Shown here one piece after another: positions 1 through 52,788 of a stretch of DNA of 52,788 nt; position 1 is the stretch's first letter; every line of letters starts with the position of its first letter. Both the position numbers and the translations under genes were made by a program. Origin of the DNA: Deltaproteobacteria bacterium (GTDB taxonomy: Bacteria > Myxococcota_A > Polyangia > Haliangiales > Haliangiaceae); NCBI GenBank assembly GCA_005887925.1, contig VBLP01000432.1:1-52788 (forward strand). Reading direction: 5' to 3'. Under the pieces are notes generated by a model. That model worked only from the letters and a program-made list of their open reading frames with translations. It was not told where the DNA came from and ran no database searches.

Positions 1-3000
1 ACCGCGCCGGGCCGCGTGGTCGCGCTGCCGTCGTATCCCTGGCAGCGCGAGCGGTTCTGGCATGAAGCCAAGCCGACCGCGACCGCCGCCGTCGATCGCA
101 CCGATCCGTCCGCGCATCCGCTGCTCGGCTCGCCGGTCATCCTGGCTCATGCGCCGCGGCACCGCGTCTGGCAGGCGATCGCGGATCTCGACCGGCTGCC
201 GTACATCGACGATCACCGCGTCCAGGGTCTCGCGGTGCTGCCCGGCGCCGCGTACGTCGAGATGGCGATGGCCGCAGCCGCGCAGGTGTTCGGCGCCGAG
301 ACGCGCGCGCTGTCGGCGTTCGAGTTCCAGCGCCTGCTGTTCTTCCCGGAGGACGGCGCTCGCATCCTGCAGACCAGCCTCGTCATCGATCCCACGGGGG
401 AGGATCGACCCCCCTTCATCGATGACGAGGCGACGGGCGCCTCGTTCCAGGTGCACAGCCGGCCGGCCGATGCTGCCGATGCCCCCTGGACGCTGCACGC
501 ATCGGCGCGGATCGATGCGATCGCCGCGGCGGAGGCACCCGCGGAGGTTGCGCCTGCGGACGCATCGACGATCGGTGCGATCCAGGAGCGTTGCCCGGCC
601 ACGATCGCGGCTGCGGACTTCTATCGCGAGTTCGCCGAGCGCGGCAACCAGTGGGGACCACGCTTCCAGGGCATCGCGGCGCTGTGGCGCGGCGAGCACG
701 AGGCACTCGCCGAGCTCCAGGTGCCGTCCGCGCTCGAAGCCGAGCTGGCTCGCTATCGCGTGCATCCGGCCGTGCTCGATGCCTGTCTCCAGGTCCTCGG
801 CGCCACGGTTCCGGTCGAGGCCACCGGGACGACGCAGTCGTTCGTACCGGTCCACGTCGATCGCGTGGTGGTTCGTGGTCGGCCGCGCGGCATGCGGTTA
901 TGGAGTCACGCCCGCCTCGATGCGAACGCGGCGCAGAGTGCGGCTGGGTTCAGCGGCGATGTTCGTCTGCTCGACGAAGATGGCACCGTCGTCGTCGAGC
1001 TCCTCGGCCTGCGCGGTCGCGGCCTCGATCGCGATGCAGTCGCGGCGGCACCTGCCAAGCTCGACTGGTTCCACGAGCTGCGCTGGGCATCGAAGCCGCT
1101 CGCGGCGAAGACCTCGCAAGCGGGGCAGGGGCGCTGGCTCGTGTTTGCGGACGAGCTCGGTGTCGGCGCAGCGCTCACCGAGCGCCTGCGTACGGCCGGC
1201 GACGACGTGATCTGCGTCCGCACCGGCGACCGCTTCGAGCGCGATCGCGACGGCACCTACCGCGTCCGTCCGGACGCGACCGACGACATCGAGCACTTGC
1301 TCGCGGCGGTGGCGGCGACCGGAGTGCCAGCCTGGCGCGGCGCGGTTCATCTGTGGAGCCTCGACGCACCGGTCGAGCCCGCAACCGCGGCGATGCTGAC
1401 GGATGCACAGGGGCCCACCTGCTGCTTCGTCGCCGGGCTGTTGCGCGGACTGTCCGCGCTCGCCGCCCCGCCGCGGCTGTGGCTGATCACGCGCGGCGCC
1501 CAGGCAGTGGCCCCCGACGACCGTCCGGCGATGCTCGCGCAGGCGCCGCTCTGGGGCCTCGGCCGGACGCTGCCGCTCGAGCATCCTGCCCTGTGGCGTG
1601 GCCTGGTCGACCTCGATCCCGAGGCCGGCATCGACGACAGCGCCGCCCAGCTCGCCGGCGAGCTCCACAGCTCCGATGGCGAAGATCAGATCGCGTATCG
1701 CGCCGGCTCACGGCTCGCGGCTCGACTCGCGCCGGCGGCAGCGCCCCCGGCGGACACGCAGCTCGCGCTTCGCGCCGACGGCGCGTATCTCGTGACCGGC
1801 GGCCTCGGCGGCCTCGGCCTTGCCGCCGCCGAACGCCTGATCGAACGCGGGGCACGGCATCTGATCCTGCTCGGCCGCAGCGGGCTGCCCGATCGCGCCA
1901 CGTGGTCCGATCTGCCGGCCGACGCGCCGGTCGCCCCGGCGATCGCCGCGATCCGGCGCCTGGAAGCGCGCGGTGCGACCGTTCACGTCGTGGCGGTCGA
2001 CGTCGCCGACGAGGACCGGCTCGCCGCGTGCCTCGCCGCGCTGCGCGCCGACGGGCTCCCGCCGATCTGCGGCGCGATCCACGCCGCCGGCATCGCCGAG
2101 CTCGTGCCGCTCGCGGACAGCGACACCGGCACGCTGCTCTCGGTGCTCCGGCCCAAGCTGCAGGGTGGCTACGCGCTGCACCGCGTGCTCGCGCGCGAGC
2201 CGCTCGACTTCTTCGTCCTGTACTCGTCGATGGCCTCGATCCTGAGCTCGCCGCTGCTCGGCGCGTACGCGGCCGCCAACGCGTTCCTCGACGCGCTCGC
2301 CGCGCATCGCCGCGCGCTCGGCCAGCCCGCGATCAGCATCGGCTGGGGCTACTGGGAACAGATCGGCATGGGCGCGCGATTCCAGGCCGCGCGCGGACGC
2401 GACGGCACGGCCGAGGGCATGGGCAGCTTCTCGCCGGCCGACGGTCTCGCGGCGCTCGAGCGCGTCATCGGGGCCAACCCGGTGCACATCGGCGTCATGC
2501 CGATCGACTGGCAGCGCTGGCGGCTCGCCCACGGCGACGCGGCTCGCCTCCCCGTGCTGGCCGACGTCTGCACCGGACCGGCGCACCCGCCCGCGGCACG
2601 CCGGACCTCGAAGATCGACGTCGCAGCGCTGCTCGCGCAGCCACCCGACGAGCAGACCGCGGCGCTCACGGCGTACCTGCGCCGCGAGCTCGCGCGCGTG
2701 CTCCGGCTCCCCGAGGCGCGCATCGACATCGCGCAGCCGCTGAACCGACTCGGCCTCGACTCGCTGATGGCCGTCGAGCTCAAGAACGGCATCGAAGCCG
2801 ACCTCGGCGTGATGGTGCCGGTGGTCCGGTTCCTCCAGGGACCGAGCATCGCGCAGCTCGCCGAGCAGCTCATCACCTTGCTCGCGGCCCGCGCAGAGAG
2901 CAGCGCGCAGGCCGCGCCCGATCCCGCGCTGCCGACGATCGTCGCGGAGCCCGGCGCGCGCTGCGAGCCGTTCCCGCTCAACGACATCCAGCAAGCGTAC

Positions 3001-6000
3001 TGGGTCGGCCGCAACGGCTTCTTCGAGCTCGGATCGGTCTCGGCGCACATGTACGTCGAGGTCGACGGCAGCGATCTCGACATCGCCCGGCTGCAGGACG
3101 CGTGGCAGCGGCTGGTCGCCCGTCACGACATGCTGCGCGCCATCATCCTGCCGGACGGTCGCCAGCAGGTGTTGCCCGTCGTGCCGGCGTACATCATCGA
3201 GGTCGACGACCTGCGCGGCGAGGACGCCGAGCGCGCGGCTGCGCGGCTCGCGGCGACGCGCGAGCGGCTGTCACATCAGGTGATGCCGTCCGACCGCTGG
3301 CCGCTGTTCGAGATTCGCGCATCGCGGCTCGACGACCGTCGGGTCCGGATGCACCTGTCCTTCGACATCCTGATCGCCGACGTCTGGAGCTGGCAGATCC
3401 TGTTCCGTGAGTGGGCAGCGCTGTACGGCAGCACCGGCGCTGCGCTCCCGCCGCTCGAGATCACGTTCCGCGACTACGTCCTCGCGGAGCGAGCGCTCGA
3501 AGGCAGCGAAGCCGAGCAGCGATCGCTGGCGTACTGGCGCGACCGGATCCCGAGCCTGCCGCCGGCGCCGGAGCTGCCGCTCGCGTCCAGTCCCGACCCC
3601 AGGGCGCAAGGACGGTTCGTTCGCCGCACCGCGACGCTCGAAGCTCCCGCGTGGCGGCGGCTGAAGGCGCGCGCGCACGAGGTGGGTCTGACCCCGTCGG
3701 GCGTGCTCATGGCCGCGTTCTCCGAGGTGCTAGCGACCTGGAGCAAGACGCCGCGCTTCACGCTCAACATCACGCTGTTCCATCGCCTGCCGCTGCATCC
3801 GCAGGTCAACGACATCGTCGGCGATTTCACCTCGGTCAACTTGCTCGCGATCGACGCCGCCGCCGGCGACAGCTTCGAGAGTCGCGCGCTCGCCGTGCAG
3901 CGCCAGCTGTGGGAGGACCTCGAGCACAGCCGGGTCAGCGGCGTGCACGTCCTGCGCGAGCTCGCGCGCGCCCAGCACAGCGCGCCGCGCGCCCTGATGC
4001 CGATCGTGTTCACCAGCACCCTGGCGACGTCGTACAGCAGCGACGAGGACGGCTTCCCGATCGACTGGCTCGGCGAGGTGGCCTACAGCATCTCGCAAAC
4101 GCCGCAGGTCTGGATCGATCACCAGGTGTTCGAGCGCCGCGGCGCGCTGACGTTCAACTGGGATGCCGTGGAGGCGATCTTCCCGCCGGGCCTGCTCGAC
4201 GCGATGTTCGCTGCGTACAAGGCGCTCCTCGCGCGGCTCGCCGACGAACCCGAGAGCTGGACCGAGGTCGAGCGGCGCCTGGTGCCGGCCGCGGAGCTCG
4301 CCGTGCAGGTGGCCGCCAACGCCACCGACGCGGCGATCCCGCCGGGCCTGCTCCATACGCGGTTCGAGGATCAGGCCGACCGGCAGCCCGACGCGATCGC
4401 CGTGATCTCCGACGGCCGCACGCTGAGCTACCGCGAGCTCGATCAGCGCTCGACGGAACTCGCCCACGAGCTGCGTGCGCGGGGCGCCCGACCCGGGCAG
4501 CTGGTCGCGATCGTCATGGACAAGGGCTGGGAGCAGGTGGTCGCGGCCGTTGCGGTGCTGCAAGCCGGTGCCGCCTACGTGCCGATCTCACCGGCGGTTC
4601 CCCCGGAGCGCCTGGCGTACCTGCTCGCGCACAGCGAGGTCCGGATCGCCATCACGCAGCCCAGCGTCGACGCGGGGCTGGTCTGGCCGGCCGACGTGGA
4701 GCACCTGTGCGTCACGGATCGCCCGCCGGCGCCATGTGCCCGGCTCGCACCGGTGCAGACCGCCCTGGATCTCGCGTATGTCATCTACACCTCGGGCTCG
4801 ACGGGCCTGCCGAAGGGCGTGATGATCGAGCACCGCGCGGCGGTCAACACCATCGTCGACATGAACCAGCGCTTCGGCGTCGGACCGACCGATCGCATCC
4901 TGGCGCTGTCGTCGCTGACATTCGACCTCTCGGTCTACGACATCTTCGGCGCGCTGGCCGCCGGCGCAGCGATCGTGCTGCCCGCGCCGTCGGCGACCCG
5001 GGATCCCGCGCTGTGGTCCGAGCTGATGCTCCGGACCGGCGTCACGATCTGGAACTCGGTTCCGGCGCTGATGCAGGCGCTCGTCGACTACGCGGACGGC
5101 GACCCGGCGCGCATTCCCGGCTCGCTGCGCCTCGTGCTGATGAGCGGCGACTGGATCCCGGTCGGTCTGCCCGATCGCATTCGCGCGCTCGTCGAGGGCG
5201 TCGAGGTCCATAGCCTCGGCGGCGCCACCGAGGCCGCGATCTGGTCGATCGTCTATCCGATCCAGACCGTCGATCCGACCTGGAAGAGCATCCCGTACGG
5301 CAAGCCAATGCTCAATCAGCGCTTCCACGTGCTGAACGAGCTGCTCGAGCCATGTCCGATCGGCGTGCCGGGTCAGCTGTACATCGCCGGCACAGGGCTC
5401 GCGCGCGGCTACTGGCGCGATGAGGACAAGACCGCGAAGAGCTTCTTCGTCCACCCGCGCACCGGCGAGCGGCTGTATCGCACCGGCGACCTCGGCCGCT
5501 ACCTGCCCGACGGCAACCTCGAGTTCCTCGGCCGCGAGGACTTCCAGGTCAAGGTCAACGGCTTTCGCGTCGAGCTCGGTGAGATCGAAGCGGCGCTCGA
5601 GCTGCATCCGGCGATTGCCCAGGCGGTCGCCGCTGCGGCGGGCGACGTGACGGCGCGGCGACTGGTCGGTTATGTCGTGCCGCGCGACGGTCGCGCACCC
5701 ACCGCCGGCGAGCTACGCGAGTTCCTGCTGCAGAAGCTACCCGCGTACCTCGTGCCCGGCAGCTTCGTCGTGGTGCCGGCGTTGCCGCTGTCGGCCAACG
5801 GCAAGGTCGATCGCGGCGCGCTCGTCGCTTCCGCCGCGCCACCTGCGCCACCTGCGCCTCACGCGGCAGCATCGGTCGCGCAGCTGCCGATCGTCGCGCG
5901 GCTCGGCGAGCTGATCCGCCGGGTCCTCGACATCGACGCCATCGATCCGAGCACGAACCTGCTCGATCTCGGCGTGGCGTCGCTCGAGATGATCCGGATC

Positions 6001-6129
6001 GCGAACCTGCTGCAGCAAGAGCTCGGCGCCCGGCCGCAGATCGACGAGTTCTATCTCCACCCCACGCTGGACGGACTGGCGCAGTGGTACGCCGAATCCG
6101 ACCTGACGGAGCATGCCCATGCTGGCTGA
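1..6129 (+). CDS. Hybrid PKS-NRPS megasynthase, 3' part (DH-KR-ACP-Cy-A-PCP)
   Basis: Frame is open from base 1, so the 5' end is outside the window; the first residues (ALPSYPWQRERFW) are the linker that follows a PKS acyltransferase domain. Counting residues from base 1: dehydratase with HxxxGxxxxP at His72 and DxxxQ at Asp260; ketoreductase with the GGLGGLG nucleotide loop near 600 and Tyr756; ACP with Ser921 in LGLDSLM; heterocyclisation domain with DxxxxDxxS (Asp1122, Asp1127, Ser1130) instead of HHxxxDG; adenylation domain with YTSGSTGLPKG at 1596; carrier protein with Ser1994. Reading the pocket residues by eye gives D-L-Y-N-L-S-L-I, the classic cysteine code. The module is therefore expected to make an alpha,beta-unsaturated acyl unit, add Cys and cyclise it to a thiazoline. 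There is no ER, methyltransferase, oxidase or C-terminal thioesterase. The stop overlaps the next gene. Confidence 0.93.
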   Translation, partial: TAPGRVVALPSYPWQRERFWHEAKPTATAAVDRTDPSAHPLLGSPVILAHAPRHRVWQAIADLDRLPYIDDHRVQGLAVLPGAAYVEMAMAAAAQVFGAETRALSAFEFQRLLFFPEDGARILQTSLVIDPTGEDRPPFIDDEATGASFQVHSRPADAADAPWTLHASARIDAIAAAEAPAEVAPADASTIGAIQERCPATIAAADFYREFAERGNQWGPRFQGIAALWRGEHEALAELQVPSALEAELARYRVHPAVLDACLQVLGATVPVEATGTTQSFVPVHVDRVVVRGRPRGMRLWSHARLDANAAQSAAGFSGDVRLLDEDGTVVVELLGLRGRGLDRDAVAAAPAKLDWFHELRWASKPLAAKTSQAGQGRWLVFADELGVGAALTERLRTAGDDVICVRTGDRFERDRDGTYRVRPDATDDIEHLLAAVAATGVPAWRGAVHLWSLDAPVEPATAAMLTDAQGPTCCFVAGLLRGLSALAAPPRLWLITRGAQAVAPDDRPAMLAQAPLWGLGRTLPLEHPALWRGLVDLDPEAGIDDSAAQLAGELHSSDGEDQIAYRAGSRLAARLAPAAAPPADTQLALRADGAYLVTGGLGGLGLAAAERLIERGARHLILLGRSGLPDRATWSDLPADAPVAPAIAAIRRLEARGATVHVVAVDVADEDRLAACLAALRADGLPPICGAIHAAGIAELVPLADSDTGTLLSVLRPKLQGGYALHRVLAREPLDFFVLYSSMASILSSPLLGAYAAANAFLDALAAHRRALGQPAISIGWGYWEQIGMGARFQAARGRDGTAEGMGSFSPADGLAALERVIGANPVHIGVMPIDWQRWRLAHGDAARLPVLADVCTGPAHPPAARRTSKIDVAALLAQPPDEQTAALTAYLRRELARVLRLPEARIDIAQPLNRLGLDSLMAVELKNGIEADLGVMVPVVRFLQGPSIAQLAEQLITLLAARAESSAQAAPDPALPTIVAEPGARCEPFPLNDIQQAYWVGRNGFFELGSVSAHMYVEVDGSDLDIARLQDAWQRLVARHDMLRAIILPDGRQQVLPVVPAYIIEVDDLRGEDAERAAARLAATRERLSHQVMPSDRWPLFEIRASRLDDRRVRMHLSFDILIADVWSWQILFREWAALYGSTGAALPPLEITFRDYVLAERALEGSEAEQRSLAYWRDRIPSLPPAPELPLASSPDPRAQGRFVRRTATLEAPAWRRLKARAHEVGLTPSGVLMAAFSEVLATWSKTPRFTLNITLFHRLPLHPQVNDIVGDFTSVNLLAIDAAAGDSFESRALAVQRQLWEDLEHSRVSGVHVLRELARAQHSAPRALMPIVFTSTLATSYSSDEDGFPIDWLGEVAYSISQTPQVWIDHQVFERRGALTFNWDAVEAIFPPGLLDAMFAAYKALLARLADEPESWTEVERRLVPAAELAVQVAANATDAAIPPGLLHTRFEDQADRQPDAIAVISDGRTLSYRELDQRSTELAHELRARGARPGQLVAIVMDKGWEQVVAAVAVLQAGAAYVPISPAVPPERLAYLLAHSEVRIAITQPSVDAGLVWPADVEHLCVTDRPPAPCARLAPVQTALDLAYVIYTSGSTGLPKGVMIEHRAAVNTIVDMNQRFGVGPTDRILALSSLTFDLSVYDIFGALAAGAAIVLPAPSATRDPALWSELMLRTGVTIWNSVPALMQALVDYADGDPARIPGSLRLVLMSGDWIPVGLPDRIRALVEGVEVHSLGGATEAAIWSIVYPIQTVDPTWKSIPYGKPMLNQRFHVLNELLEPCPIGVPGQLYIAGTGLARGYWRDEDKTAKSFFVHPRTGERLYRTGDLGRYLPDGNLEFLGREDFQVKVNGFRVELGEIEAALELHPAIAQAVAAAAGDVTARRLVGYVVPRDGRAPTAGELREFLLQKLPAYLVPGSFVVVPALPLSANGKVDRGALVASAAPPAPPAPHAAASVAQLPIVARLGELIRRVLDIDAIDPSTNLLDLGVASLEMIRIANLLQQELGARPQIDEFYLHPTLDGLAQWYAESDLTEHAHAG

Positions 6130-6928
6130 GATCGCCCCCGATCCCTGGATCATCCGATCGAGGCCCAACCCCGGTGCTCGGCTGCGGCTGTTCTGCTTGC
6201 CCTTTGCCGGCGGCAGTGCGTCGACGTATCGCGGCTGGCCGGCTCACCTGCCCGTGGACGTCGAGGTGATCGCCGTCCAGCTTCCCGGTCGCGAGGAGCG
6301 GCTGCGCGAGCCGGCGTACACCAGCGCCGTCGAGCTGAGCAGGAAGCTGGTCACCGTCCTCGCGCGCTACCTGGACCGCCCGTTCGCGCTGTTCGGCCAC
6401 AGCATGGGCGGGCTCGTCGCGTTCGAGCTCACGCGCACGCTTCGCGCGGCAGGGCTTCCGTTGCCCGAGCATCTGTTCGTCTCGGCGCACTGCGGGCCGC
6501 GCAAGGCGTTCTGCTTGCCGCCCGTCAGCGGCATGTCCGACCGCGAGCTCCTCATGCTGATTCGCCGCATGGGCGGCACGCGGGACGAGGTGCTGCAGGA
6601 CGACGACGTCATGAAGCTCATGCTGCCGCTGCTCCGCGCCGATCTGACGATCTGCGAGACCTACCACTACATCCCCGAAGCGCCGCTGCCGTGTCCGATC
6701 TCGGCGTTCGGCGGCGTCCTCGACGATCACGTGCGGCGCGCCGATGTCCTGACCTGGGGCGCCGAGACCAGCGGCGGCTTCCAGGCTCGCATGTTTCCGG
6801 GCGGCCACTTCTTCCTCGACGACGCCAAGCCTCGCCTGCTGCAGACGATCGCCGAGGACCTCGCAACGCACCGTGCCCCGGCAGGCGTTTCGCGCGCGCG
6901 GCTCGACGGAGGAGCTTCCCCATGCTGA
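6113..6928 (+). CDS. Type II thioesterase (editing TE of the PKS-NRPS)
   Basis: A 271-aa alpha/beta hydrolase of the GrsT/RifR class. It shows LFCLPFAGGSAS near the N-terminus, the nucleophile motif GHSMGG, an Asp in GGVLDDHV and a His in GGHFFL, so the catalytic triad looks complete. Such enzymes hydrolyse stalled or misprimed acyl groups from carrier proteins in PKS and NRPS lines. The gene starts inside the end of the megasynthase (17-bp overlap) and its stop overlaps the next start by 7 bp, so the three genes are translationally coupled. Because the upstream synthase lacks its own TE domain, this protein might also release product, but that is inference. Confidence 0.92.
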   Translation: MPMLAEIAPDPWIIRSRPNPGARLRLFCLPFAGGSASTYRGWPAHLPVDVEVIAVQLPGREERLREPAYTSAVELSRKLVTVLARYLDRPFALFGHSMGGLVAFELTRTLRAAGLPLPEHLFVSAHCGPRKAFCLPPVSGMSDRELLMLIRRMGGTRDEVLQDDDVMKLMLPLLRADLTICETYHYIPEAPLPCPISAFGGVLDDHVRRADVLTWGAETSGGFQARMFPGGHFFLDDAKPRLLQTIAEDLATHRAPAGVSRARLDGGASPC

Positions 6929-8751
6929 CATCATCGATCACGACGCTCGTGGAGCTGCTGCGCACGCGTGCAGAGGCCCACGGCACACGGCTCGCATTCA
7001 CGTACCTGAAAGACGGCGAGGAGGCCGAGGACGCGTGGACCTTTCGCGATCTCGACCGTCGAGCGCGGCAGATCGCGGCCGCGCTGCAGCAGCGTGGCTC
7101 GGAGGGCGACCGCGCGATCCTGCTCTATCCGCCGGGCCTGTCCTTCATCGCTGCATTCTTCGGCTGCCTCTACGCCAGGCGGATCGCCGTGCCGATCTCG
7201 CCTCCGAACCCGACGAGGCTGGCGCGTGAGCTTCCGCGGGTTCGGGCCATCCTCCAGAGCGCGGAGCCGCGGACCTTGCTGACCAGCGCGTCGATCGCTC
7301 CGATGGTCGAAGCGCTGCGCGGTGTCGACCCGGAGATCGCGAAGCTCGACGTGGTCTCGACCGACGCGCTGACGATCGACGCCGGCACGTGGCGCGAACC
7401 CGAACTCGACCCGGAGAGCCTGGCGTTTCTCCAGTACACCTCTGGCTCGACGGCGCTTCCCAAGGGCGTGATGGTCAGTCACGGCAACCTGCTCCACAAC
7501 ATGCGCACGATTGGCGAGACGTTCGGCACGAGTGACGAGACGACGATCGTGAGCTGGCTGCCCGTGTTCCATGACATGGGGCTGATCGGCTGCGTGCTGC
7601 ACCCCATCCTGCAAGGCTCGTCGACGGTGGTCATGGCACCGGCGGCGTTTCTCCAGCGGCCGCTGCGCTGGCTCCAGGCGGTGTCGCGGTTCCGTGCATA
7701 CATCAGCGGCGGCCCGAACTTCGCCTACGACCTGTGTGTGCGCCGGATCGCCCCCGAGCAGCGCGCCGCGCTCGATCTACGGTCGTGGCGCGTGGCGTTC
7801 AACGGCGCCGAACCGGTGCGAGCCCGGACGATCCGCGAGTTCACGCGCGCATTCGGGCCGTGCGGCTTCCAGCCGGGTGCCTTCGCGCCGGTCTACGGCC
7901 TCGCGGAGGCGACGCTGCTCGTGACGGGCGATCCCGAGGGCACACCGCCGACGATCGCGCCATTTCACACCGCCGGTCTCGAGCGTGGCCAGGCGACGTC
8001 GGTGACCGGCACCCTCGAGCCTGCGCGCGATCTGGTCGGCTGCGGCCGCGTGGTCGGTGGACAGCGCGTCGTGATCGTCGAGCCAGAGCGCCGCGTGGCG
8101 CTGCGCGACGGCGAGGTCGGCGAGATCTGGATCGCCGGTCCCAGCGTGGCGCACGGCTACTGGAAGCAACCCGCCGAGACCGAGGCGACGTTCGGTGCGA
8201 CCCTGGCGGACTCGGGCGAAGGACCGTTCCTGCGCACGGGCGATCTCGGCTTCGTGCGGGGCGATCAGCTGTTCATCGCGGGCCGCCGCAAGGACCTGAT
8301 CATCGTCGACGGCAGGAATCACTACCCGCAGGACATCGAGCTCTCCGTCGAACACAGCCACCCTGCCTTCCGGGCGGGCTGCACCGCCGCATTCTCGATC
8401 GACGTGGACGGCGCCGAGCGCGTCGTGGTCGTCGCCGAGGCGGATCCGCACGGAAACATCGCGAATGACACGACGGCCAGCGGTGACCCGCCAGCGGCGC
8501 TGTTCCGCGCGGCCCGGCGCGCCATATCGGCCGATCACGATATCGATCTGCATCAGCTCTATCTGGTGAGGCCGGGAACGATTGCCAAGACGACGAGCGG
8601 GAAGATCCGCCGTCAGGCCACTCGGGCAGGGTTCCTCGCTGGCTCGCTGCAACCCTGGGATGTCCCGGCGGCATCCAGCACCGCCACGCAAGCGGTGCCG
8701 CCACCCGCGCCGGCGGCGCAGATCTTTCGCGATCGCGAACCCACGACGTGA
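6922..8751 (+). CDS. Fatty acyl-AMP ligase (FAAL)-like adenylating enzyme
   Basis: 609 aa. The start ATG at 6922 follows a GGAGGAG ribosome site and overlaps the thioesterase stop. The protein shows the adenylate-forming core LQYTSGSTALPKGVMVSHGN, then WLPVFHDMGLIG, a VYGLAEATLLV motif and RTGDLGFV, with a C-terminal KTTSGKIRRQ segment carrying the expected lysine. This pattern (FHDMGLIG, YGLAEATL, no CoA-ligase features) is that of FAALs, which activate fatty acids as acyl-adenylates and hand them to a carrier protein. The last ~35 residues are a Pro/Ala-rich tail. There is no fused ACP, so the acyl acceptor must be another protein, probably a carrier domain of the neighbouring assembly line. 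This predicts a lipidated or fatty-acid-primed product. Confidence 0.9.
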   Translation: MLTSSITTLVELLRTRAEAHGTRLAFTYLKDGEEAEDAWTFRDLDRRARQIAAALQQRGSEGDRAILLYPPGLSFIAAFFGCLYARRIAVPISPPNPTRLARELPRVRAILQSAEPRTLLTSASIAPMVEALRGVDPEIAKLDVVSTDALTIDAGTWREPELDPESLAFLQYTSGSTALPKGVMVSHGNLLHNMRTIGETFGTSDETTIVSWLPVFHDMGLIGCVLHPILQGSSTVVMAPAAFLQRPLRWLQAVSRFRAYISGGPNFAYDLCVRRIAPEQRAALDLRSWRVAFNGAEPVRARTIREFTRAFGPCGFQPGAFAPVYGLAEATLLVTGDPEGTPPTIAPFHTAGLERGQATSVTGTLEPARDLVGCGRVVGGQRVVIVEPERRVALRDGEVGEIWIAGPSVAHGYWKQPAETEATFGATLADSGEGPFLRTGDLGFVRGDQLFIAGRRKDLIIVDGRNHYPQDIELSVEHSHPAFRAGCTAAFSIDVDGAERVVVVAEADPHGNIANDTTASGDPPAALFRAARRAISADHDIDLHQLYLVRPGTIAKTTSGKIRRQATRAGFLAGSLQPWDVPAASSTATQAVPPPAPAAQIFRDREPTT

Positions 8752-8825
8752 ACATCGCGCCGGAAATGCGGTGCAGCGCCCAGCTCTCGTCGTCGCTGCG
8801 CCGGTGGCGCGAACAACTCTGATCT

Positions 8826-8839
8826 GGACCTGTCCTTGC
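8826..8839 (+). promoter_or_regulatory. Possible sigma54 -24/-12 element ahead of the exporter operon
   Basis: TGG...TTGCA with GG at 8826-8827, ten bases, then GC at 8838-8839. It lies 14 bp before the GTG start at 8853, so a transcript from it would be almost leaderless. No Shine-Dalgarno sequence is visible before 8853, which fits, but the match to TGGCAC is partial and could be chance. Confidence 0.3.
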
Positions 8840-8852
8840 ACCTCAACCGGAT

Positions 8853-9556
<704 letters not shown>

Positions 9557-9557
<1 letters not shown>

Positions 9558-11917
9558 TGCGCGCCCTCGACCGCAAGCTGTTTCGCGACCTCGCCCGGAT
9601 GAAGTCCCAGGCGATCGCGATCTCGCTCGTGGTCGCGTCCGGCGTCGCGCTGTTCGTCGCGACGATGACGACGTATCGCTCGCTGCGCGCGTCCGAGGCG
9701 GTGTTCTACCGCCAGCAGCGGTTCGCACAGGTCTGGTCGGGACTCGGCCGCGCGCCGGTCTCGGTGGCGCGCGACATCGCCGCGCTGCCCGGCGTCACCG
9801 CGGTCGACGCCCGGCTCGTCGCGCGCGCGATCCTCGACATCCGCGACCTCGCAGAACCGGCCTCCGGCCTGCTCGTCTCGATCCCCGACCGACCGGGGCA
9901 CGGCGTCAACGATCTCTACATCCGGCGCGGTCGCCACCTCGAGCCGGGCCACGCCGACGAGGTGATGGTCAGCGAGGCGTTCGCCGACAAGAACCACCTC
10001 CAGCCCGGAGACTCGATCCCGGCGACCGTGGCGGGCCACCGCACGGCGCTCCGCATCGTCGGCATCGCGCTGTCGCCGGAGTTCGTCATGCCGGTGGAGC
10101 CCGGCGCGGCGGCGCCCGACGATCGCCGGTTCGGCATCCTGTGGATCGCGCGCAACCAGCTCGAGGCGCTGCTCGACATGAACGGCTCGTTCAACGAGAC
10201 CGCGCTGCTCCTCGCGCCGGGCACCGACGAGCAAGCCGTGATCGCGGCCGTCGATCGCATCCTCGCGCCCTATGGCGGCGCCGGCGCCTACGGTCGCAAG
10301 ACCCAGACCTCGCATGTGATGCTCGAGGAGCACATCGATCAGCTCCGCGGCCTGACGCTGCTGGTCCCGTCGATCTTCCTCCTCGTCTCGGCGTTCCTCG
10401 TCAACGTCGTGCTCGCTCGCCTGATCGCGACCCAGCGCGAGCAGATCGGCATGCTCAAGGCGTTCGGATACTCGAACGCGCGCGTCGCACTCCACTACCT
10501 CGAGCTCACGCTGATCATCGTCCTGCTCGGCGTCGGTTTCGGCGTTCCGGTCGGATCGTGGCTCGGCCGGCTGATGGCGGTGTTCTATGCCCAGTTCTTC
10601 CGCTTTCCGGCGCTGGTGTTCGAGCTCGAGCCTGGCGTCGCGTTCGGCGGCGCGGCGGTCGCCGTGTTCGCCGCGACCGCGGGTGCGCTCGGCACGCTCC
10701 GGCGCGTGGTCGCGATGCCTCCGATCGTGGCGATGACGCCCGAGGTGCCGGCGTTTCGCCGTACGCTGCTCGACCGCATCGGCATCACGCCGCTGCTGTC
10801 GCCAGCGGTACGGATGATCGTCCGCAACCTGACCAAGCGACCGCTGCGCTCGGGATTGGCATCCGCCGGCATGGCGCTCGCCGTCGCGGTCGTCGTCGTG
10901 GGCGGCTCGTCGGCCGATGGCTTCCATCGCATGCGCGATGTCCAGTTCGAGGCGGTGCAGCGGGAGGATCTCAGCGTCGCGCTACGCCACCCGCGCGCGC
11001 TCGGTACGGCGCGCGACTTCCTCGCGCTACCCGGCGTGCGCGCTGCCGAGCCGTACCGGATCGTTCCGGCACGGCTGCTCGGGCGCGGCCGGTACGAGGA
11101 CATCGCGCTGTACGGGCTTCCGGATGGTGGGCGACTTCGCAACGTCGTCGACACCGACTTCCAGCGCGCGCCACGGCTAGACGCCGGCGTCGTCCTGACC
11201 GCGTGGACAGCCCGCCACCTCGGGCTCGTGCCCGGCGACCTGCTGTCGATCGAGATCCGCGAGAACCGCCGGCGCGTGGTCAGCGTCCGGCTCGAGGCCA
11301 CCGTCGAGGATCCGCTCGGCCAGGCGGCCTACATGGAGCTCGGCGCGCTGGGCCGGCTGCTCGGCGAGCCCGAGACCTACTCGCACGTCAGCTTGCTCGT
11401 CGATCCGACCCGCGCGCCGGCGCTATACGACCAGCTGCAGCACGCGCCGCAGGCCATGGCGATCGGTATCCGGCGCAGCACGTTCGACAGCTTCAAGTCG
11501 ATGAGCGAGACCAGCCTCGACTTCGTCCGCACGATCGTGCTGATATTTGCGACGATCATCGCGTTCGGCGTCGTGTACAACACGGCGCGGATCGCGCTGG
11601 CCGAGCGCGGGCGCGAGCTCGCCACGCTGCGCGTGCTCGGCTACACGCGCGGCGAGGCATCGGGGATCATGCTCGGAGAGATCGCGATCCTCGCGGCTCC
11701 GGCGATCCCGCTCGGCCTGGCGCTCGGCTACCTGCTGACCGGCGCGGTCGCGGCCTCGATGACCGGCTCGCGCATGCACGTGCCGGTGATCGTGTCGCTA
11801 CCGACGTACGCGTTCGCGGTCGTCGTGTTCATCGTATCGGCGCTGGTCTCGGCGCTCGTCGTCCGCCGGCGGATCGACCGGCTCGACCTGATCGAGGTCC
11901 TGAAAGCGAGGGAATGA
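9557..11917 (+). CDS. ABC transporter permease with two FtsX domains
   Basis: 786 aa, starting at the ATG that shares its A with the previous stop. An N-terminal membrane segment (AIAISLVVASGVALFVATM) is followed by a large periplasmic domain with LPGVTAVDARLVARAI. A three-helix FtsX block follows, containing LARLIATQREQIGMLKAFGYS. A second transmembrane segment near GLASAGMALAVAVVVVGG opens a second periplasmic/FtsX half that ends with ALAERGRELATLRVLGYTRGE and two more helices. The duplicated architecture is that of 8-10-helix FtsX permeases rather than the 4-helix MacB. It works with the upstream ATPase and the downstream adaptor. Confidence 0.92.
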
Positions 11918-11918
11918 C

Positions 11919-13100
11919 ATGAGGCGGAAAAAACTCCTCCGGCGTATCACCTGGCTCGGCGTCGTCGCCGTCGTCATCGCGGCGATCGTCTGGGCGCTGC
12001 GTCCCCGGCCGATTGCCGTCGAGACCGTTGCCGTCACGCGCGGCCCCCTGACCGCGGCCGTCACCGGGGAAGGCCGAACCCGGGTCCGCGACCTGTTCGT
12101 CGTGTCGACCTCCGTCGATGGGCAGCTGCAGCGGATCTCGCTCCAGCCCGGCGACCCGGTCAGCGCAGGCGCGGTCATCGCGCAGATCCAGCCGATCGCG
12201 CCGCGTCCGCTCGACGCGCGCAGCCGCGCCGAGGCGCGGGCCCAGGTCGAGGTCGCGCGCGCGGCGGTCGAGCGCGCCATCGCTACCGATCAGGAGGCTG
12301 CGGTCGCCGTCGAGCACGCCGACAGCGAGCTCGCCCGCTCGCAGAAGCTCGCACAGACCGGCGCGGTGCCGCGCGCGGAGGCCGAGCATGCCGGTCACGA
12401 GTCCGGGAGCCGTCGCCACGCGAAGACGGCCGCCCATGCCGCGGTGCGCGAGGCACGCGCCGAGTTGATCCGCGCCCAGGCAGCTGTCGTTCCGACGACC
12501 GCGCCCGGCGACGCTGCGGTCTCGATCACCGCTCCGGTCTCGGGCCGCGTGCTGCGCGTCCTGCGCGAGAGCGCCGGTCCGGTTGCCGCCGGCACGCCGC
12601 TGATCGAGATCGGCGACGTCACTGGCCTCGAGATCCGGGCCGACCTGCTGTCGAGCGACGCGGCATCCGTCCGCGACGGGGCCGCCGCGATCGTCACCAG
12701 CTGGGGCGGTCCCAAGCCGCTCGCCGCCCGCGTTCGCCGCGTCGAGCCCGCCGCATTCACCAAGATCTCCGCGCTGGGCCTCGAGGAGCAGCGCGTCCAC
12801 ATCGCGCTCGATTTCGTCGATCCGCTGCCGCCCGGCCTCGGCCACGACTACCGCGTCGACCTCGCGATCGTCACCTGGTCCGGTACCAGCGTCCTCCGCG
12901 TTCCCTCGCGATCGCTGTTCCGCGTTGGCGATCGCTGGGCCGTGTTCGCGATTCGCGATGGCCGCGCTCACCAGGTCTTCGTCGACCTCGGCGAGACCGA
13001 CGGCACGCTCACCGTCATCGAACGCGGGCTCGTCGAAGGCGATCGGATCATCGCGCAGCCAAGCGATACCGTGATCGACGGCACGCTCGTGCGAGCGTGA
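11919..13100 (+). CDS. HlyD-family periplasmic adaptor (membrane fusion protein)
   Basis: 393 aa, starting 1 bp after the permease stop. One N-terminal membrane helix (WLGVVAVVIAAIVWAL) is followed by a biotinyl-lipoyl half motif (STSVDGQLQRISLQPGDPVSAGAVIAQI). An Ala/Arg/Glu-rich alpha-helical hairpin spans about residues 105-185, and the second lipoyl half (ITAPVSGRVLRVLRESAGPVAAGTPL) and beta-barrel region follow. Such adaptors link an inner-membrane ABC pump to an outer-membrane TolC-like channel. No TolC homologue is present nearby, so a channel encoded elsewhere must be used. With the two preceding genes it forms a complete inner-membrane exporter unit. Confidence 0.93.
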   Translation: MRRKKLLRRITWLGVVAVVIAAIVWALRPRPIAVETVAVTRGPLTAAVTGEGRTRVRDLFVVSTSVDGQLQRISLQPGDPVSAGAVIAQIQPIAPRPLDARSRAEARAQVEVARAAVERAIATDQEAAVAVEHADSELARSQKLAQTGAVPRAEAEHAGHESGSRRHAKTAAHAAVREARAELIRAQAAVVPTTAPGDAAVSITAPVSGRVLRVLRESAGPVAAGTPLIEIGDVTGLEIRADLLSSDAASVRDGAAAIVTSWGGPKPLAARVRRVEPAAFTKISALGLEEQRVHIALDFVDPLPPGLGHDYRVDLAIVTWSGTSVLRVPSRSLFRVGDRWAVFAIRDGRAHQVFVDLGETDGTLTVIERGLVEGDRIIAQPSDTVIDGTLVRA

Positions 13101-13162
13101 CGCCGCCCTGACCGATCACGCCGGCCACAGCTGCAGGCTGATGCACTAGAACGTGTGCGCGG

Positions 13163-13185
13163 TGCGCTGCATCGTGAGCGCAGAT
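13163..13185. promoter_or_regulatory. Possible activator site: inverted repeat upstream of the sigma54 promoter
   Basis: TGCGC at 13163-13167 and GCGCA at 13178-13182 form an inverted repeat about 70-80 bp upstream of the -24/-12 element, a usual distance for an enhancer. Its right arm extends to GCGCAGAT, the same 8-mer that forms the arms of the palindromes at 17960 and 20201. Binding by the NtrC-type protein at 16540 is inference. Confidence 0.35.
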
Positions 13186-13244
13186 GGCCTGGTCGGCGTG
13201 CTCCAGCGCGCGGCAGCGACGTAACTGGTGGAGTCACAGCCGAG

Positions 13245-13258
13245 GGCACCTGACTTGC
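13245..13258 (+). promoter_or_regulatory. Sigma54 (RpoN) promoter, -24 GG / -12 GC
   Basis: The sequence GGGCACCTGACTTGCA has GG at 13245-13246, exactly ten bases, then GC at 13257-13258. It matches the TGGCAC-N5-TTGCA consensus at nearly every conserved base. Predicted transcription start is about 13270, 20 bp before the AGGGAG ribosome site of the gene at 13292. A sigma54-dependent activator is encoded just downstream (16540-17931). Confidence 0.75.
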
Positions 13259-13291
13259 AACCAGGATTCCATCCACGACGAGGGAGTCCTG

Positions 13292-14767
13292 ATGTCTGCC
13301 CCGAACCAGCCGCAACGAGCATGGGCCCCCAACAACACCGGCGCGGCCCTCCATCGGCGCCCGTCCGTGATCGCAGCCACCGCGATCGCTGCGATGACAA
13401 TGGCTGCGAATGCCAGTGCACAGCCAACGAACCGCGAACACCAGCATCAGCCAGACCAGCATCAGCCAGACCAGCATCAGCCAGACCAGCACGAACACGA
13501 GCAGCCGCCGAACCAGCAGCACGATCAACCCGAGCACGACATGGCGATGGAACACGGCGCGATGAGCACGACGCTGGGCATTCCGGAGACGCGTGACGCT
13601 TCGGGGACGAGCTGGCAACCCGATTTGACGCCGATGTTCATGTGGCACTGGATGACCGGCGGCTGGTCGCTCGGCCTGCACGCGAACGTGTTCGCCGGCT
13701 ACGACAGCAAGTCGAGCGACCGTGGTGGCGACAAGTTCATCAGCATCAACTGGTTGATGGCGATGGCGAGTCATCCGGTCGGCAGCGGCGATCTCCTGCT
13801 TCGCACGATGCTGAGCCTCGAGCCATTCACCGTCGGCAAGACCGGCTATCCGCTGCTGCTGCAGACCGGCGAGACACTCGACGGCGCGCCGCTGCACGAC
13901 CGGCAGCACCCACACGACCTGTTCATGGAGATTGCGGCACGCTATCGCCAGCCGATCGGCGATTCGGTGGGCATCGAGCTCTACGCCGCACCGGCCGGTG
14001 AGCCCGCGATCGGCCCGCCGGCCTATGCGCACCGCTTCTCCGCGCTGGCGAACCCGCTGGCGCCACTCGGCCATCACTGGGAGGACTCGACCCACATCTC
14101 GTTCGGCGTGCTCACCGCGGGCGTGTTCACCCGCCAGCTCAAGCTCGAAGGCTCGTGGTTCAACGGTCGCGAGCCCGACGAGGATCGCTACGATCTCGAC
14201 CTGCGCACGCCGGATTCGTTCGCTGCGCGGCTGACCGTGAACCCGACCGCCGACACCAGCGCGCAGATCTCGTGGGCCCGCCTCGACAGCCCCGAGGCGC
14301 TCGAGCCCGCCGTCAGCGTGCAGCGACTGACGGCCTCCGTGATGTGGAACCAGTCCGCTCGTGCGCGCAACGTGGCGCTCGTCGGCGTGATCGGACACAA
14401 CGCTCCGTCGATGGGACCATCGACCACCGCGGGGCTCGGCGAAGCGGCGCTGATGCTGCGGCCCGAGCACACGGTCTTCGCGCGCGCGGAGCTCATGTCC
14501 AAGTCGGGGCACGATCTCGCGTTGCCCGAGGCCATGGCCGACCAGACCTTCGGCATGGCCAGTTTCTCGCTCGGCTACGTCTACGATGCTCGCTGGCTCG
14601 GCGATGTCGTCCCGGGCATCGGCTTCGTGGCCACAGTCGACGCGATCGGTGCCGATCTCGAGCCGTTCTATGGGACGCGCGCGCCGTGGGGCGGCATGGT
14701 GTTCGTCCGATTGCGGCCTCCCGAGATGTCGGAGCACGGCGCGATGAGCGGCATGCACGCTATGTGA
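13292..14767 (+). CDS. Secreted His-rich outer-membrane-type protein, probably metal-related
   Basis: 491 aa. The ATG at 13292 is preceded by AGGGAG. A signal peptide ends at about ANASAQ (residue 44). Residues ~47-90 are extremely rich in His, Gln and Asp and contain three exact copies of a five-residue HQPDQ-type repeat, followed by MAMEHGAM; the C-terminus ends HGAMSGMHAM. The mature part (FMWHWMTGGWSLGLHANVFAGYD, then a region with LHDRQHPHDLF) looks like a beta-strand-rich envelope protein. I recall similar HDRQHPHD-containing proteins from bacterial heavy-metal contexts but cannot name the family. His/Met-rich ends suggest binding of Zn, Cu or Ni. It is the only gene behind the sigma54 promoter at 13245 and precedes a two-component pair, recalling ZraP with ZraSR. 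Confidence 0.82.
   Translation: MSAPNQPQRAWAPNNTGAALHRRPSVIAATAIAAMTMAANASAQPTNREHQHQPDQHQPDQHQPDQHEHEQPPNQQHDQPEHDMAMEHGAMSTTLGIPETRDASGTSWQPDLTPMFMWHWMTGGWSLGLHANVFAGYDSKSSDRGGDKFISINWLMAMASHPVGSGDLLLRTMLSLEPFTVGKTGYPLLLQTGETLDGAPLHDRQHPHDLFMEIAARYRQPIGDSVGIELYAAPAGEPAIGPPAYAHRFSALANPLAPLGHHWEDSTHISFGVLTAGVFTRQLKLEGSWFNGREPDEDRYDLDLRTPDSFAARLTVNPTADTSAQISWARLDSPEALEPAVSVQRLTASVMWNQSARARNVALVGVIGHNAPSMGPSTTAGLGEAALMLRPEHTVFARAELMSKSGHDLALPEAMADQTFGMASFSLGYVYDARWLGDVVPGIGFVATVDAIGADLEPFYGTRAPWGGMVFVRLRPPEMSEHGAMSGMHAM
13442..13486 (+). repeat. Three tandem 15-bp repeats in the His-rich coding region
   Basis: The unit CAGCATCAGCCAGAC occurs three times without mismatch at 13442, 13457 and 13472, followed by a partial CAGCA. 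It is in frame and encodes the His-Gln-Pro-Asp-Gln repeat. Perfect copies suggest recent slippage expansion, so copy number may vary between strains. Confidence 0.95.
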
Positions 14768-14819
14768 CCGCCGGAGCCGGCGTGATGTGCCGGGTGACCC
14801 TGTAACCCGGGCGGTCACA
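14763..14819 (+). terminator. Nested hairpin after the His-rich gene
   Basis: Outer arms TGTGACCGCC (14763-14772) and GGCGGTCACA (14810-14819) pair perfectly. Inside them, CCGGGT (14790-14795) and ACCCGG (14805-14810) form a second stem that shares one base with the outer arm. The structure begins at the stop codon. There is no T-tract, so it may be a factor-assisted terminator, an RNA-stability element or a partial block that lowers kinase expression relative to the His-rich protein. Confidence 0.5.
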
Positions 14820-15070
14820 CTGCGGCGGCTCCGCACCCCACTGGCGCTCGAACCTGCGCGACAATGCCGCTGGCGCGCGCCGTGCTCCAGGCGTCCTGTG
14901 GACGTCGCCGCCCGGGCTCCACTCCCAGGACCCCGAGACGTCGACTGCCAGCCGAAGGAGCAACATGTGCGAGATCGCGATCGTCGGAGGTGGGCCGGTG
15001 CTGCGGGTCGCCGCGCTCGTCGCGTGCCGCCGTCCGGCGAGCTGGCCTCGGCCGTCGTGACGAGGTCGCT
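14768..15070. other. 303-bp intergenic stretch between His-rich protein and kinase genes
   Basis: It holds the nested hairpin at its left end and a possible 31-aa reading frame at its right end. Otherwise I see no gene, and no convincing promoter for the kinase. Confidence 0.6.
14965..15060 (+). pseudogene. Possible remnant or leader ORF beginning like a flavoprotein
   Basis: 31-aa frame behind a GAAGGAG site. It begins MCEIAIVGGGP, which looks like the N-terminal FAD/NAD-binding beta-strand and glycine loop of an oxidoreductase, but it then degenerates and stops 10 bp before the kinase GTG. It may be the decayed start of a lost gene, a translated leader, or chance. Confidence 0.3.
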
Positions 15071-16543
15071 GTGACCGACCCATCGGCTCGCCTGCGCAAC
15101 ATCACCGGGCGTCGTCTCCTGGCGGCGTTCGGGGCGGTGCTGCTCCTGTTTGCCGCTGCGCTTGCCGTCGAGCTGTTCACGCTGCAGCGCATCGCCGCCG
15201 CCGAAGCCGAGGTCGCGCGGCTCGATCACGCCAAGCACGCCGGCCACATGGCCGCGGCGCAGGTTCGCGAGCAGTACATTCACCAGGCCCACACCCTGAT
15301 CGAGTTCGGCGAGGGCCACCTCGGCCACTACGCCAAGGCGGTCGAGACGGCACATCAGACCATTGCGCACCTCGAATCGGTCGCGGAGGCTCCGACCGAG
15401 AAGGCGCTCGCCCGGCAGATCGCCGAGCTCGCGGAGCAGAACGATCGCGACTTTCGCGACCGTGTCGTGCCGGTGATCCGCGCCGGCGATCGCAGCCACA
15501 TCGCGGAGCTCGGCGATCAGCTCGAGTCGGTGGTCGATCACGTCGTCGAGCTCAACGGCCGGCTCAACGATGAGCTCGAGCGCCGAAGCAGCGCCGCTCG
15601 CACTCGCGCCGAGGAGCTGCGCGGGCAGGCCCGGCTCGCCACGATCGCATGCTTCGCGCTCGCGATCCTGCTGGCCGCAGGTCTCGGGCTCTGGCTGACG
15701 CGTACGATCGTCCGCCGTGTCGAGAGCCTGCGGCAAGGGGCGCGGCGCATCGGGTCGGGCGACCTCGGTGCACGGATCGAGCTCGCCGGCAGCGACGAGT
15801 TTGCCGAGCTCGCAGCATCGTTCAACCACATGGCCGCGAGCCTCGCGCGCGAGCAGGCCGCGCTGGTGCGCTCGCAGAAGCTCGCGTCGATCGGCCAGGT
15901 CGCCGCCGGCATCGCCCACGAGCTCAACAACCCGCTGTCGGTGATCCTCGGTTACGCCAAGCTGCTGCGCGCCGTTCCTGGGCCCCACGCCGATGATGTC
16001 GCGATCATCGAGAGCGAGGCACGGCAGTGCCAGCGTATCGTCAGCGAGCTGCTGGATCTCGCGCGGCCGCACCGGCTCGACGTGCAGCCGGTCGATCTCG
16101 CGACGCTCGCACGCGAGGCCGTCGATCGCCTCGACGATGCCGGCGCGTTGCACGGCCGCAAGGTCGAGGTGATCGCGAACGCTCCGGTCGTCGTGCCGGC
16201 CGACGCGGGACGCATTCGCCAGGTGATCGCCAACGTCGTCGTCAACGCCGCCCAGGCCACTGCACCCAACGGCAAGATCACGATCGACGCGCGCAGCGAA
16301 CCCGATGCGGCGATCCTGACCATCGCCGACGATGGCCCGGGGATCCCGGCGGATGTGCTCGCGCAGGTCTTCGACCCGTTCGTCACCACCAAGGCGCACG
16401 GCACAGGTCTTGGCCTCGCGATCGCGCATGCGATCGTCGATGCCCACGGCGGCCGCATCTGGATCGCATCGTCCGCCGAGACCGGAACGCGTGTATCGCT
16501 CCAGCTGCCGGCCTCGCCGCCGGCGGAGGTTTCGCCGTCATGA
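15071..16543 (+). CDS. Membrane sensor histidine kinase
   Basis: 490 aa from a GTG at 15071 with CGAGG 5-8 bases upstream. Two membrane helices (residues ~14-36 and ~194-216) enclose a ~155-residue helical periplasmic sensor, apparently a four-helix bundle. The first part of the sensor is notably His-rich (HAKHAGHM, YIHQAH, GEGHLGHY, AHQTIAH). HAMP region ~217-265, phosphoacceptor His283 in AHELNNPL, then a HATPase domain with N-box VVNAAQAT and G-boxes DDGPGIP and GTGLGLAIAH. The stop overlaps the response-regulator start, so the two are a cognate pair. The His-rich sensor next to a His-rich secreted protein suggests metal sensing, as in ZraS; this is inference. Confidence 0.92.
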   Translation: MTDPSARLRNITGRRLLAAFGAVLLLFAAALAVELFTLQRIAAAEAEVARLDHAKHAGHMAAAQVREQYIHQAHTLIEFGEGHLGHYAKAVETAHQTIAHLESVAEAPTEKALARQIAELAEQNDRDFRDRVVPVIRAGDRSHIAELGDQLESVVDHVVELNGRLNDELERRSSAARTRAEELRGQARLATIACFALAILLAAGLGLWLTRTIVRRVESLRQGARRIGSGDLGARIELAGSDEFAELAASFNHMAASLAREQAALVRSQKLASIGQVAAGIAHELNNPLSVILGYAKLLRAVPGPHADDVAIIESEARQCQRIVSELLDLARPHRLDVQPVDLATLAREAVDRLDDAGALHGRKVEVIANAPVVVPADAGRIRQVIANVVVNAAQATAPNGKITIDARSEPDAAILTIADDGPGIPADVLAQVFDPFVTTKAHGTGLGLAIAHAIVDAHGGRIWIASSAETGTRVSLQLPASPPAEVSPS

Positions 16544-17931
16544 CCCGCCCGCGCGTGCTCGTTGTCGATGACAAGGACACGATGGTGATGCTCCTGTCTC
16601 GCATCCTCTCCTCCGAGTTCGACGTCACCACCGCCGCCGACGGCACGCGAGCGCTCGGCCTGATCGCGTCGCAGCTGTTCGACGTCGTCGTCAGCGACAT
16701 CCGGATGCCGGGCGCGGATGGCATGGCCGTGCTGCGCGAGACGCGCCGCGTGCAGCCGGACGCCGAGGTGATCCTGATGACCGCGTTCGCGACGGTGCAG
16801 GCCGCCGTCGAGGCCATGAAGCAGGGCGCGTACGACTACCTGCAGAAGCCGTTCGAGCCCGACGAGGCGCTGCTGCTCGTGCGGCGCGCCGCCGAGCGCA
16901 AGCAGCTGCGCACCCAGGCGCGCGATCTCGAGGCCGCGCTCGCCAGCGCGCACCGGTTCCAGAACCTGATCGCCGAGAGTCCGCAGATGCACAAGGTGCT
17001 CGAGCTCGTGCGGCGCGCCGCGACCAGCGACGTCACGGTGCTGACCACCGGTGAGAGCGGCGTCGGCAAGGAGGTCGTCGCGCGCGCCGTCCACAGCGCG
17101 AGCAACCGCGCCCAGCAGCGCTTCATCGCGATCAACTGCGGCGCGATGCCCGAGCAACTGTTCGAGGCCGAGCTGTTCGGCTACGTCAAGGGCGCGTTCA
17201 CCGGCGGCGCCGCCGATCATCGCGGCCTGTTCGAGCAAGCGAGCGGCGGGACGCTGTTCCTCGACGAGATCGGCGAGCTGCCGCTGGCGATGCAGGTCAA
17301 GCTCAACCGCGTGTTGCAGGAGCGCACGGTCCGTCGCGTCGGCGATACCACCGAGCGGCCGGTCGATGTGCGCGTGATTGCCGCGACCAACATCGATCTG
17401 CCCGTGGCGATCGCCGCCGGACGGTTCCGCGAGGACCTGTACTACCGGATCAACGTGTTCCCGATCCACGTGCCGCCGCTACGCGACCGCCGGAGCGATG
17501 TGCCGCTGCTCGCGGAGCTGTTCCTTCAGCGTCACCACAAGGACGGCCAACCCGATGGCTTCACCCCCGACGCGCTCGCCTTGCTGATGGACTACGAGTG
17601 GCCCGGCAACGTCCGCGAGCTCGAGAACCTCGTCCAGCGCGCCCTCGCCGTCAGCGATGGTCCCAAGCTCGGCGCCGCTGCCTTCGAGCAGCTGCGTCCG
17701 CTATCTGGCCCGAGCTTGACCGACCTCCGTCCGGAAACGCTCACCTACCGCGACATGCTCGAGGCGGCGAGGGAGCGCGCGACGCGCGACTACCTGGTCG
17801 CCGTCATGAAGGACGTCGGCGGCAACGTCACCCAGGCCGCCGAGCGCGCGGGGATCGAGCGCGAGAGCATGCATCGGCTCTTGAAGAAGCACGGTGTGCG
17901 GTCGGACGACTTCAAGCCGCGTGGCGCGTGA
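16540..17931 (+). CDS. NtrC-family sigma54-dependent response regulator
   Basis: 463 aa. The receiver domain has phosphoacceptor Asp53 (VSDIRMPG) and a Lys in YLQKPFEP. The AAA+ domain has Walker A GESGVGKE (residue 171), the sigma54-contact loop GAFTGG (normally GAFTGA), Walker [13 protein letters not shown] and the R-fingers region [14 protein letters not shown]-terminal Fis-type helix-turn-helix ([23 protein letters not shown]) binds DNA. Coupled to the kinase by an ATGA overlap. The nearest matching sigma54 promoter is at 13245, ahead of the His-rich protein, so a feed-forward stress circuit is likely. The last loop residue (Gly for Ala) is a small departure from consensus. Confidence 0.94.
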
Positions 17932-17959
17932 CTCACTTTGCTTGCTCCGGCCTGGCGCC

Positions 17960-17979
17960 ATCTGCGCAACGGCGCAGAT
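17960..17979. repeat. 20-bp perfect palindrome, copy 1 (ATCTGCGC-AACG-GCGCAGAT)
   Basis: Eight-base arms around AACG, 28 bp after the response-regulator stop, between convergent genes. An identical copy (plus one extra matching base on the left) is at 20201-20220. It could be an operator, a repeat element or a terminator stem without T-tract. Confidence 0.8.
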
Positions 17980-18080
17980 GATCGCGTCGACAAGCGCTGA
18001 GCCGCCTCACTCGAAGCCGACGCACGCGGCGTGCTCGCAAGACTGGGCGCGCAGCGGCGACACGCTCGACGGACCTGCCG

Positions 18081-18800
18081 CTACTTCCCGGTGAGTGCTG
18101 CCGCAGGGCCACGGAACTGCGCCACGTAGTACGCCAGGGTGTCCAGGTCTTCCGGCGGGATCTGGCTCACCGCCTCCGTCATGGCCTGCGTGTACCCGGG
18201 ACGGGAGCCCGAGTGGAAACCGCGCAAGCTCGCTTGAAGGTAATCCTCGTGCTGGCCTCCTATGCATGGCACCTGCTGGCCGCCGCCCAGGCCCGCACCG
18301 TGACAGAACACGCACCTGTGCTGCTCCGCCAGCGCCTGCCCCCTGGCCATGCGGATCGGGTCGGGCGGTGTGGCCGGTGGCGGGGGAGTAACGGGTGGCA
18401 GGGTCCCGATGAACTCGGAAAAGCCTCGCAGGTCGTCGTCGGTCAGGGTCCTGGCCACTGCCGTCATGGCTTCGTTGCTGCGCCGGCCCTCGCGAAACAG
18501 GAACAGCTGCGTGATCACATACAGGGAGGGCTGGCCGGCGAGCACCGGGGTGAGCGGCGTTTCAATGCGCCCGTTCGCGCCATGGCAAGGCGCGCACAGG
18601 ACGGCGAAGCGCTGCGCGTAGGACATCGCCGCGAGCTCGTAGGGCGTCACCGCGGGCGCCTTGGCAGCTGGCCTGGGACCACTCCCCGCAGGCGGGGCTG
18701 CCGGGGCCTTTTGCTGCCCACCGACCTGCAGAGAGACCACCATCAGCGCCAGCGCCACCGCCGCCGTGCAGGACAACAGACCTGCCGCCCGCCTCGTCAT
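18081..18800 (-). CDS. Secreted di-haem cytochrome c
   Basis: 239 aa. The start ATG overlaps the stop of the upstream dehydrogenase gene (TGATG), so the two are coupled. It has an N-terminal signal/anchor (LLSCTAAVALALMVVSLQVG) and a Pro/Ala-rich linker. Two class I cytochrome c domains follow, each with a CxxCH site: CAPCH near residue 70 and CVFCH near residue 165. Distal Met ligands are likely in NEAMTAVA and YTQAMTEAV. It resembles the tandem c4/c553 cytochromes that accept electrons from periplasmic dehydrogenases, here presumably from the coupled sugar/aldose-type dehydrogenase. Confidence 0.9.
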   Translation of the reverse strand: MTRRAAGLLSCTAAVALALMVVSLQVGGQQKAPAAPPAGSGPRPAAKAPAVTPYELAAMSYAQRFAVLCAPCHGANGRIETPLTPVLAGQPSLYVITQLFLFREGRRSNEAMTAVARTLTDDDLRGFSEFIGTLPPVTPPPPATPPDPIRMARGQALAEQHRCVFCHGAGLGGGQQVPCIGGQHEDYLQASLRGFHSGSRPGYTQAMTEAVSQIPPEDLDTLAYYVAQFRGPAAALTGK

Positions 18801-19999
18801 CACTTCCCGTAGCTGATGCGGTAGACGGCGCCCGCGTGATCGTCGCTCACGAGCATCGATCCGTCCTTGAGCACGAGGAAGTCCACCGGACGACCGAGAT
18901 AGTTGTTGTTCTCGACGAAGCCGGTCATGAAGGTCTCGACCCGCGCGCCTCCCTTGCCGTCGGGCCAGGCCACCGAGATATCGGAGTACTTCTTGGTGCG
19001 GTTCCACGGACCGTGGCGCGCGATGAACATCGCACCCTGATACTTGGCCGGGAACATCTTGCCGCGATAGAACGTCAGGCCCAGGGAGGCCGAATGTGGA
19101 CCCAGGAGCGCGGCCGGCTTGACATACTCGTCGCACGACTTGCCCCAGCCGAATTCCGGGTCAGGGATGTTGCCCTGGTGGCAGAACGGGTAGCCGAAAT
19201 GCTCCTGGCCGGGCTTGGTCACGTGATTGAGCTCGTCGTTCGGCAGCTCCTCGCTGAACCAGTCGCGTCCGTTGTCGGTGAACCAGAGGTCACCGGTCTT
19301 CGGGTCGAAGTCGAAGCCCACTGTGTTGCGCACACCCGAGGCAATCGTTTCGATGCCGCTTCCATCCAGGTTCATGCGGTAGATCTTCCCGTACTGGCCC
19401 GGATCGCAGATGTTGCACGGCGCGCCGATGGCGTAATACAGCTTGTTGTCGTGGACGCGCAGGTACTTCCAGCTGTGGTCGTTGCCACCGGGCAGCTTGT
19501 CGTACAGCACCTTCGGCTCGCCGAGGTTGTCCAGCTTGTCCTCGACGTTATCGTACCGCATGATCTTCGTGTTCGTCGCAACGTACAGGCTCCCGTTGTG
19601 GAACTCGATGCCCGTGGCCATCGGCATCTTGTCGATGATGACCTTGGGCTGGTGATTGCCTTGCTGCGGAATCACGTAGACCTTGTTCGCGACGAAGAGC
19701 GAACTGACGAAGACGTTGCCCTTCGCTCCCTCGCGCAAGCCGCGCGCGTCCAGCACGCCCGAAGCCCAGGTCTCCACCTTGAAGCCGGGCGGCAACTTGA
19801 ACTTGGAGGTCGGGAGCTTGTCGGGTGCGGTCGGAATCGGAAACGCCGGAACCGGCGCCATGTGCATCGCGACATCCGACTTCGGACGCCCCTTGGCCCA
19901 CCCGGGCTCTTCCGCCGGCGGCGGCTTTGGCTGGGACAGTGCCGGAAACCCGATGCAGCAGAGCGTGGCAAGCACCACGAGCGAGCGCACTTGCTTCAT
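18800..19999 (-). CDS. Secreted sorbosone-dehydrogenase-like beta-propeller
   Basis: 399 aa from the ATG at 19999, chosen because it follows AAGGAG and opens a clear signal peptide (VVLATLCCIGFPALSQ). The body has the features of PQQ-type glucose/sorbosone dehydrogenases: LPPGFKVETWASGVLDARGLR, YLRVHDNKLYYAIGAPCN, RNTVGFDFDPKTGDLWFTDNGRDW, FIARHGPWNR and a closing VSDDHAGAVYRISYG. Substrate cannot be read from sequence. The pair with a di-haem cytochrome c supports a periplasmic oxidation feeding the respiratory chain. No PQQ biosynthesis genes lie in the window. The frame is open 65 codons further upstream, but that stretch has no ribosome site or signal peptide. Confidence 0.88.
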   Translation of the reverse strand: MKQVRSLVVLATLCCIGFPALSQPKPPPAEEPGWAKGRPKSDVAMHMAPVPAFPIPTAPDKLPTSKFKLPPGFKVETWASGVLDARGLREGAKGNVFVSSLFVANKVYVIPQQGNHQPKVIIDKMPMATGIEFHNGSLYVATNTKIMRYDNVEDKLDNLGEPKVLYDKLPGGNDHSWKYLRVHDNKLYYAIGAPCNICDPGQYGKIYRMNLDGSGIETIASGVRNTVGFDFDPKTGDLWFTDNGRDWFSEELPNDELNHVTKPGQEHFGYPFCHQGNIPDPEFGWGKSCDEYVKPAALLGPHSASLGLTFYRGKMFPAKYQGAMFIARHGPWNRTKKYSDISVAWPDGKGGARVETFMTGFVENNNYLGRPVDFLVLKDGSMLVSDDHAGAVYRISYGK

Positions 20000-20184
20000 G
20001 ACTTGTCTCCTTGGAGTTCTTGGGCCGACGGGCGAGCGTCGACATCTCAGCTGGGCCATTGCAACGCGATGGTTACACCCTCCTCGGCGTCCCGAGCAAC
20101 TGGTCCGCGGTAAGACCGCCGAGCCGAGCACACGCGCGAGTGCCATCCGCGCTTCATCGGCGAGGTCGCAGTCGGCTTCGTATC

Positions 20185-20838
20185 TCATGAGCACTCCCGC
20201 ATCTGCGCAACGGCGCAGATCAACGCGAGCATTTCGCTCTTGGCAACCACCTCGAGAGCACCGTGGTTCTCGATGATCGCGTCGACGTGCGGGCCCATGC
20301 TATCCGCGGGGTCGGCGAGCCGTGCCCGCGCTTCATCGGGATAGTCGCGCCACAGCGCGGGGGACCGCGCGCGCAGACGCTGCTCGCGCACCGGCTCCGG
20401 AGCGAACACCCCGACGAGGAGCGCGCGAGCGAGTGCGCCCGCCGGGCGGACGTTGCCCTCGACGTAGATCGCGTTGTTCGCGGAGTAGACGGCCAACGCG
20501 CCGCGCGCGGGCACGGCGAACGCATAGTATTCGATGCGGCCGGGCTCGAGCGTCCGCGCCCAGTGGATCCCTACGGTGCCCGTCGCGATCGCCGCGTCGA
20601 GCTCGGCCGATGTCATGTACCCGGTCTCCTCGGGGATATCGCCCTCGCGCGGCGGCCGTGTCACGAACCGGCGCGGAACGTGAACCCCAGCGAGGGCAGA
20701 GCCGCGAATCGCGCCGACGAGCGTCGTCTTGCCGGCGCACGTCGAGCCGACGATGGCGATCGCGTCGATCTCCGCGGGCGGCTCGCGTACGAAGCGCAGA
20801 GCGCGCGTATCGCCAAGCCGAGCGGGGAGCGAGGTCAT
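20185..20838 (-). CDS. P-loop kinase, guanylate-kinase/PhnN-like
   Basis: 217 aa, last gene of the minus-strand operon, coupled to the SDR by an ATGA overlap. Walker A is GSTCAGKTTL. It also has RRFVTRPPREGD, recalling the guanylate-kinase/ribose-1,5-bisphosphokinase fold (NMP-binding RxxxTR.PR..E), and an Arg-rich lid (REQRLRARSPALWRDYPDEARARL). Candidate activities are phosphorylation of a nucleotide or of a ribose phosphate. No other C-P lyase genes are present, so a true phosphonate role is doubtful. Its last codons contain the second copy of the 20-bp palindrome. Confidence 0.75.
   Translation of the reverse strand: MTSLPARLGDTRALRFVREPPAEIDAIAIVGSTCAGKTTLVGAIRGSALAGVHVPRRFVTRPPREGDIPEETGYMTSAELDAAIATGTVGIHWARTLEPGRIEYYAFAVPARGALAVYSANNAIYVEGNVRPAGALARALLVGVFAPEPVREQRLRARSPALWRDYPDEARARLADPADSMGPHVDAIIENHGALEVVAKSEMLALICAVAQMRECS
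20201..20220. repeat. 20-bp perfect palindrome, copy 2
   Basis: Identical to the element at 17960-17979, but this copy lies inside the end of the P-loop kinase gene, 14 bp before its stop codon and about 200 bp upstream of the dehydrogenase start at 19999. Retention in coding sequence argues for a role as a DNA or RNA element. Confidence 0.8.
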
Positions 20839-21596
20839 CGCGCCGTGTAGCCTCCGTCGATCGTCAGCGTCGTGCCGGTGATGAACGCGGCGGCCTCCGA
20901 GGCGAGATACACGACGGCCGGACCGAGCTCGGCCGGATCGCCCCAGCGGCCGAGCGGGATCGCGGCCAGCATGTCGCCACGCGCGGTCGGATCGTGCATC
21001 GCCGTCATGAACGGGCCGGGGCAGATCGCGTTGACGGTGACGCCGTCGCCGGCCAGCTCGAGCGCGAGCGCGCGGGTCAGCGCGACGACGCCGCCCTTGC
21101 TCGCGACGTAGGGGGTGCGATCGCGCATGCCGACGTGCGCGAACATGCTCGCGATGTTCACGATGCGACCGTGCCTGGAAACACGCAGGTGCGGCGCGGC
21201 CGCCTGGCAGCACAGCCAGGTCCCGCGCAGGTTGGTGTCGATGACGAGGTCCCACTGTTCGGAGGTCAGTGCTGCCAGCGGCTCGCGACGGGTCGTGCCG
21301 GCGTTATTGACGAGGATGTCGAGCCGGCCGAACCGGCCGACGGTCGCATCGACGAGCGCCGCGACCGATCGCGCGTCGGTGACATCGGTGGCGAGCCCGA
21401 GCGCCGGGCGTCCGCTCGCTGCGGAGAGCGTGTCCGCCGCCGCCTCCGCCGCCGCGAGGTCCCGGCTCGTCAGCACGACGATAGCGCCTGCTTCGGCCAG
21501 ACCGCGCGCGATCGCTTGACCGAGCCCGCGTGCGCCGCCGGTCACGATCGCGACGCGATCGTCGATCCGGAATCGCTCGAGCACGCCGCCCGTCAT
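20835..21596 (-). CDS. Short-chain dehydrogenase/reductase (SDR)
   Basis: 253 aa classical SDR. It has the Rossmann motif TGGARGLG, NNAG at ILVNNAGTT, the catalytic Ser in NIASMF, Tyr/Lys in YVASKGG, and the PG motif in ICPGPFMTAM. It resembles gluconate 5-dehydrogenase or 3-oxoacyl-ACP reductase types. Position between a PfkB sugar kinase and a P-loop kinase, with ATGA overlaps on both sides, points to a polyol or sugar-derived substrate. The exact substrate cannot be told. Confidence 0.9.
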   Translation of the reverse strand: MTGGVLERFRIDDRVAIVTGGARGLGQAIARGLAEAGAIVVLTSRDLAAAEAAADTLSAASGRPALGLATDVTDARSVAALVDATVGRFGRLDILVNNAGTTRREPLAALTSEQWDLVIDTNLRGTWLCCQAAAPHLRVSRHGRIVNIASMFAHVGMRDRTPYVASKGGVVALTRALALELAGDGVTVNAICPGPFMTAMHDPTARGDMLAAIPLGRWGDPAELGPAVVYLASEAAAFITGTTLTIDGGYTAR

Positions 21597-22483
21597 GACG
21601 CGGCCGCCGTCATGAACGTCGCGGCCGCTGCCTGGGCGGCGGTGAGTGCGCGCTCGATCGCGAGCTCGGCACGCCGCTCGCCGCCGTTATCGAGTGCGGC
21701 CTCGACGACGAAGGTCGCAGCGAACACGTCGCCGACGCCCTTGAGCCGCAGGATCTGCTCGCGCGAGATCGGGGGCGGCGCGCACTCGAAGCACCGCACG
21801 CCGTCGTCGCCGTGCAGCGCCGCAACGGTCACCGCATCGCCGCGCCCGGTGACGACGCGGACGCTCCTCGGCTTCGCGCGGTCGGCGAGCAAGATCGCGA
21901 GATCGCGCGTCGTTCCGGTGGCGTTGTCGAGGAGCGCGCGGGCCTCGGCGGTGTTGACGCACACCAGATCGCAGCGGTCGACGACCGCCGGGTCAGCGCC
22001 TTCGGCAGGCACGCCCGCACACCACGCGAGCAGCGCATCCGGCGCGGCGCGCCGCACGGCGTCGATGAGGTCGCGGTCGACGCGGCCGAACGCGTGCAGG
22101 TTCGCCTGCGGAATCGCGCGTAGATCGCTCGCCTGCAGGTCACCGGGGCGTCCGCTGCGCAGCAAGCGACACTCGCGCGCCGGGTTGATGATGACGGTGA
22201 TGGGTGGCCAGTCGATCGACTCGGTCGTGATCGCCTCGATCTGCGTCCCGGGTGCGAGGCCGGCGCGCAGGCGCGGCAGATCGAGATGCGAGATTCGCGT
22301 CACCACCGTGACGTCCTCGGGGCGCAGCCGGCCGGCGAGCGCTCGTGCGGCGTTGCACGGAAACCCACCGAGCACGGCGCGGACCTCGACGTCAAGCTTG
22401 CCCTTGCCCGTCGCGAGCAGCTCGAGCGGAAGCTCGACCTCCGCGTCGAGGTACGTCCGGCCATAGAGCGCGAGCCGGCTCAT
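21593..22483 (-). CDS. PfkB-family carbohydrate kinase
   Basis: 296 aa. An N-terminal GGFPCNAARAL motif matches the PfkB (ribokinase) substrate-binding signature GG...N.A. The C-terminal LKGVGDVFAATFV corresponds to the anion-hole/catalytic DTxGAGD signature, with the catalytic Asp kept but GAGD changed to GVGD. These enzymes phosphorylate sugars, nucleosides or related alcohols. Coupled by ATGA overlaps to the PS-decarboxylase gene before it and the SDR after it. Confidence 0.87.
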   Translation of the reverse strand: MSRLALYGRTYLDAEVELPLELLATGKGKLDVEVRAVLGGFPCNAARALAGRLRPEDVTVVTRISHLDLPRLRAGLAPGTQIEAITTESIDWPPITVIINPARECRLLRSGRPGDLQASDLRAIPQANLHAFGRVDRDLIDAVRRAAPDALLAWCAGVPAEGADPAVVDRCDLVCVNTAEARALLDNATGTTRDLAILLADRAKPRSVRVVTGRGDAVTVAALHGDDGVRCFECAPPPISREQILRLKGVGDVFAATFVVEAALDNGGERRAELAIERALTAAQAAAATFMTAAAS

Positions 22484-23124
22484 GTCCTCGGGCCTCCGAA
22501 CCGCGCGACCACCGTGGTGCCGGCCGCGACGATGTCGCCGACCTTCACCGTCCACGTGGGCTCGTCGGTCGGGACGAGCACATCCATCCGCGATCCGTAC
22601 TTGATGATGCCGTAGCGGTCGCCGGCCGTGATGTCCTCGCCGAGCTTGACGACGCACACCAGCCGCCGCGCGAGCGCACCCGAGATCTGCTTGACGCGGA
22701 TCATCCGGCCGTTCGGTTCGACGTAGTCCAGCCAGAGCTGCTCGTTGCGGCGCACGCAGTCGCGATGGCGCGCGTTGAGGAAAGCGCCCCGGAAGTAACG
22801 CACCTGATTCACCCGGCCGCTCCGCGGGACGCGACTGAGGTGGACGTTCCAGACCGAGAGATAGATGCTGATCCGCGCCGCGCGGTCGCGGGGGAACCCG
22901 GGCGCGAGGACCTCGTCGATGTGCGTGACGACGCCGTCGGCGGGGCTGAGCATCGCATCCCGGTCGGCCGGCGCAACGCGCGTCGGGTCGCGGAAGAACC
23001 ACACGAGCTGGAACCACAGCCAGCCGAGTCCGCCGGCGAGCAGCCACAGCGCGACGTTGCCGGTGCCCGCCGCGGCGGCCAGGCAACCTGCGAACACCGG
23101 GCCGCACAGCGCACTCGAGAACAC
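22480..23124 (-). CDS. psd: Phosphatidylserine decarboxylase, short (archaeal-type) form
   Basis: 214 aa from a GTG. The N-terminus is hydrophobic (ALWLLAGGLGWLWFQLVWFF), followed by FRDPTR, LSPADGVV (typical PSD block) and YLSVWNVHLSR with the conserved His. The pyruvoyl-forming cleavage site is Gly-Ser in IIKYGSRMDVLVP. The enzyme is made as a proenzyme that self-cleaves at this Ser and then converts phosphatidylserine to phosphatidylethanolamine. No phosphatidylserine synthase gene is adjacent. The reading frame continues upstream, interrupted only by one TAG at 23140-23142, into the 110-aa protein, so the two may once have been a single protein. Coupled to the PfkB gene by an ATGA overlap. 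Confidence 0.88.
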   Translation of the reverse strand: MFSSALCGPVFAGCLAAAAGTGNVALWLLAGGLGWLWFQLVWFFRDPTRVAPADRDAMLSPADGVVTHIDEVLAPGFPRDRAARISIYLSVWNVHLSRVPRSGRVNQVRYFRGAFLNARHRDCVRRNEQLWLDYVEPNGRMIRVKQISGALARRLVCVVKLGEDITAGDRYGIIKYGSRMDVLVPTDEPTWTVKVGDIVAAGTTVVARFGGPRT

Positions 23125-23139
23125 AGCTTCGGCGACGCC

Positions 23140-23472
23140 CTAGCGCGCGATCCGCAGGCGGTCGCGCCAGCGGAACCGATCGTCCTCGGGCCGGAACCAG
23201 TAACCGCAGACGTTGCGCACGAGCTTGAGGTCGCGCGAATCGACGATGTCGTGTGTGCAGCCGTCGCACTGTCCTTGGCGGATCGCGGTCATCCGACGGA
23301 CGTACCCGGGACGGACGCGATGCAGCCAGGCGCGGCGCGCGCGCCCCCACGCGGCCTCGAGACCGAAGCACAGGCCGCCGCCTGGCTGCACGGTCGTCGG
23401 GATCGTTGCCTCTGCGAGTGGCGGTTCGTGATCGATCACGGCCGTCGCGATGGCGTCGGGTGCAACGTCCAC
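23140..23472 (-). CDS. Hypothetical Cys-containing protein, in frame with psd
   Basis: 110 aa from a GTG at 23472; MTAIRQ further in is an alternative start. I do not recognise the family. It has a basic stretch (AAWGRARRAWLHRVRPGYVRRM), then CDGC and a third Cys in RNVCGYWF, a possible metal site, and ends RWRDRLRIAR before a TAG. The bases after TAG stay in the frame of the PS decarboxylase (G-V-A-E-A, then its GTG). A single base change (TGG to TAG) would explain the break. It is therefore either a separate small protein or the N-terminal domain of a split PSD. Confidence 0.6.
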   Translation of the reverse strand: MDVAPDAIATAVIDHEPPLAEATIPTTVQPGGGLCFGLEAAWGRARRAWLHRVRPGYVRRMTAIRQGQCDGCTHDIVDSRDLKLVRNVCGYWFRPEDDRFRWRDRLRIAR

Positions 23473-23478
23473 ACTACG

Positions 23479-23488
23479 ACTGTACAGT
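23479..23488. promoter_or_regulatory. 10-bp palindrome in the divergent promoter region
   Basis: ACTGTACAGT sits between the minus-strand lipid operon (start 23472) and the plus-strand gene at 23500. With only 27 bp between divergent starts, it is a natural place for a shared operator. No -35/-10 pair can be assigned with confidence. Confidence 0.35.
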
Positions 23489-23499
23489 AGAGTGGACCG

Positions 23500-24531
23500 A
23501 TGCGGAGCACATCGCGGCTGCTGCTGTTCGGCGGACTGTTCGCCGGGCTGACCACCGCCGGTGCGCTGTGGGCGCTGTCGCGTGCGCCGGTCCGTGCTCG
23601 CGACCTCGCTGCCGTGCTCCTTGGTCGGCCCGCCGCACTGCTCGCCGTGATCGGGCTGTCGTGCGTCGCGATCTATGCGACCGACGTGCTGCGCTACCGC
23701 TCGCTCGGTCGGGCCGTCGGCACGCACGTCGACTGGAAGGCCGGGCTCGATTCGAGCGTCGCGAACTTCCTGTTCTCGTGGGTGTTTCCCGGCTCGACCT
23801 TCGGCGCGCCGGCGACGATCTACATGCTCGGCCGGCGGCGGGTGCCGTGGGACGCCGCGGTCGTGATCGCGTTCGCCAAGGCGTTCACGGGCGTTGCGGT
23901 GATCGTCGTCGCGTCGCTCGTGTTCGTCGCGCTCGGCCTCGGGCCCGCCTACGATCGTAGTGTGGTCGGGATCCTGGTCTTCGGCGGCACGGTGTTCACG
24001 ACGCTGTTCGGGTTCCTCGTCGCGGCGGCGTTCCGGCCGGAGCCGGCCCGGCGCTTCGTCGCCCGCGTATTCGGGCGCCTCGCCCGGCGGTTCGGTCGCG
24101 GCGGTGTCCTGACCGCGTTCGAGCGCACGACGACGCAGTCGATCGATCGCCTGGTCCGGCTGCGTAGTGGCGGTGTGTGGCCGCTCGTCGATCTGCTCGC
24201 GACCCACGTCCTGTACTTCGCCGCGTTCGGCGCATTCGGCGTGGCGCTGCTCCATGCATTCGGCGGTGACGTCGGCGTGCGCTCGTTCGCGGCGGTGATC
24301 GTCTACCTGATGTTCACGTACCTCGCTCCGACACCCGGCGGCGCGGGGTTCGCCGAGGCGATGGCGATCCCGTTCTTCGGGCCGCTGTTACCCGCCGACA
24401 AGGCCGTGATGTTCGTTCTTTGCTTCCGCGGGCTCACGCTCTACCTGCAGGTCGGCATCGGCGTGCCGTACCTGCTGTTTGCGGGCGGTCTGCGCGAGAT
24501 CGTCTCGCGTGCGGCACGGCGCGATGAGTGA
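23500..24531 (+). CDS. Flippase-like (UPF0104/LPG-synthase TM domain) membrane protein
   Basis: 343 aa with about eight hydrophobic helices. It shows the family marks NFLFSWVFPGSTFGAPATIYML near residue 90 and YLAPTPGGAGFAEA near residue 275. Proteins of this group share the membrane domain of MprF and move lipids or lipid-linked sugars across the inner membrane. It overlaps the acyltransferase gene by 8 bp and is divergent from the PS-decarboxylase operon, which supports a lipid-related role for the whole locus. Confidence 0.85.
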   Translation: MRSTSRLLLFGGLFAGLTTAGALWALSRAPVRARDLAAVLLGRPAALLAVIGLSCVAIYATDVLRYRSLGRAVGTHVDWKAGLDSSVANFLFSWVFPGSTFGAPATIYMLGRRRVPWDAAVVIAFAKAFTGVAVIVVASLVFVALGLGPAYDRSVVGILVFGGTVFTTLFGFLVAAAFRPEPARRFVARVFGRLARRFGRGGVLTAFERTTTQSIDRLVRLRSGGVWPLVDLLATHVLYFAAFGAFGVALLHAFGGDVGVRSFAAVIVYLMFTYLAPTPGGAGFAEAMAIPFFGPLLPADKAVMFVLCFRGLTLYLQVGIGVPYLLFAGGLREIVSRAARRDE

Positions 24532-25689
24532 CGTCCGTGATTTCGGCCGCGAGCGCAGCGCGACTTTCTCTGCGCCGCTACATCGCGCGGCGGTCGACCT
24601 GCTGCCGGGGGCACTCGGCGCTGCGTTCGGCGGCGGCACGTTCGGCACGCGCGTGATGGTCGAAGGCTGTCTCGACGCCGTGCGCGAGCTCTCGGCGCGC
24701 GCGACGCTGATCATCGCACCGACCCACGCGTCGAACCTGGACTCGATCGTGCTCGGCCTCGTCCTCGGGCGCGCGGGCATGCCGCCGTTCGCGTACGCCG
24801 CGGGCAAGCACATCTTTCGCAACCGGCTGCTCGCGGCGGTCATGCGCCGACTCGGCGCCTACTGCCTGGATCCCGACCGACGCGACCGGCTGTACCTGCG
24901 CGTCGTTCAAGTCTACGCCAACGAGCTCGTCGCACGTGGCTACCACACGGTCGTGTTTCCGAGCGGCACCCGCTGCCGATCCGGCGAGGTCGAGTCGGCG
25001 GTCAAGCTCGGCCTCCTCGGCGCCGCGGTCCACGTCGCGCGTCCGATCGCGATCGTGCCGGTAACGATCAACTATCAGGTCGTGCTCGAAGCCGAGCCGT
25101 TGATCGCGTACTACCTCGCGGGCCGGGCGCATGAACGGATCGTCGGCGACGAGCTGTTCGTCTGGGGCCGGCTTGGACATACCGCCCGACGACTCAGCCG
25201 CCTCGATCAGCGCGTGGTCATCCGGTTCGGCGAGCCGATCGATCCGCGCGCCGACGAGGGTCCGTGGCGTCCCCGGGTCGCGCGCGCGCTCACGACCGCG
25301 TATCGTCGAGATAGCGTGTTCCTTGCCACGCACATCGTCGCCCGCGCACTCCACGACCTCGATCATGCCGAGCTGCCCGGTGCTACCGTGCTCGCCGCGA
25401 TCGAGTCATCCCGCACTCGGACGACCGTGGCGAGGTCTCGATCCCGCGACGCCGAGCGCCGTGCTCGCCGCGGCCCTCCACGCGTGGGCGTCGTGGCACC
25501 GTGCACCGCCCGCGATCCAGCGCGGCGAGAGCGTCGCGGTTGCCGCTCGCGACCTCCTGCTGTTCTACCGCAACCGCACCGCGCACATCCCCGCATGACC
25601 GACGTCGCAGATCCGGCTCGCCGTCACGTCGTGGAGATACCTCGCATTTCCTGCCGGCTCACCTTCGGCGCACGACAGGGTCGAGCGGG

Positions 25690-25699
<10 letters not shown>
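24524..25699 (+). CDS. PlsC-type acyltransferase, probable frameshift near the 3' end
   Basis: The ATG at 24524 overlaps the flippase-like gene. It has the acyltransferase motif HASNLD (HxxxxD), then FPSGTRCRSGE in place of FPEGTR, and VPVTINYQ. It would transfer an acyl chain to a glycerophosphate-like acceptor. From about 25395-25410 this frame becomes Arg-rich and unlike a protein and runs 10 bp into the convergent pbpC gene. The +1 frame instead reads HPALGRPWRGLD and ends LLLFYRNRTAHIPA, stopping at 25598. So the real product is probably 357 aa (24524-25598), with one extra base in the sequence. Confidence 0.78.
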
Positions 25700-27974
<2,275 letters not shown>

Positions 27975-27975
<1 letters not shown>

Positions 27976-30900
27976 TACTTCGCCTTGACCTCAAGGATGT
28001 CGAGCGCCGTCTGCGCGGTGGTCTTCGGGTCGTACATCAGCTGTGCGGTCGCCGGCGGGCGCGCGAACTTGCCGGTCGCGATCGCACGGATCGAGTACGT
28101 GTACTCGAACGAGCCGTTCCACACGTACTCCGACGCGAAGTCGACCCGCTCGTCGTGGATCTCGCGGTGCTCGCCCCACCAGATCCTGTTCTGCTTCGTC
28201 GTGTCGGCGGCGACGGTCGCGAGCCGCGTGTTGAGCGCCTCGAACCCCGCGGGCAGCGCGTCGGAGACCATGACGTGGGTCGAGTCGTCGGGGACCTTGA
28301 CGTGCAGCTTGACGACCACGACGTCTCCGACGTGGAACTCGGTCTTCGGCTTGCCGCCGTCGTCGAGGTACTCGCGCGTCAGCTCGATGCCGTGTGACTC
28401 GGCCTTGATCGACTCCGGCCGCGCGCGGTAGCGGACCTCGACGTTGTAGGACACCTCGCCGCTCGGCGCGATCGTCAGATCGGCCTGGACCGGCAGCGGC
28501 GCGGTGACGACCCGCAGCTTCTGCTTGCCGGCGAGCGTGCCGGTCACGAGGTCCTTGCCGGCGAGCTGGACCGTCACCGACGGCGACGACCCGGCGAACG
28601 CCTTCGCGTACGTGGTCAGCGCGAGCAGCGAGTAGAAGTTCGCGTGGGTGTCCCAGTAGTGGGTTGCGCGCCGCGCCGCCATCAGCGTGCGCACGAGCGG
28701 CTTGATCGCCGGGTTCTTCGGATCGAGCTCGACGAGGCCGAGCAGCACGGCGCTCGTCGTCCGCATGTCGCTCGACATGTAGTAGTCGTGGTCCTTCTCG
28801 TCGGGCTCCTTGATCAGCGCGTCGGTCCTGGTCGCGGCGTTCGCGAGCGTGGCGAGCTCCTCGACGACGTTGACCACCGCCGGGTCCTTCGGTCCGACGC
28901 CGGCCGCGAGCGCGCGCGCCGCGTAGACCTTGCCGTAGATCGGCAGGTTGCGCTGGGCGAGCAGCGTCGTCGCGACCGCAGCGGCGCTCCTGTCCTTGTA
29001 CAGCGCGCGCACGTAGGTCGCGAACGCCTGCGCCGCGAGGTTGCCCATCTCGTTGTAGACCGGCGTGTTCTTGTCGGGGTTCGCGCCGTCGTTCTGGAGG
29101 TACTGGATCGCCTCCTCGATCCGAGACGGATCGACCGGGTAGCCGGCCTGCTTCGCCATGTGGAGGCCCCACAGGCCGTAGGCAGTGTAGAACGCGTTCG
29201 GCTCGCCGCCCGGCCACAGCGAGAACCCGCCGTACGCGGTCTGCTGCTTGTTGATCTTCGCAACGCCCGCCTTGACGAAGCCATCGAGCCGGTCGCCGGT
29301 GAGCCCATCGATCGCGAGCGACTCGGCGAGGTCGCGCGCGGCGATCATCGCAACCATCTTTGATGTCGTCTGCTCCATGCAGCCGTACGGGTAGCCGATC
29401 AGGTTGCCGAGGCCCTCCTCGATGCCCGACAGCCCGTCGGGATCGACCGAGATCACGGCCTGCGCGGTCGCCGGCACCGCGTCGGGCGGCAAGTTCAGCG
29501 AGATGGTCTTCGCATCCTTCGTCGCGCCGTGTTCGACGTCGAGGGTCTTGATGTTGCCGGGGTGGCGCACCGGCAGGTCGAGCTTGACCGCGTCGATCTC
29601 GCCGTTCATCGCGACCGAGAACGTCAGCGCCGCCGTGCCACTCGCCGCGGCCGTGAGATCGAACAGCACCGGCACGCGCCCGCCAACCGGGACCTTGACC
29701 GTCTGCTCGGCGCCGCTGGCGACCGTGACGTGCTCGTCGGCGACGAGCTTGACCGCTGCGGTCCCGGCCTTGCCGGTCTCGTTGTGGACGACGACGCCGG
29801 CGTGCAGCGCGTCGCCGAGGTCCACGAACCGTGGCAGCGCCGAGTGCAGCTGCAGCGGCTTGGACACCGTGAACCGCTTGTCGGCGGAGCCGAACCGGTA
29901 TGCCTTGTCGGCGGCGACCGCCATCATGCGGAACGCAGTGAGGTTGTCGGGCGCCTTGAACTTCACGGTCGCGACGCCGCTGGCGTCGGTGACCGCGCCG
30001 GGCACCCACACCGCACTCGCGACGAACCGCGAGCGCACCGTGCCGAGCGAGTCACCGCCGGTCGCCGGGCGCTCGACGTTCGGCGCGGGGATGTCGCGGA
30101 TGTACTCGAGCTGGGTCGCGCTCTGCACGCCGAGGCCCCACGGCGCGTAGAACGTCGGCACCGGATCGGGCGTCTTGTACGCGATCAGCGACAGCACGCC
30201 TTCGTCGGCGGCGGTGATCGAGACCTCGGCCTCGACCGGCTTGCCCTGCGTGTCGGTGACCGTCACGGTGGCCGTCACCTGGTCGCCTGGCCGGTACTCC
30301 TTCTTGTCGCTGGCGACCGTGACGGTCAGCCGGTTGTCCTGTGGGCGCACGTTGAGGTTCGCGATGCCCATCCGCATCCGCGGCTTGCCGCGCGGACCGT
30401 CGCCGGTGCGGCCCTGCACGAGCGCGACCGAGACATACACGTTCGGCGCATAGCTCGCGGTGATCGGCACGGTCAGCCGCTTGGTCGTCGGTGTGACGTC
30501 GATCAAGCGCTGGTCGATCACGCCGTCGCGCTCGATCGTGACCAGGCCGGTCGCGTTCGCGAGGTCGGTCTCCAGGATGAGATTCGCGCTGTCGCCGGCC
30601 TTGTACTCCTGCTTGTCGGTCGCGATCTTGAACGCGAGCGTGTCGTCGCTCCGCCACGAGCCGCCCTCGTCGCCCCACGCGTACACCCGCTGCGCGGCCG
30701 GCGCGGTGTCCTTGCCACCCTCGACCTCGACGAGGTAGTCGCCGCCGGTCGCCGGCGTGAGCTCGATCTCGGCCGGCTTGCCCGCGATCTGGATCCTGGT
30801 GTCGAGGATCGTCTGGGTCGTGTCCTTGCACTGATACGAGCCGCGATAGCCCCAGTCCTCCCACACGCAGTTCCAGTCGCGACGGGTGACCTTCACCCTC

Positions 30901-33425
30901 GCGGCGCCGTCGACGATCTTGCCGTCGGGTCCGACCGAGACGATCTGGAACTTCTGCGGCTTCTTGACGTCGAGGAAGTAGCCTGGCGACTTGATGCCGA
31001 AGTAGCGCCTGGATCGGAAGTACGGGATCGTGAACGACTTGCTGATCACCTCGTTCGACGGCGCGTGGACGTCCGCGTGCACGAGCAGATCGGAGTCGCT
31101 CGTGACCTCGTCGGGGTTGACCGAGAAGGTGAACGCGCCGTTGCCCTTCCCGTCGAGCGCGAGGTGGTCCTCGGTGACCATGTGCTGCGAGTCGTCGGAC
31201 TCGTACAGGTAATACGACTCGTAATTGCGCTCGTTGCCGAAGTCGAAGCCGGGGAGCTGGTCGAACGCGACGTGGCGCCGGCGGCTGTGGACGATCACGT
31301 CGACGCTGGCGTTGCGCACCGGCGCGCCGTAGAAGTAGTTCGCCGAGACCGTGCCGTGGACGTCGCCGCGGTTGACGACGAAGCTCTCCCTGGTCTTGCC
31401 GGTGACCTCGAACGTCGCGGGCCGGTACTCCTCGACGGTGAACGACCGCCTGAACGTCCCGTGCTCGAGCGTCGCGGTGATGTTGTAGTCACCGAGCCGC
31501 GCGTCCGCCGGCAGATCGATATCGAACCAGAACCCGCCGAACGCGCTCAGCTTCGCGTCCGTCGTCACGAATGACTTGCCCTGCGGGCCCTCGACCTGCA
31601 CCGCCACCTTCTTGCTCTGATCGGGCAGCGCGAGCGGCGCGCCGAGCTTGGTGACGCGCGCGAGGCCCTTGACGTGGACCTTGTCGCCCGGCCGGTACAG
31701 GCCGCGATCGGTGTGCATGAACCCGCGCAGCTGGGTCGGCGCGGTGCTGCGATCCGACGAGACGTTGAACGCCCACGTCGACAGCCCACCGCTCGCCGTC
31801 GGGTTGATCATCGTCCAGTCGGCTTGCAGCTGGACGTAGATGCGCAGGCCGTCGGCGCTCTCGCGGGTCGCGCCGAGTGCCTCGACGCCGGGCAGCGCCG
31901 CGGTGCCAGCGTTACCCGTCGTGCCGGTGTAGGTGACCTTGCCGGTCGCGTCGCGTACGGTCACCGTCGCACCGGGCAGCGGCTTGCCGGTGGTGAGCTT
32001 GGTCGCCCACACCATGCCGCGGGTCGGCGACAGCTTGCTCACGACGCCGATGTCCGTGAAGTTGACGAGCACCTTCTTCTTGCCGCCGTCGGCGAACGCG
32101 CCCTTCTGGACCTCGGCCGAGCCGAGCTCGAGGTAGTACATGCCCGAGCCCGGTGTGCCGCCGGTGATCGCGGCCGGATCGAGCGAGTGCTGGCCCCAGT
32201 GGTTCTTCGTGCCGTCGATCTTGATCTCGCTCGTGATCGGCTTGAGCAGCTTTGTCTTCGAGAACTCGGCGGGCTTGGGGTCCCACCAGTCGAGCAGCGG
32301 GGCGAGCTCGTGAAAGTTGGCCTGGGTGACCGGCACCGCGACGATGTCGACCGATGTGACGTTGCGGGTCCACATCGGGACGACCGCCCGCTTGAGCTCG
32401 GCGACGAAGTAGCCCGACTCGAGCGAGATCGTCGGCAGCGCGTCGGCGGTGCGGAACTCGATCACCTGCGGCTTGCCGAGCGCCTGGCCGAACACGTCCT
32501 GCTGTGACCCGTCAACGGTCAGCGTGTAGCTGGTCAGCGCCTCGAACTGGCCCGAGCAGCTGACGCCGACCGCGGCCCCGGAGAGCGCGTGGCAGCCACG
32601 CGGGAACCCGGCGACCGGCGGCTTGATCGAGAGCCTGTAGGGCTCGGCGAGCGGGTTCGAGAACGCGAGCCGCAGCCGCAGCTTCTCGTCGGGAACGATG
32701 TCGTTGCCCTTGGGATCCAGGTCGACGTAGTGCAGCGGTCCGTAGGTGTGGAACTTGTCCTCCGCGGCGGCCTCGAGGCCGAGGTTGCCGACGACGCCCA
32801 TCAGGCCCGCCTTGCAGGTCAGCACCCAGTCGGTGTCGGGTGCGAGGTCGCCGTCGGGGACGACCGAGTAGTCCTTCGCGGGCCCGGCGGCGGTGTCGGG
32901 CGCGAGCTTGACCTTGGCGGTCTGGCCCTTCGCGACGTAGCTGCAGCTCGCCGCGGCCTGATCGAACGCGACCTGCTGGTTGAAGGTCAGCCGGACCAGC
33001 TGGTGCTTCGCCGCGCGCTCCTTGCTGCCGACCGCCTCGGCGATCAGGGTCAGCCGCTCGGTCGAGAACTCGAAGCTGGTGTCCTTGCCGAGCGAGCTGC
33101 CGTCGCGCGCTGCAGTATCGCCCGGCACGACGACGGTGAACCGCGTCGACACCGGCAGCGTCGCGGTCGGAACCACGACGAGCGTCTTGACGTCGACCCA
33201 CTTCGCTTCGTGCGGGACGTCGGGGACGAGCGCGAGCGGCGTCCCGCTGACTGGCTGGTTCAGCTTGTCCTTGGCGACCATCGGTCTCGAGAACGCGAGG
33301 ATGATCCGCACCGGGCCCGAGACCAGGCCGGTTGGAGCGCCGGTGACCGTGAGATCACCTGCCGATTTCTTGCCGCCGCAACCGAGTACCCACAGCGCGG
33401 CCAGGATCACGCCGATCTTTCTCAT
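27975..33425 (-). CDS. Alpha-2-macroglobulin-like lipoprotein (YfhM type)
   Basis: 1816 aa from the ATG at 33425, which opens a lipoprotein signal (ILAALWVLGCGG). It contains the MG-domain series, a bait-like region, and the thioester site GCMEQ (Cys1349 and Gln both kept) within YPYGCMEQTTSK, followed by the alpha/alpha toroid with GGFSLWPGGEPNAFYTAYGLW. Bacterial members trap proteases through the thioester and are thought to guard the cell envelope while PBP1C repairs peptidoglycan. Length exceeds the ~1650 aa of the E. coli protein. The stop TAG shares a G with the pbpC GTG. Confidence 0.95.
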
Positions 33426-33566
33426 CGCCACTGACCGTATCAGGCCCACCGGCGCGATCCGGCGCGCGGCCGATGGCTTTTGCGCCATACCCGCGCCATG
33501 TGGCGTGCGGTCTCGACCTTGGTGGCCCTGCCACTCGCCACCGCGCAGCGCTGCGGCCATCCCGGA

Positions 33567-36011
33567 TCATGGTGAGAAGAAGGTCGCGTTCATGAACGCC
33601 GCCATCTGGCCGCGGGACACGGTTGGCGACGGACAGTAGCGGAGTGGGGACACATCGCATCCAGCGGTGATGTGCTCGCGGTACAGAGCGTCGATCCAGG
33701 CGACGTACGGATCGCGATGGCTGACATCGGCGAAGAAGAAGTCGGGTGGGGGAGGCGCGTACTCGTCCGCATGCTTGGCGCGCAGCAGGTACGCGGCCAT
33801 CTCCGCGCGGGTCGATGGGCTGGTGGGGCAGTACAGCAAGGCGATCGAGCTGCACGATCCGATGATCCGTTCGATGTAGAGCGCCTCGATCCAGGGTGCA
33901 AACGGGTCGCCGACCGGGACGTCGGCAAAGATGCCGCGGGCGGGAGCGGGCGTCCACACCGTGCCGTGCTTGGCGCGCAGCAGGAACACCGCGAGCTGCG
34001 CGCGGGACAGCTCGGCATCGGGACAGAACAGGTTGGGCGCGCAGCCACCGGAGATGCCGCGCTGCGCGAATGCCTCGATCGCCTGGTAGAACGGGTGCCA
34101 CGGGGGGACATCGAAGAACCGCAAGGGGCCGGCGCGCAGGTCGTCGACCTCGACGGAGCCGACCGGACCGAACGGGAAGCCCATCAGCTGCACGTCGGTG
34201 ATCGGACCGGGCAGCATCGAGTACGACGGCACCGCGAGCACTCCGTCGACGTAGATCGCGACGGTGCCGGCGTCGAGATCGATGTCGCACCGCAGGTCGT
34301 ACCAGTGCCCGAGCTGGACACCGCCGGGCGGGATCACGAACGCCTCGTCGACGCCGAACCGGTTCACCCGGAAGCGATCGCCGCCGAACTCGATCTGGAA
34401 CTTCTTGTCGTCGAGCGGCGACGCCGGAGAGCGCAGCGTCTTGAGCTCGAGCTTGGCCATCGTCGGCGTCGTGATGTCGTTGACGCGCACGCGGAGGTCG
34501 AGGCGGTGCTTGCCGCCGGTCTGGATCGGCACATCCTTGTCGACCGCGATCGCGTTGCTGCCCGGGTGGATGTGGACGACCTTCGCGGTGGTGCCCTCGA
34601 CGGTCGGACTGTCGTCGATGCGCGCCCACTGGTGCTGGCCGTGCAGCAGGCCGTTGTCGAGGTCGTCGAACCGCTCGTCGAGCCACAGCCCGTTCGGCTG
34701 CTCGTGCGCGTTGGCGTGGACGATCCAGGTCTGGCTGTTGGGCGGCCCGGGACGGTTGAACGGCTGCGGGCCGCCGACGCGCACCTCGGCGAGCTTCAGC
34801 TCGTGCGTCATCACGTCGTACCACCGGGCGTCGTACAGCGGCGCGCGCAGATCGGTGATGAAGATCGCGTTCGCATCGCCGGGGTAGAGGAACCCGACGT
34901 AGTCGCGATCGGGCTCGCCGACCAGGCGCCCCCTGTCGATCGGCCATTGCGTGTAGTGGAAGAAGCGCGTCTTGTTCACGATGGACTGGAAGAAGTGGAC
35001 CGCGGCGAGCGTCCGCTGCTGATCGAAGAACTCATCGTCGTTCGCCCAGTAGTGCAGATACATCCCCAGGGCAAAGCCATGCCAGACCTCCGTGGAATAG
35101 GTCTCGGGCGTCGACAGAGCGTACTCGTTGATCCCGGCGGGCTTGTCCCAGATCCGCGGGATCGGCTCGGGGGAGGTCCCGCCTTTATGGCGATTGACAT
35201 AGTCGATCCAGGGGGCATTCTCGATGTCCGGGTTTGCGCTGTTGGTCGAGATCGTTGCATCGGGCCGGCGCTCGCGGATCTTCGAGGCCACCAGGCCCTC
35301 CCACGCAGGCCTCGCCATGTCCGGGCAGGTATTGGTTTCATTGCCAACCTGATAGATCGCATTCGGGAACTCGGCAGTCACCTCGGCGACTTTCTCCATC
35401 CATCGAGTGTGAACAGTCGACCCGGGCGGCATCATGTTGTCGCAATGATACTTTGCGCCATTGCGGTTATTGCCATCCTGCCAGGGACTGATCCAGTGCT
35501 CGTCCTGCTCGGGGTGATACTTCATCGTCCAGCCGTCGACCACGTCGACCTCGACATAGATCCCGAGCTTCTCGGCGGCTCTCAGCACGCCGCGGACTCG
35601 GTCCCAGAACGGTTCGTTCCAGGTGTCGAGGTCGTACACACCTTCGTCATCGACGTAGCGATAGGCCTCGAAGTCCGCACCCTCGTACCACCTGACGAAC
35701 GGCCCGAGCCGGATATGGGCATAGTTGCCGCCGTTGTCGTGGATCCGCTGCAACGTCGCGCCATCGATCAGCGGCCAGCCGTGCGCCTTCCGGTCGATCA
35801 CCATCCCGGTGAGCCACACCGGCCGGCCCGAACCGTCCACGAAACCGTTCGGATTGTGCTCGAGCGCATAGAGCGGCAGCATCGCGAACTCCGACGGATC
35901 CTCGAGCGCAGCCACCTTCGCGCTCGCGGGCTCCTCGACCGCCGTCGGCTCGAAGCCGCACGCCGACGCGAACAGCCACACCGCACACGTCAACCTGGAA
36001 ATGATTCGCAT
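33567..36011 (-). CDS. Lipoprotein with glycoside-hydrolase-like barrel and three SLH-like repeats
   Basis: 814 aa from the ATG at 36011, chosen because MRIISRLTCAVWLFASAC forms a lipoprotein signal; ATGs at 36035 and 36047 are alternatives with no better ribosome site. The N-terminal ~380 residues look like a clan-A (beta/alpha)8 hydrolase: GNYAHIRLGPF, IYQVGNETN (candidate acid/base Glu) and AGINEYAL (candidate nucleophile Glu). A jelly-roll-like middle follows, ~500-660 (GHWYDLRCDIDLDAGTVAIYVDG). Three C-terminal repeats (~665-814) have SLH-like FxDVPxxHPFxxxIEAL...GISGGC and RAQLAVFLLRAK patterns, each with a Cys pair. It is probably surface-attached and acts on a polysaccharide; substrate unknown. 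Confidence 0.75.
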   Translation of the reverse strand: MRIISRLTCAVWLFASACGFEPTAVEEPASAKVAALEDPSEFAMLPLYALEHNPNGFVDGSGRPVWLTGMVIDRKAHGWPLIDGATLQRIHDNGGNYAHIRLGPFVRWYEGADFEAYRYVDDEGVYDLDTWNEPFWDRVRGVLRAAEKLGIYVEVDVVDGWTMKYHPEQDEHWISPWQDGNNRNGAKYHCDNMMPPGSTVHTRWMEKVAEVTAEFPNAIYQVGNETNTCPDMARPAWEGLVASKIRERRPDATISTNSANPDIENAPWIDYVNRHKGGTSPEPIPRIWDKPAGINEYALSTPETYSTEVWHGFALGMYLHYWANDDEFFDQQRTLAAVHFFQSIVNKTRFFHYTQWPIDRGRLVGEPDRDYVGFLYPGDANAIFITDLRAPLYDARWYDVMTHELKLAEVRVGGPQPFNRPGPPNSQTWIVHANAHEQPNGLWLDERFDDLDNGLLHGQHQWARIDDSPTVEGTTAKVVHIHPGSNAIAVDKDVPIQTGGKHRLDLRVRVNDITTPTMAKLELKTLRSPASPLDDKKFQIEFGGDRFRVNRFGVDEAFVIPPGGVQLGHWYDLRCDIDLDAGTVAIYVDGVLAVPSYSMLPGPITDVQLMGFPFGPVGSVEVDDLRAGPLRFFDVPPWHPFYQAIEAFAQRGISGGCAPNLFCPDAELSRAQLAVFLLRAKHGTVWTPAPARGIFADVPVGDPFAPWIEALYIERIIGSCSSIALLYCPTSPSTRAEMAAYLLRAKHADEYAPPPPDFFFADVSHRDPYVAWIDALYREHITAGCDVSPLRYCPSPTVSRGQMAAFMNATFFSP

Positions 36012-36647
36012 GCCGGAGCTCGCAGCAAGCGCCATGCCCGCACTCATCCCGACGACGCTGATAGCCGCGCACCGCTCTCGCGACGCGCGATGAGCCTCCG
36101 CACTCCCATGGTGCGCACGCGGCGACGCAGATGCACGAACCGGGGGTAGGCGGTCGAGCCTCCCACGAGCCCCGACGAGAGGCGATCATCGAGGCCAGCA
36201 TCGCGCTCGCCCGGGGGTCAACAAGCTCGCAAGGTAATCACCGAGGAGCAGGAGCGAACCGGCGTTCGCGAGGCATCGTAGTCGACGCACTGCCGCCGCG
36301 TGCGGCGGGGCGGATGTGCTCGATCGACGACCGGCGCTCGTACCGGAGCGCCACAAGTTTCCATGTAACCGCCTTAGCGGTGGCTGCGCGAGGATCTTGC
36401 CCGTGGCACAGGGAATGCGTGAGCCGGATCCGCCCGTCGATCGGGATCCGGAGCGCCGTCTTCAGTGGCGCGACAGATCGAACCGACACGACCTACGGCG
36501 CTCATGTCGACCTCCGCGTCGGCGTGCATCGCGTGGTGATCGCTCGACAGGAGACTCGGAAGTCCCGCGGAGCGCACGGAAATGCCGGCGTTGGCAATCA
36601 ACGACCGGACCTGACAACCACGAATCACGCAACGAAGGAACTCATTC
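36012..36647. other. 636-bp intergenic region between divergent lipoprotein genes
   Basis: Open frames here are Arg/Ser/Thr-rich, have no recognisable domain and no ribosome site, so I see no gene. It must hold both promoters. A possible -24/-12 element lies at 36405, and the ice-binding gene has GAAGGA 8 bases before its start. Confidence 0.5.
36405..36418 (+). promoter_or_regulatory. Weak candidate sigma54 element
   Basis: TGGCAC followed by AGGGAATGC gives GG at 36405-36406, ten bases, then GC at 36417-36418. The -12 part is ATGC rather than TTGC, and the next gene starts 230 bp away, so this is only a candidate. Confidence 0.25.
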
Positions 36648-37466
36648 ATGTTGATCATCACATCAATCTCGAATCTGGGGGTCATCAGCAGCGCTGTCCT
36701 GGCACTCTCGCTCGTCGGCGGCTGCGCCAGTGACCCGGAGGCGCAGCTGGACGACGAGGCTTCGGCAGACCAGGCGCTGATCGGGAACCCCGTGAACCTC
36801 GGCACAGCTGGCAGCTACGCGATCCTCTCCCAGGCCGGAATCTCCACCGTCCCACCCTCGGCCGTCACGGGCGATATGGGCGTCAGTCCGATCGCCGCCA
36901 CCGGGATCACGGGCTTCTCGTTGACCCTGGACGCCTCGAACACGTTCTCGACCTCGCCGCAGGTGACCGGCAAGGTGTACGCGGCCGACTATGCGTCGCC
37001 CACGCCGGCGAAGCTGACCACCGCGATCGGCGACATGCAGCACGCATTCACCGATGCAGCCGGGCGCGATGCGGACGTCACCGAGCTCGGTGGCGGGAAC
37101 CTCGGTGGGCGGACGCTCTTTCCCGGCGTCTATAAATGGGGAACGGGTGTCCTCATCCCGACCAGCGTCACGCTCGTGGGCCTCGCGACGGACGTGTGGA
37201 TCTTCGAGATCGCGCAGGACCTGACCCTGAGCAACTCCGCGAGCGTCATCCTCCGCTCCGCTCTCCCCCTCGGTCTCCTCGGTCCGCAGGCCAAGAACGT
37301 GTTCTGGCAGGTCAGCGGCAGCGTGACGCTTGGCTCGAGCTCGCACCTCGAAGGTGTCGTGCTGGCCAAGACGGCGATCGCGCTGGGATCGACCGCGTCG
37401 GTCAAAGGCAGGCTACTGTCGCAAACCGCGGTCACGCTGATCAACAACACGGTCGTCGGCCCGTGA
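36648..37466 (+). CDS. DUF3494 ice-binding-type lipoprotein
   Basis: 272 aa with a lipoprotein signal ending ALSLVGGC. The mature part matches the DUF3494 (ice-binding protein-like) beta-solenoid: LGTAGSYAILSQAGIS, SAVTGDMGVSP, GVYKWGTGVLIP, VWIFEIAQDLTLSNSASVIL and a closing AKNVFWQVSGSVTLGSSSHLEGVVLAKTAI. Members bind ice in cold-adapted microbes, but many in mesophiles act as envelope or adhesion proteins. The Thr/Ser/Ala-rich ladder could be an ice-binding face; this cannot be judged by eye. A start at 36648 is supported by GAAGGA upstream. Confidence 0.88.
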   Translation: MLIITSISNLGVISSAVLALSLVGGCASDPEAQLDDEASADQALIGNPVNLGTAGSYAILSQAGISTVPPSAVTGDMGVSPIAATGITGFSLTLDASNTFSTSPQVTGKVYAADYASPTPAKLTTAIGDMQHAFTDAAGRDADVTELGGGNLGGRTLFPGVYKWGTGVLIPTSVTLVGLATDVWIFEIAQDLTLSNSASVILRSALPLGLLGPQAKNVFWQVSGSVTLGSSSHLEGVVLAKTAIALGSTASVKGRLLSQTAVTLINNTVVGP

Positions 37467-37493
37467 TCGGCACATCCCGGTGATCGGCACATC
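37463..37493 (+). repeat. Two 14-bp direct repeats over the ice-binding stop codon
   Basis: GTGATCGGCACATC occurs at 37463 and again at 37480 (17-bp period). The first copy contains the TGA stop of the ice-binding gene. It is likely a small tandem duplication. Confidence 0.85.
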
Positions 37494-37656
37494 GCTTCAC
37501 ACGTGATCTTGCGCCGACGCGGATCGATGCCCGTCCGCGTGGTCGCGATCGTCACGCATCCCAAGGGCCTCGACCAGCGCGTTCTCTTCGCATGCGCAGA
37601 AGATCGCTGATCTGCCGTGGCACGCGGTCTGCTCCGTCCTGGCACAGGAGGTTCGT

Positions 37657-37833
37657 ATGGCCGAGGACACCGGTAGCAGCAACAGCAGTATCGTTGCGAT
37701 CTTCGCGATCGTGCTGATCGTCCTGATCAGCGGCTTTTTTGCATGGCAGATGGGCGTGTTCGGCGGCCACGGTGGCAAGAAGGAGCTCGACATCAACGTC
37801 AAGACGGGCCAGGCCACCCAGCCCGCCCGGTGA
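37657..37833 (+). CDS. Small single-pass membrane protein (58 aa)
   Basis: The ATG at 37657 follows CAGGAGG by 5-6 bases, an excellent ribosome site. The product begins MAEDTGSSNSS, has one membrane helix (IVAIFAIVLIVLISGFFAW) and a short tail with GGKKELDINVKTGQ. No family recognised. The strong ribosome site, clean helix and codon use argue that it is real. The protein is probably anchored with its Gly/Lys-rich C-terminus on one face of the inner membrane. It is convergent with the Rieske flavoprotein gene. Confidence 0.7.
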   Translation: MAEDTGSSNSSIVAIFAIVLIVLISGFFAWQMGVFGGHGGKKELDINVKTGQATQPAR

Positions 37834-37873
37834 GCGCGAGCGCACGGTGGAATGCGCTTCTCGACCACGCCGC

Positions 37874-39382
37874 CTAGCGGACCGCGGCCTCGAGCCGCGC
37901 GTTGTCGCGGTGCTCGATCGCGGCCTCGACCTCGAGCGCGAGGCGGTCGCGGTTCAGCGTGACCACCGCGCGGATCGTCTGGCCCTCGCGGTAGACGACA
38001 TGGGCGTCGCGGCCGTCGAGGTCGCCGTGGATCTCGGGCTTCTCGACCTTCTCGGCGTGGCCGACGTAGCCCAGCGTGACGTCGTGGTGCTGGCTCCAGA
38101 AGAACGGCACATCGCGGCGCGGCGGCCGGCCGAGCATCGCCCGCGCGACGGCCTGGCCGTGGCGGACCGCGACCTGCCAGTGCTCGATCCGCACGCTGGC
38201 GCCGTCCCACGGGAACCGGGCGATGTCGCCGGCGGCCCACACGTTCGGCGCCGCGCGCAGCTGATCGTCGACGACCACGCCGCGGTCGATCGTGAGGCCC
38301 GCGGCCTGCGCGAGGTCGGTGCGCGGCACGACCCCGACGCCCATCACGACGACGCCGGCCGGCAGCCGGGTGCCGTCGTCGAGCGTGACCTCGGCCGCCG
38401 TGATCTTCGCCGGCTTCTTGCCGAGCTGGAACGCGACGCCCTTGGCCTCGTGGACGCGGCGCACGAAGTTGCCGACGTCGTCGCCGAGCACGCGGGCGAG
38501 CGGGACGGCCTCGGGGGCGACGACGGTGACCGCCATGCCGCGCGCGATGAGCGATGCGGCGACCTCGAGCCCGATGAAGCTGGCGCCGATCACGACCGCC
38601 GGGCCCGTCGCACCGGCGATCGCGCGGCTGTCCGCAAGCGTGCGCAAGGTGTAGACGTGCGGCAGGTTCGCGCCGTCGATCGGCAGCCGGACCGGTTCGG
38701 CGCCGGTCGCGAGCAGGAGCGCGTCGTAGCCGAGCGCCTTGCCTGCCCTGGTGGCGACGCTGCGCTTGCCGGTGTCGACCGCAGTGACCGTGTCTTCCAC
38801 CAGCGCGACGTCGATCGCGTCGAGCGCGTCGCGGGTGCGCAGGAAGACCCACTCCTCGGGCGCGTTGCCGGCGAGGTAGTCCTTCGACAGGTTCGGGCGG
38901 TCGACCGGGTCGCTGCCCTCGCCGTTCGCGATCGTGATCGGGCCGGTGTAGCCCTCGGCGCGCAGCGCCTCGGCACACGCGACGCCGGCCGGTCCGCCGC
39001 CGACGATGACGACCGACGTCGGGCCGCTCGCCGCGGCGGGCCTGGCCTCGCGCTTCGCGCCGACCCGCAGCGTGCCGCCGGTCAGCGCGACGTCGTGGCA
39101 GGCGACCGCGGCGATCGCGGGACCGCCGGCGCGGCCGGTCTCGAGATCGAAGCATGCGTGGTGCCACGGGCAGCGCACCGCGCCGTTCGACACGATGCCC
39201 TCGGCGAGCGGGCCGCCGTAGTGCGTGCACGTTGCGGCGAGCGCGTGGACCTTGCCGCGATCGCGGACGAGGATCATCGCGTCGTCGCCGACGTGGCCGA
39301 GCAGCGGAACACCTTCCTTGACGTCGGCGTCGGCGACGCCTTGCGCGAAATCGGGTCCAGATACCTGCGCTTGCGATCCCAT
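37874..39382 (-). CDS. Rieske-ferredoxin / FAD-NAD oxidoreductase fusion (AIF-like)
   Basis: 502 aa. The N-terminal ~100 residues form a Rieske 2Fe-2S domain with CTHYGG and CPWHHACFD (CxH and CxxH ligands). A pyridine-nucleotide-disulphide reductase fold follows: FAD loop VVIVGGGPAGVACAEAL, NAD loop AVVIGASFIGLEVAASL, and the second FAD block VWAAGDIA. A C-terminal reductase domain runs from about 400. The order matches AIFM3-like and ferredoxin-reductase proteins of dioxygenase or cytochrome P450 systems, with the ferredoxin fused in. It would move electrons from NADH through FAD to the Rieske centre. No partner oxygenase is adjacent. Confidence 0.92.
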   Translation of the reverse strand: MGSQAQVSGPDFAQGVADADVKEGVPLLGHVGDDAMILVRDRGKVHALAATCTHYGGPLAEGIVSNGAVRCPWHHACFDLETGRAGGPAIAAVACHDVALTGGTLRVGAKREARPAAASGPTSVVIVGGGPAGVACAEALRAEGYTGPITIANGEGSDPVDRPNLSKDYLAGNAPEEWVFLRTRDALDAIDVALVEDTVTAVDTGKRSVATRAGKALGYDALLLATGAEPVRLPIDGANLPHVYTLRTLADSRAIAGATGPAVVIGASFIGLEVAASLIARGMAVTVVAPEAVPLARVLGDDVGNFVRRVHEAKGVAFQLGKKPAKITAAEVTLDDGTRLPAGVVVMGVGVVPRTDLAQAAGLTIDRGVVVDDQLRAAPNVWAAGDIARFPWDGASVRIEHWQVAVRHGQAVARAMLGRPPRRDVPFFWSQHHDVTLGYVGHAEKVEKPEIHGDLDGRDAHVVYREGQTIRAVVTLNRDRLALEVEAAIEHRDNARLEAAVR

Positions 39383-39410
39383 GATGCGCCGACACTACCG
39401 CGGTTCAGAA

Positions 39411-39737
39411 TCAGTGCACGAAGAGCTCGTACACGTGCCTGCCGGTCTGCCCGGCGCGGTTCGTGCCATAGCACCACGCGTCGACGGTGATCGACGTGCG
39501 TCCGGCCGTCGTCGGGGTGCCGTCGATCGATGCAATTCCGTTGCGGCTCCTGTCGTATGCCAGCGTCAACCCGGACGGCAGCGGCGCCGCCGAGATGTTG
39601 CCCACCGGCGTCTCGCCACCCGAGACCTCGATGGTTGCGTGATAGGGCTGGCCGACGGTCGCATCCGGCAACTTGTCTGGCACGAAGCTCAACGCGGGCC
39701 GACACGCAGCGAGCAAGACGATCCAGCTCAGGCGCAT
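39411..39737 (-). CDS. Small lipoprotein with Ig-like domain
   Basis: 108 aa from the ATG at 39737, where a lipoprotein signal starts (MRLSWIVLLAACRP). The mature part, DATVGQPYHATIEVSGGETP...LPSGLTL...GTPTTAGRTSITVDA, matches the putative Ig (He_PIG) repeat common in bacterial surface proteins. Function unknown. Its start overlaps nothing and it lies 28 bp upstream of the Rieske flavoprotein gene on the same strand, so they may share a transcript. Confidence 0.75.
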   Translation of the reverse strand: MRLSWIVLLAACRPALSFVPDKLPDATVGQPYHATIEVSGGETPVGNISAAPLPSGLTLAYDRSRNGIASIDGTPTTAGRTSITVDAWCYGTNRAGQTGRHVYELFVH

Positions 39738-39883
39738 ACGACGAGTGTAGCGGTTGTTCGGACATGTCGTCATCGAGATGGCCCTCCTCGGCTGCGCTCC
39801 GGCCGCGCGGCCGCTCTCTCCTTACCCGCCGCCGCGGGCCACCGACCTCAAGGCGACCCTCGGCGCGAAACGACCCACGTCTG

Positions 39884-41311
39884 CTACTGTCCGGCTTTGC
39901 TCGCGCCTATCCGCGGCCGCCTCGACCCCGCCGACGCGATCGCGGCGCCGCGATCGCGCAGCGTGCGGGCGTAGCCCCGGAACGCCGGGTCGGGGACCTT
40001 GCGCGAGTGGATACGCACCAGCGAGCCGGGGGTGTCCTCGTCGGCGTAGACCGCGGTCCAGCCCGGCGGGACGTCGGGGGACGACCACCGGAACAGCAGG
40101 CGCGCGTCGCGCGGCGCGAGGTTGATGCAGCCGTGGCTGCGCGGGCCGCCGAACCCGTCGTGCCAGTACGAGGTGTGGAGCGCGAAGTTGCCGTCGTAGT
40201 ACATCGTCCACGGGACATCGGCGACCGAGTAGGGCTCGTCGTTCTCGCTGATCATGTGCGCGCGCTCGAGCTTGGAGGCCACGCGCGCGATGATCGCGGG
40301 CGTCTCGTGGCGCCACTTGCCGGTCGACACCAGCGTCGCGTAGACCGGGCGCTCGCCCTCGTACGCGATGAGGATCTGGTCGTCGAGGTCGATGTCGAAC
40401 CATCGGTCGTCCGGGCCGACTCCGGGCGGCGGCGTGGCGAGCGCGGCCACGCGCAGGTCCGCGCGCGCGACCCATTCGGCGTCGTTGATGCGAGCGAACC
40501 GGCCGTCGTCGGACTCCGCGAGGATCGTGACGATGGTGCGCGGCGCGAGCGCGCCGACCACCTCGCCACCCGGGTCGGGCGTTGCGCGCGTCCTTGCCGG
40601 CTTGCGCGGATCGCCCCGCGTGCGCACCCATGCCGGCAACTCGCCGTCGAGCGCGATGCCCCTGAACGTCGATGGCGAGATCTGGACGATCGACGACGCC
40701 GCGATCAGCTTGCCCTGGCTCGTGCGCCAGTAGCGCACGCCGTCGACGTCGACCACGCCGATCGCGCGCACCGCGTGTGGGCCACTCAGCACGCGGCCTG
40801 CGCCGGCCGCTGCGTCCGCGCGCGTCTCGTAGGCTTGAACGTCCGCGCCGCGGACGACACCGTAGACACCCGGAACGACTGGCTCGAGATCCGGTTCATC
40901 GGGTTCGCTCAGCGAGACCGGTCCTGCGGCGGTCGGCTCGTCGAAGCTCGGGTCGACCGCGGTCTCGCACGTCCAGCCGCGCGGAGCGATCTGGATCCAG
41001 CGCTCGGCACAGCCGTCGCCTGCCGGGGCCGCGCGGACCGCGCGAGCGCGCGTGCCCTTGCGGATGATGCCAACCCGCGCGGCGTCGCTCCGCGGCTCCT
41101 TGCGCAGCACGGTGGTGGCGAGGAATTCGACCGAGCGGAGGGTGCCGCCGTACGGCGCGTCGGGGGACGCAGCGACCGGCGAGGCCGGCGACGGCTGCGT
41201 GGGCACGAGGACCGGGGCGAGGGTTTCGGGTGGCGCGAGCGGCTCCGTGGCATGGCTCTGGGCGTTCGCGCAGCCGAAGACGAGGACGAGGACCGCGGAC
41301 AACGTGCGCAT
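39884..41311 (-). CDS. L,D-transpeptidase (YkuD) lipoprotein
   Basis: 475 aa from the ATG at 41311, which begins a lipoprotein signal (LSAVLVLVFGCA); a GTG at 41320 is an alternative. A Pro-rich linker and two SH3-like segments (FLATTVLRKEPRSDAARVGIIRKGTRARAV and TRATPDPGGEVVGALAPRTIVTIL) precede the YkuD catalytic domain. That domain has His in HTSYWHDGFGGP and the SHGCINL motif with the nucleophile Cys. Such enzymes make 3-3 cross-links or attach proteins to peptidoglycan and resist most beta-lactams. SH3-like segments would hold it on the wall. Confidence 0.9.
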   Translation of the reverse strand: MRTLSAVLVLVFGCANAQSHATEPLAPPETLAPVLVPTQPSPASPVAASPDAPYGGTLRSVEFLATTVLRKEPRSDAARVGIIRKGTRARAVRAAPAGDGCAERWIQIAPRGWTCETAVDPSFDEPTAAGPVSLSEPDEPDLEPVVPGVYGVVRGADVQAYETRADAAAGAGRVLSGPHAVRAIGVVDVDGVRYWRTSQGKLIAASSIVQISPSTFRGIALDGELPAWVRTRGDPRKPARTRATPDPGGEVVGALAPRTIVTILAESDDGRFARINDAEWVARADLRVAALATPPPGVGPDDRWFDIDLDDQILIAYEGERPVYATLVSTGKWRHETPAIIARVASKLERAHMISENDEPYSVADVPWTMYYDGNFALHTSYWHDGFGGPRSHGCINLAPRDARLLFRWSSPDVPPGWTAVYADEDTPGSLVRIHSRKVPDPAFRGYARTLRDRGAAIASAGSRRPRIGASKAGQ

Positions 41312-41545
41312 CGAGCGCACGCCAAGGCAAGCGCCGCGCCGCGCCTAACCGACGATCATCACTCGATCGCAAGCGAGGACAGCCGAGCAAGCCCTTGCGT
41401 GATCGCGCAATCGACGTTCGGAGGGCTGCGACGATGGTGATCACGTTCGCGCTGTGAACAGCGACCGCGGATGGCGGCGACAGGGTCTCAGTAGGGCTCG
41501 GCCGGGCTTGGTCCGAAGCGCGACGGTGCGCTACGATCTGCGGCG

Positions 41546-42595
41546 GTGTCATCGCTGCGGCGCTCGTTGCTCGTCGCGCTCCTCGCGGCGTGCGGTCCGA
41601 GGCCGCAGCCGATCGTCTACTTGCCCTCCGAGCCGGCGCCTCGCGGCGAGGATCCGGGCGCGACGCCGGAGACGCCGCCGGCGACGGAGACCGCCGCCGC
41701 CGAGGCGACGCCGAAGCCGGCCGAGGCGACGCCGAAGCCGGTCGAGCCCGTGCCCAGCTCGTCGTGGCCCGATTACCGGGTCCCGACGCTCCCGATGGAT
41801 CTCGCCCTGCACCGCGGCACACTGGTATGGGCGGATCTCACCGGCGCGATCTGGAGGATGCCGGCCGACGGCTCCGCGGCGCCGGAGCAGGTCTCGGAGC
41901 AGCATCGCGACGGCTTGGCCTTGCATCCGTTCGTCGCCGGCGACCGCGTGCTGGCCAAGAGCGGCAAGGGCCTGATCGCGATCGAGGTGCCGGGTGGCGG
42001 GGTGACCCCGGTCCGCATCACCGGCCTGCCCGACTATCCGGAGAACATCGTCGGCGATGCGTCGACGATCTTCTTCGGCGTGTTCAACCACGACCAGGTC
42101 ATGCGCGTGCCGATCGCGGGCGGCGCAGCGCAGCACGTGTTCGATGCCAAGGGCGCGGTGCTCGCGCTCCATGGCTCGACGCTCTACATCGCCAGCTACG
42201 ACACCGGCGACTTGCTCGCGCTACCCACCGCGGGGGGCGCGCCGCGCACGATCGCGAGGCGGCTCAATCACCCGACGGCGCTCGCGGTCGACGATACCGC
42301 CGCGTACGTCTACACCGAGGGCGACCAGCGGATGACTCGCTTCGATCTCGCGACCGGCGCGCCGAAGGTCCTCGGCGACCACCTCGACAACAGCGACGAG
42401 GTCGAGCTCGCGGCCGATGCGCTGTACACCGTGAGCTGGCCGAACAAGCTCGTCCGCCTGGCCAAGGTCCCGGGGGTTGCGCCGGCGACGCTGACCGACA
42501 AGCTGTTCCAGCCGCGCGGCGTCGTGCGCGATGACCAGTTCATCTACGTGACGTCCGATCGGCCGCCGCGCATCGTGCGCGTCCCCGTGCGTTGA
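41546..42595 (+). CDS. Lipoprotein with beta-propeller-like repeats
   Basis: 349 aa from a GTG that opens a lipoprotein signal (LRRSLLVALLAACG). Residues ~25-75 are a Pro/Glu/Thr linker with a repeated AEATPKP segment. The rest has repeating short blades of the type GTLVWADLTGAIWRMPADG, STIFFGVFNHDQVMRVPIAGG and STLYIASYDTGDLLALPTAGG, as in six-bladed propeller proteins. No catalytic motif is visible. Divergent from the L,D-transpeptidase gene across a 234-bp gap. Ligand unknown. Confidence 0.75.
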   Translation: MSSLRRSLLVALLAACGPRPQPIVYLPSEPAPRGEDPGATPETPPATETAAAEATPKPAEATPKPVEPVPSSSWPDYRVPTLPMDLALHRGTLVWADLTGAIWRMPADGSAAPEQVSEQHRDGLALHPFVAGDRVLAKSGKGLIAIEVPGGGVTPVRITGLPDYPENIVGDASTIFFGVFNHDQVMRVPIAGGAAQHVFDAKGAVLALHGSTLYIASYDTGDLLALPTAGGAPRTIARRLNHPTALAVDDTAAYVYTEGDQRMTRFDLATGAPKVLGDHLDNSDEVELAADALYTVSWPNKLVRLAKVPGVAPATLTDKLFQPRGVVRDDQFIYVTSDRPPRIVRVPVR

Positions 42596-42769
42596 CGCGG
42601 CCGGACGCGTCGTCGTCCGTATGGCGAGCCTCTCGCATAGCGCAACGGGACTTACGTCGAGGTTGTGTAATGGCGCGCATGTAACCGCGCCAGTCGCGCT
42701 CGCAAGCGACTCGACAAACGTGGCGCACGCTCGATGATCGACCGGCATCGAGCGTGATATCAAGGTCCA

Positions 42770-43582
42770 ATGGGAATCATCGACCTGGGGAAGCGCGTGT
42801 CGCGCAATGCCTGGCGACTTCCGCTGGTTGGCAAGATACTCGAAGCCGACTACCAGCACTCGTTCGCAAGCAATCCAAGGAACCGGTTCCGCGGCGTCTA
42901 TGCCAGCTTCGAGGAAGCCGAGGCATCGATCCCCGGGCATGGGCGGATCGGCTACGACCACGCCGAGCTGGCCGGCATGTATCGCGACCGGATGGACAAG
43001 GCCAACCAGAGCGACTACGCGGTGCTGTTCTGGCTCAAGGGGATCCTCGACGCGTCCGCGTTCGTGTTCGACTTTGGCGGCCACGTCGGGCTCTCGTATC
43101 ACGGCTGGCGGCGATACCTGATGTACCCTCCGGGGATGCGCTGGTTGGTACACGACGTCGCATCCATCATCAAGGTGGGGGCTGAGCTTGCGAGCCAGCG
43201 GCCGAGCGCGGGCCTCGAGTTTACCAGCGACGTCACTGCCGCGCAGGGATGCTCGATCTTTCTGGCGGCCGGCTCGTTGCAATATGTCGACGAGTCTCTG
43301 CCCGCACTTCTTGCGCGGATCGGCTCGTTCCCCCGGCATCTGATCGTCAACAAGATGCCGATCTACGACGGCGAAGCGTTCGTGACGGTGCAGTCCACCG
43401 GGCGGGCGTTTCATCCGTACCGGATCTACAACCGTGCGGCCTTTGTCGCCGAGGTGACCGGCCTCGGCTACCGCGTGGTAGATGACTGGTGCAACCGCGA
43501 GCAGCACTGCGAGATTCCGTTCACTCGTGGACGCGATATCGACGCATACAGCGGCTACTACTTTGTACGCGATGATGCTTGA
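42770..43582 (+). CDS. TIGR04325-type SAM methyltransferase
   Basis: 270 aa. N-terminal RFRGVYASFEEAEASIPG and YDHAELAGMYRDRM precede a SAM-binding loop VFDFGGHVGLSYHGW. Later blocks are SIFLAAGSLQYVDESLPALL and a C-terminal CEIPFTRGRDIDAYSGYYF. This combination matches the TIGR04325 methyltransferase family, usually found in polysaccharide or natural-product gene sets. It lies on the plus strand, convergent with the beta-helix gene, so it is not part of the lasso operon as read, though the distance leaves a link possible. Confidence 0.82.
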   Translation: MGIIDLGKRVSRNAWRLPLVGKILEADYQHSFASNPRNRFRGVYASFEEAEASIPGHGRIGYDHAELAGMYRDRMDKANQSDYAVLFWLKGILDASAFVFDFGGHVGLSYHGWRRYLMYPPGMRWLVHDVASIIKVGAELASQRPSAGLEFTSDVTAAQGCSIFLAAGSLQYVDESLPALLARIGSFPRHLIVNKMPIYDGEAFVTVQSTGRAFHPYRIYNRAAFVAEVTGLGYRVVDDWCNREQHCEIPFTRGRDIDAYSGYYFVRDDA

Positions 43583-43671
43583 GCTCCACGAACGGTGCGG
43601 GGCAGCGCGCCTGATCGTCGCTCGCGGCCTCCAGAGGTAGCAATCGATGACATGCGCGAGCGGCGAGCGAT

Positions 43672-45492
43672 TCAGGGGAAGCTCACCAGGTTGGTCACTG
43701 CATGGCTGGCGTTGACGGCGCTGCCGATGTCGTTGACGACGTGGTCGATGCCGCCGAAGCCGTTGAGGAAGACGCTCAGGACGTCGTGCAGCTGGACGCC
43801 CGGGGCCGGCGGAGCTTCGAACGCGCTGGTGGCGTGGATATCGGGGCCGGCGATGAAGTTGGAGTAGCTGCCCAGGCCCCACGCCTCGTGGGTCCGGACC
43901 GCATCGCCGATCTTGTAGGCAGCGAAACCATTGCGGCCGTCGTGCATCCAGGCGGCCTGGGTCGGTGGATCGTAGGGCAGCTCGTTCTGGAACATGATCG
44001 TCTTGCCGTCCTCGCCGTTCCAGATGACGTTGAATCTCTGGTAGTGCTCGACGAACAAGCCGTAGGCCGTGACGTGATCGCCGTTGATGACGACGCCGGT
44101 GTCGGCTCGATTCACCGTCCAGCCGACGCCGTTGCCGTGGTCGGCGCGCCAGGCCCAGATGTTGTCGAGGATGACGTTGTCGCTGTCGACGGCCAGGCTG
44201 AGGGTCGCCTGGCCCGGGGTGGCGCCGCCGATGCGAAAGAAGATGTCGTGCAGCGAGGTCGGATCGCTCGACGCGTCGCGACGCCGGCCGCGGTGGTCGC
44301 GGTCGTCGCGATCATCGCCATCGCCGTGACGGTCATCGTCGCCGATCTGGAGCAGCACCGGCGACCGGTCTGGACCGGCGTCGATCAGGAGGCCGGCGAG
44401 CTTGACGCCCGGGACGTCCGCGACCTGCATCGCCGCGATGTCGCGGTCGGGGACCAGCGTGGCAAAGCCGAGGCCGAGCACGATCGTGTCGGGCCGCTTG
44501 ACGTGGAGGGTCCTGTCGAGGTGATAGATGCCGGGTGTGAAGATCACGTGCTTGCCGCGATCGAGGGCGGTGTTGATCGCGTGGGCGGAGTCGGTCGGCG
44601 CGGCAATGAAGAAGCGGTCGATCGGCAGCGATGATCCGGCGCTGGTGCCGCCGGCCCATGTCGTACCGGCGGAATCGTGGCGCAACGCCGGGACGAAGAC
44701 CTGGAGCTGGCCGGCGGCATCGAGGTAGAGGAACGGCCGCTCGCGGGTGACCGGGCTGGACGGCAATGTGGTGTAGGGCGGCGGATCGAACGGCGTGTTG
44801 CCGAACGACTGGGGTGGCGCGCCGATGACACCGGAGAACACCTGATTCCAGACACCGTTGGACCAGCCATCGATGCTGCTGTCGCGCACCAGGAACTGTT
44901 GCTGCGAGCCATTGATGACGAAGCCGGTCCGGGAGTCGGCGATGAAGCCGCCGCTCGCGAACTGCGGGCCGGCGGTGCAGTAGTCCATCAGCGAGAGCGT
45001 GCCGCCGGTGACGTTCACCCGCCGCATCGACGACACCTGCGACACCGCCCAGAAGTTCGCCGTCGAGCGGCAGCCGACCTGCCCGGCGGCGTTGATCCGC
45101 AGCGTGAGGTTGCTGGGCGTCAGGCAGCGATTGTAGACATCGATGTGGCCATGGATGACGACGTCGGTGGGGGCGGCGCCGAGGCCGGCGACCTCGGTGT
45201 AGTAGCCGACCTGGAAGGTGAGCGGAGCGGCGACCGAGCCGTAGCTACCGGGTTTGAAGAGCAGGGTATAGCGCTGTGTGCCCATCTCGCTGTCGACCTG
45301 CTGCGCAGCGATGGCGTCCACCGTGGCCTGGATCTGGCTGGTCGGCATGCCCGGATCGAAGATGACGACGTTGGGACCGAGATCGGGGCGGGCGGCGGTT
45401 TCCAGCGGCTGCGCCCGCGCCGGCGAGTCGAGCGACAGGAGGGCCAGCAGAGCAGTCAGAAGCGGAATACTGATAGATGTGCGACGGAACAT
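43672..45492 (-). CDS. Secreted right-handed beta-helix protein (pectate-lyase/GH55-like)
   Basis: 606 aa from the ATG at 45492, preferred to the ATG at 45498 because GAGGAG then stands 7 bases upstream. Signal peptide ends SPARAQ. The body has typical beta-helix turns: VVIFDPGMPTSQIQATVDAI, YTLLFKPGSYGSVAAPLTFQVGYYTEVAGLG and DNVILDNIWAWRADHGNGVGWTVNRADTGVVINGDHV. An Asp/Arg/His-rich insert (~390-410) breaks one coil. Similar proteins are annotated as coagulation-factor or adenylyl-cyclase-like in actinobacteria, without known activity. It is 272 bp downstream of the lasso B2 gene on the same strand; co-transcription is possible but not shown. Confidence 0.78.
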   Translation of the reverse strand: MFRRTSISIPLLTALLALLSLDSPARAQPLETAARPDLGPNVVIFDPGMPTSQIQATVDAIAAQQVDSEMGTQRYTLLFKPGSYGSVAAPLTFQVGYYTEVAGLGAAPTDVVIHGHIDVYNRCLTPSNLTLRINAAGQVGCRSTANFWAVSQVSSMRRVNVTGGTLSLMDYCTAGPQFASGGFIADSRTGFVINGSQQQFLVRDSSIDGWSNGVWNQVFSGVIGAPPQSFGNTPFDPPPYTTLPSSPVTRERPFLYLDAAGQLQVFVPALRHDSAGTTWAGGTSAGSSLPIDRFFIAAPTDSAHAINTALDRGKHVIFTPGIYHLDRTLHVKRPDTIVLGLGFATLVPDRDIAAMQVADVPGVKLAGLLIDAGPDRSPVLLQIGDDDRHGDGDDRDDRDHRGRRRDASSDPTSLHDIFFRIGGATPGQATLSLAVDSDNVILDNIWAWRADHGNGVGWTVNRADTGVVINGDHVTAYGLFVEHYQRFNVIWNGEDGKTIMFQNELPYDPPTQAAWMHDGRNGFAAYKIGDAVRTHEAWGLGSYSNFIAGPDIHATSAFEAPPAPGVQLHDVLSVFLNGFGGIDHVVNDIGSAVNASHAVTNLVSFP

Positions 45493-45764
45493 GACCATGC
45501 TCCTCGTGTGTCATGAGATCGAGATGACGAATGTGGGTACATCCTGACCGGCGGCGTCGGTGCGGGCTCGATCGGCACCTCCTGGTGAGGGTCGGCGACG
45601 GCTGCACTATGCCCGAACCGGCAGTGATGGCTCGCTCGCGGCGACGGAATCGCGGTCTGTGTGCGGCCTTACGGCCGGGCTGCCATGCGATCGCAAGAGC
45701 TCCTCGGACCGGCACCGGGAGCACCTTGCCGGGCCGCGGGCGACGGGCAGTCGGGCTGCGGCTC

Positions 45765-46298
45765 TCAGCGCTGCGCGGGGTGCGTGCTGCCGCCGCGAGC
45801 GGCGAGGGCGTGCGCGGAGACTCGCTGGAGCACCTTGAATCCCTGCTTGACGGCGGCGGTGTCGTTGAGCACTTCGCCGTGGAGCTCGGCCCAGGAGTGG
45901 AAGCTGTACTCCGGGTTGCTCGAGCACAGCTCGCGCGCGACGGTGACCTCGCAGGGCAGGCCGAGGGCGGAGAGGTAGACAGCGAGCGAGAACGAGCGAG
46001 GCAGGCAGAGCCCGTTGGGCTCGAGGATCCGCAGGACGAGCTGGCTCCACAGGATCTCCTGGCGGGCGAGCCGGATCGCGACAGGCGGCGGGAGCGCGGT
46101 GTACCGGTCGCTCCCGGAGACGGGGCGCAGCTGCTGCAGGTAGCGATGGGCAGGCCCCCAGCCGTGCTTTCGCAGCATCCAGAGGGCACGGGCGGCGTGC
46201 ACCGCGGCGCGAGCCCGCAGCGGCATGGATACCGGAGGCGGCTCGGGAGCGTCGGAGCTCGCGAGGAGGAATGCCCAGTCGGGGGCTCGATGCCTCAT
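45765..46298 (-). CDS. Lasso peptide B2 protein (transglutaminase-like leader peptidase)
   Basis: 177 aa, start coupled to the B1 gene by an ATGA overlap. The Cys98 in NGLCLPRSFSLAVYLSALGLP, His134 in YSFHSWAELHGEVLND and Asp146 give the Cys-His-Asp order of B2 leader peptidases. This enzyme cuts the leader off the precursor so that the cyclase can close the ring. It belongs to the split B1/B2 layout. The C-terminal GGSTHPAQR tail is short and basic. This is the last of the four lasso genes. Confidence 0.92.
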   Translation of the reverse strand: MRHRAPDWAFLLASSDAPEPPPVSMPLRARAAVHAARALWMLRKHGWGPAHRYLQQLRPVSGSDRYTALPPPVAIRLARQEILWSQLVLRILEPNGLCLPRSFSLAVYLSALGLPCEVTVARELCSSNPEYSFHSWAELHGEVLNDTAAVKQGFKVLQRVSAHALAARGGSTHPAQR

Positions 46299-46573
46299 GC
46301 CGGCTCCGTCGCGCCGGACAGCAAGAGCTCGCGCGCGCGAAGCTCTGCGACCAGGCATTCGAGCCCGGCGCGCAGGGTGTCGGCGCTGCCGTCGATGCGT
46401 TCGATCAGATGCGCCACGACCTGATCGATCGTGTCGCACGCCAGCGCGGCCTCCAGCATGATCGTGGCGGTGACGTTGAGGTCGAAGTAGACGCCGGCGC
46501 GCGTGTCGAGGATGATCCCCGAGTCGTCGGTGGTGTCGAAGATGGCGTGGTCAGCTAGCGAAAGCACGGGCAT
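46295..46573 (-). CDS. Lasso peptide B1 protein (PqqD-like leader recognition)
   Basis: 92 aa PqqD/RRE protein: FDTTDDSGIILDTRAGVYFDLNVTATIMLEAAL, then a helical C-terminus with VAHLIERIDG. Such proteins bind the YxxP part of the precursor leader and deliver it to the B2 peptidase. The start lies 23 bp inside the cyclase gene and the stop overlaps B2, so C, B1 and B2 are one tight operon. Confidence 0.93.
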   Translation of the reverse strand: MPVLSLADHAIFDTTDDSGIILDTRAGVYFDLNVTATIMLEAALACDTIDQVVAHLIERIDGSADTLRAGLECLVAELRARELLLSGATEPA

Positions 46574-48217
46574 CGTTTGGACCTTTCCATGCTGTGCCGA
46601 GTCGCCGCTCCATGCTCCGCAGGAACAGCTCGCTCATGGCCGAGCAGATCAGGGCCTCGGCATTGCGCCGGATCGATACGGGCTGGCCGAGGGCTCCGGC
46701 CAGCAGCGCCGGGTTCACGATGCCGGTCCGGACGAGATGGGAACCGGGACTGCCGATCAGCTCCCGTAACAATGGCAGGTGGCGCAGGGCGTAGTTCTGG
46801 GGCGGCGAGTTCAGCCACGATCGCCCGGCGCGGCGCCAGATGCGATCCGGCAGCCGCCGGGCCAGCATCATCCGCAACACCGGCTTGTCGATCACCCTGC
46901 CTTGAAAGGGAATCCATCGGTACGCGTTGGGCAAGCGCATCGAGAGCCGGCGCAAGTCCCTGCTGCCCATCGGCGAGCACAGCAGGATGCCACGCTCCCG
47001 GAACAGGGCGAGATCCATCGTGAGCTCCTGGGGCATGAACTCGTAGTCGATCTTCTCGTCGGACACGCCGGACATCGGGGCGAGAAAGTCGCTCCGGCGC
47101 GCATTCTCGCCGATCGGCATGCTGCCTTCGAGCAGCGAAGCGTTGGAGATACAGCTCTTGAGGATGCGCGGCAGCTGCCAGCGCGAGGCCAGCAGCCCAT
47201 AGATCATCTCTTGCTTCTCGCGCCAGCGCAGGTCGCCGAACAGGATGTCGTGCACGCCGTAGTGCAGCGGACCGAACAGGATGTCGCCCTCACGGCCGGT
47301 GAGCAGGAAGGTCACACCATCCCCGGCGACGCGTTCGGCGGCTTGCTCGAGGTAGCGGTACCCTGTGTGGCTGTAGGGGTGCGGGAAATCCCAGCTCCTG
47401 GACAGATATCCGGCATCGTTGTCGGTCGGGATCGACACGAGCGGTACGTCGAGGTGCTCGCACACGGCGCGCGCGTAGGCCGACTCGTCGGCGAGCGGAT
47501 CATCGGTGTCCAGGTGGTAGGCGATCGCGTCTGCCCCGGCGTCCACCAGCGCGGTGAGCACGGACGACGAGTCGATGCCGCCGCTGAGCAAGACGCCGAT
47601 CCGGCCGCCGCCGGCGTAGGGCCGCACGGCCTCGAGCAGCAGCTGGTAGGCAAGCTCGGCGTACTCGGGGAGCGTGGTGCGGCGCGGCAGCGCGATCGGC
47701 GTGATGCGATCGTAGTCGACGGTGGTCGTGCGATGCGGCTCGAGGACCACCACCTGGCCCGCTCGGCGTCCGGATCCTCGACCAGGTCCGCGGGATCGGT
47801 GGACCATCGAACGGTGTGTCCGGAACGCCGGAAGAAGATCGTGCTGCTGTTGCCCAGGATGGTCTTGAACAGGTAGATCTTCTGCGGGGTCACCAGGCAC
47901 CCGACGAGCTCGCCGGGTATCTGCCGTAGCTCCTCGTAGCGTTCCTGCACGAGCGCCGCGTGAATCCGCGCCGCCAGCTCGGCGGTCGCCGGTGCGGCGA
48001 GCGCGCCAGACAAGAGCACGTGCTCGTTGTGAGCTGGTGAGGGCAGCGCGCTGGCCGATCCGCGCGGATTCAGCCACTGCAGGGCATAGCAGCCCCTGCG
48101 AGCCTCGCGCCCGGGATTTGCGACGCCCAGGAGGCGGATGCCGCGCGGAGCATCCGGAAACATGATTTGCCCGGAGCAGCCGATGTAGTGTCCGACGATG
48201 GGATTGCTATGTACCAT
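46551..48217 (-). CDS. Lasso cyclase C (asparagine-synthetase-like), apparent frameshift near 47760
   Basis: Two overlapping frames make up one ~555-aa protein. The N-terminal part (from ATG 48217, with AAGGTG upstream) carries a glutaminase-like fold reading PGELVGCLVTPQKIYLFKTILGNSSTIFF and then WSTDPADLVEDPDAERA. The C-terminal part resumes QVVVLEPHRTTTVDYDRITPI and holds the ATP site VLLSGGIDSSSV plus a DLALFRERGILLCSPM-type region. The switch point is a G/C run at about 47755-47762, where one added base would restore the frame; the span is 1667 bp, one short of a multiple of three. The enzyme adenylates the ring Asp/Glu and closes the macrolactam. If the shift is real, the pathway is probably broken. 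Confidence 0.85.
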
Positions 48218-48359
48218 GACGCACCTTGGATCGGCCGGCTCCGGGCCATTCATGGCAGCGAGCTGTATTCGCCGTCTCGATACTCCAGCGTCGACCAGGG
48301 CCCGGGTCTTCACGGGTGGATTCGATAGCTCGTACCGGCTCGCTGCGTGTCCGTGCAGG

Positions 48360-48488
48360 CTAGATGATGTTGCCGTGCGACAGCAGATCCGGCGTGCCAC
48401 GGTCGACGAGCGCCGTGAGCTGCTCGACCTTGCCCTTGACGGTCAGCGTGGGCTTCGCATAGGACACCTTGTTGGTCTTGGTCTTCAT
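48360..48488 (-). CDS. Lasso peptide precursor A (42 aa)
   Basis: ATG at 48488 follows AAAGGAAA by 5 bases. The 42-aa product has a leader with Tyr10-x-x-Pro13-x-Leu15-x3-Gly19-x5-Thr25, the YxxPxLxxxGxxxxxT pattern recognised by PqqD-like B1 proteins. With Thr25 at position -2, the core is residues 27-42, LVDRGTPDLLSHGNII. Leu1 and Asp8 can form an 8-residue macrolactam. The known citrulassin-type lasso peptides also start with Leu. A core starting at Ala26 with a 9-residue ring to Asp is the alternative. It lies 142 bp upstream of the cyclase gene. Confidence 0.88.
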   Translation of the reverse strand: MKTKTNKVSYAKPTLTVKGKVEQLTALVDRGTPDLLSHGNII

Positions 48489-48561
48489 GACATTTCCTTT
48501 GGTTGTTGGTTTGCGAGAAACCATCGATGGGATCAGTAGTATGAAGTCTTCCATTCCGATC

Positions 48562-48580
48562 TATCAATGAGATTATCAAT
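48562..48580. repeat. TATCAAT direct repeat (two copies)
   Basis: TATCAAT at 48562-48568 and 48574-48580, 12 bp apart, in the AT-rich leader region about 75-95 bp upstream of the precursor start. On the minus strand they read ATTGATA. Confidence 0.6.
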
Positions 48581-48599
48581 CGATCACGAGTATCTAACG

Positions 48600-48635
48600 C
48601 GTTGTGCATTGTACAGACTCCGAATATGCACAACG
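48600..48635. promoter_or_regulatory. Inverted repeat with 10-bp arms upstream of the lasso precursor
   Basis: CGTTGTGCAT (48600-48609) and ATGCACAACG (48626-48635) are perfect reverse complements around a 16-bp spacer. The size and spacing fit a dimeric repressor or activator site shared by the divergent promoters. No regulator gene is present in the window beside it. Confidence 0.6.
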
Positions 48636-48664
48636 GGCGATCCGGCGCAGGGTGATCGCGCGCC

Positions 48665-48698
48665 ACCGTCGGTGGCAGTGTGGAACCGTCGGTGGCAG
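48665..48698. repeat. Two 14-bp direct repeats (ACCGTCGGTGGCAG)
   Basis: Exact copies at 48665-48678 and 48685-48698. The 20-bp period, about two helical turns, places them on the same DNA face, so a cooperative protein-binding site is possible. Confidence 0.7.
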
Positions 48699-48967
48699 AG
48701 CAGGCGGGAGTGAGCACAGGCGCATTCCCATGAAGCAAGCACCCACTCCAGGAGTCAGAGAATCCGCGAAGTGATCCGCACGCGCTGTGCAATTCCCGAG
48801 CATGTTTATGTGCCCCTGCGCTCGCCGCGAGACGCTGCACCGAGCGGTGCTCGCGGACCAAGACAGGACGGCTCGCCGTGGTCTCGTCGGACGCGCTGGG
48901 ACCGACGGCGGAGGACACGCGAACGCTCGCGGCACCGGGGGCGTGATAGGGTCGCCGCGGAGATGCC

Positions 48968-50779
48968 ATGAGCAGCACCAGCCGCCGCTGCATCGCGTCG
49001 ATATCGACCCTCGTGGTCTCGCTGGCCGCTGGCATATCCTCCGAGGCCTGCGCGGGTCGTGGCGCTGCCCCGCGCGCCGAGCCGCCTGCCGCGAACTCCG
49101 GCCCGCGCGCAGAGCTGATCCTCATCAACGCGAGGGTCTACACGTTCGCCTGGGGCGAACCGGCCGCCGACGGTGCGCCGGCCGCCAATGCCCCGCACGG
49201 GCCGGCCGGCTGGACGCCGGATGCGCAGGCGGTGGCCATCCGGGGCGGCCGCATCGTCTTCGTCGGATCCACCGAGGGCGCTGCGGCGTGGCGCGGCCCG
49301 GCCAGCCGCGTGATCGACCTCCAGGGCGCCACGCTGCTCCCCGGTCTGGTCGACTCCCATGTCCACATCCTCGAGCTCGGCCGCATGCTCGAACGCGTGA
49401 ACCTCGTCGGCGTCGACAGCGAGGCGGAGGCGGTCGAGAAGGTGGCCGCGCGCGCAGCGGTCACGCCCAAGGGCGAGTGGATCCTCGGCTACGGCTGGGA
49501 CGAGGGGGCGTGGGCCAGCCGATACCCGACGTTGACGCTGCTGTCGGAGCGGGTGCCGGATCATCCGGTGTACCTGCGCGGCCTGCATGGCTATGCGGTG
49601 TGGGGCAATCGACTCGCATTCGAGCGCGCGAAGATCACGCCCGCGACGCGCGCACCGGCCGGCGGCGAGATCAAGAAGGACGCCTCGGGGGCGCCGAGTG
49701 GGATCCTCGTCAACGCGGCGGTCGGGCTGCTCGAATCGACCATTCCCCGGCCGACCGGGGCGCAGATCGAGGCCCTCGTCCTCAAGGGACTGGAGGCGAT
49801 GGCGGAGGGCGGATACGTGGCGGTGTACGAGGCGGGCGCGGACAGCGAGCTGATGGCGGCGTTCGAGCACCTCGCGGCGACGGGGCGCCTGCCGGTGCGG
49901 CTGTACGCGATGCTCTCGGGGCGCGACCACGCGCTGCTCGAACGCTGGCGCGAGAAGGGGCGCGAGACGCCGGGCGACCGGCAGATGCTGACGACGCTCG
50001 GCGTGAAGGTGTTCTTCGATGGCGCGCTCGGATCGCGCGGCGCGCGCCTGCTCGCGCCGTACACCGACCGGCCCCGCGAGCGCGGCGTCGCGACGCCGGA
50101 GTCCAGCTTCGATCCGGCGCTCGTCGCGGCGATGATGAAGGCCGGGTTCCAGGTCGACATCCACGCGATCGGCGATGGAGCGAACCGCGAGGCGCTCGAC
50201 TTCGTGGAGGGGGTCATGAAGGACGCCCCGTCGGCGCGGAGCGGGCGGCACCGGATCGAGCACGCACAGGTGCTCGACGCGCGCGATGTGCCGCGGTTCG
50301 CGACCTCGGGCGTCATCGCATCGATGCAACCCGCGCATGCGGTGGAGGACATGGCGTGGGCCGAGGATCGCGTCGGCGCAGACCGCGTGAAGCGGGCGTA
50401 TGCGTGGCGGGCGCTGCGGCTCGCCGGCGCGCACCTGGTGTTCAGCTCGGATCTGCCGGGCACCGCGTACGACATCTTCTACGGCCTGCACTCCGCGGTC
50501 ACGCGGCAGGACCGCGCCGGCAAGCCGGTGGGCGGCTGGCACGCCGAGCAACGCATGACACCGGAAGAGGCGCTGCGCGGCTACACGACCTGGGCCGCCT
50601 ACGCGGAGCTCGCCGACGACCAGACGGGCACGCTGGCGATCGGCCGGTGGGCCGATCTCACCGCGATGGACATCGACCCGTTGAACGTGGGCGAGAACGA
50701 GCCGGCGCGGCTGCTGGCGGGGAAGATCAGGATGACGATCGTCGCCGGACGCATCGTCAAGGAAAGTGCCGCGTTCTGA
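48968..50779 (+). CDS. Secreted amidohydrolase (YtcJ/Amidohydrolase_3 family)
   Basis: 603 aa with an N-terminal signal/lipoprotein-like segment (STLVVSLAAGISSEACAG, possible lipid anchor at that Cys). Metal-site motifs: DSHVHI (HxH) near residue 130, DIHAIGDGAN, RIEHAQ and SSDLPG near the end. It also shows LINARVYTF and a closing MTIVAGRIVKE, the strands that flank the barrel in this superfamily. Members hydrolyse amides, often of unknown structure; a secreted form is less usual. Divergent from the lasso precursor, so a link to peptide hydrolysis is only a speculation. Confidence 0.88.
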   Translation: MSSTSRRCIASISTLVVSLAAGISSEACAGRGAAPRAEPPAANSGPRAELILINARVYTFAWGEPAADGAPAANAPHGPAGWTPDAQAVAIRGGRIVFVGSTEGAAAWRGPASRVIDLQGATLLPGLVDSHVHILELGRMLERVNLVGVDSEAEAVEKVAARAAVTPKGEWILGYGWDEGAWASRYPTLTLLSERVPDHPVYLRGLHGYAVWGNRLAFERAKITPATRAPAGGEIKKDASGAPSGILVNAAVGLLESTIPRPTGAQIEALVLKGLEAMAEGGYVAVYEAGADSELMAAFEHLAATGRLPVRLYAMLSGRDHALLERWREKGRETPGDRQMLTTLGVKVFFDGALGSRGARLLAPYTDRPRERGVATPESSFDPALVAAMMKAGFQVDIHAIGDGANREALDFVEGVMKDAPSARSGRHRIEHAQVLDARDVPRFATSGVIASMQPAHAVEDMAWAEDRVGADRVKRAYAWRALRLAGAHLVFSSDLPGTAYDIFYGLHSAVTRQDRAGKPVGGWHAEQRMTPEEALRGYTTWAAYAELADDQTGTLAIGRWADLTAMDIDPLNVGENEPARLLAGKIRMTIVAGRIVKESAAF

Positions 50780-50983
50780 CCTCCCTGCAGGAGCCCGGGC
50801 CAGCGGTAGGTCGCCATGACGGCCGAGTTTGCGGGCTGCGCTGCGTCACGCGGGCGTGACCGCGGCGCCCACGTGCACGACACCCGGTGCGTGCGGGTGT
50901 GAACGGTGCGATACGCTGCCTCGGTCAACTGCCTGGATCGAGCCAGAAGGCGCCGGGCACGCGGGTTGCTGCAATGCCTGGTC

Positions 50984-51502
50984 ATGGTTCGCCTGGGCAT
51001 CTGTCTGACCGTCGTTCTCGGCTCGGTCTCGGTTGCCTCGGCGGAGAGCTATGTCTCGCTCGGCTTCGGCGGTGACCCGGCGCTGCACGGCGACATGCGG
51101 ATGGCGGCGAGCGGCGAGGGGGACGGCGGCAACGGGCGGCTGGCGCTCGGCGTCGGCGCCGGCCGGCTGTCGGTCGAGGGCAGCCTGTCGCGGTTCGGGC
51201 TCGCCGGCAGCACGGCGACGGCAGCGGGCGCGCACCTGCGGCTGCGGTTCCCGATCGAGGGCGGCTTCGGCGCCTTCGGCCGGGTCGGCCTCGAGCGGGT
51301 CTGGCTGGGCAGCGATCTGCCGTCGATGAGCTCGACGGCGGACGGCATCGTGGGCGGGCTCGGCCTCGAGTACCGGCTCTCGGCACCGCTGCTCGGCGAG
51401 GCGGGCATCTGGGCCGAGGTCAGCGACGACCGGCTCGACACCGGCGGCGGGCACACCGGCGGCGTCCGGCTGTGGACCGCAGGTCTGACCGTCGGGCTGT
51501 AG
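50984..51502 (+). CDS. Small outer-membrane beta-barrel-like protein
   Basis: 172 aa from the ATG at 50984, where a signal peptide starts (LGICLTVVLGSVSVASAES); a longer in-frame start at 50906 lacks one. The mature part alternates Gly and hydrophobic residues in short strands (YVSLGFGGD, RLALGVGAGRLSVEGSLSRFG, AHLRLRFPIEGGFGAFGRVGLERVWLG, LWTAGLTVGL) and ends in a hydrophobic strand, as in 8-stranded barrels. Function unknown. Confidence 0.75.
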   Translation: MVRLGICLTVVLGSVSVASAESYVSLGFGGDPALHGDMRMAASGEGDGGNGRLALGVGAGRLSVEGSLSRFGLAGSTATAAGAHLRLRFPIEGGFGAFGRVGLERVWLGSDLPSMSSTADGIVGGLGLEYRLSAPLLGEAGIWAEVSDDRLDTGGGHTGGVRLWTAGLTVGL

Positions 51503-51543
51503 TCGTACCGCGCGGTGCCGTTTTCAGCGATAGTCGCCGGGTC

Positions 51544-52788
51544 ATGCGGACCCTGCGAGACATCATCCTGACGTTCGCGGTGAGCTGGGCGGTGTTCGGC
51601 GCGAGCGCCGCGCAGAGCGACGGCGAGAAGCCGGCGCGGCCTCCGAAGGCGGCGAAGCGGCCGGTCGTCGACACCTATCACGGCGTGAAGGTCGTCGACG
51701 ATTATCGCTGGCTCGAGGACAGCGCCAGCCCGGAGGTGAAGGCGTGGGTCTCGGCGTTCCGCGACTACTCGCGCGCGCGCCTCGAGGCGCTGCCGGGCAC
51801 CGCGGCGTTGACCGAGCGGCTGCTCGCCATCGACGAGACGCGGCCGGTGCAGATCTGGCCGTTCCGCGTCGGCCAGAGCTGGTACGCGTCCAAGGTGATC
51901 CCGGGCAAGACGTTCGCGACGCTGGTCCGGCTGGCGGGCCCGGAGGACGTCGCCGGCGCCAAGGTGCTCTTCGATCCCAACGCGTTCGACGCGCAGGGGC
52001 TCACCGCACCGGACTTCCTGGTGCCGTCGTTCGACGGAAAGAAGCTGGCGCTGTCGCTCTCGCGCAAGGGCAGCGAGGACGGCGCGCTGACGATCCTGGA
52101 CCTCGAGACCGGGAAGTGGCTGGCGGACGAGGTGCCTCGGGTGCACGGCGGGACGGCCGGCGGCGCGGCGACCTGGCTGCCGGACTCGAGCGGCCTGTAC
52201 TACACACGCTATCCGCGGAAGGGTGAGCGGCCGGACGCGGATCTCGGGTTCTACCAGCAGGTCTGGCTGCACAAGCTCGGGACGTCGACCGACAAGGACA
52301 CGTACGTCGTCGGGAAGGAGTTCCCGAGGATCGCGGAGACCAGCTTCGTCACGAGCCTGGATGGCAGGCGCATCCTCGCGCAGGTGAGAAACGGCGACGG
52401 TGGCGAGATGAGCTTCTGGGCGCGCGGGGCGGGCGGGGCGTTCACCCAGCTGACGCGCCACGAGGACCAGGTGACCGCGGCGAGCTTCGGCGTCGACGGA
52501 GCGCTCTACCTGCTGTCGCTCAAGGACGCGCCCAAGGGCCGCATCCTGCGCCTGCCACCCGACGTCTACGATCTGGCCAGGGCCGAGGTGGTCGTGGCGG
52601 AGGGCGCGGGGCGGATCGAGCACGTCGTCGCGACCAAGGGGCGGCTCTATGTCGCGTCGCTGATCGGCGGCCCGACGGAGCTGCGGTCGTACGATCTCGC
52701 GGGGCACGATGGCACGCTGGTGCCGACGCCTCCGGTGTCGTCGGTGGGGCTGATGCAGCGCATCGACCCGGGCTCCGACGAGATCCTG
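51544..52788 (+). CDS. Prolyl oligopeptidase-family serine peptidase, N-terminal part
   Basis: 415 codons are open to the right edge, so the 3' end and the catalytic Ser-Asp-His domain lie outside the window. The N-terminus has a signal-like hydrophobic stretch (IILTFAVSWAVFGASAAQ). It is followed by the S9 family start VVDTYHGVKVVDDYRWLEDSASPEVKAWV and the beta-propeller region (LVPSFDGKKLALSLSRKGSEDGALTILDLETG, ATWLPDSSGLYYTRYP). These peptidases cut short peptides after proline. The catalytic part is not seen, so activity is inferred from the N-terminal domain only. Confidence 0.88.
   Translation, partial: MRTLRDIILTFAVSWAVFGASAAQSDGEKPARPPKAAKRPVVDTYHGVKVVDDYRWLEDSASPEVKAWVSAFRDYSRARLEALPGTAALTERLLAIDETRPVQIWPFRVGQSWYASKVIPGKTFATLVRLAGPEDVAGAKVLFDPNAFDAQGLTAPDFLVPSFDGKKLALSLSRKGSEDGALTILDLETGKWLADEVPRVHGGTAGGAATWLPDSSGLYYTRYPRKGERPDADLGFYQQVWLHKLGTSTDKDTYVVGKEFPRIAETSFVTSLDGRRILAQVRNGDGGEMSFWARGAGGAFTQLTRHEDQVTAASFGVDGALYLLSLKDAPKGRILRLPPDVYDLARAEVVVAEGAGRIEHVVATKGRLYVASLIGGPTELRSYDLAGHDGTLVPTPPVSSVGLMQRIDPGSDEIL

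Follow-up and report, generated by a model that had tools for sequence, protein, structure and literature searches.

The window analysed here, a stretch of 52,788 nucleotides (contig VBLP01000432.1 of the Deltaproteobacteria bacterium assembly GCA_005887925.1), carries at 45765-48488 a set of lasso-peptide biosynthesis genes in the order A-C-B1-B2, all on the minus strand: a precursor (A), an asparagine-synthetase-like cyclase (C), and a leader-binding protein (B1) and a leader peptidase (B2) encoded by separate genes (Table 1). The first-pass annotation had described these genes as running in one direction with overlapping frames, and this is the arrangement found: C and B1 overlap by 23 nt, B1 and B2 at ATGA. 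SD-like sequences precede A, C and B1 (AAAGGAAA lies 5' of A). No ABC transporter gene adjoins the cluster, whereas at least one related Streptomyces cluster (L121) carries such a gene directly after B2.

Table 1. Coordinates of the lasso-peptide genes and their features in the window
Feature	Position	Strand	Description
Precursor gene A	48360..48488	-	42 aa: MKTKTNKVSYAKPTLTVKGKVEQLTA leader + LVDRGTPDLLSHGNII core; translation
Predicted core	48363..48410	-	16 residues, Leu1-Asp8 macrolactam, 8-residue tail; from leader register and P7-D8
Cyclase C, N-terminal segment	47762..48217	-	~152 codons, first frame, ATG 48217; 99% match 47753-48217
Deletion junction in C	47760..47762	-	~76 nt out of frame, ~25 residues lost vs relatives
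Cyclase C, C-terminal asparagine-synthetase-like segment	46551..47762	-	Second frame, stop 46551; PF00733
B1, PqqD-like leader-binding protein (RRE)	46295..46573	-	92 aa; PF05402 35.4 bits
B2, transglutaminase-like leader peptidase	45765..46298	-	177 aa; Cys98/His134/Asp146; PF13471

Translated from its ATG (48488) to its stop codon (48360), precursor A reads MKTKTNKVSYAKPTLTVKGKVEQLTALVDRGTPDLLSHGNII, and its leader has exactly the spacing Y-x2-P-x-L-x3-G-x5-T-x, so that the YxxP-leader precursor noticed earlier is indeed present. A cut after Ala26 places Tyr at -17, Pro at -14, Leu at -12 and Thr25 at -2, in the register described for lasso leaders (PMC10368454; reviewed in PMC6784204), and the core is assigned as LVDRGTPDLLSHGNII on this basis. 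With YxxPxL at -17 to -12, Thr at -2 and an acidic residue (Asp8) within positions 7-9, A has the make-up of a lasso precursor; P7-D8 is conserved in most cores of the Nocardia and Streptomyces family described below. The predicted [M+H]+ of the core, computed on the assumption of no further modification, is 1701.93. The NCBIfam lasso_cyano leader model matches A at 4e-5, under the model cut-off; the idea of a cyanobacterial origin, which came from this match, was dropped because Nocardia precursors also match lasso_cyano weakly.

B1, which is 38-52% identical to actinobacterial B1 proteins, passes the cut-off for Pfam PqqD PF05402 (35.4 bits against 23.4), and matches NCBIfam lasso_PqqD_Strm NF033530 at 48.3 bits, under the cut-off of 70. 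Likewise B2 (46-63% identical to actinobacterial B2 proteins) passes Transglut_core3 PF13471 (29.7 bits, cut-off 26) and lies under the cut-off of NCBIfam lasso_biosyn_B2 NF033537 (30.8 bits, cut-off 33). Lasso matches below the NCBIfam cut-offs, with the Pfam cut-offs passed, fit a divergent member. Cys98, His134 and Asp146 of B2 are invariant across 13 family sequences; the first-pass calls of a PqqD-like B1 and a Cys-His-Asp B2 are thus upheld by the profiles and, for B2, by these residues. No sequence relative of B2 or C was found in the PDB.

The claim of an asparagine-synthetase-like cyclase stands for homology but not for intactness. C is not intact in the contig: its start and end lie in different frames, divided by an out-of-frame deletion of ~76 nt that is either a true mutation or an assembly error. 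The N-terminal segment aligns with the N-terminus of actinobacterial cyclases, the C-terminal half scores 61 bits against Pfam Asn_synthase PF00733, and the phase of GC by codon position shifts at ~47,750, both halves looking coding. Used as a joined phmmer query (made without two or three junction residues, and for searches and alignments only), C retrieves actinobacterial cyclases at E values down to 1.9e-164. When C was aligned with 12 actinobacterial cyclases, a 26-column block of the type DRETLWRxCRGD... (for example FDRETLWRVCRRDSISVFRNLVPVH in L114) proved to be conserved in the nine or ten relatives that align in full over this region and absent from the window at the junction; at this block L112 is without sequence, and L122, in several frames, is partial. 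The nucleotide comparison agrees, in that the joint ...GCCGAG/CGGGCCAG... fits a loss of ~76 nt, which accounts for the frame change. The intact cyclase expected of a lasso cluster is therefore lacking here, with C in two frames and ~25 residues missing, and no second allele or copy of C was found in the window's genome. The cyclase homologue of L122 (4743-6648, in a record of S. albus subsp. chlorinus) is likewise in several frames.

Relatives of B2 were sought by scanning genome contigs with degenerate B2 motif patterns, defined from the window B2 and two made-up sequences carrying motifs typical of lasso B2 proteins, and tblastn with the B2 of the window served to confirm the matches; members in other phyla could be missed by such a scan. 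The 12 strong relatives that it returned are all Actinomycetota (four Nocardia, seven Streptomyces and one Streptosporangium record), beyond which there are two weak matches elsewhere (E 3e-5 and 8e-5). A plain single-protein search of genome contigs with B2 gave no match, and B2 alignments with other loci of the window's phylum yielded no usable pattern, or chance matches in viral contigs only. Among the genomes sampled, the enzyme family occurs in 7 of 118 from Nocardia and 8 of 277 from Streptomyces, and in one of 396 from a broad Actinomycetota sample. Within the window's phylum the window B2 profile is found in a single genome of 365, the window's own, and in none of the 364 others, and none of 15 congeners has a B2 counterpart. 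No relatives of C, B2 or A were found on plasmids at the limits used.

C is mostly 45-49% identical to its Nocardia and Streptomyces relatives, whose operons are arranged A-C-B1-B2 and encode, for example, the cores LVFKGVPDLLSHGNIL and QLRRGTPDLLGHGNIW. Like the window, the clusters of Nocardia (L113, L115, L152, L153) and Streptomyces (L120, L121, L123, L146, L147) combine this order with a YxxPxL leader, a G5-(V/T)6-P7-D8 core and an (S/G)HGN(I/L) tail; unlike the window, most of them have an intact cyclase, and the window core differs from theirs at no fewer than 4 of 16 positions. Core G5-x-P7-D8-L9 and the HGN tail are shared by most relatives' precursors; the S. klenkii, N. colli and L149/L150 sub-branches carry other cores. 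The window has its B2 and C in this clade, the same gene order and a core of the form xxxxGxPDLxxHGNxx, and so belongs to the HGN-tail family. That Nocardia and Streptomyces have homologous A-C-B1-B2 operons whose cores match excludes chance and confirms the earlier reading of a split-B lasso locus in actinobacterial-style order: the locus is genuine, belongs to an already known kind and is unusual in this phylum. L116, L117 and L119, which form a branch within this family of enzymes, have cores quite different from these (for example HGGILLPDSPNSRTLL), so that a single enzyme clade goes with dissimilar cores.

The product had been thought likely to be undescribed. The exact core LVDRGTPDLLSHGNII was not found elsewhere, and none of the family core strings searched is printed in the literature searched; novelty is reduced by the nearest core, that of Nocardia L115 and L153 (LVFKGVPDLLSHGNIL), which is identical at 12 of 16 positions, by the occurrence of the family in the Nocardia and Streptomyces genomes counted above, and by the look-alike lagmysin. 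Lagmysin (LAGQGSPDLLGGHSLL, class II; sequence from PMC12427821) is, by sequence comparison, the nearest characterised core: it shares with the window the 16-residue length, Leu1, Gly5, Pro7-Asp8-Leu9-Leu10 and a class II type without cysteines, while the tail is different and, comparing core sequence alone, 6 of 16 residues are identical. The citrulassins (LLQSSGNDRLILSKN), in which Leu1 and Asp8 are the ring residues (PMC12971885), have the same eight-residue Leu1-Asp8 ring; their Arg9, outside the ring, is replaced by Leu9 in the window core, which thus has no citrulline target and is not of citrulassin type, and citrulassin A is identical to it at 3 positions.

The first-pass annotation had also held that lasso loci outside actinobacteria and alphaproteobacteria are few, which is weak in the case of this phylum: at least 18 of 379 of its genomes carry other lasso loci, and one lasso cluster has been studied in vitro (PMC10368454). 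Matches to PF13471 are common in the 379 genomes. Of 40 loci examined in the phylum, 11 have a cyclase with a precursor of the Thr(-2) type next to it; B1-B2-C-A is the usual gene order in these, and most of their cores begin with Gly. A further 7 loci have Ile/Val(-2) precursors. In another genome of the phylum, L083 (8142-8635) carries a tandem pair of similar lasso precursors behind a single cyclase-like gene. One of the Ile/Val(-2) loci, L088, is the bsf cluster of Bradymonas sediminis, which links the sample with the delta-proteobacterial/myxobacterial group (GTDB places Bradymonadales in Myxococcota) and bears out the earlier suggestion of a myxobacterial genome at the level of the phylum. 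The codon-optimised bsfA printed in PMC10368454 encodes the L088 precursor, and the calculated core mass of 2015.842 compares with 2015.8417 in that paper. Like the window, the bsf cluster (PMC10368454) has split B1/B2 and a YxxPxL leader, and comes from the same phylum sample; it differs in its Ile(-2), Gly1 core, precursor kinase and gene order, and its B2 is 18% identical to that of the window, a likeness at family level only.

In a tree of C, the window groups with 18 actinobacterial cyclases at 100/100, with a branch of 2.06 to eight cyclase rows of its own phylum; its place inside the actinobacterial clade is supported at a moderate 93/97, and the rooting depends on long branches. All strong relatives of the cluster being Actinomycetota, the contig might be actinobacterial contamination binned into a myxobacterial-phylum genome. 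We consider this very improbable, and largely reject it, as 14 of the 15 congeners match the contig somewhere within the neighbouring 18 kb (25.7-43.6 kb), several of them at 71-77% DNA identity over 1.4-7.7 kb (~71-75% and up to 7.7 kb at 25.7-33.4 kb); Gram-negative genes lie on the contig (PbpC, a bacterial alpha-2-macroglobulin and an outer-membrane barrel gene); and two paralogues of the flanking gene at 43672-45498 are found elsewhere in the same genome. The nearest flanks (41.5-48.9 kb) have weaker congener matches than the rest of the contig. By these comparisons the contig is native to the window's genome. Because most of it matches congeners, transfer is likelier than contamination, and horizontal transfer of the cluster from an actinobacterial lineage is the simplest account; C and B2 are only ~45-63% identical to their nearest relatives, which suggests an unsampled donor, the direction being read from the distribution. 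GC3 of the cluster genes (0.81-0.93) is similar to that of the neighbouring gene (0.89), and composition therefore gives no sign of recent acquisition.

We hypothesize, with good confidence, that an actinobacterial-family A-C-B1-B2 operon was horizontally acquired by a member of the myxobacterial phylum, and that the C deletion makes it, as assembled, a probable pseudo-cluster. Judging from the protein families, B1 would bind the YxxPxL leader and hand the precursor to B2; B2 would cut after Ala26, one residue past Thr25; and C would use ATP to activate Asp8 and couple it to the Leu1 amino group, closing the ring round the threaded tail. With C broken, ring closure should fail, so the product is probably not made by this copy, and the precursor would at most be trimmed and degraded.

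Loss of function is what we infer for the locus, provided that the gap in C was not introduced during assembly or consensus calling; had it been, the living organism would have an intact, working actinobacterial-type lasso cluster. This second reading is possible, and we hold it to be distinctly the less probable: the assembly is a draft (778 contigs, 81% completeness), the frames of A, B1, B2 and the two halves of C run open apart from the gap and show a normal codon phase, and the SD-like sequences still stand before A, C and B1, yet the defect is a gap of ~76 nt and not a one-base slip, the search of the genome gave no second allele or copy, and the junction flanks hold no long direct repeat to explain an assembly collapse. 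An ATG at 47807, in the C-terminal frame and just upstream of the junction, could in principle allow the C-terminal half to be re-initiated and to pair with the N-terminal fragment, C then functioning as two polypeptides; since the ~25 residues kept by full-length relatives are gone and not merely split, we regard this as most unlikely. Scarcely any credence is given, similarly, to the reading that the cluster, having passed from Actinomycetota into a Gram-negative lineage of the myxobacterial phylum, remains functional with a cyclase that is shortened and in two pieces; this, if true, would mean that cyclase halves can be supplied separately.

The favoured reading, an acquired operon with a broken cyclase, implies a likely transfer of a whole four-gene lasso operon across phyla, and indicates that genome-mined lasso loci need a check of the cyclase frame before their products are hunted. 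An intact allele, should there be one, would make a Leu1-Asp8 lasso of the mass predicted above a concrete target; without one, the search is better directed at those Nocardia relatives whose cores are similar.

Elsewhere on the contig, at 1-6129 and 9493-13100, a PKS/NRPS hybrid gene running off the contig start (PS-DH, KR, ACP, condensation and AMP-binding domains) is followed by an 809-aa protein without Pfam match and an HlyD-type membrane-fusion protein; together these may be a biosynthetic cluster that is cut short and the exporter that belongs to it. The gene at 43672-45498 (minus strand) encodes a 608-aa protein with an apparent signal peptide and no Pfam or NCBIfam match; its two same-genome paralogues show 66-68% DNA identity, and it has no long DNA match in congeners. 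At 36648-37466 (plus strand) lies a gene for an ice-binding-like protein (PF11999, 228 bits).
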